In this document: positions 1 through 64,000 of the stretch, piece after piece
How positions within the stretch are numbered: position 1 is the first letter of the stretch
Layout of the letters: every line of letters begins with the position of its first letter
Assembly: GCF_001597735.1 (NCBI RefSeq)
Contig: NZ_LUTS01000006.1
Coordinates: 124,001-188,000, forward strand
Direction of reading: 5' to 3'
Source of the DNA: Neptuniibacter pectenicola
Lineage (GTDB): Bacteria; Pseudomonadota; Gammaproteobacteria; Pseudomonadales; Balneatricaceae
Length of the DNA stretch: 64,000 nucleotides
Program-made: the position numbers and the translations under genes
The notes under the pieces: model-generated
Seen by the model: the letters and a program-made list of their open reading frames with translations, nothing else
Databases searched by the model: none
What the model was told of the DNA's origin: nothing

Positions 1-119
1 TCGACACCGCCGGATTTAGCGCAAACATAAATTTCACGGCTGAATTTACTGTAAACCTTAGCCTTGGCGTCCGATGTTTTCGCCATTGACTCTTTACGGT
101 TTTGATAGGCTCGACCCAT
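1..119 (-). CDS. YebC/PmpR-family protein, N-terminal part (truncated by window edge)
   Basis: The first 39 codons of a leftward gene are visible, starting at the ATG that ends at position 119. The product begins [15 protein letters not shown] and continues with KVYSKF and [10 protein letters not shown]. This matches the N-terminus of the YebC/PmpR (TACO1) family, in particular the shorter YeeN-like paralogue of Vibrio and related bacteria. Family members bind DNA or help translation at proline stretches; which of the two applies here cannot be told. A GGA lies about 8 bases ahead of the start. The gene runs off the left edge and is divergent from the RecQ-like gene, with about 275 bases between them. 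Family assignment is fairly sure from the N-terminal signature; the exact role is not. Confidence 0.8.
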
Positions 120-395
120 TGCGATATTCCATACACTGATAAAAAGAACAAAATTTTACAGATAAGCGCCGCGTTATTAAACCACCAATTATGATTTGGT
201 TAGATTGATTGCCGAAATGGGAGGTAAATCCCCTCTGTTTTGGCCAATGATGGATTAAAATAGGTAGGGTTGAGGTAATACAAGGGCTTATCTCAGGATT
301 GTGACACGGGCTGAATACATTATCTGGTATATTTCTGCTCAGGTTAGTTTATTTTCAACCCGCCGTTAAATGGATTTAACGTATAGGATACTCAC

Positions 396-2351
396 ATGGA
401 TCAACAACATTCGTTACACGCATCACTACAACACACTTTTGCGTTTGATGCCTTCAGGGAAGGCCAAGAGCAGACCATCACCCAACTGCTTGCGGGTCAA
501 TCGACGCTTTCTATTTTCCCTACGGGGGCGGGTAAATCACTCTGCTACCAATTAACCGCGATACATCTTCCCCATTTGACGTTAGTGGTTTCGCCATTGC
601 TGGCGCTAATGAAAGATCAGCTTGCGTTTCTTAAGTCGAAAGGGATCGCCGCTGCCAGTATTGATTCCACATTAACACCGCAAGAAAACCAAGCGGTGAT
701 GGGGGATATTCGTCAAGGTAAGATCAAAATTTTAATGGTCTCTGTGGAACGCTTTAAGAATGAGCGCTTTCGAGAATTTATTAGTGGGGTTGAGATCTCC
801 ATGCTGGTGGTTGATGAAGCACACTGTATCTCGGAGTGGGGTCATAACTTCCGTCCTGATTATTTAAAGCTTCCCCAGTATTGCCGTGACTTAGGGATTC
901 CGCTGGTCCTTTTGCTGACCGCTACTGCGACCCGTAAGGTTAAAAAGGATATGGCGAAGCGTTTCGCCATCGCTCCAGAGCATATTGTGCAAACCGGTTT
1001 TTATCGCGATAACTTAGACCTTACAATCCTGCCGGTCACGAGTCAGGCGAAAGACGCCACCTTAGTTGAACTCATTAAACAGCAGCAAGGGTCCGGTATT
1101 GTCTATGTCACCCTACAACAAAGTGCTGAGCAGGTTGCTCGCTATTTAAGCCAACATCAGATTTCGGCAACGGCCTACCATGCGGGGCTAGATAACGATA
1201 TTCGCCATAACATCCAATCGGATTTTATGGCGGGCAAGATTCAGGTGGTCGTTGCAACCATCGCCTTTGGTATGGGAATAGATAAAGCCGACGTGCGTTT
1301 TGTGATGCACTATGACCTGCCTAAATCGATTGAAAACTATAGCCAAGAGGTCGGCCGTGCAGGTCGAGACGGGTTAAGGTCCAGCTGCATTACGTTAGCG
1401 AATTTAGATGGTATTAATACGGTTGAAAACTTTGTCTATGGCGACACGCCAGAGCCAGAAGGGATCGCTAAAGTAGTGGATAATATTCGTCATGAAGTGG
1501 CGAATGGGCAGTGGGAACTACAGATTAACAGCCTATCCAATGATGCCAATATCAGGCAGTTGCCACTAAAAACCTTATTAGTGCAATTAGAACTGCATCA
1601 AGTGATTAAGCCGTTGTATGCGTACTTCGCCGAATATCGCTATAAATTCCTGCAAGACTCAGACACTGTGCTAGGGCAGTTTAGTGGTGAGCGGCAGCAG
1701 TTTTTAAAAGCGATTGTTGATCACACTCAGTTTAAAAAGATCTGGGGAAGTTTAGACATAGAAAGCCTTTATCAACAGTACGGCTGTGAACGTAGCCGTG
1801 TGGTTGCTGCGCTAGACTATCTACAGACCCAGGGGGCTATCGTCCTTGAGAGTAAAAAGATTACTGAGGTCTTCGCCGTTAAGGAAGCGGCGCTGTCTCA
1901 ACCGGAGCTGGTGCAAACGTTAAGTGATTATTTCTTAGATAAAGAGGAAAAAGAGATCCAGCGGATCGCCGCACTGATCCGTTTCTTTGAACTAGATCGC
2001 TGTCTTACGGCTAATCTCGCCCGCTATTTTGACGATCAGAATGCGCCAGAGCAGTGCGGACATTGCTCCGTATGTCGGGGACAAGTGGCTACATTAGCGT
2101 ATTCTAGCCAGCCACAGATGCCCGATGATACGCATTTAAACAGCGTACTGAGCGGCTTTAAACAACATATTGAAACGAAAACGAAGCAACCGCCTAGTCT
2201 GGGCACCTACTGCCGCTTTTTAGCAGGGATCAGCATTCCACTCTTTAGCCGCAATAAAGTAAGGCAACTGGATGGATTTGGTTGCTGTGAGCAGGTGCGT
2301 TTTCAAACAATTAAAGAGAAAGTCACGGATATAGTGACAGGGTTGACCTAA
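396..2351 (+). CDS. recQ: RecQ-family ATP-dependent DNA helicase
   Basis: Superfamily 2 3'-5' DNA helicase of 651 residues. Walker A PTGAGKS is at residues 42-48, the DEAH box (VVDEAHCISEWGH) at about 140-150, a SAT-like LLTATATRK motif follows, and motif VI VGRAGRDG is near 320. A C-terminal Cys cluster CGHCSVCRG near 553 is the RecQ zinc-binding site. The length is close to E. coli RecQ, but the C-terminus lacks an HRDC domain I can recognise, so this may be a RecQ-like paralogue rather than the housekeeping RecQ. RecQ enzymes unwind recombination intermediates and stalled forks in the cytoplasm. The gene stands alone and converges on mscS, with a hairpin between them. The ATG at 396 keeps the full helicase N-terminus. 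Confidence 0.93.
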   Translation: MDQQHSLHASLQHTFAFDAFREGQEQTITQLLAGQSTLSIFPTGAGKSLCYQLTAIHLPHLTLVVSPLLALMKDQLAFLKSKGIAAASIDSTLTPQENQAVMGDIRQGKIKILMVSVERFKNERFREFISGVEISMLVVDEAHCISEWGHNFRPDYLKLPQYCRDLGIPLVLLLTATATRKVKKDMAKRFAIAPEHIVQTGFYRDNLDLTILPVTSQAKDATLVELIKQQQGSGIVYVTLQQSAEQVARYLSQHQISATAYHAGLDNDIRHNIQSDFMAGKIQVVVATIAFGMGIDKADVRFVMHYDLPKSIENYSQEVGRAGRDGLRSSCITLANLDGINTVENFVYGDTPEPEGIAKVVDNIRHEVANGQWELQINSLSNDANIRQLPLKTLLVQLELHQVIKPLYAYFAEYRYKFLQDSDTVLGQFSGERQQFLKAIVDHTQFKKIWGSLDIESLYQQYGCERSRVVAALDYLQTQGAIVLESKKITEVFAVKEAALSQPELVQTLSDYFLDKEEKEIQRIAALIRFFELDRCLTANLARYFDDQNAPEQCGHCSVCRGQVATLAYSSQPQMPDDTHLNSVLSGFKQHIETKTKQPPSLGTYCRFLAGISIPLFSRNKVRQLDGFGCCEQVRFQTIKEKVTDIVTGLT

Positions 2352-2387
2352 GGAGGGGGGCTTTTTTATAGGTGGGTAGAGCAGAAG

Positions 2388-2415
2388 GGGGCTATATCTG
2401 TGAAGATATAGCCCC
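2388..2415. terminator. Hairpin between convergent recQ and mscS
   Basis: GGGGCTATATC (2388-2398) and GATATAGCCCC (2405-2415) form a perfect 11-bp stem with a 6-base loop. It lies between two convergent genes. The U-tract is weak on both sides (TTATATAA on the plus strand), so it is a likely but not classical bidirectional terminator. Confidence 0.6.
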
Positions 2416-2427
2416 TTATATAAGCGG

Positions 2428-3255
2428 TTATGTGCTTTCATTCACCATAATCACTTTACGGTGAGGGAACGGAATCTCTATGCCATTCTCATCTAACGCT
2501 TTCTTAATCAGTTCAGGTACTGAGTAGAGCACATCAAAGTAATGCTCACCTTTACAGAACGGACGTACCAAGAAGTCGACAGAACTGTCATTTAAAGTTT
2601 CTACTTCAACAAACGGTGCTGGATCTTTCAGTATATGTGGGTGGTTCGCTAATACACCATCAATGACAGCACGCGCCGCATCGGTACTTTCACCGTAAGC
2701 CACACCAAAATGCATATCTACACCACGAATATCATAGTGAGAGTGGTTAATGATTTTTTCACCCCAGATCTGGCTATTAGGGATAATGACCTGCTGATGA
2801 TCAAATGTTTGCAGAATCGTGGTAAACATATCGATCTCAGTGACATTACCAAAACAACCGGCGGCATCAATAAAATCACCCACCTTGTAAGGTCTAAAGA
2901 TCAACAACATAACCCCCGCAGCGAGGTTAGACATCGCCCCTTGTAAGGCTAAACCAACGGCTAAACCGGCCGCACCTAATAGGGCAACAATCGACGCCGT
3001 TTGTACGCCAAAACGGTTTAAAATCGCAATAAAAACAAACGCTAAAATCAGATAACGGGCAAGACTACCCAAAAAGCGGAATAGGGTGTCATCTAAATGT
3101 TTGTTCTTTTTGCCAATATTAATAATCAGTTTATTAACACTGCCTGCTATCCAAAAGCCAATAATCAAAATGATTATGGCCAGTAGGATATTTGTTGCCC
3201 AAGCGATCATCGCTGGAAGGTGTTGATTCATATCGATACTGTCGAGGAGTTCCAT
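2428..3255 (-). CDS. mscS: Small-conductance mechanosensitive channel, MscS family
   Basis: Inner-membrane channel of 275 residues that opens under membrane tension and releases solutes on hypo-osmotic shock. Three transmembrane segments lie in the first 130 residues. The third, pore-lining one has the Ala/Gly-rich MscS pattern (LLGAAGLAVGLALQG) followed by the conserved RPYKVGDFI at the start of the beta domain. IIPNSQIWGEKIINHS is the usual MscS beta-domain signature. Length matches E. coli MscS (286 aa). It is monocistronic or first in a leftward group; the next leftward gene upstream, a K+ channel-like protein, is about 90 bases away. Confidence 0.93.
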   Translation of the reverse strand: MELLDSIDMNQHLPAMIAWATNILLAIIILIIGFWIAGSVNKLIINIGKKNKHLDDTLFRFLGSLARYLILAFVFIAILNRFGVQTASIVALLGAAGLAVGLALQGAMSNLAAGVMLLIFRPYKVGDFIDAAGCFGNVTEIDMFTTILQTFDHQQVIIPNSQIWGEKIINHSHYDIRGVDMHFGVAYGESTDAARAVIDGVLANHPHILKDPAPFVEVETLNDSSVDFLVRPFCKGEHYFDVLYSVPELIKKALDENGIEIPFPHRKVIMVNEST

Positions 3256-3348
3256 GGGTATGCCTTGTTATTAGTTATGAGGCTAAGGGTAAGTTGAGTA
3301 GGCTTAATCTGAGATGAAGAATATAGGAGCTATGTATTTAACATGTAT

Positions 3349-4047
3349 CTAATTCTCAGGTTGTTTTCGTACATCAGAGAGTGCAGATGCAACAATGCCT
3401 GTAGGAACAGCAATTAAGCCAAGACCTATCATAAGGATGACAAATGTGAATATGCGCCCGCCGATAGTGATTGGATAAATATCACCGTATCCGACGGTAG
3501 TTAATGTTGCAACTGCCCACCATAAGCAATCAAAGATCGAGCGGAATACTTCGGGCTGTGCACTGTTTTCGAAATGGTAAATACCTACAGCTGAAAGATA
3601 AAGCAAGACTAAACTGGCTATGGAAAAAATAATTAGTTCTTCTTTTACTGAAAATAAAGCTTTGCTAAATCGTAATAAGGCTTGGTTATACCGAGCAAGT
3701 TTTAACAGTCTGGCTAATCTTAAAAGTCGCATAAGCCGTAAAGTACGCAGGTCTATGGCCGTGGCAACATAAAATGGCAGAATAGCTAAGAGGTCAATTA
3801 AGCCATAAAAGCTAAAAATAAATTTAGTCTTATTTTCTGCAAGATATAAGCGATATAAATATTCAACTGTAAAAATAGATACAATAATTATTTCTGAATA
3901 GTGTAAAAATATAGTCGTAGATTTATCTAAATTTGGAAGAGTATCTATTGAAAAGCAAATGACCGAATAGATTATAAGTAAGGTAATTGACCACGCAACA
4001 ATCGGTCGGTCAAAGAAGATTCTTTGATCATCTTTATCTACTTTCAT
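3349..4047 (-). CDS. Voltage-gated K+ channel-like ion transporter (6-TM)
   Basis: Membrane protein of 232 residues with the layout of a bacterial Kv channel. The S4-like voltage-sensor helix has a regular Arg/Lys ladder (RTLRLMRLLRLARLLKLARY) near residues 103-122. The pore loop carries the K+ selectivity filter TVGYGD within TLTTVGYGDIYP near residue 185, followed by a last hydrophobic helix. It lacks a cytoplasmic RCK domain. The family ('ion transporter', PF00520) makes K+-selective tetramers in the inner membrane. It sits between a BRCT protein upstream and mscS downstream on the same strand, so membrane-tension and voltage channels are neighbours. Family assignment is firm; physiological role is inferred. 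Confidence 0.9.
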   Translation of the reverse strand: MKVDKDDQRIFFDRPIVAWSITLLIIYSVICFSIDTLPNLDKSTTIFLHYSEIIIVSIFTVEYLYRLYLAENKTKFIFSFYGLIDLLAILPFYVATAIDLRTLRLMRLLRLARLLKLARYNQALLRFSKALFSVKEELIIFSIASLVLLYLSAVGIYHFENSAQPEVFRSIFDCLWWAVATLTTVGYGDIYPITIGGRIFTFVILMIGLGLIAVPTGIVASALSDVRKQPEN

Positions 4048-4074
4048 TGTATCTGCCTATTATTATTTTTCTGG

Positions 4075-4680
4075 TTAGATACCTGATTCATTCAACCAGT
4101 GTGCTTCTGTTATTATAGAGAGAGGGACGCCAGAATCGCGATATTCAATAGCTTTCTCGATTTTTCGGCCAAAGCTTTCATGTATCCAGCTATCGGTAAC
4201 ATAAGTTCCAATTACTAGGTAATCTAGAGTTTTAGTGACGGTTTTTGCATTAACCCCGCCGAGAGTTTGAATTACCGACTGGCAGTCTTTTCGTGTCCCG
4301 TAAGCACAAGTACCCGTAAATAAGAATGTTTTTTCATGGAACTGAATACGGGGTGGCGGTGAGCAAAGGGGAAGAGTCGATGTTTTTGACAGCTCACCCA
4401 GTTCTGATTTGTTGCCAGAGATGCTATGTAGTATTGAAAAAAGTTCAGAAGATTCCTCGTTATCTAGAATGTCATCTTCCAACATGTCGCTGACCTTTGA
4501 AAGAAGGTTTAATATGATCGGGTTGTCGGAGTGATTGTTTTGTATCAGCCATGTTTGTAGAAATTCTGCTTCAGGTAAATCGACAACACCATTGGCGGTA
4601 ATTCCTTTACTTAGGCCGATTAGGGTATCAATTTGACGGTCTTGAATGCTTTTTCTATTGAATTTGGTGAATATATCCAT
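4075..4680 (-). CDS. BRCT domain protein (NAD-ligase-type BRCT), small stand-alone
   Basis: About 201 residues. The C-terminal third (from about residue 115) is a BRCT domain: FLFTGTCAYGTRKDCQ, then a GGVNAKTVTKTLDYLVIG core and a C-terminal ITEAHWLNE helix with the conserved Trp. This is the type found at the C-terminus of DNA ligase LigA and in stand-alone exonuclease-like proteins. The N-terminal half is helical, acidic and unrecognised. I prefer the ATG at 4680 to one 10 codons upstream, because AAGGA lies about 7 bases before it. It lies directly upstream of the K+ channel gene. A role in DNA repair or protein binding is only inferred from the BRCT fold. Confidence 0.82.
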   Translation of the reverse strand: MDIFTKFNRKSIQDRQIDTLIGLSKGITANGVVDLPEAEFLQTWLIQNNHSDNPIILNLLSKVSDMLEDDILDNEESSELFSILHSISGNKSELGELSKTSTLPLCSPPPRIQFHEKTFLFTGTCAYGTRKDCQSVIQTLGGVNAKTVTKTLDYLVIGTYVTDSWIHESFGRKIEKAIEYRDSGVPLSIITEAHWLNESGI

Positions 4681-4840
4681 ATCACTATCCTTGTTTGTCC
4701 TAATTGCCAATTATTCCTATATGACCATTATATCGAATTGAGGCCATGGGTAAAAATATTAGATTACTTATCGTTCGCTGATAGCGTTTAAGCTGATTTT
4801 AAAATTGTAGTACTTATAACAAATAGGCAAAAGTTTTTCC

Positions 4841-4846
4841 TATAAT
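4841..4846 (+). promoter_or_regulatory. -10-like box TATAAT ahead of a structured RNA
   Basis: A consensus TATAAT sits about 11 bases before the first stem of the structured region 4857-4985. No good -35 box at 17 +/- 1 bases was found, so the promoter call is tentative. Confidence 0.4.
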
Positions 4847-4852
4847 TGGACA

Positions 4853-4985
4853 GAATTTGAGAGCGGGTTTCGTGTATGCTTCTGCTTGCTCTATCCCTTT
4901 TTTCTTAAACCCGTTCTCAATATTAATTTTCATAGGGTACTTTACATTAACCTACTGCACTTATGCGGTAGGTTATTTATTTTTG
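4853..4985 (+). ncRNA. Candidate small RNA or leader ending in an intrinsic terminator
   Basis: This gap before the EamA transporter holds ordered structure. First comes a 14-bp stem with one wobble: TTGAGAGCGGGTTT (4857-4870) against AAACCCGTTCTCAA (4907-4920). Next is an 11-bp hairpin AACCTACTGCA / TGCGGTAGGTT (4949-4959, 4964-4974) followed by ATTTATTTTTG. A TATAAT box lies just upstream. No rightward gene ends nearby (the last is recQ at 2351), so the terminator must end a transcript that begins in the gap. It is either a roughly 130-nt small RNA or a leader with a conditional terminator for the gene at 5044. It matches no riboswitch class I recognise. Confidence 0.4.
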
Positions 4986-5043
4986 TAAAGGGCTACGAGT
5001 ATGTGCTCAATCATGACACTTGCACCAATAATAGAGGTTTTTT

Positions 5044-5943
5044 GTGACTATCGATTTTGAGATCCATCGCCGTGCTAATTTAGTGGGCAGTGTGTGGATG
5101 GTGGCTGCGATGGCAATTTTTGCTATCGAGGACGTACTGATCAAGCTGGTCTCAGAAACCCTTCCAGTAGCACAAATTTTGACTCTGTTTGGTTGTGGCG
5201 GCACAGTTATCTTTGCCTGTATGGCGCTATTTAAGAGGGAGCGCCTGTTTAGTCGTGATGTCGTGTCTCGCCCTATGTGGTTACGTGTGTTCTTTGAAAT
5301 TTTTGGCCGTTTATTTTATTCGTTGGCCATTACATTAGCCCCCTTGTCATCGGCCACGGTCATTTTACAGGCGACACCGATTGTGGTGGTGGCCGGTGCG
5401 GCGTTGATCTTTCGTGAGAAGGTTGGGCCTAGGCGTTGGATAGCCATTGTTGTGGGGCTGATTGGGGTTGTGGTTATTATTCAGCCGGGAAGCGAGAGTT
5501 TCTCTATGCTCTCTATCTTGGCGATCCTTGGCATGCTGGGCTTTGCCGGACGTGATCTGGCTAGCCGTGCGGCACCGGCTTCGATCAGTACATCGATTCT
5601 TGGGCTGTATGGCTTTCTCGCGGTTATTGCGGCGGGTGTCGCACTTTCCTTCTGGGAGGGTATTCCGTTTGTTTTACCGGGTGTTGAGACCTCATTCTAT
5701 CTTGTAGGCGCTATAGTGGCTGGTACCACAGCCTATGCTAGCTTGATGAAGGCGATGCGTACTGGCGAGGTATCCGCGGTAACCCCCTTTAGGTATTCAC
5801 GCTTGTTATTTGGTATCGCCTTTGGGGTTGTGCTATTTAACGAAGAGATCGGTCTTTCCATGTTGCTGGGCTGTGGTTTGATCGTGATTTCGGGCTTATT
5901 CATCCTTTGGCGCAGCAAAAGCGCTGCGACGGTGAAATCATAG
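5044..5943 (+). CDS. DMT-superfamily (EamA/RhaT) transporter
   Basis: Inner-membrane protein of 299 residues with about ten hydrophobic segments in two EamA repeats (roughly residues 12-145 and 155-290). The first repeat ends with the usual FREKVGPRRWIAIVVGLIGV pattern and the second with FNEEIGLSMLLGCGLIV. EamA proteins export or import metabolites such as amino acids; the substrate cannot be read from sequence. The start is GTG at 5044 with AGAGG 7 bases upstream. The transcript probably begins within or passes through the structured region at 4853-4985. A LysR regulator converges on it from the right. Confidence 0.88.
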   Translation: MTIDFEIHRRANLVGSVWMVAAMAIFAIEDVLIKLVSETLPVAQILTLFGCGGTVIFACMALFKRERLFSRDVVSRPMWLRVFFEIFGRLFYSLAITLAPLSSATVILQATPIVVVAGAALIFREKVGPRRWIAIVVGLIGVVVIIQPGSESFSMLSILAILGMLGFAGRDLASRAAPASISTSILGLYGFLAVIAAGVALSFWEGIPFVLPGVETSFYLVGAIVAGTTAYASLMKAMRTGEVSAVTPFRYSRLLFGIAFGVVLFNEEIGLSMLLGCGLIVISGLFILWRSKSAATVKS

Positions 5944-5991
5944 TTGATGCTGAGGCTTCACCGTCTTTAGTGGTGATCTGTTATCACGGGT

Positions 5992-6843
5992 TTAAAGTGA
6001 CCAACTAGAGAAGGCTTTTACATTCGCTAAGAGTAGCGCTTTCGCTTGCTCAAAGCCGTCAGGTACACGGTTGTTTTTCAGGTAGACCAGATAGATAGGG
6101 TAAGTGAATTCAGGGGCATCTTTTACGTGAACGAGCTGTCCCTCTTTAAGGTACTTATCCACTACCCGTGTGCGGAAGTAGCCGTTTCCGCCTTTGGCTA
6201 ATAGGTATTTTAATGCCATGGGCCCGAGGGAAAACTGCATGGCGGCTTTTCGATTAAAAGGCACACAACGATCAAACTGTAGCGAGAAGTCCTCTCCCCA
6301 GTCGATAAAGAGATCGGGTTCTTTTTGCTGACATGATGCCACATGTATGAGTTTTTCTTCCGCGATTTGCTCCACGACTAGGCCTGTTAAATAACGCGGG
6401 CTGTGGACAATAATTGCATCGACCTCTTGTTTTTGCAGCGTCTCATATAACATATTAGTCGTGCTGACTTGGCTGTTGATTATTAAGTGAGGCATCTCCT
6501 CATTCAGCGCTAGAAGCCAGTCGACCAATATAGGATTCCACAAACTAATCTCTCCCCCAATATTGAGTCGATGCGGGGTCTGGTCGGCCGCATTACTACA
6601 AAGCTGTTTCGCTTGCTCCCACGCGGTCATCATGTTCTTAGCGGGTTTGACAAATGCCTCGCCCTTTTTAGTGAGTTTAGCGCCCGCTCGGTTGCGAATA
6701 AATAAGGTGCAGTTCAGCGCCGCTTCTAATGCTTGGACCCGAGCCGTCACTGTTGTTTGGGTGACATGTAATCGCTCTGCGGCGCGTGCAAAGGTGCCGG
6801 AGTGGATGATTTCTAAAAAGGTTCTGGCTTGTTCAATATCCAT
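5992..6843 (-). CDS. LysR-family transcriptional regulator (HdfR-like)
   Basis: DNA-binding regulator of about 283 residues. It has an N-terminal winged helix-turn-helix (MDIEQARTFLEIIHSGTFARA, then AAERLHVTQTTVTARVQALE) and a C-terminal periplasmic-binding-like effector domain. The N-terminus most resembles the HdfR-type LysR proteins. I set the start at 6843 because an upstream in-frame ATG at 6864 falls inside a perfect palindrome (6855-6879) that looks like the operator. The gene is divergent from the HPP-family gene at 7034, which is its most likely target besides itself. The effector is unknown. Confidence 0.88.
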   Translation of the reverse strand: MDIEQARTFLEIIHSGTFARAAERLHVTQTTVTARVQALEAALNCTLFIRNRAGAKLTKKGEAFVKPAKNMMTAWEQAKQLCSNAADQTPHRLNIGGEISLWNPILVDWLLALNEEMPHLIINSQVSTTNMLYETLQKQEVDAIIVHSPRYLTGLVVEQIAEEKLIHVASCQQKEPDLFIDWGEDFSLQFDRCVPFNRKAAMQFSLGPMALKYLLAKGGNGYFRTRVVDKYLKEGQLVHVKDAPEFTYPIYLVYLKNNRVPDGFEQAKALLLANVKAFSSWSL

Positions 6844-6854
6844 AGCTGTTGATT

Positions 6855-6879
6855 TTAAATGCAATATTTTTGCATTTAA
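6855..6879. promoter_or_regulatory. Palindromic LysR-type operator in the LysR/HPP intergenic region
   Basis: TTAAATGCAA (6855-6864), a 5-base spacer, then TTGCATTTAA (6870-6879) form a perfect 10-bp inverted repeat. The core fits the LysR T-N11-A box. It lies 12 bases upstream of the LysR start, as expected for autoregulation. Confidence 0.6.
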
Positions 6880-7033
6880 CCCTCATTTATATTCATTATA
6901 CATGAGCCTATTGTAATCATTAGAATGGCGCCCTTGCTAGGTAAATGTGGATAAGGTTGCTTTTTTGAGCACTTATTTATGTTTACCTTTGTTGTTTAAA
7001 ATAGCTGTCATTCTGTAAGGCGCAACCGTCCAC

Positions 7034-7795
7034 ATGTTCATATCGTTCTGTCGTAACACTGCTCGATTTATTGGTATTGAAACGAATAAAACCTCCCACT
7101 TTGAACGCTTAATCTCAGGAATTACCGCGTTTGTCGCGTTGCTTAGTGTCTTTTATTTCTCGAGTGTCTTTTTGTCACTGCCGGATTCTTTCTTGGTGGT
7201 GTCATCGATAGGTGCCAGTGCGGTGTTACTTTTTGCCGTACCCCATGGGGCGTTTTCACAGCCTTGGCCCTTTTTTGCTGGTCACATGATTTCGGCATTT
7301 ATCGGCATCGTTTTTTATAAAACGTTTGGGGCTTCGTTTACGATCGGGGCGGTGGCCGTGGGTACGTCGATAATCGTTATGCATTACTTACGGTGTTTGC
7401 ACCCACCCGGAGGCTCCACTGCACTATCCTGTGTGCTCGGCGGTAGCAGCCTTCATGCGATGGGATATGAGTTTTTACTCTATCCATTATTGCTTAATCT
7501 ATTAATGATGCTCCTGTTGGCGTTTTTGATTAATAACAGTTTTTATTGGCGACGTTACCCCTCGTTTTTAAATACTTCGATACAGAATGAGCACCATGAG
7601 AAGCATTGGTTTGAACTTGAAGATCTTTATGGGGTGTTAGAGAAAGAAGATGTGTTTATCGATGCCAGCGCAGAGGAGCTGATGCACATCTATAATGCGG
7701 CGCGTGCGAGCGCAAAAACACGCCATAAAAGTTTTATCTCACGCCTACCCAGCAAGGTACGTCGGTCGTCTATACGGATTAGGCGGGGGAGGTAA
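7034..7795 (+). CDS. HPP-family integral membrane protein
   Basis: Membrane protein of 253 residues. The family signature HPPGGSTAL follows YLRCL in the middle of the protein, and five or so hydrophobic segments fill the first 180 residues. The last 70 residues are soluble and basic (ending RRSSIRIRRGR). HPP proteins (PF04982) are small inner-membrane proteins; some plant and cyanobacterial members transport nitrite, but bacterial substrates are mostly unknown. The first codon that gives a full N-terminus is ATG 7034. Its divergent neighbour is a LysR regulator, which suggests induced expression. Confidence 0.85.
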   Translation: MFISFCRNTARFIGIETNKTSHFERLISGITAFVALLSVFYFSSVFLSLPDSFLVVSSIGASAVLLFAVPHGAFSQPWPFFAGHMISAFIGIVFYKTFGASFTIGAVAVGTSIIVMHYLRCLHPPGGSTALSCVLGGSSLHAMGYEFLLYPLLLNLLMMLLLAFLINNSFYWRRYPSFLNTSIQNEHHEKHWFELEDLYGVLEKEDVFIDASAEELMHIYNAARASAKTRHKSFISRLPSKVRRSSIRIRRGR

Positions 7796-7996
7796 TACGC
7801 TGTATTTACTATGTTTAGATGATCTTTCCATATTATAGGGATAGAAATAAGGCGGTTTTACGCCCACCGTTTCGCTTCCTTAATTATTTTTCTATTCAAA
7901 TAAGTAAAATGGGGTTCTTTGCTGTCAAATGGAAATAACTTACTGCGCTCGTTATGCTGTACGAGTGGAATGAGCAATATCAAGAGGGGCTCTATC

Positions 7997-8296
7997 GTGA
8001 AATGGATCGTTATTATACTCGCTGTCACTTTATCGTTGAATGCAAACGCTTCCCGCTTTAAAGGGAAAGACGGTAGTTACATTGTCCGGGGCGATACAGC
8101 GACAAAACTTTTTCTATCTGCGGGCGAGCCGTTAAGAAAAAGGAGTGAGGTTGTGTGTATCAACCAAAAGCGAGATTACTGTAAAAGCTGGGGACGCACT
8201 GAGTACTGGTACTATCAAGATAGCGAGGAGAGTAGTGTGATCTGGACCATTAAGATTGTGGATGACAAAGTCGTTGAGTTTAGTTGGAGTCGTTAG
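7997..8296 (+). CDS. Small secreted DUF2845-like protein
   Basis: About 99 residues with a signal peptide: short basic start, hydrophobic WIVIILAVTLSL, and cleavage after NANA. The mature part resembles DUF2845 proteins: G-D-TA-KLFL-GEP near the front and two Cys (VVCINQKRDYC) that could form a disulfide, then a WGRTEYWYYQ beta region. I chose the GTG at 7997 because AGAGGGG lies 6 to 12 bases upstream and it puts the signal peptide at the N-terminus; the frame is open further upstream to 7919. It is probably periplasmic. Function unknown. Confidence 0.65.
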   Translation: MKWIVIILAVTLSLNANASRFKGKDGSYIVRGDTATKLFLSAGEPLRKRSEVVCINQKRDYCKSWGRTEYWYYQDSEESSVIWTIKIVDDKVVEFSWSR

Positions 8297-8353
8297 GGGT
8301 AAGCGCTATCGCTCCAGTGGATGGTTCTCTGTTTCGCCTTTACGCCTGAACAG

Positions 8354-8761
8354 TTAGTGATCAATTTTTGAGAGTTTAAGGACTTTGCGGAAGCGCTTTT
8401 TTTTCGGGTAATTAACTGTCAGTGCAAACCTTTCCGTGCCATTAAAGGTTAAGGTGTAGTGGTCTTGTTCCCTCGCTATCACGTCTGTTAAATGGTAGCT
8501 GTTGTAGGGAGGGGAGAGACTGCGGTTGGCAACGATCTGATAGTCTTTATCTAAAACGATGATTTCGCAGCCCTCTTCAAAGGGGCAGTCCCAGCTTAAA
8601 AATAGTAGGAAGTAGTCGGGGTATTCATATTGTTTATCAATCACATAGCCCGGAACTTTTATGCCAAGTGCTTGCCCACTGTAATAGAGCATTGAGGTTA
8701 ACGGGCGGTTCTCGTATTCACCCTTATGCTCTTCTAGTGAAAATTGATTGATACCGTTCAC
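8354..8761 (-). CDS. Hypothetical protein (135 aa)
   Basis: I do not recognise a family. The protein is soluble, rich in aromatic residues and charged, with alternating beta-like segments (YFLLFLSWDCPF, IIVLDKDYQIVANRS, HYTLTFNGTERFALTV) and a basic tail KKKRFRKVLKLSK. No signal peptide or membrane segment is seen. It follows the 79-aa gene at 8783-9022 by 21 bases on the same strand, so the two are probably co-transcribed. Codon use is like the neighbours and supports a real gene. Confidence 0.6.
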   Translation of the reverse strand: MNGINQFSLEEHKGEYENRPLTSMLYYSGQALGIKVPGYVIDKQYEYPDYFLLFLSWDCPFEEGCEIIVLDKDYQIVANRSLSPPYNSYHLTDVIAREQDHYTLTFNGTERFALTVNYPKKKRFRKVLKLSKIDH

Positions 8762-8782
8762 AGGCTTTCCTATGTCTAGCGC

Positions 8783-9022
8783 TTAAGGGTGGTTTTTAAT
8801 GAGCGCTTTAAGCCGGTCTGTTTCTTCACGTAGGCTGTTGTCGGGTAGGGCTTCATTCGCTCGGTTATACCAATACCTCGCATTAGATAGATCACCTTCA
8901 ATTCTATGCAGCAACGCGTGTATTAGGTAGGCGTATTTGTTATCTCCCTCTTGCACTAACGCGTGGGCTTGATCCCATTCATCCATCTCTATGAGTTCGA
9001 TAGCCTGCTGTAATTTGTTCAT
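8783..9022 (-). CDS. Small TPR-like helical protein (79 aa)
   Basis: Predicted all-helical protein of 79 residues with two TPR-like helical pairs: ...LIEMDEWDQAHALVQEG and YLIHALLHRIEGDLSNARYW, then YNRANEALP. The spacing (about 34 residues) and Trp/Tyr/Ala positions fit tetratricopeptide-like repeats, which usually mediate protein contacts. It lies just upstream of the 135-aa hypothetical gene on the same strand. Function unknown. Confidence 0.62.
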   Translation of the reverse strand: MNKLQQAIELIEMDEWDQAHALVQEGDNKYAYLIHALLHRIEGDLSNARYWYNRANEALPDNSLREETDRLKALIKNHP

Positions 9023-9241
9023 AGTTACGCTTAACCTCTTTGTTCGTTAGGTCTACTTTACCATGTGGTCATAGGGCGGTCAGTGCGCTTGTTATCTTAG
9101 CGTTTTATTTTTTAATGGGCTGTTTTTCTAGGCGTAAATTTTTATATTTTGATTAACACGTTTTGTGTTTCCCGCTTTCCAAGTAAAATGGTTTTATTCA
9201 GCAGTGACTCTTCTCTGCTTATCATCTAAAGAGATACACTT

Positions 9242-10078
9242 TTGCTAAGTTATAGACACTCGTTTCATGCAGGTAATTTTGCCGACATTCTCAAGCATAT
9301 TGTTGCGGTTGAGGTGTTAGAGCATCTAACTAAAAAAGATAAACCGTTTGAGTATATAGATACCCATTCGGGGGCTGGTCTGTTCAACTTCAAGTCAGCC
9401 CATGCGCGTAAATTAGAGGAGCATTCGGGCGGTATTGGTAAGCTAAAAGAGGCCGAGTATCCTGAACTTTCACGTTATTTTAAGGTGATAAGGTCCTACA
9501 ACGAGGCCGGTAAAAGTAATATTTACCCTGGGTCGCCGTTGTTTGCTAAATACTTTTTACGCCCACAAGATCGTGCCTGGTTGTTTGAATTACACCCTGA
9601 AGATTTTCAATACCTTTGCCTCAATACCAGCCGCCAGCGCAAGATTAAAGTGACCTGTAGTGATGGCTTGCAAGGGATGAATGCGTTGATGCCGCCAGCG
9701 AGTCGTCGGGGCTTTATCTTGATTGACCCATCTTATGAAGTTAAGACTGAGTATGATGATGTGGTGGCAGCGATTAAAAAGGCGCATGGAAAGTTTGCTA
9801 CAGGGACTTATGGGTTGTGGTATCCGGTGGTGGACCGAGCAACCATTACTAAAATGAAAAATAAGCTGATCCGTAGTGGTATTAAGAACATTCAGTGTTT
9901 TGAGCTAGGTATATCACCAGATACGGATGAGCATGGCATGACATCATCCGGCATGATCGTCATTAATCCACCTTGGGGACTGTTTGATAAAATGTCCAAG
10001 TTACTGCCTAAGTTGGCACGTACGTTAGGTGAAAGCGACGCGTTAATCTTTCAGTGTGAACAGCTGGTGGATGAATAA
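9242..10078 (+). CDS. rlmJ: 23S rRNA (adenine(2030)-N6)-methyltransferase RlmJ
   Basis: Methylates A2030 of 23S rRNA using S-adenosylmethionine. The 278-aa product begins LSYRHSFHAGNFADILKH, which is nearly the E. coli RlmJ N-terminus, and contains DTHSGAGLF (SAM site), YPGSPLFAKYFLR, a late ATGTYGLWYPV and the C-terminal MTSSGMIVINPPW, all RlmJ hallmarks. The start is TTG at 9242, supported by the conserved N-terminus. One oddity is that the catalytic (D/N)PPY motif reads DPSY at about residues 162-165. The gene is alone, followed by a strong terminator at 10264. Confidence 0.95.
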   Translation: MLSYRHSFHAGNFADILKHIVAVEVLEHLTKKDKPFEYIDTHSGAGLFNFKSAHARKLEEHSGGIGKLKEAEYPELSRYFKVIRSYNEAGKSNIYPGSPLFAKYFLRPQDRAWLFELHPEDFQYLCLNTSRQRKIKVTCSDGLQGMNALMPPASRRGFILIDPSYEVKTEYDDVVAAIKKAHGKFATGTYGLWYPVVDRATITKMKNKLIRSGIKNIQCFELGISPDTDEHGMTSSGMIVINPPWGLFDKMSKLLPKLARTLGESDALIFQCEQLVDE

Positions 10079-10263
10079 ATAGGCACCCCACCGCTATTAT
10101 CAATAGATAGGCTCGCTGATGTCGGGATACGATGCTGACGTTGTTTAGCTGAGTAATGGCGCCGAACCTTATATTGATCGGCGTTAAGTCTGGTAGTCGA
10201 TGGACTGTGACGTATTCCCTATATTTTATGGCCAGCGTTTTATCACGAACGTGCTTAAAACGG

Positions 10264-10291
10264 AGATTAACCTGAGCGGTTAATCTTTTTT
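10264..10291 (+). terminator. Intrinsic terminator downstream of rlmJ
   Basis: AGATTAACC (10264-10272) and GGTTAATCT (10278-10286) form a perfect 9-bp stem with loop TGAGC, followed by TTTTTC. It ends the rlmJ transcript before the zinc-ribbon gene at 10350. The rest of the gap from 10079 holds nothing else I recognise. Confidence 0.8.
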
Positions 10292-10349
10292 CTTGCGCTA
10301 AAAGTAGATCTCCGCATAATAGGCGACCGCCAAAATGATGTGATCTGCT

Positions 10350-10946
10350 ATGCCGACTGATAAGCCCAAATCAATTCAATCCGCCTCAGGTATCAACCCT
10401 GTTTCAGGACGCGACCCAGAGTTACAAGGGCCGTTTGAGCGCTTGGCGGATGAGTTGCAGGCTCATCTCAACCATGGCGCCAAACTGATCGACTGTCCCC
10501 ACTGCCGGTATCATGCGGCAGTGGAGGAGCAAGGGTTTGCGCCGATATATTTTAGTCACTGTTTACTCTGTCGAACGAAAGTGCGTTTTGTACGCATGAG
10601 GTGTGCGTGCGGCACCTTTAATGCCTACGATGGGGCACAGCACCAGCAGTGTGTCACATGCTCAACGCCGTTTACTTATACCGATGTGGTTAAACAGAAT
10701 GAGCCGAAAGTGTGTGGGGAAGAGAGTCCCGATCATTATGAAGGCGCACAGGCCTTGTGCCATATCTGCTGTAAAAGCCATAACACGGTGTTTGAGTTTG
10801 ATGAGCAGTGGTTGTGTTTAGACTGTTTAGAAGAGCATCGCTCGCCGGGGCGCTGCGAAACCTGTGAAACGGTGCAAACGGGGGACCTTGAAGATAGTTT
10901 TGAAAAGGGCTGTATGTTGTGTGGTGGGCGTATTACTTGGGATTAA
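10350..10946 (+). CDS. Multi-zinc-ribbon hypothetical protein
   Basis: Soluble protein of 198 residues with at least seven Cys pairs of the CxxC or CxC type: CPHC, CLLC, CAC, CVTC, CHICC, CLDC, CETC and CMLC. These would form three or four zinc ribbons or knuckles. I do not recognise the family. The N-terminal 40 residues are polar and low in structure. Zinc-ribbon arrays of this sort act in nucleic-acid binding or as scaffolds, but nothing in the sequence decides this. The gene is alone between rlmJ and a convergent chemoreceptor. Confidence 0.75.
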   Translation: MPTDKPKSIQSASGINPVSGRDPELQGPFERLADELQAHLNHGAKLIDCPHCRYHAAVEEQGFAPIYFSHCLLCRTKVRFVRMRCACGTFNAYDGAQHQQCVTCSTPFTYTDVVKQNEPKVCGEESPDHYEGAQALCHICCKSHNTVFEFDEQWLCLDCLEEHRSPGRCETCETVQTGDLEDSFEKGCMLCGGRITWD

Positions 10947-10947
10947 C

Positions 10948-10984
10948 GTCAAAACTATTAAAGTCAAAACTATTAAAGTCAAAC
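10948..10984. repeat. 15-bp tandem repeat
   Basis: GTCAAAACTATTAAA is repeated twice exactly (10948-10962, 10963-10977) and followed by a partial third copy GTCAAAC. It begins two bases after the stop codon of the zinc-ribbon gene. Confidence 0.85.
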
Positions 10985-11005
10985 CATAGCCCCGTAGAGC
11001 TATGG
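10984..11005. terminator. Hairpin between convergent zinc-ribbon and chemoreceptor genes
   Basis: CCATAGC (10984-10990) and GCTATGG (10999-11005) form a 7-bp stem with an 8-base loop. On the minus strand it is followed by TTTGACTTT, so it can end the chemoreceptor transcript. Confidence 0.55.
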
Positions 11006-11027
11006 CTTGATGCTGTTGGTACAATCC

Positions 11028-13073
11028 TTAGGTTTTAAATAGGTTTACCACCCGTTGTAGCTCTTTACCTGCATTATCAAGTTCGTAGATCGCATTGGCC
11101 ATCTGCTGGCTTGATTGAGCGGTTTCCATCGCGATTGTACTGATATTTTCAACATTGCGGCTGATATCTTCACTGACAGAGGTTTGCTCTTCGGCGGCTG
11201 ATGCAATCTGCATACTGGCATCGGATATGTTGGCAACAGACGCTGTGATGGCGGTTAGGGCTTCACCGGCCTGAGAGGTCATATCGACACTGCATTTTAC
11301 TTTATCGTTACTCAGCTCCATACGTTCTACCGCATTACGTGTATTGCCTTGTAAACGCTCGATCATCTCTCTGATCTCAGTGGTAGAGTTTGCCGTTTGT
11401 TGTGCAAGATTACGCACTTCATCGGCAACGACGGAGAAGCCACGTCCGGCATCCCCTGCACGGGCTGCCTCAATCGCCGCATTCAGGGCGAGTAGGTTAG
11501 TTTGTTCGGCTATATTTTGAATCACATCCATCACTGTACCAATGGCGTTACTATTGGATTCAACCTGTTCAATCATGCCCGTCAGTTCGTTAACTTCATT
11601 CGAGATACTTTGAATAGAGCTAACCACTTGCTGTACCAGCTGGTCACCGTTTTGAGCTTCAGAGCTTGCCATCTGGGTTTGCTGCGCGGCTGATGCGGCA
11701 TTGCTGGCAACTTCTTCAGAGGTCGATGTCATCTCGGAGATAGCAGACGCCACCATTTCGGTTTCTTGTTGCTGGCGATCTAAATCACCATTGAGACGTG
11801 AAATACCGCCCGACACTGTATTTAGGTGGGTGGTTATTGTATGCATCGTGCTGTTTAACTGACGTGTCACATTACGTAAACCTGCTACGGTCGCTTTGGC
11901 ACTTCGGCTCAGTTGGTGGATCTCATTTTGGCTGTTCTCTGAACCCATATCTGTATCAATGACAGTGGTTAAGTCGCCGTCACCAATCGCTTGCATATAG
12001 CCACAGATCTTCGCGATAGGTTTTAGGCGGGTGCGTAAGGTAATCAGTAGTAAGAAGGTGATCACAATGGCGCTGATAATCGAGATAATGGACATCTCTA
12101 TTAGCAGAGTGTTTTTAGCTTGAGTCAGTTCTTCGATATCGTTTTGTACGATCACACCCCAATTCCATTGCTTATTTTTTGTAAACGCAATGAGCTTGTT
12201 CTGTTCCTCACCTTCCGGTGTTGAAACGGTGAACTGAAGGGTGCCGCGCTCAGTATTATTAACGGCATCAAGTATCTGCTGGCCATGCAGCGAGACATCA
12301 GTGATTTTTTCGATCTGATTATTCGGATGTAAGATCAACTCACCAAAGTGTTCGCCCTCGGCCAAGTTCACAATATACGCGTAGCCACTTTCACCAATGC
12401 CCAGCTGGCTAATGGATTTTTTTAGTGTTGCTAAATGGGAGGTATAGTCAAAGCCCACATAGAACAGACCGGCCACGTCCCCTTGTGCATTTTTAAACGG
12501 GACATACTTGGTCATATAGTGGCGTTCTAAAATATAGGCAGGCCCTACGTACTCTTCACCGTTTATCAGTGCTTGATAGCCGGGGTGGGATTTTCCCAAC
12601 ATAGTGCCGATCGCTCGCTCGCCATCGTTGTTACGAAGGGAGGTGCTGACTCTAAGGAAATCATCGCCCACACGCATAAAGACGGTGGCTGTTGCACCAG
12701 TCATTTGGCTAAATTGATCAACCTTGGAAAAGTTATTAGTAATCGCTTCTCCGTTATTCATCAAAAGAGGGACTTCATATTGGCCGACACTTTCTTGCAT
12801 AAAGCTATCGGTGGTCATCGCGCCGGGAAATAGGCTGACAAAAACAGAACCTAACTCAGCCGTTTGCTGCTGGAGTGTTGTGTTGAAAAAGTCGATGTTA
12901 TGGGAGAGGTGGTCAACCTGCTGTTCGACGGATTGTTCAACCGTCTCCATAAATGCATGATCAACTTCGCGGTTCATAAACAGGTTTAAGCTTGTGAATA
13001 TCACCACAACAATGACAAGCATGATGTAGGTAAGTTGTTTGACTATAGACGAGTCACGGAAAAATGAAGGCAT
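11028..13073 (-). CDS. Methyl-accepting chemotaxis protein with periplasmic Cache domain
   Basis: Chemoreceptor of 681 residues in the inner membrane. TM1 is at about residues 13-33, a large periplasmic Cache-type sensor (sCache_3/Cache_2-like, about 40-315) follows with [16 protein letters not shown] and [10 protein letters not shown] segments typical of this class, then TM2 near 325-347 and a HAMP linker (about 348-402). The cytoplasmic signalling tip has the invariant [20 protein letters not shown] followed by [14 protein letters not shown], which contacts CheA and CheW. No C-terminal CheR/CheB pentapeptide is visible. It is monocistronic. The ligand is unknown; Cache receptors of this type often sense small organic acids. 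Confidence 0.94.
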
Positions 13074-13450
13074 TATTAAGACATCCTAGGATGAGTACAT
13101 ATAATTTTATTATGCTGCGAAACTACCTTATGTAAGTCCCACAATGCAATATTATTATCTGTTAAATCAGATAGTTGATACTTAAGTTCTGCTTATTTGA
13201 TCCAAAACAATACATAGTGATAAGGGTATGTAAGTTCGTTGTTGACTGAGGTTAGTTACAACCTTCTAGACCCATTGGCCTTTGAACCGCACGCGTCCGC
13301 AATAGTGCAGAGAGAGAGGGATTTAAAACCGCTGGGGAGAATAGCTGATTTAAGCAAGATGCTGAGGCAGGAGACGGCGGGTAAAATTAACGTGGTAGGT
13401 TTTTAGTTAAGTTTTTGATTTTAGATTTATTTTGTGGTTTTTTTAAATAA
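13074..13450. other. Intergenic region with no recognised gene
   Basis: About 380 bases between the chemoreceptor start and the terminator of the 74-aa gene. I see no open frame with a convincing start, no RNA fold I recognise and no repeat. It presumably holds the chemoreceptor promoter. Confidence 0.5.
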
Positions 13451-13485
13451 AAAAAGCCAACTTCTCTATCAGACGTTGGCTTTTT
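13451..13485 (-). terminator. Intrinsic terminator of the Na/Pi transporter / 74-aa operon
   Basis: AAAAAGCCAAC (13451-13461) and GTTGGCTTTTT (13475-13485) form an 11-bp stem. On the minus strand the right flank is T-rich, so it terminates the leftward transcript ending at 13504. Confidence 0.85.
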
Positions 13486-13503
13486 ATAATGCTTTCTTTG
13501 TAT

Positions 13504-13728
13504 TTATTTATTCTTTTTGGATTCTTCAAGAAGATAAGCAATAAAATTCTTAATGCTATTCAAATTGAACTCCGCACTGCTCATGTGATGCTCTAAATCT
13601 TTGATCTCATGCTCTTGTTTTAGATGTTCACGACGAATCACTTCTTGCTTTAACTCTTGTAGGGTTAGCTGTGTTTCATCGATTAATTTGTTTAGCCTCT
13701 CAGTGGACAATATTTGTAAATTGCTCAT
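13504..13728 (-). CDS. Small coiled-coil hypothetical protein (74 aa)
   Basis: Helical, highly charged protein of 74 residues with heptad spacing of Leu/Ile (STERLNKLIDETQLTLQELK, then QEVIRREHLKQEHEIKDLEHH). No membrane segment or signal peptide. It begins 13 bases after the Na/Pi cotransporter gene on the same strand and shares its terminator. A role with the transporter is possible but only inferred from co-transcription. Confidence 0.62.
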   Translation of the reverse strand: MSNLQILSTERLNKLIDETQLTLQELKQEVIRREHLKQEHEIKDLEHHMSSAEFNLNSIKNFIAYLLEESKKNK

Positions 13729-13741
13729 AGGATTCCCCTAA

Positions 13742-14890
13742 TTAAAATTGGCTGCTGATGCCCAAACAAAGGGCTGGGGCGACAAAGAACACGCCTAAAA
13801 TATAACCTAGAGCGGCCAGTTTATTTTCAGCCGCTATTCCACCTAATGTTTCCGCGCATTTAACCGGTATATTTCTCAGGAGTGGTAGGCCATAAATTAG
13901 CACGACACCTAGAATATTATAAATAAGATGAATAAAGGCGATTTGTAGTGCTGCTTGTGCGTTACCTGTCACAGCGGTGGCTGCAAGTACAGCTGTCACA
14001 CAGGTACCAATATTCGCGCCCAAAGTGAATGGATAAATATCCTTCAATTTGAATGCGCCAGAGCCTGCAAGTGGCACCATTAAGGACGTGGTTGTAGACG
14101 ATGATTGGACAAAAATAGTGACTAAAGTGCCGGATGCAATACCCGATAAAGGTCCGCGACCAATCGCTGTGTGCATAATATCTTTAGCTTTGCCTACCAT
14201 CAGCTTTTTCAACAACTTACCGACCATGGTAATGGCAATAAAGATGAGACCAATACCAATTAAGATCAGTGCAATACCGCCAAGTTGATCGCCGAAAGAA
14301 TGGGTTACATCTTTAACTGTATTGACGACTGGGGCGGTTGCTGTTTTTACAAAGTTAAAACTCTTAATCGATGAGTCACCAGAACCGTAAAATAGGCTTG
14401 ATAACCAACTGCCTATTTTCTCTAAAAGGCCAAAGGCGATTTCCAATGGTAAGAAAATCAGTACCGACAGTAAATTAAAAAAGTCGTGTACGGTTGCGGC
14501 TGAAAAAGCGCGCTTGAATTCTTCCTTCGCACGGACGTGACCAAGGGAGACGATCGTGTTCGTGATAGAGGTACCTACATTGGCCCCCATAATCATAGGA
14601 ACCGCAAGCTCCACAGGAAGACCGCCAGCCACAAGCCCGACAATAATAGAGGAGACGGTAGAAGATGACTGAATTAATGCTGTGGCTATAATACCAACGA
14701 CAAGCCCTGCAAAAGGGTTACTCGCGAAAGAAAATAGTTCACTCGCATGACCCGCTGAAGCCATTTTAAATCCACTACCAATCATGCCAACAGCACAGAT
14801 CAATAAATAGACTAAAAAGCTAACCATTATCCATTGAAGATAGTTGTGATACTCGCCTTGCTTGGGAAGTACCGCTTGATTGTTTTCCAT
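13742..14890 (-). CDS. Na+/phosphate cotransporter, NptA family
   Basis: Inner-membrane symporter of 382 residues with two inverted Na/Pi-cotransporter repeats (PF02690). The diagnostic QSSSTVSSIIVGLV is near residue 73 and its partner QSSSTTTSLMVPLAG near 261, each followed by a GANIGT or GANVGTSITN segment. These two QSSST motifs line the substrate site in the SLC34/NptA family. It imports inorganic phosphate with sodium, which fits a marine host. The 74-aa coiled-coil gene follows in the same operon. No Pho box was recognised upstream. Confidence 0.92.
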   Translation of the reverse strand: MENNQAVLPKQGEYHNYLQWIMVSFLVYLLICAVGMIGSGFKMASAGHASELFSFASNPFAGLVVGIIATALIQSSSTVSSIIVGLVAGGLPVELAVPMIMGANVGTSITNTIVSLGHVRAKEEFKRAFSAATVHDFFNLLSVLIFLPLEIAFGLLEKIGSWLSSLFYGSGDSSIKSFNFVKTATAPVVNTVKDVTHSFGDQLGGIALILIGIGLIFIAITMVGKLLKKLMVGKAKDIMHTAIGRGPLSGIASGTLVTIFVQSSSTTTSLMVPLAGSGAFKLKDIYPFTLGANIGTCVTAVLAATAVTGNAQAALQIAFIHLIYNILGVVLIYGLPLLRNIPVKCAETLGGIAAENKLAALGYILGVFFVAPALCLGISSQF

Positions 14891-15438
14891 GTTTGGGTTC
14901 TACCTAATAATTGAGAGGCAGATGAATAGTAGCTATGGAACTTTGCAGAAATATGACTAACGGTAAGTTAAGAGGAAAGCCCCTCAAAAAATAGCGCGAG
15001 AAGAAATGGTGTGTTTAAAAGAGAGTGAGCGGTTGCCTAAAGAGAAGTAAAACGCGATAAGAGTATGTTGAGTCGAATACCGATAAATAAGACCTATTAT
15101 TCATGCAATGGTTTTATTGGCTACATGCGGTTTCTCTGCACTAATGCCCCCGCCATCTGACTCTCTATAAAGCCGATCAACGATATCGGCTGTCCAGTGA
15201 AGTCATCCTTAATGTTTTTTAACTTAAAACGGCACAGAGTGATTATATTTTCACAAATATGAAAGAAGAAACATTTAATAATAGGGGAGGTCCGTCGGCT
15301 GTTTTTATATGCATAATTGTGTGTTTCTTGTACGATTTACCTCGACATTTCGAGCATAAATCTTTATAGTGCGCCTCCCATATTTAGGCCTTTTGTAGGG
15401 GTCTGTGTTCTTCATTTTATCGCTTAGGTACCTCCCTT
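14891..15438. other. 548-base divergent intergenic region
   Basis: This gap separates the leftward Na/Pi transporter from rightward ybiT. It presumably holds both promoters. I found no open frame with codon use like a gene, no repeat and no clear RNA fold. Confidence 0.4.
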
Positions 15439-17043
15439 TTGATTTCTACCGCAAACATCACCATGCAGTTTGGCTCTAAGCCTTTATTCGAAAATATTTC
15501 AGCCAAATTTGGTAATGGCAACCGCTACGGTCTTATCGGTGCGAATGGCTGTGGTAAGTCAACGTTTATGAAGATCCTAAGTGGAGAACTCACACCGACG
15601 TCAGGCAATATCTCTATCACGCCGGGCTATACGGTTGGCACCTTGAGTCAAGATCAGTTTGCTTTTGAAGAGTACAGTGTTATCGATGCTGTTATTATGG
15701 GCGATGCGCCGCTTTGGGAGGTTAAGCAGGAACGTGATCGTATCTATAGCTTGCCGGAAATGTCAGAAGAAGACGGCATGAAGGTTGCGCACCTTGAAGG
15801 TGAGTTTGCTGAAATGGACGGTTATACCGCCGAGAGTCGTGCCGGTGAGATCCTTCTTTCTGCCGGTATTGCTGAAGAACTACACTGGGGACCTATGAGC
15901 CAAGTTGCTCCCGGTTGGAAACTACGTGTTCTTTTAGCGCAGGCGTTGTTTGCTAACCCGGATATTTTGTTATTGGACGAACCGACCAACAACTTGGATA
16001 TTCATACCATTACGTGGCTTGAAGAGTTATTGAATCAACGTAAATGTACGATGATTATTATCTCCCATGACCGTCACTTCTTAAATTCCGTTTGTACCCA
16101 TATGGCGGATATCGATTATGGTGAGCTGCGCATATTCCCAGGTAACTACGAAGACTTCGTTGCCGCATCCACACTCATTCGTGAACAGCTTCATGCGGAT
16201 AACGCGAAGAAAAGCGCCGAGATCGAAGATCTTCAGCAATTTGTAAACCGTTTCTCTGCAAACGCATCAAAAGCGAAGCAGGCGACATCGCGTGCTAAGC
16301 GTATGGAAAAAATCAAACTCGATGAAGTTAAGCCTTCTAGCCGTGTAGCGCCTTATATTACGATGAAGCAGCACCAAAAACTGCATCGTCAAGCGCTGGT
16401 GATTGAAGATATCTCCCATGGGTTTGATGGCGAAGTGCTATTTTCGGGCGGACATATGATCCTTGAAGCCGGTGCTAAGTTAGCGGTGATCGGTGAGAAC
16501 GGCGTTGGTAAAACAACGTTATTGCGCTGCTTGCTTAACGAACTCAACGTGAGCCATGGTGAAATAAAATGGGCAGAAAATGCTGAGATTGGTTACTGCC
16601 CACAAGATAGTAGTAAAGAGTTTGATAATGACCTGACCTTGTTTGAGTGGATGTCACAATGGCGTACCCCTAAACATGATGACCTTGCTGTCAGGGGTAT
16701 GTTGGGGCGTTTACTCTTCACCGCAGATGATGCCAACAAAAAAGCAAAAGTATGTTCAGGTGGTGAGAAAAACCGTCTGTTGTTTGGCAAACTGATGATG
16801 TCAGATACAAACGTTTTGATCTTAGATGAGCCGACCAATCATTTGGATATGGAATCTATCGAAGCGTTGAATAATGGGTTAGCTAATTATGATGGTACGA
16901 TCATCTTTGTTAGTCATGACCGTGAGTTTGTATCCTCATTGGCGACGCGTATTCTTGAGATTAAAGATCATAAAGTGATCGACTTCCAAGGCACGTATGA
17001 TGAGTACCTAACGGATCAAGAGAAAGCCAGTAAAGTCGCTTAA
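15439..17043 (+). CDS. ybiT: ABC-F family ATPase YbiT (ribosome-associated)
   Basis: Cytoplasmic protein of 534 residues with two ABC domains and no membrane part. Walker [10 protein letters not shown] lies at about residues 34-42 and GENGVGKTT at about 353-361. [11 protein letters not shown] and [11 protein letters not shown] are the two Walker B regions. Between them is the ABC-F linker (PtIM) with [20 protein letters not shown]. The whole sequence runs close to E. coli YbiT, including [13 protein letters not shown] at the start. ABC-F proteins bind the ribosomal E site and relieve stalled translation. The start is TTG at 15439, supported by alignment with YbiT; the AGG upstream is rather far (10 bases). 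A long terminator stem follows. Confidence 0.94.
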
Positions 17044-17072
17044 TCCAGCGGCGCCCCTTCAAGGGTAAAGAT

Positions 17073-17148
17073 AAGCTGAACAGTGTTATATAAGCGTGGG
17101 GCTGAGCTATATCACAGCCTTGATCCTTATCAACTGTTCAGCTTTTTT
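17073..17148 (+). terminator. Terminator of ybiT with long branched stem
   Basis: AAGCTGAACAGT (17073-17084) pairs perfectly with ACTGTTCAGCTT (17133-17144), followed by a run of T. The 48-base loop contains its own small stem (GGCTG / CAGCC), so the RNA is branched rather than a simple hairpin. Confidence 0.75.
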
Positions 17149-17210
17149 TATGCCTGATGTTTGCATCCGGCGACCTACCTCGCACCTATTTACGTGCTTT
17201 ATTACGCGGG

Positions 17211-17558
17211 CTAGTTGATAAGCTGGTCTCTCATCTCCCTGCACTTATCCGATGACATATCTAAATCAACGGTGGGTAGCTTATCTGTAATCCGCCGCCC
17301 TTCAGGTTTTAGACGTCTCGAATAGATGAGTTCCATACTGGGTGACGTGGATTTATAAGCGTTTCGACGACGGTCCGTCATGGATTTTCGTCGCTCTCGG
17401 TCTTTATACTGCTCGGATTGATGCTCGACTAGCCATTCACTTGCATGGAGTAAGGTGGGTAGATTCGGGCTGACCCTACCTTGTTCAGGGCAAGCCCAGT
17501 AATAGATGAATTTATAATTATCTAAATCTTTAATTAGCTTTAAGGATACGCTGGACAT
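17211..17558 (-). CDS. Hypothetical protein (115 aa), Arg-rich
   Basis: I do not recognise this protein. It has 115 residues, an N-terminal YKFIYYWACPEQG segment followed by a helix (LPTLLHASEWLVEHQSEQY), and a strongly basic middle (KDRERRKSMTDRRRNA) then RRLKPEGRRITDK. It is soluble with no signal peptide. The basic middle resembles the RRxxxR entry of PilZ-type or nucleic-acid-binding proteins, but the rest does not support either. The gene stands alone. Confidence 0.5.
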   Translation of the reverse strand: MSSVSLKLIKDLDNYKFIYYWACPEQGRVSPNLPTLLHASEWLVEHQSEQYKDRERRKSMTDRRRNAYKSTSPSMELIYSRRLKPEGRRITDKLPTVDLDMSSDKCREMRDQLIN

Positions 17559-17725
17559 AGCTTTCTACATTCCTTGTAGAGAATGGGGTTTTCAATAACA
17601 GCTCAGATATTGGATTAACGGAATAGAGCATCATCATACGGTTAATTAGCGTGAGCCAATATAAGAAAAATTCTTAATTTAATCCTCGCTCCGCAGAATA
17701 TCTATTTTATCTTTCGCGGCCTGTT

Positions 17726-17927
17726 TGGCCGAAGGGTTTGTGTTTTGATGGGGTTGTGTGCGTAATTCATTCGCTCACAGGCTGAGCCCCTACGGGATGT
17801 ATTTGTAGGAGGCCAGCCTCTGGCCGAAGGGTTTGTGTTTTGATGGGGTTGGGTGCGTATTTCATTCGCTCACAGGCTGAGCTCCTACGGGATGTATTTG
17901 TAGGAGGCCAGCCTCTGGCCGAAGGGG
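17726..17927. repeat. 95-bp tandem repeat with REP-like hairpins (two full units plus partial)
   Basis: Unit 1 (17726-17820) and unit 2 (17821-17915) differ at about three positions; a 12-base partial third unit (17916-17927) abuts the mgtE stop codon. Each unit ends in GTAGGAGGCCAGCCTC running into TGGCCGAAGGG, so a GGCCA/TGGCC hairpin forms at the junction. A CTCCTAC / GTAGGAG inverted pair lies inside. The layout recalls Pseudomonas REP elements. Related sequence occurs at 22616-22840 and 27130-27215. Confidence 0.9.
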
Positions 17928-19358
17928 TTATAAAATCACAGCGGCGAGCCCTAAGAATATTAAAAAACCTAACGTATCGGTGGTGCCTGTAATAATTACA
18001 CTGCTGCCCAGCGCAGGGTCTTGGCCCAATCGCTTTAAGGCGATTGGGATGGCTACACCGATAAAGGATGCAAATAACATGGTGCTTAACATCGCTAGCA
18101 TCATCACACAGGAAAGCAGAAAATTGCTGTAGAGGATGTAGGTGATAAGCGCAGTAACGCTGCCCCATATAAGGCCGTTCATCAGGGAGATGGACAGCTC
18201 TTTTCGTAGTAGTTGTAGCGTATTGCTGGCATTAAGTTGCTTGGTGGCTAACCCTCGAATAACTAATGCAACCACCTGGTTGCCCGCGTTACCGCCAATG
18301 TTTGCCGTGATGGGGAGTAGGGCGGCGAGTGCGACGACATGGGTAATGACTGTTTCAAACTGATCGATAATACGTGACGCGATAAAGACAATAAAAAGGT
18401 TAAGTGCGATCCACGGCCAGCGGTTTTTAGCGGAGGTTATTATCGGATCAAAAAGGTTTTCCTCTTTGTTTAAACCGGCGTTCAACAGTAGTTTCTTATG
18501 GGCGAGTTCGGCAATTAAGTCCATTAGGGCGGTAACGCGCAGCACCCCGACCAGCTTATTATGTGCATTAACCACCGGAGCAACAATCAACTCATAGCGT
18601 TCAAAGCTGCGTGCGGCATCCTCTGCTGAGCTGTTTGTGTGGAAGGTGATCGGTTTACTATCAAGCACGTCAGCGATGGGTAAGTCGCCACTATGGGTTA
18701 ATAGATCCTCTAGGGCGAGGGTTCCTTTTAGGTGACCATAATCATCTATCACCATGATCTGTCCGGAATTATCAGGCAGTGAACCTTGGCGGCGAAAAAA
18801 GCGTAAGACGACATCTAAAGAGATATCATCACGGACAACGGGGATATCAAACTCCATCCATGCGCCAACGCAATCTTCAGGAAAACTCATAGCGGAACGT
18901 ACTTGATCACGCTCGTCACTCGAGAGGGAGCAGAGCAGATCCGGGGCGACATCTTCGGGAAGGTCTTGTACTAAATCGGCAATTTCGTCACTTTCTAAAT
19001 GCTGTGCTGCGGCAGTTAGTACATTGGTATCCGATGCGCTAATCAGGGGCTGCTTTACCGAGTCAGACAGTTCTAACAGTACCGCCCCTGCTTTGTCTTC
19101 ATCCACTAAATGCCAGATGAGAGGGCGGTGTTCAGGCGGTATCGACTCAAGGAGCAGTGCAGTATCCGCTGGGTGTAAGCGGTTAATGAGTCGCTTTAGC
19201 TCGGCGAGGTGTTGGCGGTGGGTGAGCGATTCGACAAGCGCATGTTTAGGCTGTTGGTTTTGGCTGTGTAACCACGCTTCAATCAGCTCTTTGCGGTTAA
19301 GCAGTAGCTGAATTCGCTGAATAGATTGAGATAAGTGCTGTGAATGAATATCAGACAA
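17928..19358 (-). CDS. mgtE: Magnesium transporter MgtE
   Basis: Mg2+ channel of 476 residues. The N-terminal helical MgtE_N domain (about residues 35-140) senses Mg2+; the tandem CBS domains (about 145-270) follow with SFPEDCVGAWMEF and APVVNAHNKLVGVLRV. Five transmembrane helices fill residues 310-476, including the family motifs PITANIGGNAGNQ and the acidic GTTDTLGFLIFLG that carries the pore Asp. It acts in the inner membrane as a dimer gated by internal Mg2+. The stop codon directly abuts a REP-like repeat. The next gene upstream (yedI) is 38 bases away on the same strand and may be co-transcribed. Confidence 0.93.
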   Translation of the reverse strand: MSDIHSQHLSQSIQRIQLLLNRKELIEAWLHSQNQQPKHALVESLTHRQHLAELKRLINRLHPADTALLLESIPPEHRPLIWHLVDEDKAGAVLLELSDSVKQPLISASDTNVLTAAAQHLESDEIADLVQDLPEDVAPDLLCSLSSDERDQVRSAMSFPEDCVGAWMEFDIPVVRDDISLDVVLRFFRRQGSLPDNSGQIMVIDDYGHLKGTLALEDLLTHSGDLPIADVLDSKPITFHTNSSAEDAARSFERYELIVAPVVNAHNKLVGVLRVTALMDLIAELAHKKLLLNAGLNKEENLFDPIITSAKNRWPWIALNLFIVFIASRIIDQFETVITHVVALAALLPITANIGGNAGNQVVALVIRGLATKQLNASNTLQLLRKELSISLMNGLIWGSVTALITYILYSNFLLSCVMMLAMLSTMLFASFIGVAIPIALKRLGQDPALGSSVIITGTTDTLGFLIFLGLAAVIL

Positions 19359-19396
19359 AAGGGTTCTCCAGCGGTGTTGATCTAGGTGCTAACCGC

Positions 19397-20326
19397 TTAT
19401 TCAGCGGCTTTTTTGGCGGGGAGTATGGCTTTTAAACCTTGAATCACCAGCAATACAAGCCCACCGGCAATCACACCGCTTACTGCTTCTAGCAACGTCG
19501 GTAAAACAGCCATTAAGACGCTGCCGGTGCCAGCAGTGATCTGCGCTATAAAGTGATGTAAAAAAGGTAAGCCGTGGGCAAGGATACCGCCGCCCACCAT
19601 AAACATAGCGATTGTACCGATGACCGATAGGGATTTCATCAGCTTAGGTGCCGCGGAGAGAATGCCGCGCCCCAGTGATTTTTGGAAGTTACTGCCATCG
19701 GGTTTGCGAATGAGGTATAGGCCCATATCATCTAACCTGACGATGCCGGCCACGATACCGTATACGCCAACAGTGATGATAAAGGAAAGGCCAACCAAAA
19801 CAGACAGCTGAGTCATGAGTGATGCACCCGCAACGGTGCCTAAGGTAATGACAATAATCTCAGCAGATAAAATAAAGTCGGTCCTAATGGCGCCTTTTAT
19901 TTTTTGTTTCTCAAACGCGACGATATCAACCTCGGTATTTTCTATGGCTGATTTAAGCGCCTGATGGTGGGCCGCTTTCGATTCTTTGGAGTGAAAAAGG
20001 GCGTGGAATACTTTCTCAAACCCTTCAAAGCATAAAAACAGTCCGCCGAGCATCAATAAAGGGGTGATCAGCCAAGGAATAAAATAGCTGATAGCCAGTG
20101 CAGCGGGCACAAGAATCATTTTGTTGAGTAAGGAACCTTTAGCAACAGCCCAGATAACCGGTAACTCTCGATCGGCTTTAACACCGGATACTTGCTCAGC
20201 ATTTAGGGCTAAATCATCGCCTAATACCCCCGCTGTTTTCCGTGCTGCAACCTTGGTCATGCTGGCCACATCATCTAAAAGCGTTGCGATATCATCAATT
20301 AAAGCAAAAAAGCTGGAGCCAGCCAT
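19397..20326 (-). CDS. yedI: DUF808 inner-membrane protein YedI
   Basis: About 309 residues, closely matching E. coli YedI from MAGSSFFALIDDIATLLDD through VAKGSLLNKMILVPAAL to the C-terminal GGGILAHGLPFLHH. Several hydrophobic helices indicate an inner-membrane protein. The frame is open 22 codons further upstream, but AAGGA sits 8 bases before the ATG at 20326, and family members start with MAGSS. Function is unknown even in E. coli. It precedes mgtE on the same strand with a short gap. Confidence 0.92.
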   Translation of the reverse strand: MAGSSFFALIDDIATLLDDVASMTKVAARKTAGVLGDDLALNAEQVSGVKADRELPVIWAVAKGSLLNKMILVPAALAISYFIPWLITPLLMLGGLFLCFEGFEKVFHALFHSKESKAAHHQALKSAIENTEVDIVAFEKQKIKGAIRTDFILSAEIIVITLGTVAGASLMTQLSVLVGLSFIITVGVYGIVAGIVRLDDMGLYLIRKPDGSNFQKSLGRGILSAAPKLMKSLSVIGTIAMFMVGGGILAHGLPFLHHFIAQITAGTGSVLMAVLPTLLEAVSGVIAGGLVLLVIQGLKAILPAKKAAE

Positions 20327-20478
20327 GGCGGTGTCCTTAATAAACGGTTGATTCAGAAGTGAATAGCATAACGGGTTTATATGAATAGTCACTGATTTAT
20401 AAACGATTAAGTCTAGAATCCGACCTGTTATTCAATCTTACTTACAGTGATAATAGCTGCCAACGTTTAGGAGTGAGT

Positions 20479-20817
20479 ATGGCGAAGAAATTAAAGGTAT
20501 CGGACGAAGTGGTAGCGGACGCGATGCAGGTGGCGAAAGCGACACAAAAACCGGGGCAGACGAAAGAGCAAACTAAGCTCATCGCCCAAGGAATTCAAAA
20601 AGGGATTGAAGAGTATAAAAAACGCAATAAAGAAAAAGCCCGTGCGCTCGATAAACAAAAACGTAAATTGAATGAAAAAGCCAGTAGCCTGGCTGCACAG
20701 CCATCGGACGACAGCGCCCTGACACCAGAGGTTATCTATCAGCAAAGCAAACTTCCTTGGGCGCTTTTGCTCCTAAGTTGGGCAGGGTTTATTGCGTATA
20801 TTTATCTGGCGGCATAG
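20479..20817 (+). CDS. DUF2956 protein, single C-terminal membrane anchor
   Basis: About 112 residues. The N-terminus carries the DUF2956 signature ATQKPGQTKEQTKLIAQGIQ followed by KGIEEYKKRNKEKARALDKQ, a charged helix that may form a coiled coil, and the C-terminus is one hydrophobic segment (LPWALLLLSWAGFIAYIYL). It is thus a cytoplasmic helix tethered to the inner membrane. AGGAG lies 5 bases before the ATG at 20479; a GTG two codons earlier would overlap it. Known from Vibrio and relatives; function unknown. Confidence 0.82.
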   Translation: MAKKLKVSDEVVADAMQVAKATQKPGQTKEQTKLIAQGIQKGIEEYKKRNKEKARALDKQKRKLNEKASSLAAQPSDDSALTPEVIYQQSKLPWALLLLSWAGFIAYIYLAA

Positions 20818-20828
20818 CACAGTATTCA

Positions 20829-22544
20829 TTAGTTTCTTGGTCTGTTTTTTCGACAGGAGAGTACTAAAGCCCAAAATTCAGAGAAGTCATTTACAACGAC
20901 ATCAGGTTTGTAAGGGTAACGTTCCGTACCGGGAAAGATCTTGTTTAACCAAGGGAGATCCCATTGGGCACCATTAAAAAAGACACTGGTGATGCCCGCT
21001 GATTTAGCGGCGATAACATCGGTGGTGCTATCACCCACGTACCAAATATCAGGGCCTAAGGTGATGTTTAAGTTTTCGGCGGCTTTAAGTATTTGATCGG
21101 TGTGAGGTTTGCGCTCGACGGTATCATCACCGCAGATCTCAGTATCAAATAGGTGGGCCCAACCACCGTCCACCGTATTGAGTTCATGGACAAAAAACTC
21201 CCGGTCTCGGTTGGTGATCACACCGACAATTAGCCCTAGTTTTCGTAGCCCTTCAAGCATATTTTTCACGTTCGCCTCAAACGGCAGGGCGGTGCCATAA
21301 TACTTGCGATAATGTTCAGTGAAGCCCTTGTGAGCTAAGGTTTTTGCCACGTAGTTATCGGCAAAAAGGATCTCAAAAATATCAGTACGGGATATTTTAC
21401 GGTCGATCTTTATTTTGGGGTGAAGGCTTAAATTATCCCGGACATATTCGACGAGACGTTGATCGTCTGGCGATTTGCACTTAGCGGTATCAACTAGGTG
21501 TTCTAATAACCCAAGCTCTTTTAGCTCTTTCAACATATCGTCAACGGCGTGATACATCGCATCTAAGGTATCAACCAGTGTGGCATGCCAATCAAAAAGG
21601 ATGACCTTAGGGTACGTGAGTTTTGCAACAGCAGGGTGCCAATCTGGCTCTTGATGTTCGGCCTTAGGTTGGCGGGGGGGGAGTCGGTCAGGGCGTTTAG
21701 TAAGTAAGTCCGGGGTTATGTCTGCCCCTTTACTGGTGATAACCAGATCAAGTAGCTCGTCAAAGTCGTCGATAATAATGTCGGGATCGTAATGGTGGTG
21801 GGCATGATCCGCAAACACCTGTTCAAACCAGTGGGGGGCCCAGAGTGCGCCATTATAGAAAACACGGGTTACGCCAGCTTTTGTCGCGGTCATCATATCG
21901 GTGACACTATCGCCCACATACCATAAGTGTTGGTCCGTCAGAAGATTAAGCTGTTTTGATGCTTGAACCAGTGAATCGGGTGCAGGTTTATAGCGCAGCA
22001 TCTCATCGCCGCACAGGGTGACATCAAACAGATCGTTCCAGCGACCACCCTCAACTTGGGCTAATTCAGGATCAAGGAACTCACGGCTACGGTTGGTAAC
22101 GACGCCAAGTTTAATGCCCAGTTTTTTAAGGTAACAAAGGTAGTCAAACATACCGGTTTGGAACGGTTTGACCTCCCCATAGTGGTGTCGGTAACAATCG
22201 TTATAAGCTTTGTGGGCAATACGGTTAGCAACATCGTTATCCCCAAAAATTGCGTCAAATACATCGGTTCGTGAGATACGTTGTTCAGCCAGTACGCGGG
22301 GGGGTAAGTGATGATAGATACGGATATAGCGAATGAGTTTCTCATCATCCTCGGTTTTAGCTTCTTCTTCAGGTAGCAGATATTGAACTAAATCGAGTTC
22401 ATCTAACTGGGCTAACATCTCTTCAATAGCTTGATACATCGCGCCATGGGTATCCACCAGTGTGCCGTGCCAGTCAAATAACATCAGTGTAGGGCGGGGG
22501 AGTACAACGCTGTTTTCAATGCGCGCCTGTGTTGTATTCGGCAT
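20829..22544 (-). CDS. Tandem-domain HAD-superfamily hydrolase with DWH motif I
   Basis: 571 residues made of two full HAD hydrolase domains (about 18-290 and 308-560) that are clearly copies of one another. Both have motif I as DWHGTLVDT or DWHATLVDT, motif II VTNRS or ITNRD, a Lys motif III (RYKPAPDS, ERKPHTD) and motif IV VGDSVTDM or VGDSTTDV. The nucleophilic Asp, the Thr and the acidic pair are thus kept, but the second Asp of DxD, which normally acts as acid/base in phosphatases, is His in both copies. Each domain has a helical cap insert with AMYQAIEEML or AMYHAVDDML. Substrate unknown. It converges on the DUF2956 gene, ends 11 bases from it, and is alone in its operon. Confidence 0.88.
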   Translation of the reverse strand: MPNTTQARIENSVVLPRPTLMLFDWHGTLVDTHGAMYQAIEEMLAQLDELDLVQYLLPEEEAKTEDDEKLIRYIRIYHHLPPRVLAEQRISRTDVFDAIFGDNDVANRIAHKAYNDCYRHHYGEVKPFQTGMFDYLCYLKKLGIKLGVVTNRSREFLDPELAQVEGGRWNDLFDVTLCGDEMLRYKPAPDSLVQASKQLNLLTDQHLWYVGDSVTDMMTATKAGVTRVFYNGALWAPHWFEQVFADHAHHHYDPDIIIDDFDELLDLVITSKGADITPDLLTKRPDRLPPRQPKAEHQEPDWHPAVAKLTYPKVILFDWHATLVDTLDAMYHAVDDMLKELKELGLLEHLVDTAKCKSPDDQRLVEYVRDNLSLHPKIKIDRKISRTDIFEILFADNYVAKTLAHKGFTEHYRKYYGTALPFEANVKNMLEGLRKLGLIVGVITNRDREFFVHELNTVDGGWAHLFDTEICGDDTVERKPHTDQILKAAENLNITLGPDIWYVGDSTTDVIAAKSAGITSVFFNGAQWDLPWLNKIFPGTERYPYKPDVVVNDFSEFWALVLSCRKNRPRN

Positions 22545-22615
22545 ACCGGATCTCCTTATACATCATGAACCATGTAAAGATCAGTATAGACAGGAACTAG
22601 AGTATTTTTTTCTTA

Positions 22616-22840
22616 ACCCTTCGGCCAAAGGTTGGCCTCCTACAGACAATCCCCGTAGGAGCTCACCTTTATGCTCGGAACGAGTGCCAGAGCGAATGAA
22701 TTACGCTCCAAACCATAAATTCAAAACCTTTCGGCTATCAAGGCACCTCCTACAAACGAAGATTTTGGTGTAGGCGCTAAACTTTATGCCCAGAATGGTC
22801 TCTCGGGCGAATAGGCCAGAGCCGATGAATATGAAAAACG
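22616..22840. repeat. REP-like dispersed repeat, two diverged units
   Basis: In opposite orientation to the copy at 17726, this gap holds CCTTCGGCCAAAGGTTGGCC, then CTCCTACA...CCGTAGGAGCTCA and GAGCGAATGAATTACGC, all matching the 95-bp unit. A second, more diverged unit starts near 22727 (AAACCTTTCGGCTATCAAGG, then CACCTCCTACA). ATGCTCGGAACGAGTGCC is shared with the copy at 27130. Confidence 0.75.
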
Positions 22841-22860
22841 CTTACGGAAAATAAAACGCT

Positions 22861-22895
22861 ATAAAAAAGGCTAACCTTCAGGAAAAGGTTAGCCT
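22861..22895 (-). terminator. Intrinsic terminator of tal
   Basis: AGGCTAACCTT (22868-22878) and AAGGTTAGCCT (22885-22895) form a perfect 11-bp stem. Read on the minus strand it is followed by TTTTTTAT, ending the tal transcript about 50 bases after the stop codon. Confidence 0.85.
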
Positions 22896-22943
22896 CTTAA
22901 TGTTCACCGCCTGTTACCGGCGATGGAATATAGCGCATCGCGT

Positions 22944-23894
22944 TTAGATCTTTGCCAACAGTTGTTCTAGCTTAACTTGGTCTGCGGCAAAACTGCGAAT
23001 ACCTTGGGCTAGTTTTTCTGTGGCCATTGGATCTTCATTCATCATCCAACGGAACTCCGCTTCGCTCAGGGATAACTTACCCTGCTCAGATGTGGCGTTA
23101 GCGGCTGAGAGTTTAGTGGGCAGTGCTGCATTGTTATCTTCTAGTTCTTGCATCAGCGCTGGGGCAATCGTTAAACGATCACAGCCTGCAAGTTCTTGAA
23201 TCTCGCCAATATTACGGAAGCTCGCACCCATCACGATAGTGTTGTAGCCATTGGCTTTGTAATAGTTATAGATATTCGTAACGGACAGAACACCGGGGTC
23301 ATTTGCACCGCTAAAGTCACCCTCTTCATTGGCTTTATACCAATCAAGAATACGGCCAACAAAAGGCGAAATAAGAAACACACCCGCATCCGCACAGGCC
23401 GCTGCTTGGGCAAAGCTAAACAGCAAGGTTAAGTTACAGTTGATGCCCTCTTGCTCTAGCTGGCGTGCCGCCTGAATGCCTTCCCAGGTAGACGCGATTT
23501 TAATCAGGATACGCTCTTTACCTATACCGGCTTCAGCGTAAAGGTCGATAAGTTTACGTGCGCGCTCAAGGGTGGCGGCTGTATTAAAGGATAAACGGGC
23601 ATCCACTTCAGTAGAGATACGACCGGGGATGATATTTAAAATCTCGCGTCCAATCTCAACCGCTAAACGGTCGGTCATGTTGTCCAGTTGTTCCTGCTCA
23701 GAACCGCCTTGACCTGTTGCCCATTCCTTAGCGGTAACAAGGAGTGATTGATACTGCGGCAACTCGGCTGCTTTTAGCATAAGAGAGGGGTTCGTGGTTG
23801 CATCGACAGGGGTGAAGCGTGCAATCGCTTCAATATCACCGGTATCGGCAACGACGGTTGTGATCTGTTTTAGCTGTTCTAACTGCGTTGTCAT
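22944..23894 (-). CDS. tal: Transaldolase
   Basis: Pentose-phosphate pathway enzyme of 316 residues that moves a dihydroxyacetone unit from sedoheptulose 7-phosphate to glyceraldehyde 3-phosphate. [12 protein letters not shown] is near residue 31; the Schiff-base Lys lies in [11 protein letters not shown] near 130; [12 protein letters not shown] is the C-terminal family signature. Length and sequence fit the TalB class. It follows dusA by 17 bases on the same strand, so the two probably form an operon. The strong terminator at 22861 follows. Confidence 0.97.
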
Positions 23895-23911
23895 ATCTAA
23901 TAATCCGTTTT

Positions 23912-24895
23912 CTAATCGGGTACACGTTCCAGTGCTGCTAAGAGTACCTCAATTGAGGCCCCAGGTTTATGCGCATTTTCACTAATATAGCGCCGGAACT
24001 GTTTACCGCCCCGTTGGGCATGAAAAAGCCCCAACATGTGGCGTACTATGTGGTTTAGGCTGACCCCTTGTGCTAATTGCGTTTCAATATAAGGGATCAT
24101 GGCTAGCGCGGCTTGTTTACGGCCGATCATGGGGGTTGTTCGACCATAAAAGGCCTGATCAACCTCCGCTAATAAATAGGGGTTTTGGTACGCTTCACGC
24201 CCTAACATTACACCATCAACATGTTGCAGATGTGTGTGACATTGTTCAATCGTTTTAATGCCGCCATTGATGTGGACCTCAAGCTCTGGGTATTCCTGTT
24301 TGATGCGATAGATCCAGTCGTACTTTAGTGGGGGAACATCACGGTTTTCTTTAGGGCTTAAGCCTTGCAAAATCGCTTTACGGGCGTGAATAATAAATAC
24401 CTTACAGCCCGATTGACGTACCGTTTCGACAAACTGCTTTAGCGCATCGTAGCTGTCCATATCATCTATTCCTAAACGATGTTTTATCGTTACAGGAATA
24501 TCGACCGCTGCTTGCATCTGCTCAAGGCAATCCGCCACGATTTGAGGGTGTGCCATAAGACACGCACCAATCATGTTGTTTTGTACGCGATCACTTGGGC
24601 AGCCCACATTAAGGTTCACTTCATTGTAACCATAATCTTCAGCCATCTTGCTACACTGCGCCAACTCTGCGGCATTACTGCCACCTAATTGAAGCGCAAG
24701 GGGCTGTTCTTCAATGTTATAACGAAGAAAGCGATCTGCTTCTGCATAGATAAGCGCGCCTGTGGTTACCATCTCGGAATAGAGAACCGCTTGTTGACTC
24801 AATAGGCGATGAAAATAACGACAGTGGCGGTCACTCCAATCCATCATCGGCGCAACCATGAAGCGGCGGTTAAGTGTGTCTTTAGCTAGGGTCAT
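23912..24895 (-). CDS. dusA: tRNA-dihydrouridine(20/20a) synthase DusA
   Basis: FMN- and NADPH-dependent enzyme of 327 residues that reduces uridine 20/20a in the tRNA D-loop. The TIM barrel starts with [37 protein letters not shown] holds the catalytic Cys (GCPS then GA-LM); [16 protein letters not shown] and [10 protein letters not shown] are DusA-specific. It is first in a dusA-tal pair. Confidence 0.96.
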
Positions 24896-25108
24896 TAATA
24901 TATGGAACTTATCAGTATAAAATAGGTGGCATTTAATTTTAGATGCGATTATATACTGTTAGCATTTTTTGCGCTGCACATAGGGCTAAATTCTTGTAAT
25001 CAGTTGTTGGAAGATGAGCTGTGAGTGCACGGTTGTCAGTGTTAGTCTATGCGCTGACTACTAGCACTGACTAATATTAAGCAAATTTTTAAGGAATTCT
25101 TCAGGGTC

Positions 25109-25498
25109 ATGAGTGATTCAGACAAGGGCTTTACCGCTAAAAATACGGGGTTTAAACGCTTTTATTATGCGTCGATATACTCATGGCAAGGGCTAAAAGC
25201 CGCGTACGCACAAGAGCCAGCTTTTCGTTATGAAGCCTGGGGCAGTGCCATATTAATCCCCTTGTCATTTTTTGTTGCGCAAAGCCCAATGCAATTAGTC
25301 GCGCTGATTTGCACGTGTTTATTGGTGCTTGCCTTTGAACTGGTTAATAGCGCGATTGAAGCCGTGGTTGATCGCGCCGGTACCGAGTTTCATGAGCTGG
25401 CGGGGTTAGCAAAAGATTTAGGCTCTGCCGTGGTCATGGTTGCGCTGATTATGGGGGCCCTGATCTGGGGTGCCGTCATTTACGAGAACTTTCTCTAG
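25109..25498 (+). CDS. dgkA: Diacylglycerol kinase DgkA
   Basis: Inner-membrane enzyme of 129 residues that phosphorylates diacylglycerol and recycles lipid released by osmoregulated glucan synthesis. The trimeric DgkA signature is complete: AWQ-like SWQGLKAAYAQEPAFRYE, then FELVNSAIEAVVDR and KDLGSAVVMVAL, with three transmembrane helices. ATG 25109 is preceded by AAGGAATTC at moderate distance. It precedes gltX on the same strand with a 114-base gap. Confidence 0.95.
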   Translation: MSDSDKGFTAKNTGFKRFYYASIYSWQGLKAAYAQEPAFRYEAWGSAILIPLSFFVAQSPMQLVALICTCLLVLAFELVNSAIEAVVDRAGTEFHELAGLAKDLGSAVVMVALIMGALIWGAVIYENFL

Positions 25499-25612
25499 TT
25501 TAAATGCTTAATCTACACTTCTTCTTCATTTCTTAGTGGCCCAAAATGGGCCGCTGAGTATATAATTCCCTGCAATGACTTTTCTTTGAATTAATCTATT
25601 CCAAGGACAACA

Positions 25613-27115
25613 ATGACGACTGTTCGTACCCGTGTTGCACCTTCTCCAACAGGTGACCCCCATGTAGGCACTGCCTATATTGCGCTGTTTAACTTAGCTT
25701 TTGCCCGTCAGCATGGCGGTCAGTTCATCTTGCGTATTGAAGATACCGATCAAACGCGTAGCACGGATGAATCAGAACAGAAGATTCTTGATTCTCTACG
25801 CTGGTTAGGTTTGGAGTGGGATGAAGGTCCAGATGTGGGAGGCCCACACGGCCCGTATCGCCAAAGCGAGCGTAAAGATAGTTATGCCAAATACGCGATG
25901 CAGCTGGTCGATGAAGGCAAAGCCTTTCTCTGCTACCGCACCGGTGAAGAGTTAGAGGAGTTGCGTACCGCACGTCGTGCTGCGGGTGGCCATACGGCGC
26001 TAAAACAGAGCGACCTTGCGCTACCTGAAGAGGAAGTGGCAAAGCGTAAAGCCGCAGGTGCACCTTATGTTGTGCGTATGTGTGTACCTGAAGGCGAGGG
26101 CGTGTGTGTTGTTGAGGATATGTTACGTGGCCCGATTGAACTTGAATGGGGCATGGTCGATGCGCAGATCCTGCTTAAATCCGATGGGATGCCAACCTAC
26201 CATTTAGCTAACGTGGTTGATGATCACCTGATGGAGATCACCCATGTAATCCGTGGTGAAGAGTGGATCAACTCGGCACCTAAACATCAGCTGCTTTACC
26301 AATATTTTGGTTGGGATATGCCGAAGCTTTGTCATATGCCACTGCTGCGCAACCCAGATAAATCAAAACTGTCTAAACGTAAAAACCCAACCAGTATTCT
26401 GTATTACCAACGTATGGGCTTTTTGCCAGAAGCGTTGCTGAACTACTTAGCACGTATGGGTTGGTCAATGCCGGATGAAAGCGAGAAGTTTACGCGTCAG
26501 GCGATGTTCGATAATTTTGATATCCAGCGAGTCTCTCTGGGTGGCCCAATCTTCGATCAGACGAAACTGAGCTGGTTAAACGGCCTATGGCTACGTGAAG
26601 ACCTAACGACCGAGCAGTTCGCCGCAAAATATCAGGAGTGGGCACTCAACCCTGAATACCTGATGCAGATCGTGCCTTTGATTCAGCAGCGTGTTGAAAC
26701 ACTGTCCGACGTTGCGCCACTGGCGAGCTTCTTCCTTGCGGGCATGTTAGATATTAGCGAAGCAGACTTTGAACATAAGTCCCTCGAAAAAGACGACATC
26801 CGCCGTATGCTGCAATACGCAGTATGGCTATTAGATACCGAAAACCAGTGGGGTAAAGACCGTCTATTCAGCCAACTAAAACAGTTGGCCGATGCAATGG
26901 GCTTTAAGATCCGTGACTTCCTATTCCCGCTATTTATCGCGATTGCCGGTACAAACCAAACCGTATCGGTAATGGACTCTATGGCGATTCTAGGCCCTGA
27001 TATGACCCGCGCGCGTTTACGCCATGCGGTGAACGTACTGGGTGGCCCCTCTAAGAAAGAAGCCAAGCGTTGGGAAAAAGAGTACAGAGATCTAAGCAGC
27101 CAGATCGAAGGCTAA
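25613..27115 (+). CDS. gltX: Glutamyl-tRNA synthetase
   Basis: Class I aminoacyl-tRNA synthetase of 500 residues, charging tRNA-Glu. The HIGH-type motif is [11 protein letters not shown] at residues 11-21, and the KMSKS-type motif is KLSKRKNP near residue 252. [17 protein letters not shown] and RFAPSPTG-like VAPSPTGDP mark the glutamyl class. The C-terminal helical domain reads the anticodon. RBS AAGGACAAC lies just ahead of the ATG. A REP-like element follows, then the tRNA-Ala gene. Confidence 0.97.
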
Positions 27116-27129
27116 ACAGGTTTTGCAGA

Positions 27130-27215
27130 GATAAAGGCCGGCCCCTACACGCGACTACGGTGTAGGCGGCCAGCCTTGATGCCCGGAACGGGTGCCTGAC
27201 CGAAAGATTTAAATA
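27130..27215. repeat. REP-like dispersed repeat, third location
   Basis: GGCCGGCCCCTACA...TGTAGGCGGCCAGCC forms a large inverted structure, followed by TGATGCCCGGAACGGGTGCC and GACCGAAAG. The second part matches 22669-22690 and the first the GTAGGAGGCCAGCC core at 17800. It lies between gltX and tRNA-Ala. Confidence 0.65.
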
Positions 27216-27268
27216 GAACAGCCTTGTGTAAGGTCTTGAACTAATTGAATTTCACCCCGTCAATTTGC

Positions 27269-27297
27269 TTGACACATGAAAAGGGCCTCATTAAGAT
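27269..27297 (+). promoter_or_regulatory. Promoter of tRNA-Ala
   Basis: A consensus -35 TTGACA (27269-27274) and -10 TAAGAT (27292-27297) with a 17-base spacer. Transcription would start near 27304, 9 bases before the tRNA. Confidence 0.85.
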
Positions 27298-27312
27298 ACG
27301 CCCACTCAATAT

Positions 27313-27388
27313 GGGGCCTTAGCTCAGCTGGGAGAGCGGTTCGCTGGCAGCGAACAGGTCAGGAGTTCGATCCTCCTAGGCTCCACCA
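27313..27388 (+). tRNA. tRNA-Ala (anticodon GGC)
   Basis: A 76-nt cloverleaf can be drawn by eye: acceptor GGGGCCT with AGGCTCC, D stem GCTC/GAGC, anticodon stem GTTCG/CGAAC with loop CTGGCAG (anticodon GGC), T stem AGGAG/CTCCT with loop TTCGATC, and an encoded CCA end. It decodes GCC and GCU. A terminator follows at 27434. The type I restriction operon begins 300 bases downstream. Confidence 0.97.
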
Positions 27389-27433
27389 TCTTGTTTTAAT
27401 AATCTACGTCTTAATTCATTCAAGACTGTCCTG

Positions 27434-27459
27434 AAACCAGCGTCATTGCTGGTTTTTTT
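27434..27459 (+). terminator. Terminator of tRNA-Ala
   Basis: AAACCAGC (27434-27441), loop GTCATT, GCTGGTTT (27448-27455) and a T-run. The same stem sequence is used again at 56319 after the Sel1 gene. The rest of the gap to 27688 holds nothing I recognise besides the hsdM upstream region. Confidence 0.88.
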
Positions 27460-27688
27460 GTGTCCAGCGTTTCCTGTTGTTCCTGCTTTAGGTATAGATC
27501 TGTGTTTTTAATTAATCTTAATTGCTGCGGTTTTTGAGTTAAACACAGGGCGACATAAGGGTTAATTTCTGCCAAAATCTAGCCCTATTAGGTTCACTAT
27601 TAGATACAGCTTTTTTTAAGGCTCGCCCTTACCCAATAGAGTCATCCCAGGAAGGGCGTGTTACTTATACAATGGAATCGTTTCTGCA

Positions 27689-29287
27689 ATGGCTAAAGCA
27701 CCCGCAAAATCTAAATCATCAAAAAAACAAAACACCTCCTTTGAAGAATCCCTTTGGGACAGCGCCAATAAATTACGTGGCAGCGTCGAGTCATCTGAAT
27801 ACAAACACATCGTGTTGAGTTTGATCTTTCTTAAATTTATCAGTGATAAGTTTGAAGCCCATCGCCAAGCGCTCATTGATGATGGTAAAGAACAGTTTGT
27901 TGATATGGTGCCGTTTTATGCCCAGAGTAATGTGTTCTACCTGAGTGAAGAGGCACGTTGGGCGACGTTGATCAAACACAGCAAGCAGGATGATATCGCC
28001 CTTAAAATCGATACCGCCCTGCACACCATTGAGAAAACCAACAAATCGCTGGCGGGTGCCTTGCCGGATAACTACTTCTCACGTTTAGGCTTAGAAAGCA
28101 GCAAGCTGGCGGCGTTGCTCGATACCATTAACAATATTGATACGCTGGCCAACGAATGCCAGATGAGCGAAGAAGATCTGGTGGGTCGGGTGTATGAATA
28201 CTTCCTCGGTAAATTTGCCGCCAGTGAAGGTAAAGGCGGGGGCGAGTTCTATACGCCTAAATCGGTAGTGGCACTATTGGCCGAAATGCTGGAACCCTAC
28301 AAAGGTAAAATCTACGACCCTTGCTGTGGTTCGGGCGGCATGTTTGTGCAATCGGTCAAGTTTGTGAACAGTCACAACGGCAACCAAAAAGAGATCTCGA
28401 TCTACGGGCAGGAATACACCAGCGCAACCTATAAGCTCGCCAAAATGAACCTCGCGATTCGGGGGATTAACGGCAACTTGGGGGATGTTGCAGGGAATAC
28501 CTTCTTTAAAGATCAGCACCCTGATCTGAAAGCCGATTACATTATGGCTAACCCGCCGTTTAACCAAAAACAGTGGCGCGCCGACAATGAGCTGGTGGAT
28601 GATCCCCGCTGGGCCGGTTACACCGTACCGCCCACCGGTAATGCCAACTATGCGTGGATACTGCATATTCTCAGCAAACTCAGCGAAAGTGGCACCGCCG
28701 GTTTTGTCTTGGCCAATGGCTCCATGAGCTCTAACACCAGTGGCGAAGGCACCATTCGCCAAGAGATTATCGACAACGACCATGTGGATTGCATGATCGC
28801 GCTACCGGGGCAGCTGTTCTACACCACCCAGATCCCCGTGTGTTTATGGTTCCTCACCAAAAACAAAGGTGAAGATAAAACCCGCGGCTATCGTAACCGT
28901 AAAGGGGAAACCCTGTTTATCGATGCCCGTCAGATGGGCACCATGGCCAGCCGTATTCATAAAGAGCTGACCTCCGATGATCTAGCCAAAATCGCCGGTA
29001 CTTACCACGCATGGCGCGGTGAAACGCAGGATGGCAGTGGCACACTGGCACAGTATGAAGATGTGGCCGGTTATTGCAAAGCGGCCAGCTTAGCGGATAT
29101 TCAAAAGAACGATTATGTACTCACCCCCGGTCGCTATGTGGGCGCGGCGGATATCGAAGACGATGGCATCCCCTTTGAAGATAAGATGCGCGACCTCAGC
29201 CAAACCCTGTATCGCCAGATGAAAGAAGCGGAAGCGCTGGATAACACCATTCGTCAGAACTTGGAGGTGCTGGGTTATGGGGAGTGA
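27689..29287 (+). CDS. hsdM: Type I restriction-modification system methyltransferase subunit HsdM
   Basis: Adenine-N6 DNA methyltransferase subunit of 532 residues. The N-terminal helical domain (FEESLWDSANKLRGS) is typical of HsdM. The SAM-binding motif DPCCGSGGMF lies near residue 210 and the catalytic NPPF (ANPPFNQKQW) near 287; FYTPKSVV precedes them. With two copies plus one HsdS it methylates the recognition site; with HsdR it cleaves unmodified DNA. It overlaps hsdS by 11 bases, so translation is coupled. The start is ATG 27689. Base composition is richer in GC than most neighbours, consistent with transfer. Confidence 0.96.
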   Translation: MAKAPAKSKSSKKQNTSFEESLWDSANKLRGSVESSEYKHIVLSLIFLKFISDKFEAHRQALIDDGKEQFVDMVPFYAQSNVFYLSEEARWATLIKHSKQDDIALKIDTALHTIEKTNKSLAGALPDNYFSRLGLESSKLAALLDTINNIDTLANECQMSEEDLVGRVYEYFLGKFAASEGKGGGEFYTPKSVVALLAEMLEPYKGKIYDPCCGSGGMFVQSVKFVNSHNGNQKEISIYGQEYTSATYKLAKMNLAIRGINGNLGDVAGNTFFKDQHPDLKADYIMANPPFNQKQWRADNELVDDPRWAGYTVPPTGNANYAWILHILSKLSESGTAGFVLANGSMSSNTSGEGTIRQEIIDNDHVDCMIALPGQLFYTTQIPVCLWFLTKNKGEDKTRGYRNRKGETLFIDARQMGTMASRIHKELTSDDLAKIAGTYHAWRGETQDGSGTLAQYEDVAGYCKAASLADIQKNDYVLTPGRYVGAADIEDDGIPFEDKMRDLSQTLYRQMKEAEALDNTIRQNLEVLGYGE

Positions 29288-30674
29288 ATGGAAAACCGTA
29301 AATTTATCATCTTGTGCTAGCTTTCAAGAGGGGTATGTCAATCCTACTCAGAAGAAACCTGAATATTTCGATGGAGATATAAAATGGCTCAGAGCTACTG
29401 ATCTGAATGGAAGCTTTGTATACAGCACATCTAGAACCTTATCTGAAGCGGGTTACAAAAGTGCAGGGAAGAGCGCGTACTTATTTGAACCTGATACGTT
29501 AGCGATAAGTAAATCAGGGACAATTGGTAGGTTAGGTATTCTCAAGGATTACATGTGTGGTAACAGGGCTGTAATAAATATAAAACCAGATAAGGCCAAA
29601 GTAGACCCACTATTCATTTTTTATGTATTATCTAGTCGGCGTCATGAAATCGAAAACCTTGCGATTGGCAGTGTACAACCTAATTTATATACATCCGCAC
29701 TTGGCACTATTCAATTTAAAAAACCAAAGCTTGAAGAACAAAAAAATATATCGTACATCCTTGCCTCTATCGACAATAAAATCCAACTCAACCGCGAAAC
29801 CAATAAAACCCTAGAGCAGATGGCGCAAGCCTTGTTTAAAAGCTGGTTTGTGGATTTCGACCCCGTGATCGACAACGCCTTAGCCGCGGGTAAGCCTATC
29901 CCCGAGGAACTGCAAGCACGCGCCCAGCGCCGCCAGCAACAACTCGCCAAACCGGATCATCAACCCTTGCCCGATGATGTGCGCCAGTTATTCCCCAGTG
30001 AGTTTGAAGAAACCGAAGCGCTAGGCTGGGTGCCGAAGGGGTGGAGAGTTAGCAATATTAAAAGTTTTGGTCGGGTAGTTACAGGTAAAACTCCACCAAA
30101 ATCAGTCGAAGGAGCTTACGATGAAGTTGGCTTTCCTTTTATCACGCCAACTGATATTGATGACTCTATTTTTGTTGCTAAGGTAAACCGTTATTTATCT
30201 GATAAAGGCGCATCTGTCATAAATAAGAACAAAATTCCTAAGGGTTCAGTGTGTGTTAGTTGTATAGGTAGCCAGATGGGGAAAACGGTTATTAGCCCTA
30301 CAGCCGCCTATACTAATCAACAAATAAATTCTGTCGTTGTGACGGATGATTTTAGCCGAAATTATTTGTTTTATAACTTAAGAGGGCGGCGCGAAGAGCT
30401 TTTCTCGTTGGGAGCAAGTGGTTCGACAATGCCTATCCTTAATAAATCTTCATTTGAAAAGTTATTAGTTTTAAAGCCTTCAGATAGAATATTGCGAAAG
30501 TATCAAGAATTTACGGGCGAGCAAATGGAAAGTGTTTATCAAAGATTTATACAAATAGAATCCTTAGAAAATCTCCGTAACACCCTTCTCCCTAAATTGA
30601 TCTCCGGTGAACTGCGTCTGCCAGAGTCTCTGCTCGATAGCGAAACCAACCCGCCTGAGACTGCTTATGAGTGA
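29277..30674 (+). CDS. hsdS: Type I restriction-modification specificity subunit HsdS
   Basis: DNA-recognition subunit of 465 residues with two target recognition domains (TRD1 about 1-155, TRD2 about 255-425) and two conserved helical spacers. The first spacer (INRETNKTLEQMAQALFKSW then FVDFDPVIDNALAAG) is typical, and the C-terminal one ends LRNTLLPKLISGELR. The two TRD-coding stretches (about 29290-29740 and 30040-30550) are visibly richer in AT than the spacer and hsdM, as expected where TRDs are swapped between strains. The bipartite target cannot be read from sequence. It overlaps hsdM by 11 bases and the rhuM start by 8. Confidence 0.95.
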   Translation: MGSEWKTVNLSSCASFQEGYVNPTQKKPEYFDGDIKWLRATDLNGSFVYSTSRTLSEAGYKSAGKSAYLFEPDTLAISKSGTIGRLGILKDYMCGNRAVINIKPDKAKVDPLFIFYVLSSRRHEIENLAIGSVQPNLYTSALGTIQFKKPKLEEQKNISYILASIDNKIQLNRETNKTLEQMAQALFKSWFVDFDPVIDNALAAGKPIPEELQARAQRRQQQLAKPDHQPLPDDVRQLFPSEFEETEALGWVPKGWRVSNIKSFGRVVTGKTPPKSVEGAYDEVGFPFITPTDIDDSIFVAKVNRYLSDKGASVINKNKIPKGSVCVSCIGSQMGKTVISPTAAYTNQQINSVVVTDDFSRNYLFYNLRGRREELFSLGASGSTMPILNKSSFEKLLVLKPSDRILRKYQEFTGEQMESVYQRFIQIESLENLRNTLLPKLISGELRLPESLLDSETNPPETAYE

Positions 30675-31698
30675 TAAACCCCTCAGCCTGCAAGATCAAA
30701 GCACTGAGTTTCTGCTTTACACCGCCCCGAGTGGTGATGTGAAGGTTGAGGTGTTGTTGAATAACGAAACCCTGTGGCTGACACAAAAACGAATGTCAGA
30801 GCTGTTTGCCGTGGGTGTGCCTGCCATTTCGAAGCACTTAAAAAATATTTTTGAAAGCGGTGAGTTAGATGAAAAAGTGGTTGTTTCCTTTTTGGAAAAT
30901 ACCACTGCCCATGGCGCTATAGCGGGCAAGACACAAAAAACCACCACAAAATACTATAACCTCGATGCGGTGATCTCGGTCGGCTATCGGGTCAATTCGG
31001 TACAAGCCACTCAGTTTAGAATCTGGGCGACGGCGCTAATTAAAGAGTACATCATCAAAGGCTTTGCCATGGATGATGAGCGCCTTAAAAATGGTCGCTA
31101 CTTCGGTAAAGACTATTTTCGTGAGTTGTTGGAACGGGTCCGCTCTATTCGCGCGAGCGAACGACGTATCTACCAGCAAATCACGGATATTTTTGCTGAG
31201 TGCAGTATTGATTATGACCCGAAATCAGATACCACCCGTCAGTTCTATGCTCATGTGCAAGATCAGTTTCATTTTGCGATTACGGGTAATACATCTAGCG
31301 AGCTTATCTACAATAAAGCCGATAGCACTCAGCCATTGATGGGGATGAATACGTTTAAGCATGCGCCTGAAGGCCGTATTTTAAAGTCTGATACTACGGT
31401 GGGTAAAAACTATTTAAGTGAAAAAGAGATCAAACAGTTAGAGGCCGCAGTGGCGGGCTTTTTTGATTATATCGAACGTATTATTGAACGACGCAATAGC
31501 TTTACGATGCAAAATTTTGCCCTCAGTGTGGAGAAATTTTTAAGCTTTAACGAATACGAAGTGCTGGAAGGCTATGGTACGGTTACACGGGATCAAGCCA
31601 AAGAAAAGGCTCATGCTGAATACGAGAAATTTAATAAGCGGCAGCCTATCGAATCTGACTTTGATCGTATGCTGAAAAACTTGCCCAGCCGTGATTAA
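30667..31698 (+). CDS. rhuM: RhuM-family protein in the type I RM operon
   Basis: 343 residues of the RhuM ('virulence protein RhuM', PF13310) family: FLLYTAPSGDVKVEVLLNNE, then LWLTQKRMSELFAVGVPAIS with an HTH-like N-terminus, KYYNLDAVISVGYRVNS and a long helical C-terminus with FFDYIERIIERRNSFTM. RhuM genes are often found in restriction and toxin loci and in Salmonella pathogenicity island 3; the biochemical role is unknown. I start it at ATG 30667, overlapping the hsdS stop by 8 bases, so it is translationally coupled. The frame is open 20 codons upstream inside hsdS. Confidence 0.9.
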   Translation: MSDKPLSLQDQSTEFLLYTAPSGDVKVEVLLNNETLWLTQKRMSELFAVGVPAISKHLKNIFESGELDEKVVVSFLENTTAHGAIAGKTQKTTTKYYNLDAVISVGYRVNSVQATQFRIWATALIKEYIIKGFAMDDERLKNGRYFGKDYFRELLERVRSIRASERRIYQQITDIFAECSIDYDPKSDTTRQFYAHVQDQFHFAITGNTSSELIYNKADSTQPLMGMNTFKHAPEGRILKSDTTVGKNYLSEKEIKQLEAAVAGFFDYIERIIERRNSFTMQNFALSVEKFLSFNEYEVLEGYGTVTRDQAKEKAHAEYEKFNKRQPIESDFDRMLKNLPSRD

Positions 31699-31773
31699 AC
31701 CTTGTATTACCCAATTACATTGAAGCAACAGCTAAGCGTACAACGCTGACAAAACACAACAGGATGTCGTGCC

Positions 31774-34700
31774 GTGAAATTTACCGAAGCCCAATTAGAA
31801 AATGCCATTATCCAACTACTGGAGGAGCTGGGTTATCCCCATGTGTTGGGCAGTGATCTTTCGCGGGGAACCACTGAGGTATTGATCAAATCGGATCTGC
31901 GTGCTTTTTTAAGTCAGCAATATGCCAGTGAAGGTATTACTGATCATGAGATCGACGGCATTATCCGTCAGTTAGAGCTGCTCTCGGCGAGTGATCTGTA
32001 TGAGAGTAACAAAACCTTCTGTAAGTGGTTGAGCGATGGTTTTTTACTCAAGCGCGAAGACCCTAGTGATAAAGACCTCTATATACAGCTGATCGATTAC
32101 AGCGACCTTGCAGCGATGCGGGTGCCTACAGCGGATGAAGTGGATCAGCTGTCCATTGTTGCCGAACAAGGTGCCAGCTATCAGGCCCAGCCGACCACGA
32201 ATAACCTTTTTAAAATCGTTAACCAGCTAGAGATTGAAGGGGTCGCCTCGGCCAGTGGTGGTGAGCTGCGTATTCCTGATGGCATTTTATATATCAATGG
32301 TTTGCCGCTGGTGTTGTTTGAGTTTAAAAGCGCCATTCGTGAAGAAGCCACCGTCCACGATGCTTACGTGCAAATCTGCACGCGCTACCGACGTGATATT
32401 CCCCAGTTATTTATTTATAACGCCCTCTGTGTGATCAGTGATGGCGTCAACAACAAGATGGGAACCCTGTTTGCGCCTTATGAGTTTTACTATGGCTGGC
32501 GCAAGGTCAACGGCAATGAGACGGCGGAAAAGGACGGTATCAGCTCGCTCACCAGTATGCTGCAAGGGCTGTTTGATCCGCAGCGTTTACGTGAGGTGAT
32601 CCGGCACTTTATCTATTTTCCGGATAAGAGCCATCAAGAGATCAAAATCGTCTGTCGTTATCCGCAGTATTATGCGGCCACTAAGCTCTACCAAAGCATT
32701 AAAGCGCATCAGAAACGACGTAACAGTGAAGGTGAGATTGTTGGCGACGACCCTTTAAGAGACGGAAAAGGCGGCACCTATTTTGGTGCCACCGGTTGCG
32801 GTAAAAGCTTTACCATGCAATTTTTAGTGCGCCTGTTGATGAAAAGCGTGGACTTTGCCAGCCCCACCATTGTGTTGATTACCGACCGTACCGATTTAGA
32901 CGATCAACTCTCTAAGCAGTTTACCAATGCCAAAACCTATATTGGTGATCAGATGGTTGAAACAGTGACCTCCCGTGCTGACTTGCGTGCCAAACTGCAG
33001 GGCCGCCAGAGTGGTGGGGTTTTCTTAACCACGATTCATAAATTTACGGAAGATGTCGCGCTGTTAACGGATCGCTGTAATGTGATCTGCATTTCCGATG
33101 AGGCCCACCGTAGCCAGATTAATTTAGAGCAAAAAATCTCGGTGGTGACTGAGGGCAAAAACCGAGGGGTTAAGAAAACCTACGGCTTTGCTAAATATCT
33201 GCATGACTCTCTACCGAACGCCACCTATGTGGGTTTTACCGGCACACCCATTGATGCCACCTTGGATGTGTTTGGCAAGGTGGTTGATAGCTACACTATG
33301 AACGAGTCCGTTAAGGATGAGATTACCGTGCGCATTGTCTATGAAGGCCGTGCGGCAAAAGTGGTTCTTGATAACAGTAAGCTGAAAGAGATTGAAGCGT
33401 ATTATCAACAATGTGCAGAAGAGGGCGCTAGCGATTACCAGATAGACGACAGTAAAAAAGCGATGGCCAGTATGGGGGCGATCCTTGGCGATCCTGACCG
33501 TATACATGCCTTAGCCAAGGACTTTGTAGCGCACTATGAAGATCGCGTGGCTGAAGGCGCCACCGTGGCGGGCAAGGCGATGTTTGTCAGTAGCTCTCGC
33601 CAAATTGCCTATCAGCTGTATCAGGAGTTACAGGTCTTACGCCCTGAATGGTTTGAGGTACTGGATTGCGCCAAGGGTGAATTACTTAGCGACAAAGAGC
33701 GTAAGGAGATAAAAGCCTCTGCGCGAGTGCGCATGGTGATGACGCGCAATAAAGATGATGAGAAAGCGCTGTGGGATCTACTCGGCAGTAAAGATGACCG
33801 AAAAGAGCTGGATCGCCAATTTAAGCAGGCTAAATCTAACTTTAAAATCGCCATTGTGGTGGATATGTGGCTGACCGGCTTTGATGTGCCGTTCCTCGAT
33901 ACCCTGTATATCGACAAACCCGTCTCACAGCATAACTTGATACAAACGATTTCACGGGTAAACCGCAAATTTAAGGGTAAGAAAAAAGGGCTGGTGGTGG
34001 ATTACATCGGGATTAAAACCCAGATGAACAAAGCACTGAAGCAGTTTGGTGGCAGTGGTGATGACAACTTTGAAGATATCGCCGCCTCTATTGTTGAAGT
34101 GCGTAACCACTTAGACCTACTGAACAAAGCCTTTTATCATTTTGATAGCGCCGACTATTTCTCCGGCGACCCTGTTGGCCAGTTAAACTGTCTCAACGAA
34201 GCCGCTGAATATGCAATGCAAACGGAAAAAACCGAAAAGCGCTTTATGGATATTACCAAGCGCTTAAAGGCTGCCTATGACATCTGCTGTGGTAACGAGC
34301 AGATCAGCAAAGATGAGCGTGACCATATTCACTTTTATATGGCGATCCGCTCTATTATCCACAAGCTAACCCGAGGTGTAGCACCGGATACGGCACAGAT
34401 GAACGCCAAAGTGCGCGATATGATCGCCGAAGCGATTAAAAGCGAGGGTGTCGAAGAGATCTTCAAATTGGGTGATGAAGCCGAAGAGGGCGCGATTGAT
34501 ATCTTTGATGAGGATTATTTAGCTAAAATCGACAAGATTAAACTGCCGAATACCAAGATTAAACTGCTGCAAAAGCTGTTGGAAAAAGCCATTGGTGAAG
34601 TCTCCAAAACTAACAAAGTGCAAGCGGTCGATTTCTCTAAAAAGTTCAAAGCGCTGGTGGATAAATACAACGAACGTAAAGAAGATGATGTGCTTGTTAG

Positions 34701-35079
34701 CAGCGTGCTGGAAGACTTCTCTAATGAAATTATCGACCTGTACCATGACCTAAAAAACGAAATGACATCCTTTGCCGATATGGGCATCGACTTTGAAGAG
34801 AAAGCGTTTTACGACATCTTAAAATCCCTGTCGATTAAGTATGACTTCACCTACCCCGAAGATAAGATGATCGAACTGGCTAAGCATGCCAAGGAAGAGG
34901 TCGATAGCGTCGCCAGCTTCCCCGCATGGAACCAACGGGAAGATATCAAAGCCGAGCTGCAAGTGAAACTGATCTTGCTACTGGCCAAATACGGTTATCC
35001 ACCGGTGGCTAATGATGATGTTTATAAAAAGATCTTGGAGCAGGCAGAAAACTTTAAGAGGAATCGGGGGGGGAGGTAG
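31774..35079 (+). CDS. hsdR: Type I restriction-modification system endonuclease subunit HsdR
   Basis: Motor and nuclease subunit of 1101 residues. The N-terminal PD-(D/E)xK nuclease has IPDGILYINGLP then LFEFKS (about residues 166-186). The SF2 translocase follows with Walker A GATGCGKSF near 340, TDRTDLDDQL, the DEAH box (CISDEAHRSQ) near 442 and the FTGTPID motif. Helicase domain 2 has MWLTGFDVPFLDTLYIDKP and the ISRVNRKF arginine motif. A helical C-terminal region contacts HsdM. The start is GTG 31774 with AGGA nine bases upstream. All catalytic motifs are intact, so the system looks functional. Confidence 0.96.
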   Translation: MKFTEAQLENAIIQLLEELGYPHVLGSDLSRGTTEVLIKSDLRAFLSQQYASEGITDHEIDGIIRQLELLSASDLYESNKTFCKWLSDGFLLKREDPSDKDLYIQLIDYSDLAAMRVPTADEVDQLSIVAEQGASYQAQPTTNNLFKIVNQLEIEGVASASGGELRIPDGILYINGLPLVLFEFKSAIREEATVHDAYVQICTRYRRDIPQLFIYNALCVISDGVNNKMGTLFAPYEFYYGWRKVNGNETAEKDGISSLTSMLQGLFDPQRLREVIRHFIYFPDKSHQEIKIVCRYPQYYAATKLYQSIKAHQKRRNSEGEIVGDDPLRDGKGGTYFGATGCGKSFTMQFLVRLLMKSVDFASPTIVLITDRTDLDDQLSKQFTNAKTYIGDQMVETVTSRADLRAKLQGRQSGGVFLTTIHKFTEDVALLTDRCNVICISDEAHRSQINLEQKISVVTEGKNRGVKKTYGFAKYLHDSLPNATYVGFTGTPIDATLDVFGKVVDSYTMNESVKDEITVRIVYEGRAAKVVLDNSKLKEIEAYYQQCAEEGASDYQIDDSKKAMASMGAILGDPDRIHALAKDFVAHYEDRVAEGATVAGKAMFVSSSRQIAYQLYQELQVLRPEWFEVLDCAKGELLSDKERKEIKASARVRMVMTRNKDDEKALWDLLGSKDDRKELDRQFKQAKSNFKIAIVVDMWLTGFDVPFLDTLYIDKPVSQHNLIQTISRVNRKFKGKKKGLVVDYIGIKTQMNKALKQFGGSGDDNFEDIAASIVEVRNHLDLLNKAFYHFDSADYFSGDPVGQLNCLNEAAEYAMQTEKTEKRFMDITKRLKAAYDICCGNEQISKDERDHIHFYMAIRSIIHKLTRGVAPDTAQMNAKVRDMIAEAIKSEGVEEIFKLGDEAEEGAIDIFDEDYLAKIDKIKLPNTKIKLLQKLLEKAIGEVSKTNKVQAVDFSKKFKALVDKYNERKEDDVLVSSVLEDFSNEIIDLYHDLKNEMTSFADMGIDFEEKAFYDILKSLSIKYDFTYPEDKMIELAKHAKEEVDSVASFPAWNQREDIKAELQVKLILLLAKYGYPPVANDDVYKKILEQAENFKRNRGGR

Positions 35080-35206
35080 GATGGGGAAATTTTGAAGGCT
35101 TTCCACATCGCACGTTAATCACTCTTAACCTGCGATGGTCTATTTTAGTCGTTATCTCTGATCATAATAGGCGAGGGACAGAGGTGTATTTTTTTCGTAC
35201 AGAATA

Positions 35207-35534
35207 CTAAGAAAGTGTGCCGTACAACTTGGCCCCCATATCAACACATCCTGAGGGCTTATTTTTACGGCTAGAGATACGAAGGCAGTAGAATTCAGCC
35301 CTTTGACTTAAATCCTTAATTACCTTTAGCGCACCTTCGTTTATTTCAGTACAAAAAATCAATATACGAGATTGATGGTCTTTTGGTATTCCACTGAGTG
35401 TTTTTTGTATTGTCCCCCCCGGTATGGATAACAGAGTCATAGATGAGAATGTTCTCTATATCTGGCTCAAGGTGCTTAATGATCATTCTCGTATCATATT
35501 TATTAACTACGATTGATAAATTAGATACATGCAA
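35207..35534 (-). pseudogene. Phosphoribosyltransferase-like fragment split at a seven-G tract
   Basis: Two overlapping leftward frames join into one sensible product of about 109 residues if one G is removed from the G7 tract (C7 at 35414-35420 on the plus strand). The joined sequence contains ILIYDSVIHTGGTIQ, a good match to the PRPP loop of type I phosphoribosyltransferases (DDVxxTGGT), and ends GAKLYGTL like the family. Upstream of the TTG at 35534 is an in-frame stop, so an N-terminal part of a normal enzyme is missing or in another frame. It could be a decayed gene, a phase-variable gene or a sequencing slip. It lies between hsdR and the Fur box of fldA. Confidence 0.55.
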
Positions 35535-35552
35535 CTAAATAGTATTGATGTT

Positions 35553-35571
35553 AATAATGATTATCATTTAA
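35553..35571. promoter_or_regulatory. Fur box upstream of flavodoxin
   Basis: AATAATGATTATCATTTAA matches 14 of 19 positions of the Fur consensus, including the unbroken inner AATGAT-ATCATT. It lies about 80 bases before the flavodoxin start, so flavodoxin is probably induced when iron is scarce. Confidence 0.75.
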
Positions 35572-35648
35572 AATGATGGTATTTTAAAAGTCGAACGCAA
35601 GCTATTTAGCGAGCAAAAGCCTCAAACTAGATTTAGAGACCTACTTTC

Positions 35649-36164
35649 GTGAAAACTGCACTCTTCTATGGAACAACCACAGGTAACACAGGCGATATAG
35701 CCGATAAAGTAAAAGCTGCATGGGATATTTCCGATATTGATCTATTCGATGTGGCGGACACAACACTCGATTCGGCCAGTCATTATGATCTTTTGATCTT
35801 TGCTATTCCCACTTGGGATTACGGTGAAGTTCAAGAAGATTGGCTAGATGTTTGGGAAGAGGTGGACCAGCTTAATTTTGCAGGTAAGCAAGCAGCCTTT
35901 ATTGGTTTAGGTGATCAATACGGTTACCCAGAGTGGTTTGTTGATGCTATGGGTATGCTACACGATAAAATTGTCACCAAAGGTGCTGAAATCGTGGGCC
36001 ACTGGCCTATCGATGGCTACGAATTTGAAGAATCAAAAGCCCTCACGCAAGATAAAAAGCACTTTATCGGCCTTGCGCTAGATGAAGACTGGCAACGCGA
36101 GCAAACAGCAGAGCGTCTTACTGGCTGGTTAGATCAGGTCAAACTGGAGCTGGGGTTATTTTAA
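35649..36164 (+). CDS. fldA: Flavodoxin (long-chain)
   Basis: FMN electron carrier of 171 residues. The phosphate loop is FYGTTTGNTGDIA at residues 7-19, followed by the flavin-stacking loops IPTWDYGEVQEDW and GLGDQYGYPEWF; the 20-residue insert of long-chain flavodoxins is present after VDAMGMLHD. It replaces ferredoxin under iron limitation, in line with the Fur box at 35553. The start is GTG 35649; the ribosome site (AGAG) is weak. The gene is alone. Confidence 0.95.
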   Translation: MKTALFYGTTTGNTGDIADKVKAAWDISDIDLFDVADTTLDSASHYDLLIFAIPTWDYGEVQEDWLDVWEEVDQLNFAGKQAAFIGLGDQYGYPEWFVDAMGMLHDKIVTKGAEIVGHWPIDGYEFEESKALTQDKKHFIGLALDEDWQREQTAERLTGWLDQVKLELGLF

Positions 36165-36366
36165 GGCTCTACTATTTATGTAATCTCATTCAAAAATCTA
36201 CCCGCTCCGTCGAGCGAAAGTGGGGGCATGTTGGGAGTATACATCAATGGTCCTCGTTCTAGCCTTATTATGTGTTTGGTGAACCTGGCGTTGCACAGCC
36301 CCTTTTGATAGGAAGAAACTTTATATTCACATCTTCGCTGTATGGCGAATAATGGATAGTGTTCAG

Positions 36367-36898
36367 CTAGACTAATTTTTGTAGTAGGGATTCGATCGTT
36401 TGAACTAATGCCTTGTTTTTTTCTGAATTAAGCGCATCGTTGTGTGGGGCAGAAAATGTGTTGCTGTCGTTATCGAAATACTTACCTGAAGCATTTTCAA
36501 AATCCTTATCTAATGCCGCTTTGACTAAGACTTCTGCGCCAATTGAGAGGCTTTTTCCCTCGATCCCGTAAGCATTTTTGACCATTTTGCTCGCCAGTAA
36601 TGATCCGGGGTTAATGGCAATAATCGAAGGCCAATTGGACGGGTGTTCTTGGGCTAGGTAGAAAGACCACATGGTTATGGCGAGTTTGCTTTGGGCATAG
36701 GCCTGATTTGCATTATCGATTTTGATGTTTCCTCTAAGTGCCTCGAGAACCACGGGAGCTTAGGTGTTCATAAGCCTTATTTAGCTTAGTTTTGTTGCGG
36801 CCATGTATCAGTATATTATGGCCCTTTCGAGCTAATAATTTTGCTGTCTCCAGACCAATACCATCAGTAGAACCGGTGATTAGAATTGTTTTTTTCAT
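36367..36898 (-). pseudogene. Short-chain dehydrogenase, internally deleted and out of frame
   Basis: From ATG 36898 (with AGGA 7 bases upstream) a classical SDR N-terminus is read: [19 protein letters not shown] and [17 protein letters not shown]. It then runs into a stop. The C-terminal half is in another frame from about 36753: [20 protein letters not shown], carrying the catalytic YxxxK, to ESLLQKLV. About 90 residues are missing between, including the NNAG strand and the catalytic Ser. It follows the luciferase-like gene by 15 bases and was probably the last gene of that operon. Confidence 0.8.
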
Positions 36899-36913
36899 GT
36901 CAATTTCCTAGCT

Positions 36914-37873
36914 TTATAAGTCTGGTAATAATTCGTTAGCGAGTTTTTGTATGGTTGTTTCTGGGTCTAAACGGTTAAAGCGAAGATTGAGTGCTATATG
37001 GTTAACGCCAATATCGCGTCTGGTTTTCAAGTACTTGCGTAAGTGTTTAATTCCAAGTCTCAGCCCTAAATGTATGGGAGTAGGAGAAGCGTTATCGTCA
37101 GACAGCAAATCTATATAGAGCGGTTCCATAACGGGTTTCTCCAGTAGGTTTGCTGCTCGGCTTAGTGACCTATATTTTTCAATGAGCTGTCTTTGTATAT
37201 TTTCAGCCCTAGGGTAGGTTATCCAGCCATTGGTATTTTCTGCGATCCAGTCTCTAGACTGCTGGCTTGTACCTGTGATCAACATAGGTATTTGATCGGA
37301 AACGGGTTTAGGCAGCATCTCTATATGTCCATGTAGATGACCAAAACTATTATTGATCGTTGGGGACGTCGTTGCCATTGCCCGTATATATTCATAACTC
37401 TCTCTAAAGCGCTCCCCTCTACTTTCAAACGCTGTATTGTGTGCTGGATATTCTTCAGGTCGGTCTCCTGATGCAATCCCCAGAATTAATCGTCCCTGTG
37501 ATAATTGGTCTGCTGTGGCGGCTGCTTTTGCAATATGGGAGGGGTGACGAAGGGGCAAAATAACGCTTGAAACCCCTAATGCTATCTGACGGGTTTGTAG
37601 GGCAAGTGCACCAAGATAAACGAAAGGGTCATAAAGTTGACCGGCATCGCCAAAAGAGGGGACATTAAAGGGGATGTCTCGTAGCCAAACAGCTGAAAAC
37701 CCTAGTTCTTCTGCAAGCTGTACGCGTTCTATATGGCGCTGCATGGAAGGTATTGAGGCATTGTCGTAATTTTCAATTGGCACTACTAAGCCAACTGATA
37801 GTTTCCCTCGTTTAAAGACACGATTATAACCCGAATTTATCGGGCTAAACCCCGTGTGCTGATTGGGTTTCAT
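36914..37873 (-). CDS. LLM-class flavin-dependent oxidoreductase (BA3436-type)
   Basis: Luciferase-like monooxygenase fold of 319 residues. It shows GKLSVGLVVPIENYD, LAEELGFSAVWLRDIPF, LYDPFVYLGALAL and RLILGIASGDRPEEYPAHN, a pattern I recall from the luciferase-type oxidoreductase BA3436 group (TIGR03571). Such enzymes use reduced flavin to oxidise small molecules; the substrate is unknown. It lies 18 bases after the CmcJ/AsaB-like gene and 15 before the broken SDR, in one leftward operon under a divergent LysR regulator. Confidence 0.87.
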   Translation of the reverse strand: MKPNQHTGFSPINSGYNRVFKRGKLSVGLVVPIENYDNASIPSMQRHIERVQLAEELGFSAVWLRDIPFNVPSFGDAGQLYDPFVYLGALALQTRQIALGVSSVILPLRHPSHIAKAAATADQLSQGRLILGIASGDRPEEYPAHNTAFESRGERFRESYEYIRAMATTSPTINNSFGHLHGHIEMLPKPVSDQIPMLITGTSQQSRDWIAENTNGWITYPRAENIQRQLIEKYRSLSRAANLLEKPVMEPLYIDLLSDDNASPTPIHLGLRLGIKHLRKYLKTRRDIGVNHIALNLRFNRLDPETTIQKLANELLPDL

Positions 37874-37891
37874 TTCAGCTGAGTTCCTTTA

Positions 37892-38671
37892 TCAGAAGCG
37901 AATTAAAGTACGGGTTTCAAGGCTTATTCGTGGTTGTGTTACGTCTGTTTCGTTACCTAAATCCATAGCTCCGTGAGCTAAATAGGGTTTTCCCTGATTA
38001 TCATAAACATTGAAGATGACGACATCCTGCGGCGTCATCTGAGACATATAAAACCAATGATGTTGATGATTGGCGGTAACGCCGAGGATTTGTCCCTGTC
38101 TATCTGGGTAAACCAATGCAATTTCCAGCCAGTCATCAGGATTTACTGAGTCAGGATGAATAAAACCCAACGGTGCAGTTTTTATTGGGCTTTCAATCGG
38201 TCGCCATAGGTTCACAAAAGCATAATGGCCTTTAGATATTTCACTCGCACGCTTAGCCTCTACAAGATTAACTAAACGTTGCTTGGCGCCTTCAGGGCTA
38301 TAGTCGTTGTGTACATTCCGAGCGGGCCGTCGGATTGCATTTTCGCTATCTCTTCGCACTGTATGGTCAAAAATGATGACGTCTGTTGCGCCAATTTTCT
38401 CTGACAAGAGCGCTGTTACTTCATTGTTATAGGTTTCTTGCCAACGGGTTGTTTTAGAAAAGTTGACTATCTGGCTGGTATGGTTTTCAAAAGTAATACC
38501 GTTCTGTTCGAAATTGACCGTTAGATCACCACGTCTTATATCTTGTACTTGGATTTGAGTTGAGAGTAGCTCAGGCGATACAGGCTTACCTACGTCACCA
38601 TTCGTATCAAAATAAAATGCTTGCGAATAGGGAGATTTGACATGGTAGTTAACTGTCGCAGTGCTAAACAT
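37892..38671 (-). CDS. CmcJ/NvfI (AsaB, GA4-desaturase)-like oxygenase
   Basis: About 259 residues with the order of conserved blocks seen in fungal and bacterial AsaB / CmcJ / GA4-desaturase proteins: an N-terminal TATVNYHV, then FDHTVRRD, RRPARNVHNDYSPEGAKQR with a His-x-Asp pair, FVNLWRPIESPIKTAPLGF, and a C-terminal RISLETRTLIRF. The family is related to 2-oxoglutarate/Fe(II) oxygenases of secondary metabolism. I start at ATG 38671, which matches the family N-terminus; an upstream in-frame ATG at 38728 is possible. It leads an operon with a luciferase-like oxidoreductase. The substrate cannot be inferred. Confidence 0.75.
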   Translation of the reverse strand: MFSTATVNYHVKSPYSQAFYFDTNGDVGKPVSPELLSTQIQVQDIRRGDLTVNFEQNGITFENHTSQIVNFSKTTRWQETYNNEVTALLSEKIGATDVIIFDHTVRRDSENAIRRPARNVHNDYSPEGAKQRLVNLVEAKRASEISKGHYAFVNLWRPIESPIKTAPLGFIHPDSVNPDDWLEIALVYPDRQGQILGVTANHQHHWFYMSQMTPQDVVIFNVYDNQGKPYLAHGAMDLGNETDVTQPRISLETRTLIRF

Positions 38672-38860
38672 AAGTTGTGCCCCAGAATTACTGAGAGTTT
38701 TCACTCGATGAGTTGAACTATATTGCAACTCATAAGTGTATTAAATGGGGGGTTATTTAGTTGAGAATTCGGATTATGAATATAATCTTTTAAGTTTTAC
38801 TTGCATGGGGAGGGTAAAGGCCGTCATATAGATAGCCCTTTTCGTATGACGGATATAAGA

Positions 38861-39772
38861 ATGGATACCGAAGGAATAAGGCTTTTTGTTATGGCAGCGG
38901 ATATGTTAAATATCAGTGCTGCTGGACGAGTGCTTGGCCTGGCTCCGGCTGTCGCTAGCGCCCGATTAGCAAAGTTAGAAAACCAGATGGGGGCGGATTT
39001 GTTACACCGTTCGACTCGGAAGGTGTCATTATCAATTGAGGGGGCTGAATTTCTGCCGTTTGCGAGGGAGATCCTTGCTCAAGAGGACGCGGCTCGCGCA
39101 GCATTGGGTCATGGTAGTTCTGAAATAAAAGGAACACTGCGTTTTGCCGCATCCAGTACATTTGCCCAACTTTATATTGCCCCGATCTTGCCTGAATTTC
39201 TTGCGAGACACCCTGAGGTTAATTTGGAGTTAAAACTGTCTGATACTCAGATAAACCTTATAGAGGGCGGGTTTGATCTTGCCCTGCGCAACTATGCCAT
39301 TGAGGACAGTAACCTACGGGCACGGAAATTGGCTGATGATAAGAGAATTCTCTGTGCTTCCCCTGAATACCTGTCTCGCAATGGCGTGCCTGAAACGTTA
39401 GAAGATTTGATATCGCATCAGATGTTGGTTTTTATGGATGGCCCTGCTAGATCTCTGGTGTCTGAAGGAGATAAACCCAAAGGGTTTTTTCCACCAAAAG
39501 GTGCGGGGGCGCGTGTGATCTGCGATGACGGAGCCAGTATGCGAATAGCGACCCAATCGGGTGTTGGAATTTCAATGAACTCTTTGTGGAGCGTATATCG
39601 CGATATTCAGGAGGGGACGTTAGTGCGTGTATTGCCGGAGTATGAGGTAGAAGATCTGTCCGCTATCTGGCTGGTGTACCCCAAGTCGAATATGCTGACA
39701 TCTAAAGTTAGGGTCTTTATTGATTTCCTTTTGGAAAAGCTGGGGGGGTTGGATGTTTGGGGGAATAAGTAG
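38861..39772 (+). CDS. LysR-family transcriptional regulator
   Basis: About 303 residues: an N-terminal HTH (GIRLFVMAADMLNISAAGRV then LGLAPAVASARLAKLENQMG, LLHRSTRKVSLS) and a C-terminal substrate-binding-like domain (IKGTLRFAASSTFAQLYIAP). It resembles the DsdC/CrgA-type LysR proteins near oxidoreductase genes. ATG 38861 gives a normal N-terminus; the frame extends 20 codons upstream with two more ATGs. It is divergent from the CmcJ-like/luciferase-like operon and probably controls it. Confidence 0.88.
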   Translation: MDTEGIRLFVMAADMLNISAAGRVLGLAPAVASARLAKLENQMGADLLHRSTRKVSLSIEGAEFLPFAREILAQEDAARAALGHGSSEIKGTLRFAASSTFAQLYIAPILPEFLARHPEVNLELKLSDTQINLIEGGFDLALRNYAIEDSNLRARKLADDKRILCASPEYLSRNGVPETLEDLISHQMLVFMDGPARSLVSEGDKPKGFFPPKGAGARVICDDGASMRIATQSGVGISMNSLWSVYRDIQEGTLVRVLPEYEVEDLSAIWLVYPKSNMLTSKVRVFIDFLLEKLGGLDVWGNK

Positions 39773-39906
39773 GGGGCGCTAAAATTTAATTATATATAAA
39801 ACCTAAAATCTAAAAACTAAAAACTAATCTCAGTTTTTTGTTGTTTATGTACTTTCTGCGAAGTATATCGTTAGGGCATAACTTAACACCTTCATTGGAA
39901 AACCAA

Positions 39907-40220
39907 ATGAAAGCAATGATTCTAAAGAGTACGGAGATAACTCTGTATTTATTTCAACAGAGATGCCTAAACCTTCAGTTAATGCCGATCAGGTTCTGAT
40001 TCGTATTGCTCTACCTGTGTCAATACGGTTGATATCTTGATAAACAGCTAGGCGAGGATCTGCCTTTGTCTCCGGACCTACCTGCGGTATTGGGGATTGT
40101 TGATGCAGGTGCTCTATAGCCTTAGTTGATGAGCAACGTTTTAGTTTTGCCGATGTGGGCAGCGTCTATGCTTACTTAACGAGCGGTTAAGCGATTGGTA
40201 AAGTTGTTGTAGAAATCTAA
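39907..40220 (+). pseudogene. Zinc-ADH/quinone-reductase (MDR) remnant
   Basis: Pieces of an MDR oxidoreductase are read in changing frames. It starts MKAMILKST at 39907; then DNSVFISTEMPKPSVNADQV, TCVNTVDI, DLPLSPDLPAVLGIVDAGA, and FADVGSVYAYLTSG. The last recognisable part is GKVVVEI followed by a stop at 40218-40220, which is a typical MDR C-terminus. Several frameshifts and a large internal deletion are present; the NAD(P) domain is missing. It is not a copy of the intact MDR gene at 41295, whose sequence differs. Confidence 0.75.
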
Positions 40221-40257
40221 AGCTTGTCAGAGAGACTGACTTACAAGTCAGCCTTTC

Positions 40258-40280
40258 TGACATGACATGACATGACATGA
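40258..40280. repeat. TGACA pentanucleotide repeat
   Basis: TGACA is repeated four times followed by TGA. It lies just after a perfect 16-base palindrome CTGACTTACAAGTCAG (40236-40251), in the gap after the MDR remnant. Confidence 0.85.
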
Positions 40281-40822
40281 AGGGCTTCAGCTCTAGATGC
40301 TGTCTGACGCGGCTGTTCATTTTTTTACAGGAAAGGCGGTCTCGACAAAATTGAGCTTTTCAGGCGCTTGGTATGGATACCTGTTTATTAAGTAGAGTAC
40401 GTTAATACATGCTTTTATTGGTCTGTACTGAGTTAATTACCACTGAGTATAGAACCCAATCCAAGTGGACATGGTGTGTTTGAGGGGACCGCATCATATA
40501 GTCATATGCCTAAAACGTTGTTGCTTCTTTTTCCTCTTTCTTCTCATTATCAGGAATATGCATCAGGTTTGTCGCCTTTTTGCATATTTTTTGTGCGCTT
40601 TTCACTTAAATTATATTCATATTACGAATTATGAAATCCGATATAGGGTAATTTATTTAGATTAAGCACGTAACTATACTGTTTTTCAGTCTAATTTAGG
40701 TCTGTGTTTAAACGAGGGTTTTTGGCATGAAACTTAAAAAATCGATCAGCTGAGCTTGTCGTCGATACAACTAAAATTTGATCTTCTAGCCCTAAAACTA
40801 AAACCATACTGGAGAAGAAGAA
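40281..40822. other. Intergenic region with no recognised gene
   Basis: About 540 bases follow the MDR remnant. The only open frame (40465-40665) codes for a Phe/Cys-rich peptide with no ribosome site and unlikely codon use. I see no promoter or RNA I can name; it looks like decayed sequence. Confidence 0.5.
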
Positions 40823-41125
40823 ATGGCTTATTACTCTGTGATAGAGGTAACACCAACAAGTGAAGATTGGATTCCTACGTATCTTGAAAAGTCAGGACCG
40901 ATTTTAGCAAAGTATGGTGGAAAGTATCTTACTAGAACGGTTAGTCATGAACAGGTTGAAGGTCATGAAGATTTTGCAACTCTTCGAATTATTCTAGAGT
41001 GGCCGTCTAAAGAGGCTGCACAGTCTTTTATGGAAGACCCTGATTATGCTCCTTTACTTCAAGCCCGAACTGAGGGATCTATCAGTAAGCATTTTTTAAT
41101 AGAAGCTAAGGATGACATGGCTTAA
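40823..41125 (+). CDS. DUF1330-family small protein
   Basis: 100 residues with a ferredoxin-like alpha/beta pattern: YYSVIEVTPTSEDWIPTYLE, KYGGKYLTRT, TLRIILEWPSKEAAQSFMED and PLLQARTEGS. This is the DUF1330 layout (dimeric alpha-beta barrel), often next to redox or catabolic genes. GGAG lies 8 bases ahead of the ATG. It precedes the MDR oxidoreductase with a 170-base gap. Function unknown. Confidence 0.82.
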   Translation: MAYYSVIEVTPTSEDWIPTYLEKSGPILAKYGGKYLTRTVSHEQVEGHEDFATLRIILEWPSKEAAQSFMEDPDYAPLLQARTEGSISKHFLIEAKDDMA

Positions 41126-41294
41126 GACTGCTTTATGGCCTTGGTCCGCTTATAACGGTACAAGTGCGAGCCAGCCCTTTTTGAGTATTGGCTTGCTTTA
41201 TTAAAATTATGACGTCAATCCAGGTTTGCTAATATCTACAGCGTTTTATCTTTTTTAGGTATTGGTCAACTCTTTTTATATGAAGGTTTTTAAA

Positions 41295-42308
41295 ATGAAA
41301 GCAATAAAAATAAAGCAGCAAGACGGTACCGATGGTATTTATTTAGATGCTGTAGAAGATGCGCCTCAGCCAGAATATGGAGAAATCCGGGTTAAAATTT
41401 ATGCGGGTTCTCTTAATTTTCATGACTATCTAGTTGCTGCGGGTCAGCTGCCTACCGCTGATGGCCGAGTTTTACTTTCAGATGGCGCTGGCGTAGTAGA
41501 AGCCGTTGGGCCTGGCGTTAGCGAATTTAACGTTGGTGATAATGTCGTATCCACGTTTTTTCCACAATGGCGTGAGGGTGCTGTTCCTTCTAGCGCAGGA
41601 GGCTTTAGCCAAACTCCAGGCGATGGTGTTGATGGCTTTGCCATTGAATATGTCACTCGTTCAGAGTCTGCTTTTACCCATGCGCCTAAGGGGTGGAGTC
41701 ATGCTGAAGCGGCGACCATCACTACTGCAGGCTTAACGGCTTGGAGAGCTTTAGTTGCCGATTGTGGGATTAAAGCTGGGGATAAAGTACTGACTTTGGG
41801 TACAGGGGGTGTTTCATTAGCGGCTATACAGATAGCTAAAATGCATGGCGCTGAAGTATTTATTACATCATCATCAGATGAAAAGTTGATGAAAGCGAAG
41901 GAGCTAGGTGCTGATCATGTCATTAATTATGCAAAGAACCCAAATTGGTCGGAAAAAGTTCTGGAACTTACTAATGGCAGTGGTGTAGATCACGTGATTG
42001 AATTAGGTGGGCCAGGCACGCTTGAGCAATCAACTACCGCTGTGAAGGTAGGGGGAAATATTGCATTAATAGGCGTGTTGACAGGCTTTGAGGGAGTATT
42101 CCCAACAGCTCAATTGATGTTTAAACAAGTGAAGCTTCAGGGGTTACTTGTGGGTAGCAGACAGCAACAGGTTGATTATATAAAAGCATTGGAAGGTAGC
42201 TCCATACGTCCAGTCGTTGATCGTGTTTTTAAATATGAGAACCTTAAAGAAGCATTTGAATATCAGCTGTCTGGCGCTCATTTCGGAAAAATATGTGTTG
42301 AATGGTAA
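41295..42308 (+). CDS. MDR-superfamily NAD(P)-dependent alcohol dehydrogenase / quinone reductase
   Basis: 337 residues with GroES-like N-terminal domain (IYAGSLNFHDYLVAAGQLP, LSDGAGVVEAVGPGV) and a Rossmann domain with LTLGTGGVSLAAIQIAKMHG followed by ELGADHVINY. It lacks the Cys ladder of structural zinc, so it is a zinc-free MDR enzyme; catalytic zinc is also doubtful. AAGG 8 bases upstream favours ATG 41295 over an in-frame ATG 11 codons earlier. Substrate unknown. A plus-strand terminator is at 42500. Confidence 0.88.
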   Translation: MKAIKIKQQDGTDGIYLDAVEDAPQPEYGEIRVKIYAGSLNFHDYLVAAGQLPTADGRVLLSDGAGVVEAVGPGVSEFNVGDNVVSTFFPQWREGAVPSSAGGFSQTPGDGVDGFAIEYVTRSESAFTHAPKGWSHAEAATITTAGLTAWRALVADCGIKAGDKVLTLGTGGVSLAAIQIAKMHGAEVFITSSSDEKLMKAKELGADHVINYAKNPNWSEKVLELTNGSGVDHVIELGGPGTLEQSTTAVKVGGNIALIGVLTGFEGVFPTAQLMFKQVKLQGLLVGSRQQQVDYIKALEGSSIRPVVDRVFKYENLKEAFEYQLSGAHFGKICVEW

Positions 42309-42499
42309 CGAAAAATACACCCATTTAAGTGTTTGAATGGCTACTACTTGCAAGTAGGGTCATTTTATACTGCTTACGATGACGTGATGTGACGAATGGG
42401 TATGGGCTATATATACAGCGATTGGCTATGTTACTTACGCGGTCAGTTTTGCTGATTTATGAGTCTAAGTTACTACATTTTAAAAAGTTGTATGCCATG

Positions 42500-42527
42500 G
42501 GTGCAGGTTTCTCCTGCACCTTTTTTT
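42500..42527 (+). terminator. Intrinsic terminator after the MDR oxidoreductase
   Basis: GGTGCAGG (42500-42507), loop TTTCT, CCTGCACC (42513-42520) and seven T. It points rightward and lies 9 bases from the convergent rhodanese gene end. Confidence 0.88.
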
Positions 42528-42535
42528 ATTCTAAA

Positions 42536-43096
42536 TTAGCGATCAATACGGTAGATCTTGTCTGGGTTAGGTTTAGCGCTCCAAGGTAAGCCAGAGTTCT
42601 GCCAGCCGTTTTGGATACGGAAACCGGTTTTTTTACCTGCTTTGGCGCTGTCACCTTGGAAGCCGTTAATCATGTAGGTTGCATTAGGGAAACCGTGTTT
42701 GCGTAGAAATTCTGCGCTTGGTAGGCCTCGTTCACTACCAGAGCGACACATAGTGATCACGGTCGCTTGTTTGTCTAAGCCGCGTTCAAGCAGGGCTTGT
42801 TCAACTTGAGTGGCGAAATCTGGATTTTGGTAAAGGCGAAAGCGGTTTTTCTTAGCATCCCATTGGCTACGATCTACCATTAGGTAGGGGATATTTAGAT
42901 CCACCTCATCGGTAAAGCCAATAAACATGATTTCAATCGGGTCACGTACATCAATAAACAGCACCTCATCCGGTTTTTGTTGTAACAGTTCATAGGTGGC
43001 TTTGGGGCTGATACCACTAATATCGCTTGCCTGAGCGCTACTCAGTGGCAGAGACATGATTGCACTGAGGAATAGCGGGGTTAGATATTTCTTCAT
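42536..43096 (-). CDS. Periplasmic rhodanese-like sulfurtransferase
   Basis: About 186 residues. A signal peptide (MKKYLTPLFLSAIMSLPLSS, cleavage near AQA) is followed by one rhodanese domain: VLFIDVRDPIEIMFIGFTDE and the active loop TMCRSGSERG with the catalytic Cys. The product therefore moves sulfane sulfur in the periplasm. AGAGGA lies 8 bases before ATG 43096; the frame is open 19 codons further. It is divergent from the membrane-protein gene at 43339, with a palindrome shared with the MBL operon between them. Confidence 0.88.
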   Translation of the reverse strand: MKKYLTPLFLSAIMSLPLSSAQASDISGISPKATYELLQQKPDEVLFIDVRDPIEIMFIGFTDEVDLNIPYLMVDRSQWDAKKNRFRLYQNPDFATQVEQALLERGLDKQATVITMCRSGSERGLPSAEFLRKHGFPNATYMINGFQGDSAKAGKKTGFRIQNGWQNSGLPWSAKPNPDKIYRIDR

Positions 43097-43182
43097 CGGA
43101 TGATCCTCTCTTTTAAAAACGGAAGCGGTGGGGTGACAGCTATCTGCTAGCATTAAGGCAAATAGTATGTAATAACATGTTT

Positions 43183-43204
43183 AATATTAGTATTTTCTAA
43201 TATA
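43183..43204. promoter_or_regulatory. Palindromic operator, sulfur module site 1
   Basis: AATATTAG, six bases, CTAATATA: an inverted repeat in the divergent rhodanese / membrane-protein gap. It has the same arms and spacing as the site at 44622. The pattern recalls BigR/SqrR/YgaV-type (ArsR-family) persulfide-sensor operators. Confidence 0.65.
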
Positions 43205-43338
43205 AAATACTTTATTACAATAGCGTTGTGACTTTTTAGTCTACTTCTGCTGAGAATGTGATTTAGCGCTACGCTTATGAGTCGAGTGCAATCCTCCGCT
43301 TTAGCCTGACTCAATTATCAAAGATAAGGAGATTTCTG

Positions 43339-44550
43339 ATGTTAAGACGAGACCCTGAGCAGCCTTGGCATCCCAGTTATTGGTTGGCGGCACTCGGTGC
43401 TGGTGGACTTTCTATCTCATTTTTTATGTACCTGATGTGGTTGGTACCTCATCAGGGTTTTCCTATGCCGACTTGGCAGCATCTATCGGCCTTACTGACT
43501 GGTACTACGCCATTATCTACTGGAGTCCGCCCGCTGGCTATTTTTGCGACCCTTTTTATGTTGTTGCTGGCGTTGTTGCACTTTACGCTGCTGATCTGGA
43601 ATATTCGTGAATATCGTGTGGCGCGCAATACAGAAGCCTACCAGCGATTGTTGGGTTCTCCCAGCGAAGTGCAGTTGATGACTCAGCCGCTGACATTTGC
43701 GATGACTGTTAATGTTTGTTTTGCACTCGGTGCGCTCTGTGTGCCCGGTTTATGGTCTATTGTGGAATATCTTTTTCCTCTCGCCTTGCTGGCGTTTGCT
43801 GCTATAGGCGTTTGGTCACTCAAACTCTATGGCCGTTATCTGAGCCGGATGCTTGTTAGTGGTGGGTATCGCCATGAAGAGCATAATCACCTCTCTCCGT
43901 TGATGGCTGTTTTTACCTTTTCTATGTTGTCTGTTGGTTTTGCCGCACCGGCGGCTATGTCGCACGTAGCGTTTGTGGCGGCGCTGGCAGCAACTTTATC
44001 GATTTTGTTTCTGGTCATTGCTGTGGTCTCCGGTGTATTGATTTTAATATCGGGCCTGCAAGCGATGTTGCAGTATGGTTTACAAAAACAGGCCACGCCG
44101 AGCATCTGGATGTTGATCCCGATTATGACGTTGCTTGGGATTGAGTGGGTGAGGATGCAACATGGCTTGAGCCATCATTTTTCAACCCCTGTTGAGCAGG
44201 GCAGGTTGTTTGTTGTTTTGACAGCTATTTTCATGTTGCAGCTGGGCATTATGCTGCTGGGGTATCGTGTTATGCAGCTAAATGGTTATTTGACGGATCA
44301 CCTTCTAGGTGACCAGCGTAACCCCGTTAGTTTTGGCTTGATCTGCCCTGGTGTCGCGTTGTTTGTGATGGGTATGTTCTGGTGGCATCTAGTGTGGGTA
44401 CAAGGTGGTATCGTCACTGCGTTTGGCGCGGTTTACTGGTTGGGGATTGCTGGACTTGCGGTGGTACAGTTTTTAACGCTAGGGGCATTGCTACGCTTGA
44501 GTCATCGTTTGTTGCGACACAAACCCGTTGAGATTGCGTTAATGGAGTAA
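43339..44550 (+). CDS. Multi-pass membrane protein of the sulfur module (TsoY-like)
   Basis: 403 residues with about ten transmembrane helices and almost no soluble part. The start WHPSYWLAALGAGGLSISFF and the helix-rich layout recall, from memory, the family named TsoY ((seleno)protein); no in-frame TGA is present, and Cys occurs at positions such as NVCFALGALCVPG and LICPG. Its place between a periplasmic rhodanese and a persulfide-dioxygenase-like gene suggests a role in handling or moving a sulfur compound. AAGGAG lies 7 bases before ATG 43339. The family name is uncertain; the membrane call is not. Confidence 0.6.
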   Translation: MLRRDPEQPWHPSYWLAALGAGGLSISFFMYLMWLVPHQGFPMPTWQHLSALLTGTTPLSTGVRPLAIFATLFMLLLALLHFTLLIWNIREYRVARNTEAYQRLLGSPSEVQLMTQPLTFAMTVNVCFALGALCVPGLWSIVEYLFPLALLAFAAIGVWSLKLYGRYLSRMLVSGGYRHEEHNHLSPLMAVFTFSMLSVGFAAPAAMSHVAFVAALAATLSILFLVIAVVSGVLILISGLQAMLQYGLQKQATPSIWMLIPIMTLLGIEWVRMQHGLSHHFSTPVEQGRLFVVLTAIFMLQLGIMLLGYRVMQLNGYLTDHLLGDQRNPVSFGLICPGVALFVMGMFWWHLVWVQGGIVTAFGAVYWLGIAGLAVVQFLTLGALLRLSHRLLRHKPVEIALME

Positions 44551-44621
44551 ATACGCTGTGGCTATTAAGCTCATAGTTAAATTTAAATGAGGTAAAGCAG
44601 ACAGGCTACGAAATTTCATTT

Positions 44622-44643
44622 AATATTAGACTTATCTAATATT
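44622..44643. promoter_or_regulatory. Palindromic operator, sulfur module site 2
   Basis: AATATTAGA, CTTA, TCTAATATT: a perfect 9-bp inverted repeat ending 8 bases before the AGGAG of the MBL gene. It shares AATATTAG-N6-CTAATAT with 43183-43204. Confidence 0.7.
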
Positions 44644-44662
44644 GTGTGGCAGGAGATATACC

Positions 44663-45553
44663 ATGAGTGAAGTACACGCTTCCCCGTGCGTGCCTCAGGT
44701 GAAAGCCTTTTTTGATGAACCAACCAACACGTTCAGTTATGTCGTACAGGACCCTGAGTCTACTGCATGTGCCATTATCGATTCGGTGCTGGATTTTGAT
44801 TATGCCAGTGGCTGTACGGATGTGCGCTCGGCTGACGAGATCATTGCTTATGTGCGTGATAAGGATCTGTCGGTTGAGTGGATTTTGGAAACCCATGTTC
44901 ATGCTGATCACCTATCAGCAGCACCTTATTTACATCAAACACTGGGTGGAAAAACGGGTATCGGAGCTATGATTACCCTCGTGCAGGATACTTTTGGCAA
45001 GGCATTTAATGCCGATACTGAGTTTGCGCGTGACGGTAGTCAGTTTGATCATCTGTTTGAGGAAGGCGATCGTTTTAATATTGGTAAACTTGAAGGCTAT
45101 GTGTTGCATACACCAGGGCATACTCCGGCCTGTTTAACTTATGTGATCGGAAATGCGGCGTTTGTGGGCGATACATTATTTATGCCGGATTACGGTACTG
45201 CCCGTTGTGATTTTCCCGGTGGTGATGCCCGTACGCTGTTTCGCTCGATTCAAAAAGTACTTAGTTTGCCGGGGGAAACCCGAATATTCCTCTGCCATGA
45301 CTATAAAGCGCCGGAACGGGAGGAGTACTGCCATGAAACGACGGTGGCAGAACAGCGTAAGCACAATGTACATGTGCATGAAGGCATTACCGAGGCTGAG
45401 TTTGTACGCATGCGCACCGAGCGTGATGCGACATTGGCTATGCCGACTCTGATTCTGCCATCGGTTCAGGTCAATATGCGAGCGGGTGAGATGCCGCCAG
45501 CAGAAGACAATGGCCAAGTGTACCTAAAAGTACCGATCAACCTATTTAAATAA
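44663..45553 (+). CDS. MBL-fold persulfide-dioxygenase-like protein (Blh type)
   Basis: About 296 residues of the metallo-beta-lactamase fold. The metal motif HVHADHLS is near residue 77, then HTPGHTPACLTY, VGDTLFMPDYGTARCDFPGG and FLCHDYKAPER. The GTARCDFPGG and CHDY segments are those of ETHE1/persulfide dioxygenase and of the Blh protein of BigR operons. Such enzymes oxidise glutathione persulfide to sulfite using iron. AGGAG seven bases before ATG 44663 decides the start; the frame is open into the operator upstream. It is followed by a DUF442 gene 13 bases away, the two halves that are fused in Blh of Agrobacterium and Xylella. Confidence 0.9.
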   Translation: MSEVHASPCVPQVKAFFDEPTNTFSYVVQDPESTACAIIDSVLDFDYASGCTDVRSADEIIAYVRDKDLSVEWILETHVHADHLSAAPYLHQTLGGKTGIGAMITLVQDTFGKAFNADTEFARDGSQFDHLFEEGDRFNIGKLEGYVLHTPGHTPACLTYVIGNAAFVGDTLFMPDYGTARCDFPGGDARTLFRSIQKVLSLPGETRIFLCHDYKAPEREEYCHETTVAEQRKHNVHVHEGITEAEFVRMRTERDATLAMPTLILPSVQVNMRAGEMPPAEDNGQVYLKVPINLFK

Positions 45554-45566
45554 GACCGAGGAATTT

Positions 45567-45989
45567 ATGGATATTAAAGAACTTGAACCGGGCTTTTCTA
45601 TCAGCCATGCGATCTATCCCAGTGATATTGAAGAGCTGAAAACCCTTGGCTTTCGCGCGATTATCTGTCATCGCCAGCCAGGTGAAGCGGACGACCATAT
45701 CGACGACTCCCTGCTACGCCAAGCAGCAGAAGCGGCGGGAATTGAATGGGTCGAGATTCCTGTGACACCGGGTGAATATACAACGGAAGCGATTGAGGCC
45801 TTTGGTGCCGCAATTGATAGGTTGCCGACGCCTATTTTGGGTTTTTGCCGCAGTGGTCGCCGCGCGGTATCCCTTTGGGTTCACAATCAAGTGCAGCAGG
45901 AAAGCTGTGATTTAGGGCAGTTGTTGCAGGCCGCCCATGCTGCTGGTCATGATTTGCATGCAGAGAAGGATAGCTTTATTAAAGGCTGA
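45567..45989 (+). CDS. DUF442 / TIGR01244 sulfurtransferase (Blh N-terminal type)
   Basis: 140 residues of the protein-tyrosine-phosphatase-like DUF442 fold: FSISHAIYPSDIEELKTLGF, AIICHRQPGEAD and the active loop GFCRSGRRAVSLW with the catalytic Cys. In Blh proteins this domain is fused to an MBL domain and acts as a sulfurtransferase; here it is a separate gene directly after the MBL gene. GAGGA precedes ATG 45567. SulP follows 25 bases later. Confidence 0.9.
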   Translation: MDIKELEPGFSISHAIYPSDIEELKTLGFRAIICHRQPGEADDHIDDSLLRQAAEAAGIEWVEIPVTPGEYTTEAIEAFGAAIDRLPTPILGFCRSGRRAVSLWVHNQVQQESCDLGQLLQAAHAAGHDLHAEKDSFIKG

Positions 45990-46014
45990 TCTTGAGCGCT
46001 ATTAAGGGGTTTAA

Positions 46015-47733
46015 GTGAATATTAAAAAATACCTGCCGATTCTGGAGTGGTTGCCGAGCTATCGTTTGGCGATCTTCAATCAGGATCTGATGGCGGCTAT
46101 GATTGTGACAGTGATGTTGGTTCCTCAGTCATTGGCTTACGCTATGCTGGCGGGTCTGCCCCCTGAAGTGGGGCTGTATGCCAGTATTGCCCCCTTACTG
46201 ATTTATGCGGTGTTAGGTACAAGCAGTGCTTTATCGGTAGGACCGGTTGCCGTTATTGCTTTAATGACGGCGGCTACTGCAGGCACGATAGTGTCACCGG
46301 ACGGTGACGCATACCTGACCACCGTTATTTTGCTGACGTTTATGTCCGGTGTCATGCTAACATTGATGGGGTTATTTCGACTGGGCTTTCTTGCCAACTT
46401 TCTCAGTCATCCAGTGATTTCCGGTTTTATAACGGCTTCCGCTATCATCATCGCTGTGGGTCAGTTTAAACATCTGTTGGGGGTTTCGGTGAGTGGTCAT
46501 AACCTGCCTGACCTGTTGCTCGCGTTGGTTAAGGCGCTGCCGGATCTGAATCTTATGACGCTACTGATGGGTAGCGGTACGTTGTTGTTTTTATATGCAA
46601 GTCGGCGTTGGCTAGGGCCGTTTTTGAATCAATTAGGTTTTAGCCAAGTCATCGCCAATAGTGTGGGGCGCTTGTCTCCGATCTTGGCGGTTGTTGTGAC
46701 TACGGCCATCGCCGCTTATTTCACATTAAACGAACAGGGCGTTGCGGTTGTGGGGAGTGTGCCAGCGGGCTTACCACCTTTGGCGATGCCTTCGTCCGAT
46801 ATCAGCCTTTGGAAGCAGCTTTGGGTTGGGGCGCTGTTGATCAGTATTGTCGGTTTTGTGGAGTCGGTATCTGTGGGGCAGACATTGGCTGCAAAACGTC
46901 GTGAGCGTATCGATCCAGATCAGGAGTTAATCGGCCTTGGTTGTGCCAACCTTGGTGCGGCCGTTAGTACGGGTATGCCGGTAACGGGCGGCTTTTCTCG
47001 CTCGGTGGTGAATTTTGATGCTGGCGCACGCACTCCTGCAGCGGGCGCTTTTACCGCCTTAGGTATTTTGGTGGTTATTCTTTGGTTAACGCCTCTGTTG
47101 CAGACATTGCCTATCTCAACCTTAGCGGCGACGATCATTATTGCCGTGCTTTCTTTAATTGATATCCACGCAATCAAGCATACGTGGCGTTATTCCAAGG
47201 CTGACTTTTCGGCGATGCTGCTAACCGTTGTGATCACCCTGCTGCAAGGGGTCGAAGCAGGTATTCTTTCTGGTGTGGGTTTATCACTCGCGTTACATAT
47301 TTGCCGTACCAGTCGGCCACATACGGCGGTCGTAGGGCGAGTTGCCGGTAGTGAACACTTTCGTAATATCGAGAGACATACGGTGGAGACCTGCCCGAAC
47401 GTGCTGATTATTCGGGTTGATGAAAGTCTTTATTTTGCCAACGCCCGTTATTTGGAGGATCAGATCCAGGCGCTGGTGAGTCAAAGTCCAGAACTTCAGC
47501 ATTTAGTGATCAGTTGTCAGGCGGTCAATCTAATCGATGCGTCAGCACTGGATAGCTTAGAGTCGATCAATGCTCGCTTGAAGGATACTGGGATTAAACT
47601 ACATTTGGCTGAAGTTAAGGGGCCGGTGATGGATCGCTTGGAATGGGTTGAGTTTCCTGAGCAGCTGAGTGGTGAAATATTTATCAGTACGTTTGCCGCT
47701 TGGCAGCGGCTGAAGCGCGGTGACAAAGATTAA
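46015..47733 (+). CDS. SulP-family sulfate/anion permease
   Basis: 572 residues with about 12 to 14 transmembrane segments. The SulP signature (MLVPQSLAYAMLAGLPPEVG LYA region) is near residues 35-60, and GMPVTGGFSRSVVN is in the core. A C-terminal STAS domain (about 440-560) carries ILIIRVDESLYFANARYLED and VNLIDASALDSLE. SulP proteins carry sulfate, sulfite-like anions or bicarbonate. Its position after two sulfane-sulfur enzymes points to export or uptake of an oxidised sulfur anion. The start is GTG 46015 with AAGGGG 5 bases upstream. Confidence 0.93.
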   Translation: MNIKKYLPILEWLPSYRLAIFNQDLMAAMIVTVMLVPQSLAYAMLAGLPPEVGLYASIAPLLIYAVLGTSSALSVGPVAVIALMTAATAGTIVSPDGDAYLTTVILLTFMSGVMLTLMGLFRLGFLANFLSHPVISGFITASAIIIAVGQFKHLLGVSVSGHNLPDLLLALVKALPDLNLMTLLMGSGTLLFLYASRRWLGPFLNQLGFSQVIANSVGRLSPILAVVVTTAIAAYFTLNEQGVAVVGSVPAGLPPLAMPSSDISLWKQLWVGALLISIVGFVESVSVGQTLAAKRRERIDPDQELIGLGCANLGAAVSTGMPVTGGFSRSVVNFDAGARTPAAGAFTALGILVVILWLTPLLQTLPISTLAATIIIAVLSLIDIHAIKHTWRYSKADFSAMLLTVVITLLQGVEAGILSGVGLSLALHICRTSRPHTAVVGRVAGSEHFRNIERHTVETCPNVLIIRVDESLYFANARYLEDQIQALVSQSPELQHLVISCQAVNLIDASALDSLESINARLKDTGIKLHLAEVKGPVMDRLEWVEFPEQLSGEIFISTFAAWQRLKRGDKD

Positions 47734-47900
47734 AACCGCCTTTAGTTGGAGGCCTTAAGGCGGTATGGCGTTCACGCTATAAATTTTGACTATTACGTGT
47801 ATTGCTAGGATTAATTTTATTTAGTTATAAGCTTATATTATTATGTTATTAATAAAGGGCAAGTATGCCCGCCAAAGTAAGACAACTGGAGAAATGAAAG

Positions 47901-48554
47901 ATGGCACTTCGAATCAATGACATCGTACCTAACCTCGATTTGAAAACCGATCTAGGCGACTTCAAATTACATGATTTCATCGGCGACAGCTGGGCTATTT
48001 TATTCAGCCACCCGAAAGACTTCACACCGGTTTGTACAACTGAGTTTGGCGCAGTGGCTCAGCTAGCCGCTGAATGGGAAAAGCGCGGCACTAAAGTGAT
48101 CGGCCTGTCGGTAGACGGCGTTGATGAGCACGTTAAGTGGAAAGCGGATATTGAGAAATACTCTGGCGCACCGGCTAAATTCCCAATCATTGCGGATGAC
48201 GATATGGCGGTTGCCAAAGCATTAGATATGTTACCAGCGGATGCTTATCTGCCGGATGGTCGCACCGCTGCTGACTCTGCTAGTGTGCGAGTGGTCTTTA
48301 TCTTCAGCCCAGACAAAAAACTGCAGCTGTCGATGACCTACCCAATGTCGGTTGGCCGTAACTTTGCTGAAGTTCTGCGTGCGTTGGATGCATTGCAAGC
48401 AACCGCTGGAGCGCCTATTGCAACGCCTGCTAACTGGGAAGTAGGGCAAGATGTTATTGTTGGTTTGTCGTTAAATGATGACGAGGCGAAAGCTAAGTTT
48501 GGTGATGTTGAGATAAAATTGCCTTACCTGCGTACGACTAAACAGCCATCATAA
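47901..48554 (+). CDS. 1-Cys peroxiredoxin (Prx6 family)
   Basis: Peroxidase of 217 residues with thioredoxin fold. The peroxidatic Cys45 lies in HPKDFTPVCTTEFGAVAQLA. It is the only Cys in the protein, so this is a 1-Cys enzyme needing an external thiol. LDMLPADAYLPDG, VRVVFIFSPDKKLQLSMTYP and the C-terminal WEVGQDVIVGLSL extension are Prx6-specific. It reduces peroxides, and possibly persulfide-derived species given the context. GGAG precedes ATG 47901. It follows the SulP gene by 167 bases and may have its own promoter; a terminator is at 48581. Confidence 0.93.
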   Translation: MALRINDIVPNLDLKTDLGDFKLHDFIGDSWAILFSHPKDFTPVCTTEFGAVAQLAAEWEKRGTKVIGLSVDGVDEHVKWKADIEKYSGAPAKFPIIADDDMAVAKALDMLPADAYLPDGRTAADSASVRVVFIFSPDKKLQLSMTYPMSVGRNFAEVLRALDALQATAGAPIATPANWEVGQDVIVGLSLNDDEAKAKFGDVEIKLPYLRTTKQPS

Positions 48555-48580
48555 CTGATTAGTTAGCCGTGCTAGATTAC

Positions 48581-48622
48581 AACGCCCTGTCCGCAACTTC
48601 GGTTTGCTGGCGGGGCGTTTTT
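48581..48622 (+). terminator. Terminator of the peroxiredoxin gene
   Basis: AACGCCC (48581-48587) pairs with GGGCGTT (48613-48619) with a folded loop (CCGCAA / TTTGCTGG), followed by TTTT. The remaining gap to 48912 holds no gene I can support. Confidence 0.7.
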
Positions 48623-48912
48623 GTATCTGTGTGCCTTACTTAACGACCTAGCTGTTTTCTTTATTCTAATGATATAGGGCCTAACCATCATAAGGCTTAA
48701 CCTGCCTATCGCCCCGCATGCCAACAGATCCTGTTGTTGTGGGTGGTTGATTCACTAATCCCATAATAGCGGTTTTATTCCTACTTTCTCTGTGTCTGCG
48801 AGGGTGTGGATTACCTCTCTGTTTTGATTTTACCTAACTTTACCTTTCCATAACCCAAGTTTACCTGCCTCTGTTTCACTATAGCGTTGTCAATCGAATA
48901 GGAGATAGGCGC

Positions 48913-49437
48913 ATGAAACAGGCGTTTTTTGGCTTTGTTGTCGTAAGTATTTTGATCGCGAATGCTGGGGCTGTTAATGCCGCGCCAGGTGCTCATCATC
49001 AGCGACCTCATGGTCCTGTTGATTTCCTGCCCGCTACAGCTGCTCATTTGGTGGTGGAGGGGGTTAAGTACTGGTTATCCGATGGAGTCTATTACCGTAA
49101 GGCGGGTGAGCATTATGTGGTGGTTGATAAAGCCCCAGGTTTACGTCACCTACCCAAGGGGGCCGTGCTTGTTAAGCGAGGGGGTAAGGACTATTTCCGG
49201 CATGGCGATATTGTTTACCGTTGGGTGCCTGAGGTGCGTGAATACCAAGTGGTTGAGTTAGCGGTTTCAGGGCCAGCAATCTATCAACGGGGGAGTGTTT
49301 TAGAGAGCCTTCCTGATGGAGCCTACGCCAAAAAGGTCAACGGTGTGCAGTATTTTACGCTGAATGGTCAGTTTTTTATGCCGTCTAAGGTGAATGGTAA
49401 GGCGGTGTATGTCGTGGTTGATATTGATGCACATTAA
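48913..49437 (+). CDS. Secreted DUF6515-like protein
   Basis: 174 residues with a signal peptide (MKQAFFGFVVVSILIANAGA, cleavage near VNA-AP). The mature protein repeats a short beta motif three times: GVKYWLSDGVYYRK...YVVV, GGKDYFRHGDIVYRW...YQVV and GVQYFTLNGQFFMP...YVVV. This is the layout of DUF6515 and related periplasmic YxxH-repeat proteins. Function unknown. An AGGAG-like site precedes ATG 48913. Confidence 0.78.
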   Translation: MKQAFFGFVVVSILIANAGAVNAAPGAHHQRPHGPVDFLPATAAHLVVEGVKYWLSDGVYYRKAGEHYVVVDKAPGLRHLPKGAVLVKRGGKDYFRHGDIVYRWVPEVREYQVVELAVSGPAIYQRGSVLESLPDGAYAKKVNGVQYFTLNGQFFMPSKVNGKAVYVVVDIDAH

Positions 49438-49628
49438 GGCGGTATGACGTGGTCAGGAGTTTAGGTCAGCACCTAGCACAATCGAATGATTAAACGTATG
49501 TGGGTAGCCGTTTTACGCAGATACGTAGTTTGAGATCGAGTTTAAACCTGAGTGATTTATATGGGGCGGTTGCGCTGCATAGCACTCTTTAATGTTTGAT
49601 TATCTAAAAAAGATAGAGAGGGTTTGTT

Positions 49629-49871
49629 ATGAAAAAATCGGCACTTTTGTTAGCGACGGTTATTATGTCAGCGAGTATCTTACCTGCGCATGCAAAGGGC
49701 GATCGTCCGGCACCACCGTCCTTTGAGGAACTTGATATTAATGGCGATGGTGAATTAAGCAAAGATGAACTCAAGGGGCCTCTTTTAGATGGTTTTGACA
49801 AGTTCGATACGGATGGTAATGGCACATTAAGTAAGTCTGAACTGCCTGAGCCGCCACGACCTAAACGCTAG
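49629..49871 (+). CDS. Small periplasmic EF-hand protein
   Basis: 80 residues with a signal peptide (MKKSALLLATVIMSASIL, cleavage after AHA) and two EF-hand loops, DINGDGELSKDEL and DTDGNGTLSKSEL, each with all Ca2+ ligands in place. It is therefore a Ca2+-binding protein in the periplasm or outside the cell. Ends in a Pro/Arg-rich PPRPKR tail. GAGAGGG lies just before the ATG. Partner unknown. Confidence 0.9.
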   Translation: MKKSALLLATVIMSASILPAHAKGDRPAPPSFEELDINGDGELSKDELKGPLLDGFDKFDTDGNGTLSKSELPEPPRPKR

Positions 49872-50074
49872 ATCGTTTAGCGACATTTAACATCTAGCCA
49901 ATGCCCCACTATTCCTCAACATGAAGGGCCATCTTCAGTTAAACATTGGGGCGTTGGTTAGTGTACTTTACAACCCTCTCAGAGGGATGGTAAGACTCTA
50001 AGACAGTCGCAGAAAGGGCGATTTCACCTCCAGTTATCTCTAACACAAGCACACCATCGCTCTAATAACGAGTG

Positions 50075-50911
50075 TTAATGTACGGTCGTTTTTACCGCTT
50101 CTAGTCGTTCTACCCACTGCTTTTCCCAGCAGCAGCTATGTGTAGCGCCATCGATGATGTAGATAGAAACCTTATGTTTTAAATGGCGAAACTTGTCGTG
50201 AAATTTTTGTAATAAAATTGGCGGCGTATTTTTATCCTTGGCACCGACAAAGTGATGTTGCTCGATCTGTGAAAGCTGATTGATGTAATGGGCTGGATTC
50301 AGAGAGTCTGCTAGCGGTGAGACATGATGGTAATGGGACCACTCTGTATGGTCGAGGTTTGCTGAAAGGGTGATGACTTTGTTGATATCATTCCTTCTGA
50401 GTGCGATCAGTGTCGCCACCGTTCCACCTCCTGAAAACCCAATGAGGTTTATGTGTTTGGCTTCAGTGTCTTGGACCGCTTTATCTATGGCTTGATTCAT
50501 GGCTTGAATAACCTCTTCAGCGTACCTTGCTGAGGTCCAGTAGCGGTTATTGCAATGAGGTTGTGTTGGGATATATTGACAGGGTCTCGCTAGGTAAAGG
50601 CTATCATTTTCATGTGCGGCAAGTGCTAGCTTCAGCGCAACTGGATTTTTAGGTGTCGGATCTGATGAGGGTTTTGTTCGGGATGACCAAGCGAAACCAT
50701 CACCTTCTATATAGATGGTTAACAGGTCAGATTTTACTTTGTCGGCGGGTTGATAGCTCCGAAGCGTGAATTGTGATGTTGTTATATCTACTGCCACCCA
50801 GTGTTTAGTGGCGGCTAACGTTTCTGCTGTTGGATAGGTATTGTAGGAGCAGGCTGTTAACGTCAGTGTTAGGATAAGGGTTAACTTTATTAAGGCTGAA
50901 GTGTATTGCAT
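50075..50911 (-). CDS. Alpha/beta-hydrolase lipoprotein
   Basis: 278 residues. The N-terminus is a lipoprotein signal with lipobox LTAC (Cys near 21) and Ser at +2, which predicts the outer membrane. The hydrolase core has IYIEGDGFAW (oxyanion region), the nucleophile elbow INLIGFSGGGTVATLIALRR, and a late HS in DGATHSCCW as the likely catalytic His. Family members are annotated as alpha/beta hydrolases of unknown substrate. Divergent from the GMC operon. Confidence 0.85.
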   Translation of the reverse strand: MQYTSALIKLTLILTLTLTACSYNTYPTAETLAATKHWVAVDITTSQFTLRSYQPADKVKSDLLTIYIEGDGFAWSSRTKPSSDPTPKNPVALKLALAAHENDSLYLARPCQYIPTQPHCNNRYWTSARYAEEVIQAMNQAIDKAVQDTEAKHINLIGFSGGGTVATLIALRRNDINKVITLSANLDHTEWSHYHHVSPLADSLNPAHYINQLSQIEQHHFVGAKDKNTPPILLQKFHDKFRHLKHKVSIYIIDGATHSCCWEKQWVERLEAVKTTVH

Positions 50912-50988
50912 TGGCTAACGCGTCCTTTTTAGGGTGGCTTCCCTACATGGATGTTCCCCTTCTTAAATTAATTTTACAAGAGTGAGCT

Positions 50989-51483
50989 ATGTATAGGCGA
51001 AGGTTCTTAGGGCTTTTGTGTGAAGCGGCAGTGATCGCACCTTTAGTGTTTCAAATTAGAACGGCTTCAGCCTCATTAGATAAAGTGGGGGTGAATAGCG
51101 AAACATTGTCTGCTTTTCTTGATGTTCTTATACCTAAAGATGAGACACCCTCTGCGAGTGAGCTAAATATCCATAAAAAAATCATATCGCATGCCTATCG
51201 AATTGAGAACTACATTGTTTTATTGGAGCAAGGGCTAGCGTGGTTGGACCGGCAGTCTGTGACCTATTTTATGAAGCCTTATGCGGCGCTTAGTACAAGG
51301 GAGCAGGAACGTGTGACCTACCTAGCGTCAACACCAGATGCGCCGAGTATTGTTCAACTATTTTTTAGTCGAATTAAAAATGATGCACTATTTATTTACT
51401 ACACTCAACCGGAAAGCTGGAAGGGCATGATCGAGTCGCCTCCTCAGCCCTATGGTTATCCTGATTTTCAAGAGATCGGCTAA
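50989..51483 (+). CDS. Gluconate 2-dehydrogenase subunit 3-like protein, Tat signal
   Basis: 164 residues. The start MYRRRFLGLLCEAAVIAPLV carries a twin-arginine motif (RRRFLG) and hydrophobic stretch. The mature part has FLDVLIPKDETPSASEL, typical of the gluconate dehydrogenase small subunit (PF13618), which acts as a chaperone that carries the large flavoprotein through the Tat pore. It overlaps the GMC gene by one base (TAATG), so the two are coupled. Confidence 0.85.
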   Translation: MYRRRFLGLLCEAAVIAPLVFQIRTASASLDKVGVNSETLSAFLDVLIPKDETPSASELNIHKKIISHAYRIENYIVLLEQGLAWLDRQSVTYFMKPYAALSTREQERVTYLASTPDAPSIVQLFFSRIKNDALFIYYTQPESWKGMIESPPQPYGYPDFQEIG

Positions 51484-53147
51484 TGGGCTTTTTACACGAA
51501 GATTATGATGTCGTCATTGTAGGGGCCGGTGCTGGCGGTGGTGCGATGGCTTGGGCGTTGGCACAGGAAAAAATAAAGGTTTTAGTTTTAGATGCTGGGC
51601 CTGCTTATACGCCTGAAGTGGATTTTAAATTAACCACTCAGAACTGGGAAGATAGCTTTCCCGCTAAATATAAAAGCCCTGCTGTTCAGTTTGCCTCCCA
51701 TCAACCATTAAAAAAACAGTATAAAGGGCTGAGATCGTGGAATCATCTTCGTGGGCTGTTAAATACCAGTAATGAACGCATATCCTTTGGTTATCATCGT
51801 GTTCAAGGGATAGGGGGGAGTTCGCTGCATTATAGTGCTGAAGCCCATCGAATGAATCCACATGCCATGAAAATGCATAGCCGGTTTGGTGTGGCAGCTG
51901 ATTGGCCTTTGACCTATGAGGAGCTGGAACCCTTTTATGCGCAGGCTGAAGAGATGATGGGGGTTGCCGGGAATTCTGCTCACCCACCTCGATCGCGTTG
52001 GCGCAGTACGCCATTTCCGCAAAAAGCCCACCCGCTGTGTGCACATAGCCAGATTTTGAGTCGAGGTTTTAATCAATTAGGTCTTAATCTAGAACATAAT
52101 TCATTAGCGATTTTGTCGACACCAACGGATGGGCGTCCTTCATGTAATTATTGTGGTTGTTGTTTGAAAGGTTGTTCACGGATGGACAAAGGCACTGTTG
52201 ACCTTACCTATATTAAACACGCTGTAGCGACCGGGTTTTGTACGGTTGTGCCCAATGTATCGGTCAAAAGAATTGAAACGGGAGATAAGGATAAAGTCAC
52301 GGGTGTTCAGTTGGTACACGAAGGGAAAGAGATGCACCTCCGGTGTGATTTATTAGTGGTTGCTGGCGGTGCAATTGAGACACCACGTTTGTTACTTGCG
52401 TCAAAGAGTGCTCAATCGCCCGATGGGTTATGTAATGAGTCTGGGCAAGTCGGAAAAAACTTTATGGAGACGCTTCTTTGGACGAGTAGCTGTTTTTATC
52501 CACAAGCGCTGGGTAGCTATAAAGGGACCGCGGTTGACGCTATCTGTTGGGATTTTAATGACCCTGATGCTATCCCCGGTGTGATTGGTGGATGTCGATT
52601 TAGCACATCGGTTGCTGAGTCTGACTTGCTTGGCCCGCGCGCGTATGCAACACGCGTAGTAGACGGTTGGGGGCTTGATCATAAAAAGAAAATGAGAGCC
52701 TTATTTGGCTCTGTTTTGTCGGTGTCGGGTATTTGTGAAAGCCTCCCCCATGAGAAATCTTTTGTAGGTTTGTCTATAGATAAAGATGAGTCGGGAATGC
52801 CGTTACCAGTTATTAGTAGTTACCTAGACGAGGAAGCCATTAATCGCATCGCGTTTATGTCAGACAAATGTAGAGAGGTCCTTAGTGCAGCGGGTGGAGG
52901 TGAGATTTTTGAGGAGTTTAGTTCCTACGACATATTCAGTTCGACTCACGTTTTTGGGACATGTCGAATGGGTAATGATAGAGGACGCTCGGTGGTTAAC
53001 CGTTTTTGCCAGAGTCACCGCTGGGCTAATCTTTATCTTGTTGATGCAAGTGTGTTCCCTAGCTCCGGTGGGGGAGAATCGCCGAGCCTTACTATTCAAG
53101 CATTAGCCATACGAGCGGCGAAGCATATTATAAATAGATCAGGTTAG
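51483..53147 (+). CDS. GMC-family FAD-dependent dehydrogenase large subunit
   Basis: 554 residues. The FAD-binding VVIVGAGAGGGAMAWALAQ is at residues 10-28, GIGGSSLHYSAEAHRMNP is the GMC signature near 110, and the C-terminal GGGESPSLTIQALAIRAA closes the FAD site. A Cys cluster CNYCGCCLKGC near 222-232 would bind a 3Fe-4S centre as in FAD-dependent glucose and fructose dehydrogenases. It lacks its own signal peptide and would be exported with the Tat-signal small subunit. No cytochrome c subunit gene is nearby, so the electron acceptor is encoded elsewhere. Substrate is probably a sugar, polyol or alcohol. Confidence 0.88.
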   Translation: MGFLHEDYDVVIVGAGAGGGAMAWALAQEKIKVLVLDAGPAYTPEVDFKLTTQNWEDSFPAKYKSPAVQFASHQPLKKQYKGLRSWNHLRGLLNTSNERISFGYHRVQGIGGSSLHYSAEAHRMNPHAMKMHSRFGVAADWPLTYEELEPFYAQAEEMMGVAGNSAHPPRSRWRSTPFPQKAHPLCAHSQILSRGFNQLGLNLEHNSLAILSTPTDGRPSCNYCGCCLKGCSRMDKGTVDLTYIKHAVATGFCTVVPNVSVKRIETGDKDKVTGVQLVHEGKEMHLRCDLLVVAGGAIETPRLLLASKSAQSPDGLCNESGQVGKNFMETLLWTSSCFYPQALGSYKGTAVDAICWDFNDPDAIPGVIGGCRFSTSVAESDLLGPRAYATRVVDGWGLDHKKKMRALFGSVLSVSGICESLPHEKSFVGLSIDKDESGMPLPVISSYLDEEAINRIAFMSDKCREVLSAAGGGEIFEEFSSYDIFSSTHVFGTCRMGNDRGRSVVNRFCQSHRWANLYLVDASVFPSSGGGESPSLTIQALAIRAAKHIINRSG

Positions 53148-53486
53148 GTTAGGTAATCGTTTTTAAGGGAAGGAAAGGGGGAGTGGCGAAGGAGTAAGCG
53201 CTCCGTTATTGGTCAATAATAAGGTTTTTTCTGTTTAGTGAGCTTTGATTTTTAAAACAAAAAAATAGTATTAAGTCTGTATGTTTTTTTATGAAGGTTG
53301 TTATAAGCTTCCAGTACCTATGGTGTGTTCAGGTGTTATTAATCTTGAATTATTGTCTATTAATTGACCTTTTTTAAACATTGTATCTTTATTTTCTGTT
53401 TATTCTCCCGTTTGAATCTAAATCCTTGCTGTTGAATCAGCAGTGGCTATACTGATGAGTATCTTTAAGTTTTTAAAAGGAACGAT
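53148..53486. other. 339-base gap, possible weak terminator
   Basis: TTATTG-GT-CAATAA (53206-53219) with a T-run a few bases later may end the GMC operon. A partial palindrome CTGTTGAATCAGCAG lies at about 53429-53443, ahead of the autotransporter. Nothing else is recognised. Confidence 0.35.
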
Positions 53487-55124
53487 ATGTCTCTCATTAG
53501 ACGTTTTTTGACACTGGTTGTGTTGTTGGTAAGTATGCAGGCTAATGCCGGCCATCTGTTTACACAGAATGTTATTAATACGCCTATTAATCTTACCACT
53601 GGTACCGGAATAACTATTACACAGAAAACCTATGAAGGTGGCGGTGTTGATGGAACGGTCACGGTTAATTTTGGTGGGGATTGGGATGCAGGTGATGTGA
53701 TGACCATCACGATCGGTACTTATACTCAAACCTTCTCATATGACGACCCGCTAGCAGGAACGACTCAAGATGTGTCGAACCTCTATGTTAATGACCCAAC
53801 CTTAGATGCACTTGATCTTGGTGGAACATTTCCAGCAGATCAGGAATGGTCTTTTGCCGCTGTGCAGGGTGATTTTACCTTAGAAGGTTACCGTATTTAC
53901 CTCGTAGGCCAGACCTTTAATGGAACCGGTGCTGGTTTGATTGACCAATCACAGGTTGTAGTCGTTGGACCAACGGAGGTCTTTGAGCCGGTATCAACCG
54001 ATAATACAACGGGTACGGGTGAGATGCTAGACCAGCTAAATGGTAATGTGACCGGTGAAATGGCTACAATCATTGCTGATATGGCAGCTTTGTCTGATAA
54101 TGATAGGCAAGCAGCAGTAAAAAAAGTGTCACCTGAAACAGGTGCGGCCTTAAGTCAGGCTGCTACCCAAACAATAACGGGTGCGCTTGATACGGTGCAG
54201 GTTAGGTTAAATTCCCTTCGTTCTCAAAGTTTTTCAACGACCGCACTAAATTATGATGCCGAAACCGGTCTGTCAGCAGGTGATGAGCACTACCGTCAAT
54301 CGATGTGGTTAAAAGCGTTTGGCGCGTCGGCCCATCAAGGTGGTAACGATGGTTATGCTGGTTACGGAAGTGATATCCATGGTATTGCTGCGGGTGGTGA
54401 TACCTTATTGGAAAATGATTGGGTTTTAGGGGGGGCATTTACCTATGCCAATACAGATGTGGAACTTGGCGATTACCGCGACGGTGATGGCTCAGATATA
54501 GAAACGTGGCAATTTACGGCTTATGCCTCACGTGATTTTGGTAAGTGGTACCTAGAGTCAATGTTAGCGTATGCCTATCAGGATTATGAAACACAACGGG
54601 ATACCGGCGTGTCAGGCATCGCGAGTGGTGACTTTTCCGGTGATATGTACGCCTTGCGTGTGACGGCTGGTATGCCCCTTGAGTACACGTCTGGTATCAC
54701 TATTACCCCTTATGCGGGTCTTGAATACTCTTACATGACCCTAGATGGTTATACCGAAACAGGGGCGGGTGTGATGTCCTTAAATGTTGAAGAGCAGGAT
54801 GTAGATCGAGGCTGGGTATTATTAGGTGCTAGAATTAGCAAAGACCTAGTGTTAGACAGTGGGGCTGAAGTAACGCCTTCTGTCCAGTTTGGTTTACGTC
54901 ACGCATTGAATAACAGTGGTATTAATACTGTGACATCCTTTATTGGCGGTGGTGGTAACTTTATCTCAGAGGGTCAAGATATTCATCGCAATGTTTATAG
55001 TATAGGCCTTGGACTCGATATTCAGCGCTCTGATAACTTTACGCTTTCGTTGTTACTTGATACTGCGTTTGCAGATGAGTATGAGAGTTATCAAGGTCAA
55101 GTTGTTGGTAATTGGCGGTTCTGA
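53487..55124 (+). CDS. Autotransporter-domain outer-membrane protein with short passenger
   Basis: 545 residues. Signal peptide MSLIRRFLTLVVLLVSMQAN (cleavage ANA). Residues about 22-160 form a small beta-rich Gly/Thr region, then an AAVKKVSPETGAALSQAA helix-like linker, then a C-terminal autotransporter beta barrel (about 265-545): MWLKAFGASAHQG, YAYQDYETQRD, ITPYAGLEYSYMTLDGY and a final aromatic residue in VGNWRF, as barrel proteins require. It is in the outer membrane with a surface passenger much shorter than usual. A terminator follows at 55147. Confidence 0.88.
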   Translation: MSLIRRFLTLVVLLVSMQANAGHLFTQNVINTPINLTTGTGITITQKTYEGGGVDGTVTVNFGGDWDAGDVMTITIGTYTQTFSYDDPLAGTTQDVSNLYVNDPTLDALDLGGTFPADQEWSFAAVQGDFTLEGYRIYLVGQTFNGTGAGLIDQSQVVVVGPTEVFEPVSTDNTTGTGEMLDQLNGNVTGEMATIIADMAALSDNDRQAAVKKVSPETGAALSQAATQTITGALDTVQVRLNSLRSQSFSTTALNYDAETGLSAGDEHYRQSMWLKAFGASAHQGGNDGYAGYGSDIHGIAAGGDTLLENDWVLGGAFTYANTDVELGDYRDGDGSDIETWQFTAYASRDFGKWYLESMLAYAYQDYETQRDTGVSGIASGDFSGDMYALRVTAGMPLEYTSGITITPYAGLEYSYMTLDGYTETGAGVMSLNVEEQDVDRGWVLLGARISKDLVLDSGAEVTPSVQFGLRHALNNSGINTVTSFIGGGGNFISEGQDIHRNVYSIGLGLDIQRSDNFTLSLLLDTAFADEYESYQGQVVGNWRF

Positions 55125-55146
55125 TACCGCACACTTAAACCGTATT

Positions 55147-55172
55147 AAGCCCGGTTAAGTGCCGGGCTTTTT
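55147..55172 (+). terminator. Intrinsic terminator of the autotransporter gene
   Basis: AAGCCCGG (55147-55154), loop TTAAGTG, CCGGGCTT (55162-55169), then TTT. Confidence 0.9.
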
Positions 55173-55216
55173 AATGGGAAATATTTTATTACTTGAATGT
55201 AGAATAGGTAATCGAG

Positions 55217-56266
55217 ATGCGATGGGTAACACTTTTATTAACGCTGATCGTCAGTATCAACAGCGCTTTAGCGTCGCCGCTTGAAAATGGGCTCAAGAAA
55301 GCTTCTGAGGGTGACTTTAAAACGGCTGTTGAGTTATTAGAGCCGCTCGCTGAAACAGGTAATAGTGATGCTCAGTATAATTTAGGAGCGATTTATTATT
55401 CTGGAAAGTTGGGTGTTGCTAATCCCGCTAAAGCGATTAAATTGTTTAATACTGCTGCAGAGTCAGGTCATGTAGAGGCTGCTCATAATTTAGGTTATAT
55501 CTTTTACATGGGGGCAGGTGCTAAACGAGACCTTACTTTGGCGTTTAAGTGGTTTTCGCAAGCTGCCAGTGCCGGACATATAGAATCCCAAGTGAGTTTA
55601 GCCACCCTGTATGTGAATGGGCAGGGCGTAACGAAAGATATTAGTAAAGCGGCCAATTGGTTCGAGCGAGCAGCTGAAAAAGATAATATGCAGGCGGCTT
55701 ATAACTTGGGCATTATTTTTTCATCGGGTGAAGGTGTAGAAAAGGATTATCAAAAAGCGAAAAAGTGGCTCCTGCGTGTCGCTGAAAAGGGGCATGTTAA
55801 TGCGCAGTTCTATTTAGGGAATTTATACCTGAATGGACGGGGTGAAAAAGCGAACCCCGTTGTGGCAAAGCAGTGGTATAAAAAAGCAGCGAACGCTGGA
55901 CATGCTGAAGCACAATACGCGTTAGCTATGCTGGACTTTATTGGTATTGATGGACAGCCGGACTATGAGGCGGCGTTAGCTATGTTCCACAAATCGGCAA
56001 ACGGTTGGGATAGGAATGCACAGTATTATTTAGGCCATCAGTATTATTATGGACTAGGGGTGAAAAAAGATGCGATGGAAGCGTATAAATGGTTTGATTT
56101 GTCAGCAGCCAATGGACATGTAGGTGCACATTATATGCGTTCGATTGTGGCACATCACTTAACAGAAAAGCAGGTTGGTACTGCGCATAAGAATGCATTG
56201 CAGTGGTTTGATGCTAACCATGATAACCCGCACAAACATTATGATTTGAAGCCTCACAGCCATTAA
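55217..56266 (+). CDS. Secreted Sel1-repeat (SLR/TPR) protein
   Basis: 349 residues with a signal peptide (MRWVTLLLTLIVSINSALAS) and seven or eight Sel1-like repeats of about 36 residues, each with the AA...GH..AQY.LG..Y..G.G...D..KA..W pattern (for example AESGHVEAAHNLGYIFYMGA and AEKGHVNAQFYLGNLYLNG). Sel1 proteins are periplasmic or surface scaffolds in signalling and envelope processes. It lies 92 bases after the autotransporter on the same strand, but with a terminator between. Confidence 0.9.
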   Translation: MRWVTLLLTLIVSINSALASPLENGLKKASEGDFKTAVELLEPLAETGNSDAQYNLGAIYYSGKLGVANPAKAIKLFNTAAESGHVEAAHNLGYIFYMGAGAKRDLTLAFKWFSQAASAGHIESQVSLATLYVNGQGVTKDISKAANWFERAAEKDNMQAAYNLGIIFSSGEGVEKDYQKAKKWLLRVAEKGHVNAQFYLGNLYLNGRGEKANPVVAKQWYKKAANAGHAEAQYALAMLDFIGIDGQPDYEAALAMFHKSANGWDRNAQYYLGHQYYYGLGVKKDAMEAYKWFDLSAANGHVGAHYMRSIVAHHLTEKQVGTAHKNALQWFDANHDNPHKHYDLKPHSH

Positions 56267-56318
56267 GTTAATTCCGTTGTATGTGATTACCTGTTTGTAA
56301 CCACTAAAAAGCTTATAG

Positions 56319-56344
56319 AAACCAGCGTAACTGCTGGTTTTTTT
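56319..56344 (+). terminator. Terminator of the Sel1-repeat gene
   Basis: AAACCAGC (56319-56326), loop GTAACT, GCTGGTTT (56333-56340) and a T-run. Its stem is identical to that of the tRNA-Ala terminator at 27434. Confidence 0.88.
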
Positions 56345-56464
56345 GTTTATACCCCATCCCATTCATAGGGCGTCCCCCCCATAACCAAGCAGACGTGGGG
56401 GATATAGGTGTTAATAGAGAACTCGGTTTATTTAGGATGTTGATCGCTTGTATTTTGGCTGGGG

Positions 56465-56818
56465 TTAGAACGGAATATCATCATCGAAGGAGGTCTCTGG
56501 TGCGTAGTTATCAAATGGCGGTTGTTCTTGATTCATATGGCTATCAATAGAGGAGCCTGTTTCAACTTTCCAGGCTTGGAGGTTGTTGAAGTAACGGCCG
56601 TTATATTCCCGGCCACGAATATCAAAGGTAACGGTGACATCCTGACCCACTTGAAGGTTATCGAGTAAGCTCACCTTGTCTTGAACAAATTCAAGATTAA
56701 TCTCCTGCGGGTATTTACCATCTTCAACGATGACGACCATTTCGCGCTTAGTGAAACCGCTGTTAAATGTTTGAGGATCCTGAATTAATTTAACTTTACC
56801 TGATAACTCGTAAGCCAT
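56465..56818 (-). CDS. DUF3127 OB-fold protein with SSB-like C-terminal tail
   Basis: 117 residues. The body has the DUF3127 pattern: YELSGKVKLIQDPQTFNSGF then TKREMVVIVEDGKYPQEINLEF, VTVTFDIRGREYNG and YFNNLQAWKVE, a predicted OB fold. The last residues are SFDDDIPF, which is essentially the C-terminal tip of single-strand-binding protein (DFDDDIPF). In SSB that tip recruits repair and replication proteins. The protein probably binds single-stranded DNA or competes for SSB partners. ATG 56818 has AGGTAGG upstream. The gene is alone. Confidence 0.85.
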   Translation of the reverse strand: MAYELSGKVKLIQDPQTFNSGFTKREMVVIVEDGKYPQEINLEFVQDKVSLLDNLQVGQDVTVTFDIRGREYNGRYFNNLQAWKVETGSSIDSHMNQEQPPFDNYAPETSFDDDIPF

Positions 56819-57054
56819 TATTTCCTACCTTTAAGAAGACTATCGCAGCGATGAATTAAACCAGAAAAGAGGAACGATTACCTCAGATTCGATCTGTTTT
56901 TCACTGAATTATATAGTCACTGTTAGGCATATAACGTCGGAATCTCTATTTAGTTTCTCTTGGACGCTGTATCTATTTGCTAATAACGAATTGTATTAAT
57001 CATAGAATTTTTTGTTATAAATTTTCTCCATCATCTTCACTTAAACCAAACACT

Positions 57055-57070
57055 TGTTTAAGCTTAAACA
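57055..57070. promoter_or_regulatory. Perfect 16-bp palindrome upstream of yeiH
   Basis: TGTTTAAGCTTAAACA is self-complementary and lies about 130 bases before the YeiH start, in a 370-base gap that holds no gene. It is a candidate operator; I cannot name the factor. Confidence 0.5.
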
Positions 57071-57188
57071 GGTTCATGTGAACGATTCTTCATTGCTTAT
57101 CTGTAGTGGTAGCTTACGGCTTCTGCAAAATACTTAGCGGATGGGTAAACCTTTACGCCGTGATTTTGAAAATATGTTGGAGAATGTG

Positions 57189-58220
57189 ATGTCCCACATC
57201 GGAAAAAAAGCGCCTTTTTTTTATGGAGGTCGAATGGCCGGGTTTCGTCAAATCCTCCCCGGCTTTTTGCTTTGCATGGTTGTGGGGATGGCTGCGAGTT
57301 TTGTGTCGGAACATTATGGTGGGCCGACGATTTTGTATGCGCTGTTGATAGGTATGTCTTTGAACTACCTCTCCTTGGAAGGCCGCTGTGTATCGGGTAT
57401 TCAGTTTTCTGCTAAGTCTGTATTACGCTTTGGGATTGCTCTTCTTGGCGCAAGGATTACCTTCGATCAGTTGTTAGGGTTGGGGGTTACACCGATTGCT
57501 ATTGTCTTAGTGGGGGTGCCTGCAACACTTATGTTTGGGGTGCTGTGTGGGCGGTGGCTTAAATTGAGCCCGTCACAAAGTATTTTGTCCGGTGCATCGG
57601 TTGGTATCTGCGGGGCATCTGCGGCCTTAGCGGTTTCTGCGGTACTGCCCGAGGATAAAGATGCCGAGCGGAACCTTATTTTTACGGTTATCTGTGTTAC
57701 TGCGTTGAGTACGGTGACAATGATCGCTTATCCATTACTGGTGACCGAGCTTGGGTTAACAACATCAGAAAGTGGTATTTTTCTTGGTGCCACTATCCAT
57801 GATGTTGCGCAAGTAGTGGGGGCCGGTTATATGATGTCTGATGATGTTGGCGATGTGGCGACCTTTACTAAACTGCTTCGGGTCGCGCTATTGGTGCCGG
57901 TAGTCATTGTCTTATCGCTTTTGTTTGCTCGCCAAGGTGTTGAGCGAAAGCGGGGGCGCTTATCGCTACCACTGCCGGGTTTTTTACTCGCCTTTATGCT
58001 GATTGTTATTATTAATAGCATGGGAGCTATACCTACCGTCGTATTAGGCGGTATGACTGAATTGTCACGTTGGTGCTTAATTATTGCGATGGTGGGGTTA
58101 GGCATGAAAGCATCCTTTAAGGAGCTTTCATTAATGGGCTGGAAACCTATTGCCCTGATGGTGGCAGAAACGATATTTTTAGCTATTTTGGTCGCTATTT
58201 GGCTGTTTTCAGTACGCTGA
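57189..58220 (+). CDS. YeiH-family putative sulfate exporter
   Basis: About 343 residues with ten or so transmembrane helices. Family blocks are LRFGIALLGARITFDQL, LSGASVGICGASAALAVSAV and IFLGATIHDVAQVVGAGYMM (PF03601, YeiH / cysteine-induced exporter). Members are thought to export sulfate or sulfite-like anions or taurine catabolites. The start is uncertain: ATG 57189 has GGAG 6 bases upstream, ATG 57234 has GGAGG 4 bases upstream, and the frame is open to 57141. The convergent neighbour is an Lrp regulator. Confidence 0.85.
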   Translation: MSHIGKKAPFFYGGRMAGFRQILPGFLLCMVVGMAASFVSEHYGGPTILYALLIGMSLNYLSLEGRCVSGIQFSAKSVLRFGIALLGARITFDQLLGLGVTPIAIVLVGVPATLMFGVLCGRWLKLSPSQSILSGASVGICGASAALAVSAVLPEDKDAERNLIFTVICVTALSTVTMIAYPLLVTELGLTTSESGIFLGATIHDVAQVVGAGYMMSDDVGDVATFTKLLRVALLVPVVIVLSLLFARQGVERKRGRLSLPLPGFLLAFMLIVIINSMGAIPTVVLGGMTELSRWCLIIAMVGLGMKASFKELSLMGWKPIALMVAETIFLAILVAIWLFSVR

Positions 58221-58248
58221 ACAGCCTGTATCTATAGCCTTATTAAGG

Positions 58249-58728
58249 CTATTTACTCAAGTGGCTTAGATCAAACGCTGTTTTGTTGATAGGCTGTCGC
58301 ATAATAAAGTTTGTGATAATCGAGTTTACCCCCTCTATGGCGGTGAGCTTGTCTAGCAACAGTTGTTGGTAGTGATCTAGGTCGCGGGTGACGACTTTTA
58401 GCATGTAGTCCGATTGGCTGCCAGTAATGAGGTAGCACTCCATCACTTCGGGAATAAGAGCAACACCGCTCTCAAAAATTTTCAGCTGCTCCTTGGTTTG
58501 CCTTTCGAGTGATATCTGCACCAGTACGGTCATAGGTAAACCGATCTTCTTTTGATCTAAAACGACAATATGTTTGGCGATAAAACCGCTGTTTTCTAAC
58601 TGTTTCACCCGCCTGCCACAGGGTGTTTGTGAAAGACCCACGGCATCTGCTAGCTCTGCGATACTGATTCGTGCATCTTGCTGGATTTTCTCCAATATTT
58701 TCCGATCGATCTTATCTAGCTTATGCAT
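58249..58728 (-). CDS. Lrp/AsnC-family transcriptional regulator
   Basis: 159 residues with an N-terminal HTH (DKIDRKILEKIQQDARISIA, ELADAVGLSQTPCGRRVKQLE) and a C-terminal RAM ligand domain (VMECYLITGSQSDYMLKVVT). Lrp proteins sense amino acids. It is divergent from the stand-alone aceE at 58998, with an array of TTAGCAT-type half sites between, so it probably controls that gene. The layout matches mdeR/mdeB of Pseudomonas putida methionine catabolism, where the Lrp protein MdeR adjoins an E1-like gene. Confidence 0.92.
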   Translation of the reverse strand: MHKLDKIDRKILEKIQQDARISIAELADAVGLSQTPCGRRVKQLENSGFIAKHIVVLDQKKIGLPMTVLVQISLERQTKEQLKIFESGVALIPEVMECYLITGSQSDYMLKVVTRDLDHYQQLLLDKLTAIEGVNSIITNFIMRQPINKTAFDLSHLSK

Positions 58729-58814
58729 GGTGGCATCTCTGGTGTGTGCAAATCTGTTTGTTTCTGTTGGCGGGTGAGTGCGGTGTTTTGAGCACGTCGA
58801 GCCCTTTGTTGAAA

Positions 58815-58868
58815 TTTAGCATAGTGTTTAGCATTATAATATTTTTAAATATTGAATTTAAATGCTAA
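58815..58868. promoter_or_regulatory. Lrp-type operator array between lrp and aceE-like genes
   Basis: TTTAGCAT occurs at 58815-58822 and 58827-58834; the inverse AATGCTAA is at 58861-58868. Between them is AATATTT-TT-AAATATT (58838-58853). Such AT-rich spaced inverted sites are typical of Lrp/AsnC regulators. Confidence 0.5.
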
Positions 58869-58997
58869 CTAATGCAAATAAATTAGATTTAATCTTCAGT
58901 TTTATGTCTATTATGTAGTTTATTTGGCCATTTTCGCTAAGCGGCCTGTGCTATCCTTTTTGCTATATAAAAATGTATTTAAGCGTAGGTAGCGGTT

Positions 58998-61670
58998 ATG
59001 AATAATATCAACACTCTGCATGATTATGATGCGGAAGAGATCGCCTTAGAGAATACCGACTGGATAGAGGCTTTAGACTATATTCGGCAGGAACAAGGTG
59101 AGAATCGTAGCCGTGAGATGTTACGTTTATTGCAAGACCACCTCCTTAAACAGGGGATCAGTTTAGCAGAGGCCACATTAAATACGTCTTATCGCAACAC
59201 CATTTCACCCCATCAGCAGCCCGGCTATCCCGGTGATATTGCTATGGAGCAGCGGATTGAAAATATTATCCGTTGGAATGCGATGGCGATGGTGCTTAAT
59301 GCCAATGAAAATAACACAGGGGTAGGTGGTCATATCGCTACCTATCAATCGGCAGCGACTGCACTTGAGGTGGGTTTTAATCACTGGTTCCGTAAACGCA
59401 CAGCGGAGTACGGCGGTGATATTTTGATGGTGCAAGCGCACGCGGCACCGGGTATTTATGCCCGAGGTTATCTTGAAAACCGCTTAACCGAGCAGCAGGT
59501 GAATAATTTTAGGCGTGAGCTAAAAGAGGGGGGCGGGCTGCCGTCTTATCCTCACCCTCGACGATTACCCGGTTTTTGGCAATTACCTACGGCGTCAATG
59601 GGGCTGTCGACCCCTTCGGCTATCTACCAAGCTCGGTTTATGAAGTACTTAGAAAACCGAGGGTTAAAGCCCGATAACGGCGGTAAAGTGTGGTGCTTTA
59701 TTGGTGATGGCGAATCGGATGAGCCGGAGGTTTTAGGCACGATTAATATGGCCACGCGAGAGGATTTAGATAATCTGGTCATGGTGGTTAATTGTAATCT
59801 TCAGCGTTTAGATGGCCCGGTACGTGGTAACGGTAAAATCATTCAGGAGTTGGAACGTAGCTACCGTGGTGCGGGCTGGAATGTGATTAAAGTGATCTGG
59901 GGGAGTGAGTGGGATGAGCTTTTCTCCCGTGACCGTGATGGCTTGCTTCAAGCGCGAATGGATCGGGCAGTTGATGGTGATTACCAGTTTTACACGGTTT
60001 CCGATGGGCCGACGGTACGGGCACATTGGACCGATGGTGATGAGCGTTTAGCCGCATTGATGAAAACCTTAAATGATGACGAGATCCGCGTTATTCGTCG
60101 AGGAGGGCATGACCGTAAAAAACTCAACGCTGCATTTGAGCGGGCGAGTGAAAGTGTCGGTAAGCCTACAGTTATTTTGATAAAGACCGTTAAAGGTGAG
60201 GGGATGGGCGCGTCCGCCGAAGGGCAAAATACGGCGCACCAAAAGAAACAGTTGAGTGCAGATGAGCGTATCGCTATTGGTAAACGGTTTGCGATTCCAC
60301 TCACTGATGAGCAGATGGCAAACGCGACCCTCTATAAGCCCGAAGAGAACAGCCCAGAAGCGCTGTATCTACATCAGCATCGACAAGCATTGGGCGGTTA
60401 CTTACCTGCACGGGAGGTGACTTGCCCGCCGTTGATCGCGCCGCCGCTGAGTTTATTCAGCGCCGCATTAAAAGGGAGTGAACGACAGCAATCAACCACG
60501 ATGGCATTTGTGCGTATGTTGGCGACACTGCTTAAAGATAAAGAGATTGGCCGTTATATTGTTCCGATTGTGCCTGATGAGGCGCGAACGTTTGGTATGG
60601 AGTCCTTGTTTAAGCAGTTTGGTATCTACTCCAGTGAGGGGCAAAAATATAAACCGGTAGATGCCAGTTCATTGCTGCCCTATAAAGAAGCAAAGGATGG
60701 TCAGTTATTACAAGAGGGTATCTGTGAAGCCGGTGCTATGGCCTCGTTCTTAGCGGCAGGCACCGCCTATGCTAATTTTGCTGTACCCATGATACCGTTT
60801 TATATCTTCTACTCTATCTTTGGCTTTCAGCGAGTCGGTGACATGATATGGAGCTGTGCTGATGCTATGGCAAAAGGTTTTCTTATTGGCGGTACAGCCG
60901 GTCGTACAACGTTAAATGGTGAAGGGTTGCAGCATCAAGATGGGCACTCCCATGTGGTTGCGGCGACGGTCCCTAATATGCGCAGTTATGATCCAGCGTT
61001 TGCGTATGAGTTAGCGGTTATTGTGCGTGATGGCATTGAGCGTATGTACCAAAATGGCGAAAACATCTTTTATTATTTGACCTTGTATAACCAGAACTAT
61101 GCTATGCCGCCGATGCCTGAAGGCGTGGAAGAGGGGATCATCAATGGGATGTACCGTTATCAGTCCAGTGACTTAGCCGGACATAAGGTGCATCTGTTAG
61201 GTAGTGGTAGTTTGATGCAGGAGGTGTTGCAGGCTGCGGATATATTGCAGGGCTTTGATTGTAGTGTCGATATTTGGAGCGTGACCAGCTATAACGAGTT
61301 GTTGCGTCAGGCTCAGCAGACGGAGCGCCAGAACATGTTGACGCCAGAGACACCGAGTCAAAATTATATTGAGCAGCTGATGGGGAATGAAAACGGTGTC
61401 GTGGTTGCGTGCAGTGACTATATGAAATCACTCCCGATGGGCATTTCGAGTTGGTTTACCCAGCCATTTATTGCGTTAGGGACGGATGGTTTTGGCCTGA
61501 GTGAGACGCGGGATGATCTGCGTAACCACTTTGAAGTCGATGCCCGTTATATCGCTTGGGCTGCGCTGACGCGGTTGTATCGCGAGGGGGCGTTAGGTTT
61601 GGATACATTGCAACGCGCACGGTTGGAACTCAATATTCCAGAATCGAAAACAAACCCCGCTTCGTTGTGA
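58998..61670 (+). CDS. Homodimeric pyruvate dehydrogenase-type E1 component (AceE / MdeB-like)
   Basis: Thiamine-diphosphate enzyme of 890 residues. The TPP motif starts with GDGESDEPEVLG near residue 237 and ends about 30 residues on with VVNCNLQRLDGPVRGN. ENNTGVGGHIATYQSAATAL, HAAPGIYARGYLENRLT, and the C-terminal half with GEGLQHQDGHSHV are full AceE features. It decarboxylates a 2-oxo acid and loads the acyl group onto E2. No aceF or lpd follows; the next gene is convergent and unrelated. With its Lrp neighbour it resembles MdeB, a 2-oxobutyrate dehydrogenase E1, more than the housekeeping aceE. The AceE family call is certain; the substrate is inferred. Confidence 0.93.
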   Translation: MNNINTLHDYDAEEIALENTDWIEALDYIRQEQGENRSREMLRLLQDHLLKQGISLAEATLNTSYRNTISPHQQPGYPGDIAMEQRIENIIRWNAMAMVLNANENNTGVGGHIATYQSAATALEVGFNHWFRKRTAEYGGDILMVQAHAAPGIYARGYLENRLTEQQVNNFRRELKEGGGLPSYPHPRRLPGFWQLPTASMGLSTPSAIYQARFMKYLENRGLKPDNGGKVWCFIGDGESDEPEVLGTINMATREDLDNLVMVVNCNLQRLDGPVRGNGKIIQELERSYRGAGWNVIKVIWGSEWDELFSRDRDGLLQARMDRAVDGDYQFYTVSDGPTVRAHWTDGDERLAALMKTLNDDEIRVIRRGGHDRKKLNAAFERASESVGKPTVILIKTVKGEGMGASAEGQNTAHQKKQLSADERIAIGKRFAIPLTDEQMANATLYKPEENSPEALYLHQHRQALGGYLPAREVTCPPLIAPPLSLFSAALKGSERQQSTTMAFVRMLATLLKDKEIGRYIVPIVPDEARTFGMESLFKQFGIYSSEGQKYKPVDASSLLPYKEAKDGQLLQEGICEAGAMASFLAAGTAYANFAVPMIPFYIFYSIFGFQRVGDMIWSCADAMAKGFLIGGTAGRTTLNGEGLQHQDGHSHVVAATVPNMRSYDPAFAYELAVIVRDGIERMYQNGENIFYYLTLYNQNYAMPPMPEGVEEGIINGMYRYQSSDLAGHKVHLLGSGSLMQEVLQAADILQGFDCSVDIWSVTSYNELLRQAQQTERQNMLTPETPSQNYIEQLMGNENGVVVACSDYMKSLPMGISSWFTQPFIALGTDGFGLSETRDDLRNHFEVDARYIAWAALTRLYREGALGLDTLQRARLELNIPESKTNPASL

Positions 61671-61675
61671 GAATG

Positions 61676-61715
61676 ATGCCCTAACCACAGCTCAACGGAG
61701 GTGTGATTAGGGCAT
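61676..61715. terminator. Bidirectional hairpin between the E1 gene and the DUF2126 gene
   Basis: ATGCCCTAACCACA (61676-61689) pairs with TGTGATTAGGGCAT (61702-61715): 14 bp with one wobble, 12-base loop. It lies between two convergent genes; T-runs are weak. Confidence 0.6.
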
Positions 61716-61735
61716 ACTAAGCGTTACTGCCGCTG

Positions 61736-64000
61736 TTAGGTCGGTGAGTAACGCCCTGGATCGACACACCTTAAATCAAGGGTATATGGGTATTCTTTCG
61801 TGAAGACCTCATCCCCTATAGGTGCAGGTTTTGGTTTAGAGTGATCTGGACCAAATTCACGTACCACTTGAGCACCGGTTGTGCCTGTAATGCTACCCGG
61901 CGTATGACCAAACTCATCGTATCGGTTTACACGACGTGATTCGGCCTCATGGCTGTTAATTGGATAGGTATCATAGCTTAACCCGCCTTTGTGGCTGACA
62001 TGATAGACGCAACCACCCACACTGTGGCCGTTCCATGTATCAATTAAGTCAAAGGTTAGGGGGGCATGTACACCAATTGTTGGATGTAGCGCAGAAGGTG
62101 GCTGCCACGCTCTGTATCTTACACCAGCAACATATTCACCATTGCGTCCAGTATTGTGCAGTGGCACGCGATGACCGTTGCAGGTTAGGGCATAACGACT
62201 CTCATCTAGGCCGGTTAGTTTAACCTGTAAACGTTCCACCGATGAATCTACATAACGGGATGTGCCAAAGCTACTGATCTCTTCACCGAGTACATGCCAA
62301 GGTTCAATCGCCCAGCGTAGTTCCAGTGCGACGTTATCGATCTGTACACGGCCATAATGGGGGTAACGGAACTCTTCAAACGGTGCCAGCCAATCCAGTT
62401 GGAAAGGTAGACCATGGGCTTGTAGGTCGTTCACAACATCTTTTAGATCGGACCATGCAAAGTGTGGCAGCATGAACTTATCATGTAGTCCTGTGCCCCA
62501 ACGGGCGAGTGGCTTGTGGTAAGGCTCATCCCAAAAACGAGCAATTAGGCTTCGAATCAAGAGTGCCTGAACTAAAGCCATTCGTGAATGAGGGGGCATT
62601 TCAAAACCGCGGAACTCAAGAATACCTTGACGACCGCTAGCAGTGCCCGGGGCATAAAGTTTATCGATACAGAACTCTGCGCGATGGGTGTTACCCGTCA
62701 TATCGACAAGGAGGTTGCGTAGGATTCTATCCACTAACCAAGGTTGATCAATAATACCTTCAGGCATCTGATTAAACGCAATCTCCAGCTCATAAAGCAT
62801 CTCATCTCGTGCTTCATCAACGCGGGGTGCTTGGCTTGTCGGTCCAATGAACATACCAGAGAAAACATAAGAGAGTCCCGGGTGGTGCTGCCAGTAGGTG
62901 ACAATACTACGCAGTAGATCGGGTCTGCGAAGTAGAGGACTATCGGCTGGAGTGTTACCCCCAATCGTAATATGGTTACCGCCACCTGTACCTGTATGGC
63001 GTCCATCAAGCATGAACTTTTCAGTTCCTAGACGGCATTCATGGGCGGCTTGATAAAGGCGTGTTGTATTATCGACTAGCTCTTCCCAGCTGTAAGCGGG
63101 GTGAATGTTGACCTCAATAACACCCGGATCAGGCGTTACTAATAGTTTTTTCAAGCGTTGATCTTTAGGCGGTTCATAGCCTTCAAGAACAACCGGTATA
63201 CCTAGCTCCTCTGCTGTTTTCTCAATACTCGAAATAAGCAGAATATAGTGCTCAAGATAGGAGACCGGAGGCATAAAGAGATACAGTTTTCCGTTGCGAG
63301 GCTCAATACACAGTGCGGTTCTAATGACTTCCGTTTGCGATGTTTTGCTCAAATGAGTTGGGCGAGGAGGTGCCACTTGCTCAATGATGTCCGCCTGACC
63401 ATCTCGGGTAGGAAGTGGACGAACTAATTCGAACGGATCAGCTTCCGGTTGTACTTTCTGTTCAGTTTCAGCTTGGTCTGGCAGTGAATCAAGCGGTAAT
63501 CTAAACCCTAGAGGTGAATCACCGGGTATTAAGACAATTTGATCACGGCGCATAGGCCATAGGCTAGAGCGCCAGCCTGAATTAAAGTAATCCCATTCCA
63601 GCGGTAAAATAAAGCCCGTTGCTTTGCTTAAGCCACGTTGCATCAGTTGAGCAATACGTTTGCGTTCTAAATCGCCGTCAAAATCTCCTTTGACAGGATC
63701 TATATTATTGGGCAAGTTTTGCTCTTTCCATAGATAGTAGATTGCATCTTCATAGGCGGGTTGCATGAACTGGTCTTGCAACTTTAAATTGCTACATAGT
63801 TGTTCAAAGAAGCGTTCTGCTGTGTCTAAGTCATGCCCATAATCTTTATCTACACGTGCGAGTAAGGAAGGGTCATGCCATAAAGGTTCACCATCTTCTC
63901 GCCAGAAGCAGCCTAATGCCCAGCGAGGGATCTCTTCGCCGGGATACCATTTACCTTGCCCATAATGTAATAGTCCACCAGGAGCGTACTCCTCACGTAG
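61736..64000 (-). CDS. DUF2126 / transglutaminase-family protein, C-terminal part (runs off the window)
   Basis: About 754 residues are visible, open in frame to the right edge, so the N-terminus lies beyond 64000. The visible part includes YGQGKWYPGEEIPRWALG, LMQRGLSKATGFILPLEWDY, TGTGGGNHITIGGNTPADSP, EFRGFEMPPHSRMALVQALL and HVSHKGGLSYDTYPINSHEA, the blocks of DUF2126. Full-length members are about 1100 residues with an N-terminal transglutaminase-like domain and are often next to circularly permuted ATP-grasp/alpha-E genes. TGTGGGNHIT suggests a glutamine-synthetase-like nucleotide fold. Function is probably peptide or amide-bond chemistry, but this is inferred. Confidence 0.85.
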   Translation of the reverse strand, partial: LREEYAPGGLLHYGQGKWYPGEEIPRWALGCFWREDGEPLWHDPSLLARVDKDYGHDLDTAERFFEQLCSNLKLQDQFMQPAYEDAIYYLWKEQNLPNNIDPVKGDFDGDLERKRIAQLMQRGLSKATGFILPLEWDYFNSGWRSSLWPMRRDQIVLIPGDSPLGFRLPLDSLPDQAETEQKVQPEADPFELVRPLPTRDGQADIIEQVAPPRPTHLSKTSQTEVIRTALCIEPRNGKLYLFMPPVSYLEHYILLISSIEKTAEELGIPVVLEGYEPPKDQRLKKLLVTPDPGVIEVNIHPAYSWEELVDNTTRLYQAAHECRLGTEKFMLDGRHTGTGGGNHITIGGNTPADSPLLRRPDLLRSIVTYWQHHPGLSYVFSGMFIGPTSQAPRVDEARDEMLYELEIAFNQMPEGIIDQPWLVDRILRNLLVDMTGNTHRAEFCIDKLYAPGTASGRQGILEFRGFEMPPHSRMALVQALLIRSLIARFWDEPYHKPLARWGTGLHDKFMLPHFAWSDLKDVVNDLQAHGLPFQLDWLAPFEEFRYPHYGRVQIDNVALELRWAIEPWHVLGEEISSFGTSRYVDSSVERLQVKLTGLDESRYALTCNGHRVPLHNTGRNGEYVAGVRYRAWQPPSALHPTIGVHAPLTFDLIDTWNGHSVGGCVYHVSHKGGLSYDTYPINSHEAESRRVNRYDEFGHTPGSITGTTGAQVVREFGPDHSKPKPAPIGDEVFTKEYPYTLDLRCVDPGRYSPT

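Follow-up and report, generated by a model that had tools for sequence, protein, structure and literature searches.

Two copies of a palindrome, ATATTAG-N6-CTAATAT, lie in the 64,000-nucleotide stretch of Neptuniibacter pectenicola DNA analysed here (the window), one between the divergent genes of a rhodanese and a TsoY-family membrane protein, the other ahead of an MBL-DUF442-SulP operon. On the comparative evidence laid out below there is a high probability that both are operators of a SqrR/BigR/HlyU-type repressor encoded elsewhere in the genome (C1:190876-191208), which would be relieved by persulfides and would control a dispersed regulon. Very probably, this one two-cysteine regulator controls a sulfur-detoxification gene set jointly, in response to reactive sulfur.

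Two palindromes and the genes beside them

The features of the region are the following:

42536-43096, minus strand: rhodanese (PF00581, 26.4 bits, cut-off 22.2)
43183-43204, no strand: operator-like palindrome 1, AATATTAG-TATTTT-CTAATATA, between the divergent rhodanese gene and tsoY
43339-44550, plus strand: tsoY, TsoY-family membrane protein, Cys form (NF047644, 466 bits, cut-off 150)
44622-44643, no strand: operator-like palindrome 2, AATATTAG-ACTTAT-CTAATATT, ahead of the MBL-DUF442-SulP operon
44663-45553, plus strand: MBL-fold persulfide-dioxygenase-like protein (PF00753; C-terminal half of Blh)
45567-45989, plus strand: DUF442/TIGR01244 sulfur transferase (PF04273/TIGR01244)
46015-47733, plus strand: SulP family permease with STAS domain (TIGR00815, 461 bits, cut-off 380)

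The preliminary description had placed the palindrome in the rhodanese/membrane-protein gap and again ahead of the MBL-DUF442-SulP operon; both copies are found there and both are perfect. With up to one mismatch allowed, ATATTAG-N6-CTAATAT has exactly these two matches in the window, against a mean of 0.01 in 100 dinucleotide shuffles of the window, none of which reaches two. With up to three mismatches to the 21-mer of that description, enrichment in the window is not significant (6 matches, shuffle mean 3.00, with 9 of 100 shuffles reaching 6), and the evidence within the window is therefore that of the two perfect copies. Palindrome 2 is a perfect 22-bp dyad, returned by the dyad search as 9-nt arms with 4 nt between them, and 19 bp separate its end from the ATG (44663) of the MBL-DUF442-SulP operon. 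In palindrome 1 the 14 inner arm bases are paired and the outermost pair is A/A; it sits inside a longer imperfect dyad (43168-43219) and is kept in L024 and L025, both close relatives within Neptuniibacter. The spacers are unlike, TATTTT as against ACTTAT.

Pfam and NCBIfam matches bear out the gene content read earlier (rhodanese, MBL, DUF442, SulP), and the "membrane protein" of the divergent gap, which is indeed present, can now be assigned to the TsoY family. The rhodanese, with a signal-peptide-like N terminus and a CRSGSER loop (both read by eye), is probably a periplasmic sulfur transferase; its likely start is at 43096, an alternative upstream start at 43153 being possible. The MBL protein scores 397.3 bits over positions 141-423 of the Blh profile NF040641, below the cut-off of 625, and the DUF442 protein, which has a CRSGRR loop (read by eye), corresponds to the N-terminal part of Blh (70.6 bits); in place of the single bifunctional protein (NF040641, more than 625 bits) there are two genes, in reversed order. 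The operon is separated from tsoY by 5.8 kb in Marinobacterium iners (L028), and there it is MBL-DUF442-SulP that has the palindrome, tsoY having none.

A two-cysteine regulator encoded at a distance

A PF01022 search of the complete assembly, 203 contigs with 3.63 Mb in all, finds five ArsR-type genes, among them:

C1:190876-191208: SqrR/BigR/HlyU-type regulator, 110 aa (PF01022, 43.9 bits, cut-off 22)

Queried against its own genome, this regulator finds only itself at E<=1e-10. A trans-acting BigR/SqrR/YgaV-type regulator with two cysteines had been anticipated, its gene being absent at the locus and its action coming from elsewhere, and this is what the genome holds: the only such match, with both cysteines, is on contig C1, the MBL operon being on contig C160, and no regulator of BigR/SqrR/HlyU type stands beside either palindrome-bearing operon, so that the linkage of a bigR operon is not found. 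Among solved structures, its best matches are HlyU, entries 13ct/6o8k-6o8o (presumably SqrR), NolR, YgaV and BigR. Both cysteines align with those of HlyU, the placement of the pair in helix 2 and helix 5 being taken from the literature. The earlier assignment to BigR holds for the kind of protein and fails as a name, the nearest relative being HlyU; since the score against the BigR equivalog NF040642 is 91.5 bits, below the cut-off of 155, the protein is filed here as SqrR/BigR/HlyU-type. Matches at E<=1e-10 are found in 58 of 60 family genomes (six with remote ones only) and in 59 of the 115 genomes of an order sample, four of these from the family. The cysteine pair and the stretch LSQSALSQHLA are present in all 30 regulator loci read, from the own genome and the family, where 58 genomes have a match.

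The recognition stretch LSQSALSQHL is identical in the regulator, HlyU and NolR, and is missing in both of the others compared among the four further ArsR-type genes; chain 13ct/6o8l, presumably SqrR, reads QAAVSQQL there, with AAVSQQL in the place of the regulator's SALSQHL. The NolR consensus, (A/T)TTAG-N9-A(T/A) according to passages of PMC12445080 and PMC8960804, occurs in both window palindromes, each on both strands, whereas the HlyU operator O1 fits it on one strand only, as do 8% of shuffles. The SqrR operator is given in a passage of PMC9774250 as ATTC-N8-GAAT; the half-sites here are ATTA/TAAT, at the equal N8 spacing. Nine of the 13 HlyU residues whose mutation abolished DNA binding (passage in PMC4330345) are identical in the regulator.

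A further palindrome, GTATTAG-TATTAA-CTAATAT (one mismatch), lies between the regulator and a divergent RND operon that codes for three proteins, one of MMPL/RND type, one LolA-like and one more. The distance of this palindrome to the RND ORF is 28 bp, that to the regulator ORF 368 bp, and because of the latter self-control of the regulator is not evident in this genome.

The predicted regulon in this genome

Scanning the genome for the palindrome, a check proposed with the preliminary description, yields seven sites with up to one mismatch, against one for the reversed control pattern; with up to two mismatches the figures are 36 and 17, and about half of the sites at this level are thus chance. 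These seven comprise the two window palindromes, the one in the regulator/RND gap, and those at a YgaP-like membrane protein with a divergent Usp gene, at a SLAC1/TDT channel, at a Tll0287-like protein and at a solute-binding protein. For six of them, one or more other genomes have a site beside the same gene. The sites at ClpB (C127), in the AceE region (C138) and at the solute-binding protein (C149) have no recurring gene family beside them and are probably due to chance.

Among the two-mismatch candidates, OsmC has a site with up to two mismatches in 13 of 15 genomes, ending 18-83 bp upstream of the gene, and the two remaining orthologues carry three and four mismatches at the same place. 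The SQR-like protein, which scores 203 bits against the type III SQR selenoprotein-subtype model (cut-off 525), has a two-mismatch site about 340 bp upstream, and in four relatives sites lie 137-330 bp from the orthologue. The sulfhydrogenase operon was rejected as a member: in this genome it has a two-mismatch site 73 bp upstream, but the nine other orthologues present in 15 genomes have none (one of ten in all), so that the site is probably chance, and the case serves as a negative control beside OsmC. The sulfane-sulfur regulon predicted earlier is thus supported by sites, regulator and conservation, and is amended in that it would take in more than two operons.

Conservation across the family and the order

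In 60 family genomes, 164 sites with up to one mismatch are found, against 30 control sites. Sorted by the regulator match, the counts (sites versus control) are 99 versus 10 in the 20 genomes at E<=1e-50, 41 versus 4 in the 25 between 1e-50 and 1e-42, 2 versus 5 in the seven between 1e-42 and 1e-30, and 22 versus 11 in the eight where the regulator is remote or absent. Fourteen of the 60 genomes are without a site at this level, several of which have a good regulator (G006, G014, G032, G033, G046, G047). Outside the family, the order gives 70 versus 15 in 39 genomes with a regulator at E<=1e-22, 7 versus 7 in 16 with a weaker one, and 32 versus 20 in 56 with none (17 versus 15 without the outlier G168); among the matches listed for the order, a second match of G167 is left out. 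Two genomes stand apart: G038 has 8 sites versus 0 control although its regulator is only remote (49% identity), which counts against the regulon reading, and G168 has 15 versus 5 with no regulator match.

The preliminary description had staked its proposal on a repressor being encoded in the genome and on the palindromes being conserved at orthologous operons. The regulator exists, and the palindromes are conserved at the MBL operon and at many tsoY operons, as well as at the regulator gene itself. A site with up to one mismatch lies within about 1 kb at 20 of the 30 regulator loci of the family (22 with up to two), and in the 11 of 17 genomes in which a site adjoins the regulator it is 22-368 bp away. 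Outside the family, nine of the 55 regulator-bearing genomes, each from a different other family (G104, G115, G072, G066, G065, G124, G162, G089, G076), have a site with up to one mismatch upstream of the regulator gene, at 12-108 bp from its matched part. Control sites number about 0.4 per genome (42 in 111 genomes), so that almost no such regulator-upstream sites are expected by chance, and nothing ties this regulator family to the palindrome more strongly than those of the nine other families.

The genes beside the sites point the same way. Of the 92 sites read in 17 genomes, 56 have as neighbour the regulator, the RND partner of the regulator or a gene of sulfur type (22 of 26 among the perfect sites), and six are inside ORFs; some of the 36 others, having no neighbour from the sulfur set, would be chance or unknown targets. 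The recurring neighbours are RND (13 of the 17 genomes), regulator and Usp (11 each), TDT/SLAC1 and YgaP-TM (10 each), MBL and TsoY (6 each), rhodanese and SQR-like (4 each). These counts are to be read with their sampling in mind: the sulfur gene set was drawn up after the labels had been seen, and relatives were selected because they have sites; 80 site regions come from 16 of the 45 relatives with a site of up to one mismatch, picked mostly for having several (one of five sites was taken in G045, and G015, G012, G026, G052, G035, G058, the single-site genomes and others were left out); and window palindrome 2, whose locus is truncated, was assigned to MBL by hand.

At the tsoY loci, 19 of 40 have a site with up to two mismatches within 350 bp upstream, where shuffles lead one to expect 0.10; the sites include those of Marinomonas and of the alphaproteobacterial Pseudovibrio, and several loci have two. 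The remaining 21, including Marinobacterium L027 and L028, have no such site within that distance. This test covers 40 of 42 loci, L039 and L064 being partial matches, and as genomes overlap between the sets (L025/G029, L026/G028, L031/G054, L045/G041) the neighbour and tsoY-upstream tests are not fully independent.

The TsoY membrane protein

So far, TsoY is known only as a family of (seleno)proteins, uncharacterised and poorly understood. It is patchily distributed (12 of 60 family genomes), and the window protein is 97% identical to those of Neptuniibacter marinus and Neptuniibacter sp. 1_MG-2023. Unlike the selenoprotein form (NF047643, against which it scores 71.8 bits, cut-off 250), it has cysteine, not selenocysteine. 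This residue, Cys336 in ICPGV, is invariant in all 31 aligned TsoY sequences; a table of PMC13188914 gives UxxV as the motif of selenoprotein TsoY, and the invariant C-P-G-V agrees with it, having Cys where relatives carry selenocysteine.

TsoY is predicted to have a SLAC1/TehA fold. An AlphaFold2 model built from the 31 sequences has a mean pLDDT of 89.5 and places Cys336 near the start of helix 329-354. The 22 best PDB matches of this model in Foldseek are all of TehA/SLAC1 type (probability 1.00, TMt 0.74, best E 1.6e-3, none <=0.001), and structural alignment gives Z 28.7 against TehA 3m71 (rmsd 3.1, 303 aligned) and up to Z 30.3 against SLAC1-type plant chains, versus at most 14.0 against unrelated helical proteins. 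Sequence homology to SLAC1 was considered and dropped, as no sequence method used links the two: TsoY has no Pfam match to PF03595 (SLAC1/TDT) up to E 10, and hhalign against the TDT proteins of the same regulon returns a probability of 0.3%. For this reason the claim is limited to the fold.

Channel function would be a step beyond the model. It is a tentative and rather doubtful proposal that TsoY, as a divergent protein of SLAC1 fold, serves as an anion channel or exporter through which sulfite, thiosulfate or (per)sulfide would pass. On this proposal TsoY would be induced through the palindrome by loss of the repressor; its invariant Cys/Sec may be modified by sulfur, the channel being thereby gated by, or reacting with, what it conducts, and it may enter mixed complexes with the regulon's ordinary SLAC1/TDT protein. 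The tsoY and SLAC1/TDT genes are adjacent in L034, L036 and L041. Should this channel reading be true, the Sec-containing relatives would be selenoprotein ion channels.

Proposed switch and alternative readings

Control at the MBL operon can be read from its predicted promoter:

44598-44603, plus strand: predicted -35 (CAGACA), by eye, 4/6 to TTGACA
44621-44626, plus strand: predicted -10 (TAATAT), 4/6 to TATAAT, 17 bp after the -35

The predicted -10 runs into the left arm of palindrome 2. Six aligned tsoY-MBL gaps from Neptuniibacter and Amphritea all keep the GACA of the predicted -35 and TTTAA(T/C)ATTAG-N6-CTAATATT with a variable N6, one arm base being changed in L024. This promoter was read from conservation and not from the consensus sigma-70 scan of 42450-44700, which returns two promoter-like sites (3.7 in shuffles) and does not include the predicted MBL -35; in the rhodanese/tsoY gap there is no clear promoter, the single scan match being at background level. 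Palindrome 2 would accordingly be an operator over the predicted -10 and start point of the MBL operon, and it is this overlap that makes persulfide-relieved repression likely.

DNA binding, repression and persulfide as the signal are what I infer for the switch. In its reduced form, the small dimeric ArsR-family repressor would bind ATTAG-N6-CTAAT and block transcription, covering the predicted -10 and start point when bound at the MBL operon. As persulfides rise, a sulfur bridge would form between the helix 2 and helix 5 cysteines and the repressor would leave the DNA. The regulon thus switched on would include enzymes (SQR-like oxidoreductase, periplasmic rhodanese, DUF442 sulfur transferase, MBL persulfide dioxygenase, OsmC) and membrane proteins (a YgaP-type protein, the exporters or channels SulP, SLAC1/TDT and TsoY, and the RND system beside the regulator), with the outcome that sulfane-sulfur oxidation, transfer and export would be induced together.

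The same regulator and operators might instead serve activation, or both activation and repression, as with HlyU in Vibrio, which is an activator according to a passage of PMC4330345. HlyU activators are the closest solved relatives, and the sites of the SQR-like gene, at 137-340 bp from the ORF start, would suit such a mode; yet the MBL operator lies over the predicted -10 and start, and the sites of OsmC, YgaP-TM, RND and TDT are mostly within about 100 bp of the ORF, as repression expects, which leaves activation rather unlikely.

As for the signal, the chemistry of the proposed switch is deduced from two cysteines, and heme binding of SqrR/YgaV is discussed in part of PMC9774250, so that another thiol-reactive cue (peroxide, heme, an electrophile) could be envisaged in place of persulfide. 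This is unlikely, however, given that the targets are persulfide enzymes and sulfur transferases and that persulfides, but neither H2O2 nor GSSG, react with HlyU according to PMC10509353.

It is very unlikely that the palindromes are bound by some other transcription factor with an AT-rich site. The genome does have four more ArsR-type genes, and the site-rich G038 and G168, with a remote regulator and none, respectively, speak for such a factor; against this stand the sites just upstream of the regulator gene in nine other families, the overall fall in enrichment with regulator distance, the agreement of recognition helix and half-site with NolR and, less fully, HlyU, and the lack of this recognition stretch in the two further ArsR genes compared.

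That two unrelated AT-rich dyads are alike by accident, for which only the missing enrichment at three mismatches speaks, has a negligible probability in view of the 0.01 matches expected at one mismatch, the conserved arms and variable core in the aligned gaps, and the 164 versus 30 sites across the family, a conservation that already contradicts chance.

Meaning and comparison with known systems

Repressor-controlled switches of this type are already known; what is larger is the predicted gene set, which includes the TsoY membrane protein. Among the papers listed by a literature search, with subscription journals and preprints mostly outside its scope, none is on this regulon or on TsoY as a channel. 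An observation on two sites has become a testable regulon of marine Gammaproteobacteria that has one regulator, a defined operator and targets that recur, and the recognition stretch of an ArsR subgroup is linked to its half-site. OsmC, the YgaP-type protein, the RND system, the SLAC1-type channel and the TsoY family are predicted to come under reactive-sulfur control; TsoY in particular gains a physiological context, and its predicted channel fold together with the position of its Cys/Sec makes for a specific hypothesis.

Along the same line, each of the known relatives shares a part of the proposed system. SqrR of Rhodobacter capsulatus and YgaV of E. coli have the ArsR fold, two sensor cysteines and the dyad geometry (ATTC-N8-GAAT as against ATTA-N8-TAAT) in common with it, and YgaV governs the operon that it forms with the rhodanese YgaP (passage in PMC9774250); unlike theirs, the half-site here is ATTAG and not ATTC, and the neighbour of the regulator is a divergent RND operon. 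No solved relative is closer than HlyU of Vibrio (E 2.4e-27, with identity at 52 of 95 aligned residues), which has the same cysteine pair; HlyU, however, activates hemolysin, whereas the predicted targets here are sulfur genes and repression is what the position of the operator suggests. NolR of rhizobia has the same stretch LSQSALSQHL and a consensus that both palindromes satisfy; it differs, according to a passage of PMC8960804, in being without cysteines and in regulating nodulation genes. Similar in their targets are the bigR systems, as described in parts of PMC5823870 for the operon with Blh (Xylella, Agrobacterium), with persulfide dioxygenase and sulfur transferase under a two-Cys ArsR-type repressor, and of PMC7315123 for BigR with yeeE-yedE-pdo2 (Acinetobacter), where such a repressor likewise has a persulfide dioxygenase as target. 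In contrast to these, the regulator of N. pectenicola is unlinked, transferase and dioxygenase are separate and in reversed order together with SulP, and the predicted regulon is dispersed.

Sequence around the two palindromes

Palindrome 1 (43183-43204) sits at the centre of an imperfect dyad of greater length (43168-43219), with arms of 23 nt that are 83% complementary and outer parts reading TGTAATAA/TTATTACA. Two close relatives keep most of this longer dyad; across the pooled palindrome sites, conservation at the outermost positions tested is slight. In the gap between tsoY, the membrane-protein gene, and the MBL gene, the alignment identifies a further element, ATAGTTAAATTTAAA (44573-44587), identical in all six tsoY-MBL gaps and placed 34 bp upstream of palindrome 2. 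This element may serve as an UP element or be bound by a second factor.

Downstream of the SulP gene lies one more gene:

47901-48554, peroxiredoxin gene, AhpC-TSA with a 1-Cys-type C-terminal domain

The succession of SulP and peroxiredoxin genes is found in the window and at six loci of relatives (L024, L025, L026, L027, L031 and L045), and the scan of the window, at up to one mismatch, detected no palindrome belonging to the peroxiredoxin gene itself.

Palindromes and neighbouring genes in relatives

A small Sel1-repeat protein (cluster c7, assigned by the PF08238 match in locus L144) adjoins a palindrome in 5 of the 17 genomes, namely G022, G028, G039, G048 and G054, three of which carry opposite to it a cysteine-synthase-like PLP enzyme (PF00291 match in locus L167). 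Genome G168, of the same order outside the host's family, holds 15 sites versus 5 control sites (reversed pattern) and no match to the ArsR-type regulator; G038, of the host's family, holds 8 versus 0 and its regulator is remote. Candidate causes of the excess in both are base composition, binding by some other factor, or a regulator that has diverged.

As to tsoY itself, the match in Pseudovibrio axinellae (L060) contains one in-frame stop, located downstream of the Cys336 region, judging by open-frame length. At locus L198 of genome G003, two tandem palindromes separate tsoY from a divergent cytochrome bd oxidase subunit I-like gene, whose PF01654 match (22.2 bits) falls under the 26.2 cut-off and whose C-terminal cytochrome c match is weak. 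At three other loci (L034, L036 and L041), tsoY is preceded on the same strand, at 21-28 bp, by an ordinary SLAC1/TDT-type frame, apparently forming one operon with two SLAC1-fold proteins, the tsoY product and the TDT-type one.
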